Of a stretch of 10,234 nucleotides of DNA, positions 1 to 10,234 are shown piece after piece. Where the stretch lies: positions 1 to 10,234 of the forward strand of contig JABIQT010000120.1 of the NCBI GenBank assembly GCA_018667995.1, in the 5' to 3' direction. Source of the DNA: Candidatus Latescibacterota bacterium (lineage in GTDB: Bacteria; JAAXHH01; JABIQT01). The notes under the pieces were generated by a model. That model saw only the letters and a program-made list of their open reading frames with translations. It had not been told where the DNA came from and made no database searches. Positions within the stretch are counted from its first letter, which is position 1; every line of letters starts with the position of its first letter. A program made the position numbers and the translations under genes.

Positions 1-94
1 CCTCACTCGACACCTGATCTCGAAGGATTGTATACCCACTGTGGATCACGGCGTCAGCGTGGTGCTGCAACTCTGAGTTGGACAGGAGGGACAT
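1..94 (-). CDS. Partial gene: PhyH-like (phytanoyl-CoA dioxygenase family) N-terminus, running off the left edge
   Basis: Read on the minus strand from ATG at 94-92, the frame stays open for 31 codons to the window edge. It begins MSLLSNSELQHHADAV and continues IHSGYTILRDQVSSE. The pattern of a short helix, then GY-x-I-L-R, then a segment ending S-x-E is what PhyH-family Fe(II)/2-oxoglutarate dioxygenases show at their N-terminus. The complete PhyH gene in this window has the equivalent HGYIIVKGALSAEE. Upstream in this frame the first stop is at 164-166, and there is no ATG, GTG or TTG between it and 94, so 94 is the only possible start. No good Shine-Dalgarno precedes it, unlike most neighbours. 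The iron-binding residues would lie outside the window. The identification rests on about 20 residues, so another family is possible. Confidence 0.5.
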   Translation of the reverse strand, partial: MSLLSNSELQHHADAVIHSGYTILRDQVSSE

Positions 95-404
95 ACTGAT
101 GATACCAGGTTTTACATTGAAATGGCGTCGATAGTGAGAGATGCCGGGATTGCATTGAGGGCATCAACCAGATTACGCTCCGAATCCAGATGTTGACGAA
201 TCCCGCGTGTATTGTCAAATACGAAAGCACTGGATCAGCCCCACACCGGGACATAATGGCGCGTATGTGCCACGCGTACGCGTACCCGGCATTACCGATT
301 GTTACCAGGTGTTGGGGACACCGATATGCCACCAAATCATATATGGGAGGCGCAATGCACGTTTCAAAACATGGCTCCTCCCATATATGACTTACCTGTT
401 TTTC
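95..404. other. Non-coding gap between two minus-strand genes
   Basis: This stretch of about 310 bases separates the stop of the giant surface-protein gene from the start of the left-edge PhyH-like gene. Frames here are open by chance only: their translations are rich in Cys, His and Trp, show no recognisable domain and have no ribosome-binding site. It holds a 12-bp perfect palindrome (acgcgtacgcgt, 272-283) inside a GC-rich patch and the 14-bp inverted repeat at 337-390. I could not find a convincing promoter for the left-edge gene. A TTGACA-like hexamer occurs on the minus strand around 212-217, but no matching -10 box lies at the right distance. Confidence 0.6.
337..390 (-). terminator. 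Perfect 14-bp inverted repeat just past the stop of the giant gene; possible transcript-end hairpin
   Basis: The left arm tcatatatgggagg (337-350) is exactly complementary to cctcccatatatga (377-390), with a 26-base loop. It starts 14 bases beyond the TAG of the minus-strand giant gene, where a terminator or 3' stabilising hairpin is expected. On the minus strand the second arm is followed only by TTTGG rather than a long U tract, and the loop is long, so it is not a textbook intrinsic terminator. A Rho-assisted end, an mRNA-stabilising hairpin or a dimeric protein-binding site are alternatives. Confidence 0.45.
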
Positions 405-3400
405 CTACTTCAGCAAGGTCATTCGTTTTGCCTCGTTGTATCCTGTGCTGCTTGTCAGGCGGTATACATAAACACCACTGGACACAAGAGACCCCTTCGC
501 GTTCCGTCCGTGCCACGTTCCGGTGTACCGGCCAGCCTGTTGTACTTCATCGACCAGGCGAATCACCTCTTGACCCAGCACATTGTAGATGGTCAGCGTC
601 ATATGGGCCTGCTCCGGAACATCGTATGAGATGCTGGTACTTGGATTGAACGGATTTGGAGCATTGCCACCGAGGGAGTAGGCATCGGGAATGGTGAGCA
701 CCCGCACCGCGGCGTTTTCCAGGTTCACCGGCAGCGGCAACGCCTGAGGGCCCGCAAGGAGAACGTTTACTAGCGTCACCGTAGGAACCGCGGAATCGTC
801 GATTAGCGTCACGGGGACCAAAAGAATGACACCTTGACCGGCAGGAACACGAGCCCCTGTTGCGCTGTAAATCAAAACGTGCATGCGTCCATCTCGGTTC
901 GCGCTCTGTACCGTCATATCGGTACCATGCCCCGTCAGCACCGGATCACCCAGATCCATCAACTCGGGATCGAAGTCGAATGTAAACTCGGCTCCCCCGA
1001 TGAGCGCATCGCTGCCGATCGTAACGGGAATCATCGGGCGTCCCTCTTCATCCTGGTACACAGCGTTGAGCCCAATTGCGATTGGGGTGCTGCGAAGAGC
1101 CTTAGGCGTGGGTGGATCTTCCAATCCGAGGATATCATTAATAACAGCCACCACATCGAGCACATTCACGGCGCCGTCGTCATTCAGGTCGGCCAGGTAG
1201 AACTGGAAAGCCGCCCGCGCTTGAAAGTCGGCCTCCGCCTCATCCTCTGGTTCCTCAAAATCAGCGGGATTAGGCAACGGCAGTGTGCCCAGCACGAACT
1301 TGATTTCTTTGACCAGATCTAACACATCAAGTTGGCCGTCGCCAATGCCATCGCCCCCAGCGACATCGCCTGGCGTTCCCGTTTGAATAGATCCTGGGGA
1401 GTTGTCCGAGGGCACTATATCTCCCTCGCCATCGCCCACCACATCATTTTGCAGCACCACATCGATTACGCTGCCGGGCGACAGTTCCGGATCGATATCG
1501 TAGGCGACGTCAACGAGTCGAATCTCACCGGATGGAATCTCATCGCCGCTGAGACTGAATACGAGAATAGTCGTTACGCCATCCTGGCCTGTGCTCGAAG
1601 ATACGTCGAATCCAAGCGCCTCGACCGCATTGATGGCACCGAAAAACTCCGCTACTTCTGGCCCCAAATCCTGGGCACTCTCGTTCTCCCCCACGATATA
1701 CTCGGGACGAATTTCAAACTCCACCCCCCCAACGGGCACGGTGGCAGCCAGGTAGAGTGATAGAACAGCCAGTTGCCCCGGTCCGGCAAATCCAATTCCC
1801 AGTGACAGGTCCGCATGGCCGACCGCCTGACCCTCCAGGGAAATCACGGAGGGAAAAACAGATGCATTGTGCGTCAACTCCAACCGGGCGGTTTTACTAC
1901 CGAGAGAAGTCGGAACAAAGTCTATGGTAATATCGTGGCTCTGCCCCGGAGATACTGTGAAGGGCGTCTTCGTACTGAATTGGTCTGCGTCGACACCGGT
2001 TATTGCCGTAGCTGTTACGTCAAGATCTGTCGATCCCGTATTGGATACGGTCACTATCTGATCTGTGGATTCTCCAGATTGCGTGGGTTCGAAGTTGATG
2101 GTTTCAGATGATAAGCTCAGCGCAGCATTGTATTTCACAACGACGCCCTGGGCAATGCCGAATCCGGGCCCCAAACCGGTAGGGTTATCGGACAGTATCG
2201 TCCGATCTCCGGAAACTGGATCGACTCTGAACACGCCCTGTGTTTTGTCGGATAGGATTATATCACCCCCTGCCTCGGCCAATACACTACCCGGTGTACC
2301 GAACGACGGTCCGGTACCAGTAACATCGTTTGAAACGACCGTACGATTTCCGTTTGTAGGATCTACTCGGATAACACCGCGAACCAGAGGAACCACGGAA
2401 AAATCCACGGCCAGGATACTTCCGTCTGTCTCAACGGAGATGTTTTTGATCGATTGAAAAATGTCACCTGTACCGGTGCTGGCATCTGAAATTAACGTAC
2501 GATCGCCGCTATCAGAATCGACGCGAATGATGGCATCGAGTGCGGTATCAGCTATATAGAAATCTCCGTCTTCGTCCAGCGCCAGTTGCGTGGGCAACGG
2601 AAATGTGGGTCCCGAACCGGTGGAAGCGTCAGAAATAACGGTCCGAACGCCTGAAACGGCATCAATCTCTATTAAAGCGTCGATCGACGACTCTACGACG
2701 AATATCCTGCCCGCACGACCCACTACGACACCATTCCCGAACGAGGAACCTGGACCGGAGCCGGAAATGGCATCCGCAATAACGGTCCGATCACCACTAA
2801 GGGGATCAATGCGTATCAACGCACCAGTGCCATTGTTACTGACTAGTAAGTTTCCGTCCGGTTCTACCGCTATCCGGAACGGAAAATCAAGCGCCGGTCC
2901 GGTACCCGTGGTGGCGTCGGATATGATGGTTCGATTGCCGGTTACCGGGTCCACCCGAAATACGGCGTCCAGGCCCGAGTCCGCGATGAAGAGGAAACTG
3001 CCTGGTTCTGCCAGACCTTCCCCCGTGAGCGGAACGACTGTAGGGCTGCCGATTGCATTGTGAGTCAGAACAAGGTTTGCCGCTTTGGCTCCGATAGAAG
3101 TCGGTGAGAACGTAACTGTCAATTCATGGCTTTCCTCGGGCGCAACCGTGAACGGGGCGTTCACGCTGAATTGGTCTGTGTCAGTCCCAGTCACAGCGGT
3201 ATCCGTTACTTCAAGGGCTACATTGCCGATATTAGACACGGTAACAGTGAGTTCAAACGATGTGCCCACGACAGCGGCTCCAAATCCCAGTTCCGTAGGA
3301 TCAACCGATATGACTGGAATCGCGGGAACACCTTCTCCTATCATGGGAACAAGACTGGGACTTCCCGGTCCATTATGCGTGACAGAGAGGGAGGCGTCCG

Positions 3401-4493
3401 AATAGACCTGCGTAGCGGCTGGTGTAAAATCCACGGAAAGGATAAGGGTCCCGGCAGGTAAGATGGAGGGAGTTGTCGAGCCGCTGAAGGCGAATACCGC
3501 CGCATCTGTACCAACCACCTCGATATTGGAGACTATCATAGTCTCCCCGCCTGTGTTAGTAAGGGTGGTTGTTTCCAATGAAGTATCTCCAACAATTTCC
3601 TGTTCGAAATCCAGTTGTGCCGGATCGAACGAAGCCTCCGGCGGAGGCGGAACGATCTGCAAGGCAACGCCGGTATAGTCGCTGAGCCCGGTGACGAGAT
3701 CCTCGATGCCGGAGCCATCCAGATTGGCTCGCTGGATCTTGTCCGCAAAGGAATCCGACCAATACATCTTGCCACCCGCTACATCAAGAGCGATTCCTCT
3801 AGGTCCAACCAGATTCTCTGTAGTCACGAGATCCTCTACTGAGGTCCCGTTAAGGTTCGCCCGCTGAATTTTCTGGGTATCGAGGTCAGCCCAGTACATC
3901 TTGCCACCCGCTACATCAAGAGCGATGTGTTGGGGAGTAAACAGCCCTGTAGTCACCAGGTCTTCCACCGCACTACCGTCCAGATCTGCACGCTGAATCT
4001 TGTCGGCACCATAGTCTGTCCAATACATCTTGCCACCCGCAACGTCCAGCGCGATGCCAAAGGGATTCGGCAGAGCGGTGATCAAATCTACCACATTCGA
4101 GCCGTCCAGATCTGCACGCTGAATCTTGTCGGTGCCTGGATCGGTCCAGTACATCTTACCGTCCGCTATATCAAGGGCAATGCCGCTTGGTATACTCAAT
4201 CCCGTGGTCACAAGATCTTCTACCACCGTCCCGTCCAGGTTGGCACGTCGAATCTTGTCAGCGATGTTTTCCGTCCAGTACATCTTGCCAGCCGCGATGT
4301 CCAGGGCGATCCCGCTGGGAGAATCCAACCCCGTTGTGATCAGATCCTCCACGCCCGTACCATCCAGATTTGCTCGGTGTATCTTGTCGAAGGCGTTATC
4401 GATATAGTACAGTTTGCTCTGACCAAACGCCGTTAAGCAAGAGCCCAGAGAGCACAGTAGCAAGAAAACCAGGCACGAAAAGCGGTAATACAT
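405..4493 (-). CDS. Giant secreted multidomain protein: YWTD propeller, choice-of-anchor D, second propeller, cohesin-like, dockerin, T9SS/FlgD-like sorting domain
   Basis: This is a 1362-residue exported protein. The start is set at ATG 4493-4491 because GGAGGT stands 4 bases upstream and a signal peptide follows directly. The frame extends 20 codons further, to 4553, but without these signals. Residues 1-24 form a signal peptide (MYYR, then a hydrophobic stretch). LGSC at 16-19 could be a lipobox, or cleavage could follow AFG. Residues 28-280 carry six YWTD-type repeats (YYID, YWTE, YWTD, YWTD, YWAD, YWSD), a complete LDL-receptor-like propeller. Residues 286-388, 393-494 and 790-890 are choice-of-anchor D/ASPM-SPD-2-Hydin Ig-like domains. 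Residues 496-788 hold six repeats of the type RVDP-SGDRT-ISD, a probable second propeller. Residues 893-1036 and 1135-1266 look cohesin-like. Residues 1041-1122 form a dockerin with Ca loops at D1048-D1059 and D1102-D1113. Residues 1268-1362 are a FlgD-like T9SS type A sorting domain. The likely location is the cell surface or outside the cell. Ligand and role are unknown; the propellers suggest protein or glycan binding. Confidence 0.9.
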   Translation of the reverse strand: MYYRFSCLVFLLLCSLGSCLTAFGQSKLYYIDNAFDKIHRANLDGTGVEDLITTGLDSPSGIALDIAAGKMYWTENIADKIRRANLDGTVVEDLVTTGLSIPSGIALDIADGKMYWTDPGTDKIQRADLDGSNVVDLITALPNPFGIALDVAGGKMYWTDYGADKIQRADLDGSAVEDLVTTGLFTPQHIALDVAGGKMYWADLDTQKIQRANLNGTSVEDLVTTENLVGPRGIALDVAGGKMYWSDSFADKIQRANLDGSGIEDLVTGLSDYTGVALQIVPPPPEASFDPAQLDFEQEIVGDTSLETTTLTNTGGETMIVSNIEVVGTDAAVFAFSGSTTPSILPAGTLILSVDFTPAATQVYSDASLSVTHNGPGSPSLVPMIGEGVPAIPVISVDPTELGFGAAVVGTSFELTVTVSNIGNVALEVTDTAVTGTDTDQFSVNAPFTVAPEESHELTVTFSPTSIGAKAANLVLTHNAIGSPTVVPLTGEGLAEPGSFLFIADSGLDAVFRVDPVTGNRTIISDATTGTGPALDFPFRIAVEPDGNLLVSNNGTGALIRIDPLSGDRTVIADAISGSGPGSSFGNGVVVGRAGRIFVVESSIDALIEIDAVSGVRTVISDASTGSGPTFPLPTQLALDEDGDFYIADTALDAIIRVDSDSGDRTLISDASTGTGDIFQSIKNISVETDGSILAVDFSVVPLVRGVIRVDPTNGNRTVVSNDVTGTGPSFGTPGSVLAEAGGDIILSDKTQGVFRVDPVSGDRTILSDNPTGLGPGFGIAQGVVVKYNAALSLSSETINFEPTQSGESTDQIVTVSNTGSTDLDVTATAITGVDADQFSTKTPFTVSPGQSHDITIDFVPTSLGSKTARLELTHNASVFPSVISLEGQAVGHADLSLGIGFAGPGQLAVLSLYLAATVPVGGVEFEIRPEYIVGENESAQDLGPEVAEFFGAINAVEALGFDVSSSTGQDGVTTILVFSLSGDEIPSGEIRLVDVAYDIDPELSPGSVIDVVLQNDVVGDGEGDIVPSDNSPGSIQTGTPGDVAGGDGIGDGQLDVLDLVKEIKFVLGTLPLPNPADFEEPEDEAEADFQARAAFQFYLADLNDDGAVNVLDVVAVINDILGLEDPPTPKALRSTPIAIGLNAVYQDEEGRPMIPVTIGSDALIGGAEFTFDFDPELMDLGDPVLTGHGTDMTVQSANRDGRMHVLIYSATGARVPAGQGVILLVPVTLIDDSAVPTVTLVNVLLAGPQALPLPVNLENAAVRVLTIPDAYSLGGNAPNPFNPSTSISYDVPEQAHMTLTIYNVLGQEVIRLVDEVQQAGRYTGTWHGRNAKGSLVSSGVYVYRLTSSTGYNEAKRMTLLK
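2130..3008 (-). repeat. Block of six ~48-codon repeats encoding the second propeller
   Basis: Within the giant gene, residues 496-788 repeat about every 48 codons around the core (F/I)-R-(V/I)-D-P-x-(S/T)-G-(D/N)-R-T-(I/V)-(I/L)-S-D. Copies begin near residues 512, 560, 608, 656, 708 and 755. Each core is followed by TGTGP-type glycine-rich loops and an NHL/SMP30-like strand such as GNLLVSN or GDFYIAD. Six copies suit a six-bladed propeller. At DNA level these copies are more diverged than those of the YWTD block. Confidence 0.75.
3654..4412 (-). repeat. Block of six ~43-codon repeats encoding the YWTD propeller
   Basis: Six copies, spaced 42 to 44 codons apart, encode K-(M/L)-Y-(W/Y)-x-(D/E)-x-x-x-(D/Q)-K-I-x-R-A-(N/D)-L-(D/N)-G. 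The tyrosine pairs fall at residues 29-30, 72-73, 115-116, 158-159, 200-201 and 244-245. Some copies are near identical in DNA as well: a 32-base stretch is the same at 3763-3794 and 3895-3926, and a 31-base stretch at 3976-4006 and 4102-4132. This points to recent duplication or ongoing homogenisation between blades. Confidence 0.85.
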
Positions 4494-4497
4494 GATT

Positions 4498-4503
4498 ACC
4501 TCC
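4498..4503 (-). promoter_or_regulatory. Shine-Dalgarno GGAGGT that fixes the start of the giant gene
   Basis: On the minus strand GGAGGT is followed by AATC and then ATG at 4493. It favours this start over the upstream in-frame Met codon at 4553 and puts the hydrophobic signal sequence at the extreme N-terminus. Confidence 0.8.
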
Positions 4504-4643
4504 ACAATCCAGGGGAAGCATTGACAGGTAGCAATGCCACGACCGTAATGCATCGGTTGCTGGTGCGGCCAAAGGGCTCCACGGACTCGAGCATTCGGTC
4601 TACGAAATATGAGTCACATTTTTTGGGGGAAATATCTCCGTCT

Positions 4644-4672
4644 AGTATAACCAGAGATCAAGCTGCTTTCCA
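4644..4672 (-). promoter_or_regulatory. Candidate sigma-70-like promoter for the giant gene
   Basis: On the minus strand TGGAAA (4672-4667) is followed after 17 bases by TATACT (4649-4644). That is 4 of 6 and 5 of 6 matches to the housekeeping consensus. A run of seven T on the same strand (4681-4675) sits directly upstream and could act as an A/T-rich UP element. Transcription would begin near 4637, leaving a 5' leader of about 145 bases. The call rests on motif and spacing alone, and FCB bacteria often use a different consensus. Confidence 0.35.
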
Positions 4673-4859
4673 GTAAAAAAACACGAGATAACGGATCGGA
4701 CCTGAATGTAGTCCGACAAGGACGGCGTTAGCTTCGAGATCGCCATATTCATTGTGACATCCATCCCGGAACATAGGAATAGCAGGGCGCGCTGATTCGA
4801 CGTCTCCGGCACGCTAGTCCCACCCAAGGTGGCCTTGTCCATTTCGAATCACATGTGCC

Positions 4860-4888
4860 TTGCCTTACAGAGCCCGGAAACCTATTAT
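4860..4888 (+). promoter_or_regulatory. Candidate promoter for the MFS exporter gene
   Basis: TTGCCT (4860-4865) and TATTAT (4883-4888) are separated by exactly 17 bases, a good sigma-70-type arrangement. Transcription would start near 4895, about 95 bases before the preferred ATG at 4990. It lies downstream of the first in-frame Met (4855), which argues that the longest frame is not the true protein. Confidence 0.45.
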
Positions 4889-4989
4889 ATGGGCGTTCAG
4901 AAATGCCGGCCTTCCGCGTACCTGACGCCCACGCCGCCACACGCTCGAAAAAACGTACATTATTCAAATTTCACGACCAGGCATTCTAT

Positions 4990-6189
4990 ATGACCTCACC
5001 TCCAGCAGCCACACGCCCGCCCTTCGGAGAATTCGTGGCGCTGACTGCCCTGATGATGTCCCTTACAGCACTATCAATTGACGCAATGCTACCGGCGTTG
5101 CCCGATATAGGTCAGGATCTGAATTCCGGCAATACCAATGCAAATCAACTCGTCATCACATTGCTCTTCGCAGGTATGGCCGTGGGACAGCTCTTATTCG
5201 GTCCCCTATCCGACAGTATCGGCCGCAAACCGTCCATATACATTGGCCTGGGGCTGTTCATGGTGGGCTGTGTCGTCTCTTTGGCCGCCGACAGTTTCTC
5301 CGTCATGCTCATTGGAAGATTCCTTCAAGGCGTGGGGGTAGCGGCACCGCGCACAGTGTCACTCGCTCTGGTTCGGGATCAGTTTGAAGGCAATAATATG
5401 GCGCGTGTGATGTCATTCATCATGGCCGTCTTTATTTTTGTCCCTATGATCGCGCCGGCCTACGGCCAGGTGGTCATCATGTACCTGGACTGGCGCTTCA
5501 TCTTTGTATCGTTTCTTATTCTGGGAATCGTGGCACTGATATGGTTTTCCTTGCGACAACCCGAAACGCTGGACGCCGAGCGACGCGTACGTTTTTCCAT
5601 GTCCCGCCTCATGGGCTCACTCAAAGAGATCTTTTCCAACAGAATCGCGCTGGGATATACGATTGCTGCAGGATTTATCTTCGGCGCCTTTCTGAGTTAT
5701 CTGACCTGTTCTCAGCAGGTCTTTCAGGAGGTCTACGGGGTAGGAAAGACCTTTCCCCTGTACTTCGGTGTACTGGCCGTAGCCATTGGCCTGGCCTCCC
5801 TGACCAACGGAGGACTGGTCCATCGACTGGGTATGAAAAAACTGGCCCGAAGAGCATCTCTTGGCTTGACAGTGCTATCAATTATCTTCGTGGTGATCTC
5901 ATATTTATGGTCTGGTGCACCGCCGCTGTGGGGATTGATGTCATACTTCCTTCCGGCCTTCTTCTGTCTCGGTATCATGTTCGGAAACCTGAACGCTCTG
6001 GCAATGGCACCATTGGGGCATATCGCCGGTCTCGGAGCCACCGTAATCGGATCGCTCTCGACGTTCATCTCGGTGCCATTGGGCACGCTGGTGGGGCAGG
6101 GATTTGATGGCACTGTGCTACCTCTCATAGGTGGATTCGCCCTATTCAGCCTAATCGCGTCAACGATCATTCACCGAGTAGAGCCCTAA
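4990..6189 (+). CDS. MFS multidrug efflux transporter, Bcr/CflA-like family
   Basis: This is a 399-residue inner-membrane antiporter of the major facilitator superfamily, DHA1 group, with the usual length for Bcr/CflA drug exporters. Visible hallmarks are Asp31 in the first membrane helix within SIDAMLPALP, typical of Bcr-like proteins; the loop 2-3 signature GPLSDSIGRK at residues 71-80; and about 12 hydrophobic segments with a central cytoplasmic loop near 190-215. The start at 4990 is chosen because homologues begin close to the first helix. The frame is open back to 4855, and another Met at 4903 is possible. CAGG 8 bases upstream is only a weak ribosome-binding site. The VOC-cupin gene follows 75 bases after the stop, on the same strand, and may be co-transcribed. 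The family exports chloramphenicol, bicyclomycin, sulfonamides or cysteine among others, so the substrate here cannot be read from sequence. Confidence 0.87.
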   Translation: MTSPPAATRPPFGEFVALTALMMSLTALSIDAMLPALPDIGQDLNSGNTNANQLVITLLFAGMAVGQLLFGPLSDSIGRKPSIYIGLGLFMVGCVVSLAADSFSVMLIGRFLQGVGVAAPRTVSLALVRDQFEGNNMARVMSFIMAVFIFVPMIAPAYGQVVIMYLDWRFIFVSFLILGIVALIWFSLRQPETLDAERRVRFSMSRLMGSLKEIFSNRIALGYTIAAGFIFGAFLSYLTCSQQVFQEVYGVGKTFPLYFGVLAVAIGLASLTNGGLVHRLGMKKLARRASLGLTVLSIIFVVISYLWSGAPPLWGLMSYFLPAFFCLGIMFGNLNALAMAPLGHIAGLGATVIGSLSTFISVPLGTLVGQGFDGTVLPLIGGFALFSLIASTIIHRVEP

Positions 6190-6264
6190 ATCGGAAGCAC
6201 CCCGACTTATCGCGCAATCATACAATGCTGGCGAAATAGACGTTAAATTCCGGAGGTATACGCA

Positions 6265-7386
6265 ATGAGTGCATCAGCAGACAACGTGCGGTCCGCAGAA
6301 TTTCGCTTACCGTCAAAGGACGTGAGAGAGGACCTTCCGTTCTACACCAAAACACTCGGATTTCGCCTGGATATGATCTATCCCGCTGACGATCCAGCGG
6401 TTGCCGTCCTGTCCGGCTACGGTGTCCGCCTGAGGATTGAAAAAGGGGCTCCCGAATCACCAGGAACCTTGCGTCTACTCTGTATAGACCCGGACAAAGT
6501 AGCATCCGGTCAACGTGTGCTCACGGCTCCCAACGGTACCAGAATAGAGTTGGAGCAGGCAGAACCTGAGCTCGTTATGCCCAGGACTGAGCATGCCTAC
6601 ATTGTGCGCCGTCTGCAGGACAATACGCCATGGATCATCGGACGAGCTGGGATGCAATATCGTGATCTGGTACCGGGACGTCTGGGCGGCAGTATCATCG
6701 CCTCCCATATCCGCATTCCGGATGCGGGTCCTGTCCCCGATATGGTGCACTACCATACCGTGGGCTTCCAGCTCATTTTCTGCTACAGAGGGTGGGTGCG
6801 ATTGGTGTACGAGGATCAAGGTCCGCCCTTTATTTTGAAGGCAGGGGACTGTGTCATCCAGCCACCCGAAATCCGACACAGGGTCCTTGAAGCTTCAGAG
6901 AACCTGCAGGTGATAGAAATTGGCGTGCCAGCGGAACATGTGACCACTATCGATCACGAAATGGAATTGCCAACCGACAATATCAATCCGGATAAGGATT
7001 TCAGCGGACAAAAATTCATTCGTCACGAGGCAGACAAGGCCATTTGGGGCCCTTGGCGTCTGGCAGGATTCGAGGCACGTGACACGGGTATCAGCGCGGC
7101 GACCGCGGGCGTCGCTTCTGTCATGGTTGCCCGACCCAAGGGACGAGAGGCGGCCCAGGTAACCAGTCACGATTGCGACATCCTCTTTTCTTTCGTCATG
7201 GAAGGTGCTATGACGCTGCATGGTGAAGGGCAGGGAGCCCACGCGCTTACTGCCGGGGATGCCTTTGTGGTACCACCGGGGCACAAAACCTCTATAACGG
7301 ACTGCTCAGAGAATCTGGAGCTGCTTGAGGTGGCGTTGCCGGCCCAGTTTGAGACTTCCGATCACGAAGGAACGAGACTGGCATGA
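6265..7386 (+). CDS. VOC (glyoxalase-like) and double cupin fusion protein
   Basis: A 373-residue cytoplasmic protein, with GGAGGT (6252-6257) 7 bases before the ATG. Residues 9-100 resemble a VOC/glyoxalase module (REDLPFYTKTLGFRLDMIY...). The usual first metal-ligand His is replaced around Glu12, and the second half of the fold looks shortened. Residues 140-225 form a cupin: motif 1 is H162-Y-H164 with Gln169 where Glu is usual, and motif 2 is G194-x5-P200 with H205. Residues 270-360 form a second cupin with a degenerate site: H302-D-C instead of HxH, and GDAFVVPPGH with His340 displaced. So only the first cupin is likely to bind metal. Bicupins include dioxygenases, isomerases and sugar-binding proteins, and I do not recognise a named family for this three-part fusion. 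It sits between an exporter and a PhyH oxygenase, which suggests small-molecule metabolism. Confidence 0.78.
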   Translation: MSASADNVRSAEFRLPSKDVREDLPFYTKTLGFRLDMIYPADDPAVAVLSGYGVRLRIEKGAPESPGTLRLLCIDPDKVASGQRVLTAPNGTRIELEQAEPELVMPRTEHAYIVRRLQDNTPWIIGRAGMQYRDLVPGRLGGSIIASHIRIPDAGPVPDMVHYHTVGFQLIFCYRGWVRLVYEDQGPPFILKAGDCVIQPPEIRHRVLEASENLQVIEIGVPAEHVTTIDHEMELPTDNINPDKDFSGQKFIRHEADKAIWGPWRLAGFEARDTGISAATAGVASVMVARPKGREAAQVTSHDCDILFSFVMEGAMTLHGEGQGAHALTAGDAFVVPPGHKTSITDCSENLELLEVALPAQFETSDHEGTRLA

Positions 7387-7443
7387 TCCGTATCGAGGCT
7401 CACATCAGGTCTCGGTAAACCCACATAAGCGACTCTTTCGAAC

Positions 7444-7464
7444 CGCGGGTTGCACAAAACCGCG
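7444..7464 (+). terminator. Short GC-rich hairpin after the VOC-cupin gene, weak terminator candidate
   Basis: cgcgg (7444-7448) pairs with ccgcg (7460-7464) across an 11-base loop, followed by tccatttatttat. The stem is short and the T-rich tail is interrupted, so termination efficiency is doubtful. Its place, about 58 bases after the stop and ahead of a new promoter, is what makes it plausible. Confidence 0.25.
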
Positions 7465-7641
7465 TCCATTTATTTATGCACTGAAGTGTTCGAGGTATAC
7501 CGATACTTTTCGCCGTTCGAGAAGTTCATCACAGGAGTGAATTTCATAGTTCCAACGAGCATCCACCAATAGTGTCAACATTCCGATCTCCAGGTCAAAC
7601 TCTCGGCAGAATCTCCAGAGTCGGCCCGACCACTTAACGAT

Positions 7642-7669
7642 TTGACAGCGGATCATGGGACGGTATTTT
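7642..7669 (+). promoter_or_regulatory. Candidate sigma-70-like promoter for the PhyH dioxygenase gene
   Basis: A perfect TTGACA (7642-7647) is followed after 16 bases by TATTTT (7664-7669). The predicted transcription start near 7676 gives a leader of about 38 bases that contains the gene's Shine-Dalgarno. This suggests the dioxygenase, and perhaps the two kinases after it, form a transcription unit separate from the exporter and cupin genes. Confidence 0.5.
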
Positions 7670-7713
7670 AAGCGAAACGGATACCGGTCTAACAACAAAA
7701 TGAGGATTTTATC

Positions 7714-8526
7714 GTGACAGAATCAGAGAAGTATCTATTTGATGTCCACGGCTACATCATCGTCAAAGGCGCGCTCTCGGCAGAGGAAATAGCAGCTGCA
7801 AACGCGGCTGTCGACCATTATTCCGATCAGATGCCTGCTCGAGGGACCGATCTGACAAACCGATCCTCCACTTTAGCGGGGACCTTCGGACGTGGCGACA
7901 TGGGAAGCCTCCTTCTGTGGGACAAGCCATACGTGGACGTCATCAGGAACATGATGGTCCATCCGTCTTTCGTGTCCCGTTTGGAAGCAGTTCTGGGAAA
8001 GGGGTTCCGCTTGGAAGGACTCGGTGGAATCACCATGGACAAGGGTGCTGGCGGTTTCTGGTTTCACGAAGGTGGCGAGCCCATTGATCCATCCAGGGCC
8101 TACCTCTACAGAAATGGGCAGATGTACTGTGGGATGACCAACATTGCAGTGCAGCTTGCGGATGTGGGGCCGGGCGATGGCGGATTTGCCTGCCTTCCCG
8201 GTAGCCATAAAGCGAATTTTCCCTGCCCGGACGATATCCGTCTGTATGAAGCCCATCAGGACCGGATCGTGCAAATCACGGCAGAGGCTGGCGATGCCCT
8301 TATCTTCACGGAATCACTCATGCACGGCGCACTCCCATGGACGGCGGACCACCAGAGACGTACTATTCTCATGAGATATAATGCAGGAACAATAGGAGAG
8401 TCGGTCACCGGCACCTATACACCACCTCCCTACTTTGATGAATTGACGAACGAACAGAAAGCGGTCATAAGTGCGCCGCATTACCGGCAACCCGACAAAG
8501 GCTCCAATCTTTACAGAACTCAGTAA
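7714..8526 (+). CDS. PhyH (phytanoyl-CoA dioxygenase) family Fe(II)/2-oxoglutarate oxygenase with an H-x-G iron motif
   Basis: A 270-residue protein starting at GTG 7714, with GAGGA (7702-7706) 7 bases upstream. PhyH enzymes couple 2-oxoglutarate decarboxylation to oxidation of a substrate on a double-stranded beta-helix. The N-terminal HGYIIVKGALSAEE (12-25), the core GPGDGGFACLPGSHKANFP (152-170) and GDALIFTESLMHG (193-205) are diagnostic. H204 is the distal iron ligand, and Arg215, 11 residues later, is placed to bind the 2-oxoglutarate carboxylate. The proximal motif, normally H-x-D or H-x-E, reads H118-E119-G120, so the carboxylate ligand at +2 is absent. Glu119, Glu122 and Asp125 are nearby alternatives. 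The substrate is unknown. It has its own candidate promoter, and a uridine-kinase-like gene starts 130 bases after its stop. A second PhyH-like gene appears at the left edge of the window. Confidence 0.85.
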   Translation: MTESEKYLFDVHGYIIVKGALSAEEIAAANAAVDHYSDQMPARGTDLTNRSSTLAGTFGRGDMGSLLLWDKPYVDVIRNMMVHPSFVSRLEAVLGKGFRLEGLGGITMDKGAGGFWFHEGGEPIDPSRAYLYRNGQMYCGMTNIAVQLADVGPGDGGFACLPGSHKANFPCPDDIRLYEAHQDRIVQITAEAGDALIFTESLMHGALPWTADHQRRTILMRYNAGTIGESVTGTYTPPPYFDELTNEQKAVISAPHYRQPDKGSNLYRTQ

Positions 8527-8656
8527 ATTGCTCGAAGGATGTCGCCCTATCGAATCCTGGACCTTGGCATAGGTTACGCGATCGATTTTCAGCGACCGTC
8601 GGTATCGATGCGTCACAGTATCGGTATAGCACGATGCACTTGTGGGCGGGCCGGAT

Positions 8657-9304
8657 ATGAGTACGAAGCAACAAGACCGAACATCATCGGAAGTAGAATC
8701 CATATGCGGAGTGCTTCAAGCAGAGATCCTACGACGATCCTCTGGAAAACAGACACCGTATATGGTAGCGATAGATGGAGCCAGCGGCTCGGGAAAGTCG
8801 ACGATCGGTGCCCAGCTCGCCCTTGTAGTTGAAGCGGCCTTGATTCCTTTTGACGACTTCTATTCCGCCCATGTGCCGGATGCAGAATGGGACCGACGAA
8901 CGCCGGAGCAACGCGCCGTCGAATGCATGGACTGGCGTCGAGCTCGAACTGAAGTATTGGCACCTCTGCGTTCGGGGCAATCTGCACAATGGCGAGCATT
9001 TGATTTCGAAGCGGGAGCGTCGCCGGACGGGACCTATCAGCTGTACCAGGACTACAAATCACGTGCTCCATCTGCTATGGTTATTCTCGAGGGCGCTTAT
9101 TCGGCACAGCCGGCACTGTCAGATCTCATTGATCTCACGATCCTGATTGACACCGAGACCGATATCCGGGCTGCCAGGTTGCGATTGCGCGAGGACTCCG
9201 ATTTCCTGAGGGCCTGGAATGCACGGTGGGACGCAGCCGAGAACTATTACCTTACCTGTGTACGGCCAAAGAGCTCATTCGGTATTGTTGTGACCACTCT
9301 TTGA
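8657..9304 (+). CDS. Uridine-kinase-like P-loop kinase
   Basis: A 215-residue cytoplasmic P-loop NTPase of the uridine kinase/phosphoribulokinase-like group. The Walker A motif GASGSGKST is at residues 41-49, preceded by the strand YMVAID. FDDFY at 65-69 is the signature that follows the second strand in uridine kinases, where the Asp helps position the acceptor hydroxyl. MVILEGAY at 141-148 is the Walker B-region strand, and RLRLRED near 174-180 is a likely lid with arginines. The C-terminal NARWDAAENYYLTCVRP matches the tail I recall for bacterial uridine-kinase-like proteins. Start ATG 8657 is preferred. A GTG at 8642 adds five residues, and neither has a strong ribosome-binding site. The true acceptor could be a nucleoside or another hydroxylated small molecule. 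The APH(6)-like gene follows after 20 bases, so the two are probably co-transcribed. Confidence 0.8.
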   Translation: MSTKQQDRTSSEVESICGVLQAEILRRSSGKQTPYMVAIDGASGSGKSTIGAQLALVVEAALIPFDDFYSAHVPDAEWDRRTPEQRAVECMDWRRARTEVLAPLRSGQSAQWRAFDFEAGASPDGTYQLYQDYKSRAPSAMVILEGAYSAQPALSDLIDLTILIDTETDIRAARLRLREDSDFLRAWNARWDAAENYYLTCVRPKSSFGIVVTTL

Positions 9305-9324
9305 GCTGGATCTCCAGAGGCAGC

Positions 9325-10182
9325 ATGAACTTAGACATACCCGGACGTTTGGCCAATACCTGCAAAGATAAACCCGACAACATGGCCTGGCTGAAGCGTC
9401 TGCCGGTGGTTGTAGAGCAATTGGCTGACACCTGGTCATTGGACTTGGGGTCACCGTACGACAGCGACGAGGTCAGTTGCGCATGGGTGGCCCCGGTCAA
9501 ACGAGCGGATGGATCATCCGCTGTACTGAAGATCGGGATGCCTCACATGGAGGCGGAACACGAAATTCAGGGACTGCAATACTGGGATGGTGATCCGACT
9601 GCATATCTTTTCGAAGCGGATGTCGCCCGGAACGCTATGCTGATGGAGCACTGTGTCCCGGGCACTGTACTACGAAGCTTACCAGAATCGGAGCAGGATG
9701 AGGTCATCGCTACCCTCTTGTGCCGGCTTTGGCGCCAGCCCTCCCGTCCACATCCCTTTCGCTCCATTGCGCGACTCAAACGCTCTTGGTCGGAAGAAGA
9801 TCTTCTGGACCCCCGAAAATGTCTCGATTCGGGGCTTGTCCGCGCTGGCCTACAACTTTTCGACGAATTACTCGACTCGACTGAGCAGGAAGTGATCCTT
9901 GCCACAGATCTGCATGCCGGCAATGTGGTCCGGGCACAGAGACATCCATGGCTTGTTATCGACCCGAAGCCATTTCTTGGAGATCCGGCCTTTGACGCGA
10001 CTCAGCATTTATTCAACTGTGACAAAAGACTACTCGCCGCACCGGCTGAGACCATCGGCCGATTCGCGGATTTGCTGAGCCTTCCTCCCGAGCGTATCAG
10101 ACAGTGGCTTTTCGCGCGAGCAAGCACAGAAGCGGGCTGCGATTGGCCGGGATTGATGGATATTGCTCGAGCACTTCAATAA
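9325..10182 (+). CDS. Aminoglycoside/hydroxyurea phosphotransferase family kinase, APH(6)-like (streptomycin 6-kinase type)
   Basis: A 285-residue cytoplasmic kinase with the protein-kinase-like fold of antibiotic phosphotransferases. Its length is close to APH(6) enzymes. VLKI at 67-70 supplies the ATP-binding Lys69, and LMEHCVPGTVL near 106-116 is the hinge region. TDLHAGN at 194-200 holds the catalytic Asp195 and Asn200, and VIDPKPFLGDPAFD at 211-224 holds the Mg-binding Asp213. The IDPK-x-x-x-GDPAFD form is typical of the streptomycin 6-kinase/hydroxyurea kinase family. AGAGG (9316-9320) stands 4 bases before the ATG at 9325. An in-frame Met at 9226 would overlap the preceding gene by 79 bases and add 33 atypical residues, so it is rejected. 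Known members phosphorylate streptomycin or hydroxyurea. Environmental homologues may act on other metabolites, so resistance is not demonstrated. Confidence 0.83.
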   Translation: MNLDIPGRLANTCKDKPDNMAWLKRLPVVVEQLADTWSLDLGSPYDSDEVSCAWVAPVKRADGSSAVLKIGMPHMEAEHEIQGLQYWDGDPTAYLFEADVARNAMLMEHCVPGTVLRSLPESEQDEVIATLLCRLWRQPSRPHPFRSIARLKRSWSEEDLLDPRKCLDSGLVRAGLQLFDELLDSTEQEVILATDLHAGNVVRAQRHPWLVIDPKPFLGDPAFDATQHLFNCDKRLLAAPAETIGRFADLLSLPPERIRQWLFARASTEAGCDWPGLMDIARALQ

Positions 10183-10234
10183 GATCAAGGCGGATCGAAC
10201 GACGGGTAGAGTTACAATACGCAGAGGCACCAGG

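Follow-up and report, generated by a model that had tools for sequence, protein, structure and literature searches.

Among proteins of solved structure, the nearest relative of the protein considered here is HygX, an oxygenase of hygromycin B biosynthesis with the same PhyH fold (PDB: 4XC9, 4XCA, 4XCB, 4ZPI). HygX reads L-H102-G-G104 at its proximal motif, followed by E202, H206 and R217 (residue numbers taken from HMMER ranges); it thus combines a glycine two residues after the proximal His (+2), a Glu four residues before the distal His (-4) and an Arg eleven residues after it (+11). The titles of its PDB entries name Fe, Ni with 2-oxoglutarate (2OG), and Ni with 2OG and hygromycin B, and since the entries contain metal and 2OG, a protein of this type binds both even without the H-x-D motif. 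According to the abstract of the 2015 paper on HygX, large substrates reportedly required variation in the metal coordination of this enzyme. We claim no novelty for the site itself, because E202 might already stand reported as a ligand. Loss of the H-x-D acid is otherwise a reason for calling a protein inactive, and genome mining picks out halogenases by H-x-G or H-x-A (PMC11186838).

The window, by which we mean the whole stretch of 10,234 nucleotides that was analysed, belongs to a genome of 6.06 Mb in 1165 contigs and carries a gene with the pattern of HygX. The gene and its active-site residues are as follows.

7714-8526, plus strand: PhyH-family Fe(II)/2OG oxygenase of a HygX-like branch lacking H-x-D (270 aa, GTG start, PF05721, orthologues present)
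8065-8067, plus strand: H118, probable proximal metal His, invariant in orthologues and aligned with the H-x-D His and with HygX H102
8068-8073, plus strand: E119-G120 (E119 at 8068-8070, G120 at 8071-8073), with G120 at the usual Asp/Glu ligand position
8311-8313, plus strand: E200, proposed relocated carboxylate, four residues before the distal His, with an acid conserved here in the branch
8323-8325, plus strand: H204, probable distal metal His, equivalent to HygX H206
8356-8358, plus strand: R215, probable 2OG-binding Arg at +11 from the distal His, equivalent to HygX R217

The protein matches PF05721 (PhyH) with 53.3 bits against a gathering cut-off of 22, and its start position is common to the orthologues. 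The segment 8038-8361, on which a preliminary description of this DNA had focused, is in frame with the gene and spans residues 109-216. Of the residues that define canonical PhyH proteins of the PAHX/EctD type, the distal His and the Arg at +11 are present (H204, R215), and the H-x-D/E carboxylate is absent, the motif reading H118-E-G120. The sequence around E200 and H204 is FTESLMH, and the common form in the branch is F-x-E-A-L-x-H-G-T.

A search of genome contigs recovered 30 orthologue loci with 63-80% identity, labelled as Poribacteria, Latescibacterota, Gemmatimonadota/Gemmatimonadaceae, Planctomycetota and unclassified bacterium. FWFHEG is identical in all 30, H204 and R215 are likewise invariant, and E119, E122 and D125 are all retained. 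Between the window gene and four orthologues dN is 0.14-0.26; dS was returned as -1 in these comparisons and taken as saturated. In an alignment of 227 PhyH proteins made with MAFFT L-INS-i, 133 have H-x-D, 63 have H-x-G and 28 another residue at +2 (N, Y, S, A or H), and H118 falls in the column of the proximal His of the 133 H-x-D proteins. As the motif is invariant in the orthologues and H118 aligns with that His, the loss of the carboxylate is real and conserved, and an alignment slip is excluded. The preliminary description had reported just this H-E-G motif, with H204 and R215 intact, and had allowed that the true proximal motif might lie elsewhere in the protein; the first observation holds throughout the orthologues, and the alignment puts the motif where it was originally read.

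The MAFFT L-INS-i and profile alignments, which are mutually consistent, were used throughout. Two others placed the motif loop differently from them and were dropped: one made with single-sequence HMMER against HygX, the other built with hmmsearch from 236 proteins.

The missing acid is a feature shared by many proteins of the same genome. At least 154 PhyH matches are found in it, in agreement with the published abundance of PhyH proteins in Poribacteria (PMC3909097). Among the 151 distinct PhyH ORFs that were aligned, 121 have H-x-D, 28 have a proximal His with no acid at +2, and two have no proximal His in the alignment. Two close relatives within the branch (L008:2867-3628 and L290:340-1158) have no aligned proximal His and carry a His a few residues later, in MPH or LPH. 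A separate pair outside the HygX-like branch (L003:2436-3194 and L252:2276-3022) has H-S-H as its proximal motif and lacks the -4 acid.

Several lines of comparison place the window protein beside HygX. HygX is the top match by phmmer; a profile of the orthologues gives it 80 bits against 37 for the next entry, and a profile of the no-acid branch gives it 105 bits, with EctD next at 69 and SyrB2 at 51. An AlphaFold2 model built from 27 sequences (pLDDT 78, pTM 0.81, with residues 119-121 below 50) has the jelly-roll fold of Fe/2OG oxygenases, and its best Foldseek match is again HygX. The VIA-align Z scores are 21.1 for HygX, 19.9 for SptF and 19.6 for AsqJ, with FtmOx1 and OkaE also at 19-20, so that fold comparison alone does not separate HygX from SptF, FtmOx1, OkaE and AsqJ. 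In a tree of 108 rows, from which the motif columns were excluded, one group of 54 gathers 53 of the 55 no-acid rows, including HygX; its SH-aLRT support is only 86. The suggestion in the preliminary description that the motif marks a whole clade is thus borne out by family alignment and tree, which place the no-acid proteins almost entirely in one branch. HygX and the window protein share this group, the lack of a +2 acid (G104 and G120) and the acid at -4 (E202 and E200).

The alignments show, at the level of sequence, that the H-x-D/E carboxylate was lost in this branch and that H118, H204 and R215 were retained, together with an acidic residue 200. Glu or Asp stands at -4 in 32 of 34 non-redundant no-acid proteins against 7 of 126 H-x-D proteins (Fisher p 1.7e-24), a comparison confined to these two classes. 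Four other genomes, reached via the orthologue loci L038, L053, L057 and L048, gave 40/46 against 2/48 (p 1.5e-17); these proteins were partly picked by the no-acid-branch profile and include one orthologue of the window protein, and the result is a replication rather than a blind sample. Glu or Asp occupies position 200 in 95% of 165 no-acid sequences, and the distal His is present in the whole group except for one partial row. In the branch, +2 can be G, N, S, A, Y or H, while 200 stays E or D.

These p-values overstate the association, because they count sequences and not evolutionary events. The tree needs about three and four changes for the two site labels, on almost the same branch, and provides two to three phylogenetically independent pairs, too few for testing; the acid may have appeared at -4 and disappeared from +2 in a single evolutionary event. 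The weight of the argument lies instead in the retention of E/D-200 across a very diverse branch despite the drift at +2. The sole H-x-D-type member of the group of 54, L171 (229-1125), has both H-R-D and a Glu at -4, and is one of the seven H-x-D proteins with an acid there; carrying both acids, it is a natural control for which of them binds the metal. An Asp in the N-terminal part, D10, is conserved in 98% of the no-acid branch, on par with E200, and branch-wide conservation alone therefore does not prove a metal ligand. Several of the exceptions at -4 are halves of two-domain PhyH fusions (L164, L275, L286, L292). In these fusions it is the C-terminal half that is without the -4 acid, and the N-terminal half, complete in L164 only, looks degenerate.

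With about an even chance of being right, in our estimate, the window protein would be an active Fe/2OG oxygenase of the HygX-like branch, in which H118 and H204 are joined by a carboxylate relocated to E200. Iron would be held by H118 and H204 and 2OG anchored by R215; the missing carboxylate would have moved to E200, giving the motif H...E-x3-H, and this residue, lying in the turn that immediately precedes the distal His, would complete the metal site from another direction. The old Asp position would thereby be left free, perhaps, by analogy with HygX, for a bulky substrate. The reaction would most likely be of the ordinary kind, in which H-atom abstraction leads to hydroxylation or oxidative ring closure, rather than halogenation, and the substrate might be, as a guess, a small polar and perhaps sugar-like molecule. 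In the structural model residues 195-199 form a strand, 200-202 a turn and 203-206 a further strand, and a turn linking i to i+4 in this way would, if modelled correctly, bring both side chains near one metal. A loop also occupies the stretch from -4 to -1 in a control model built from 11 sequences for a paralogue with H-x-D (pLDDT 66); the break in the strand is therefore not branch-specific, and the model shows only that such a position is feasible. We extend the proposal to the whole PhyH branch more tentatively, at somewhat less than even confidence: with tens of members per genome, it may use H...E-x3-H as an alternative triad, and calling its H-x-G proteins 'halogenase' or 'inactive' from the motif would then be wrong.

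The strongest competitor, to which we give appreciable weight though less than to either form of this proposal, is a two-histidine oxygenase of the kind represented by AspH, in which H118 and H204 would be the only protein ligands, water would fill the vacant place and E200 would belong to the second shell, orienting water, 2OG or substrate. AspH is an H-x-G hydroxylase with two His and no carboxylate, and an Asp-to-Gly variant of FIH keeps some activity (PMC10947486). The conservation of E200 fits a second-shell role equally well; what speaks for a ligand is the replacement pattern, E/D-200 being near-absolute in proteins that lack the H-x-D acid and usually missing from those that have it.

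A third ligand from E119, E122 or D125 of the motif loop, limited to the orthologue group, is improbable. All three acids are kept in the orthologues, where the conservation of E119 ends, and the loop is poorly modelled; however, across the 165 no-acid sequences these positions are acidic in just 24%, 29% and 42%, and the aligned +1 residue of HygX is Gly. Even less likely is a halogenase, in which, as in SyrB2, WelO5, BesD and AdaV, the Gly would make room for a halide. H-E-G does conform to the H-x-G/A signature of these enzymes (PMC11186838, PMC12346261), but the chlorinating-enzyme model TIGR01762, which covers the SyrB2/CytC3 kind only, gives 18.0 bits, with its cut-off at 226.3; HygX is nearer than SyrB2 by the branch profile; the +2 residue is freely N, S, Y or H in the branch, where halogenases have Gly or Ala; and a nearby Glu is conserved at -4. 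That the protein is an inactive, non-catalytic relative is equally hard to credit: one canonical ligand is indeed lost, but the remaining site residues persist in orthologues that are labelled as several phyla, and HygX of the same branch binds Fe or Ni and 2OG. Halogenation, the loop acids and inactivity had all been entertained in the preliminary description, in which E200 did not figure. Against the first stand the nearness of HygX and the low TIGR01762 score, against the second the far better conserved acid at 200, with no evidence placing E119 or E122 on the metal, and against the third the retention of H118, H204, R215 and E200 across the branch.

Other genes of the window are the following.

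405-4553, minus strand: 1382-aa protein with LDL-receptor class B repeats (138 bits) and ASPM/HYDIN-like Ig domains
4855-6189, plus strand: Bcr/CflA-family MFS efflux transporter (TIGR00710, 215.6 bits, above cut-off)
6265-7386, plus strand: 373-aa protein with two cupin stretches and an N-terminal glyoxalase/VOC-like part, recognized by eye only
8642-9304, plus strand: uridine-kinase-like P-loop protein
9226-10182, plus strand: APH(6)/hydroxyurea-kinase-like protein (PF04655, 111.7 bits; below the NCBI APH(6) cut-off)

The last of these overlaps 8642-9304 and hence probably starts further in. The product of 405-4553 also has a dockerin-like stretch and a C-terminal domain resembling FlgD or secretion-sorting domains; LDL-receptor repeats have been reported in Poribacteria (PMC3909097). 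Beside the orthologues none of the window's neighbours recurs, except for the APH-like gene at one locus (L031). The orthologues are flanked by genes for an M19 dipeptidase, a DegT/DnrJ aminotransferase, an enolase-superfamily protein and an HpcH/HpaI aldolase, and the neighbouring genes are too varied for the context to give a substrate.

What emerges is a large, expanded group of environmental oxygenases without the H-x-D acid, yet with an acid nearby. Should E200 prove to be a ligand, a second motif would have to be added to the definition of the family and to screens for halogenases. Otherwise the group would represent a large natural collection of two-histidine oxygenases, which to our knowledge are otherwise known mainly from AspH.

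Set against the known systems, the window protein agrees with HygX in fold and in the entire pattern of site residues, at about 20% identity and with about ten extra residues after the motif in one relative to the other; the gene for HygX comes from an antibiotic cluster, whereas the window gene lies in no evident one. With human PAHX and EctD it has the fold, both histidines and the Arg in common, but differs from them in its H-E-G motif, where they carry H-x-D, and in its Glu at -4. SyrB2 and CytC3 share with it the superfamily fold and the lack of an acid at +2, but their similarity to it is far lower than that of HygX, and it falls short of the model for chlorinating enzymes. Human AspH, finally, resembles it in being an H-x-G hydroxylase (PMC10947486), but belongs to a different family and has a site reported to consist of two histidines only.
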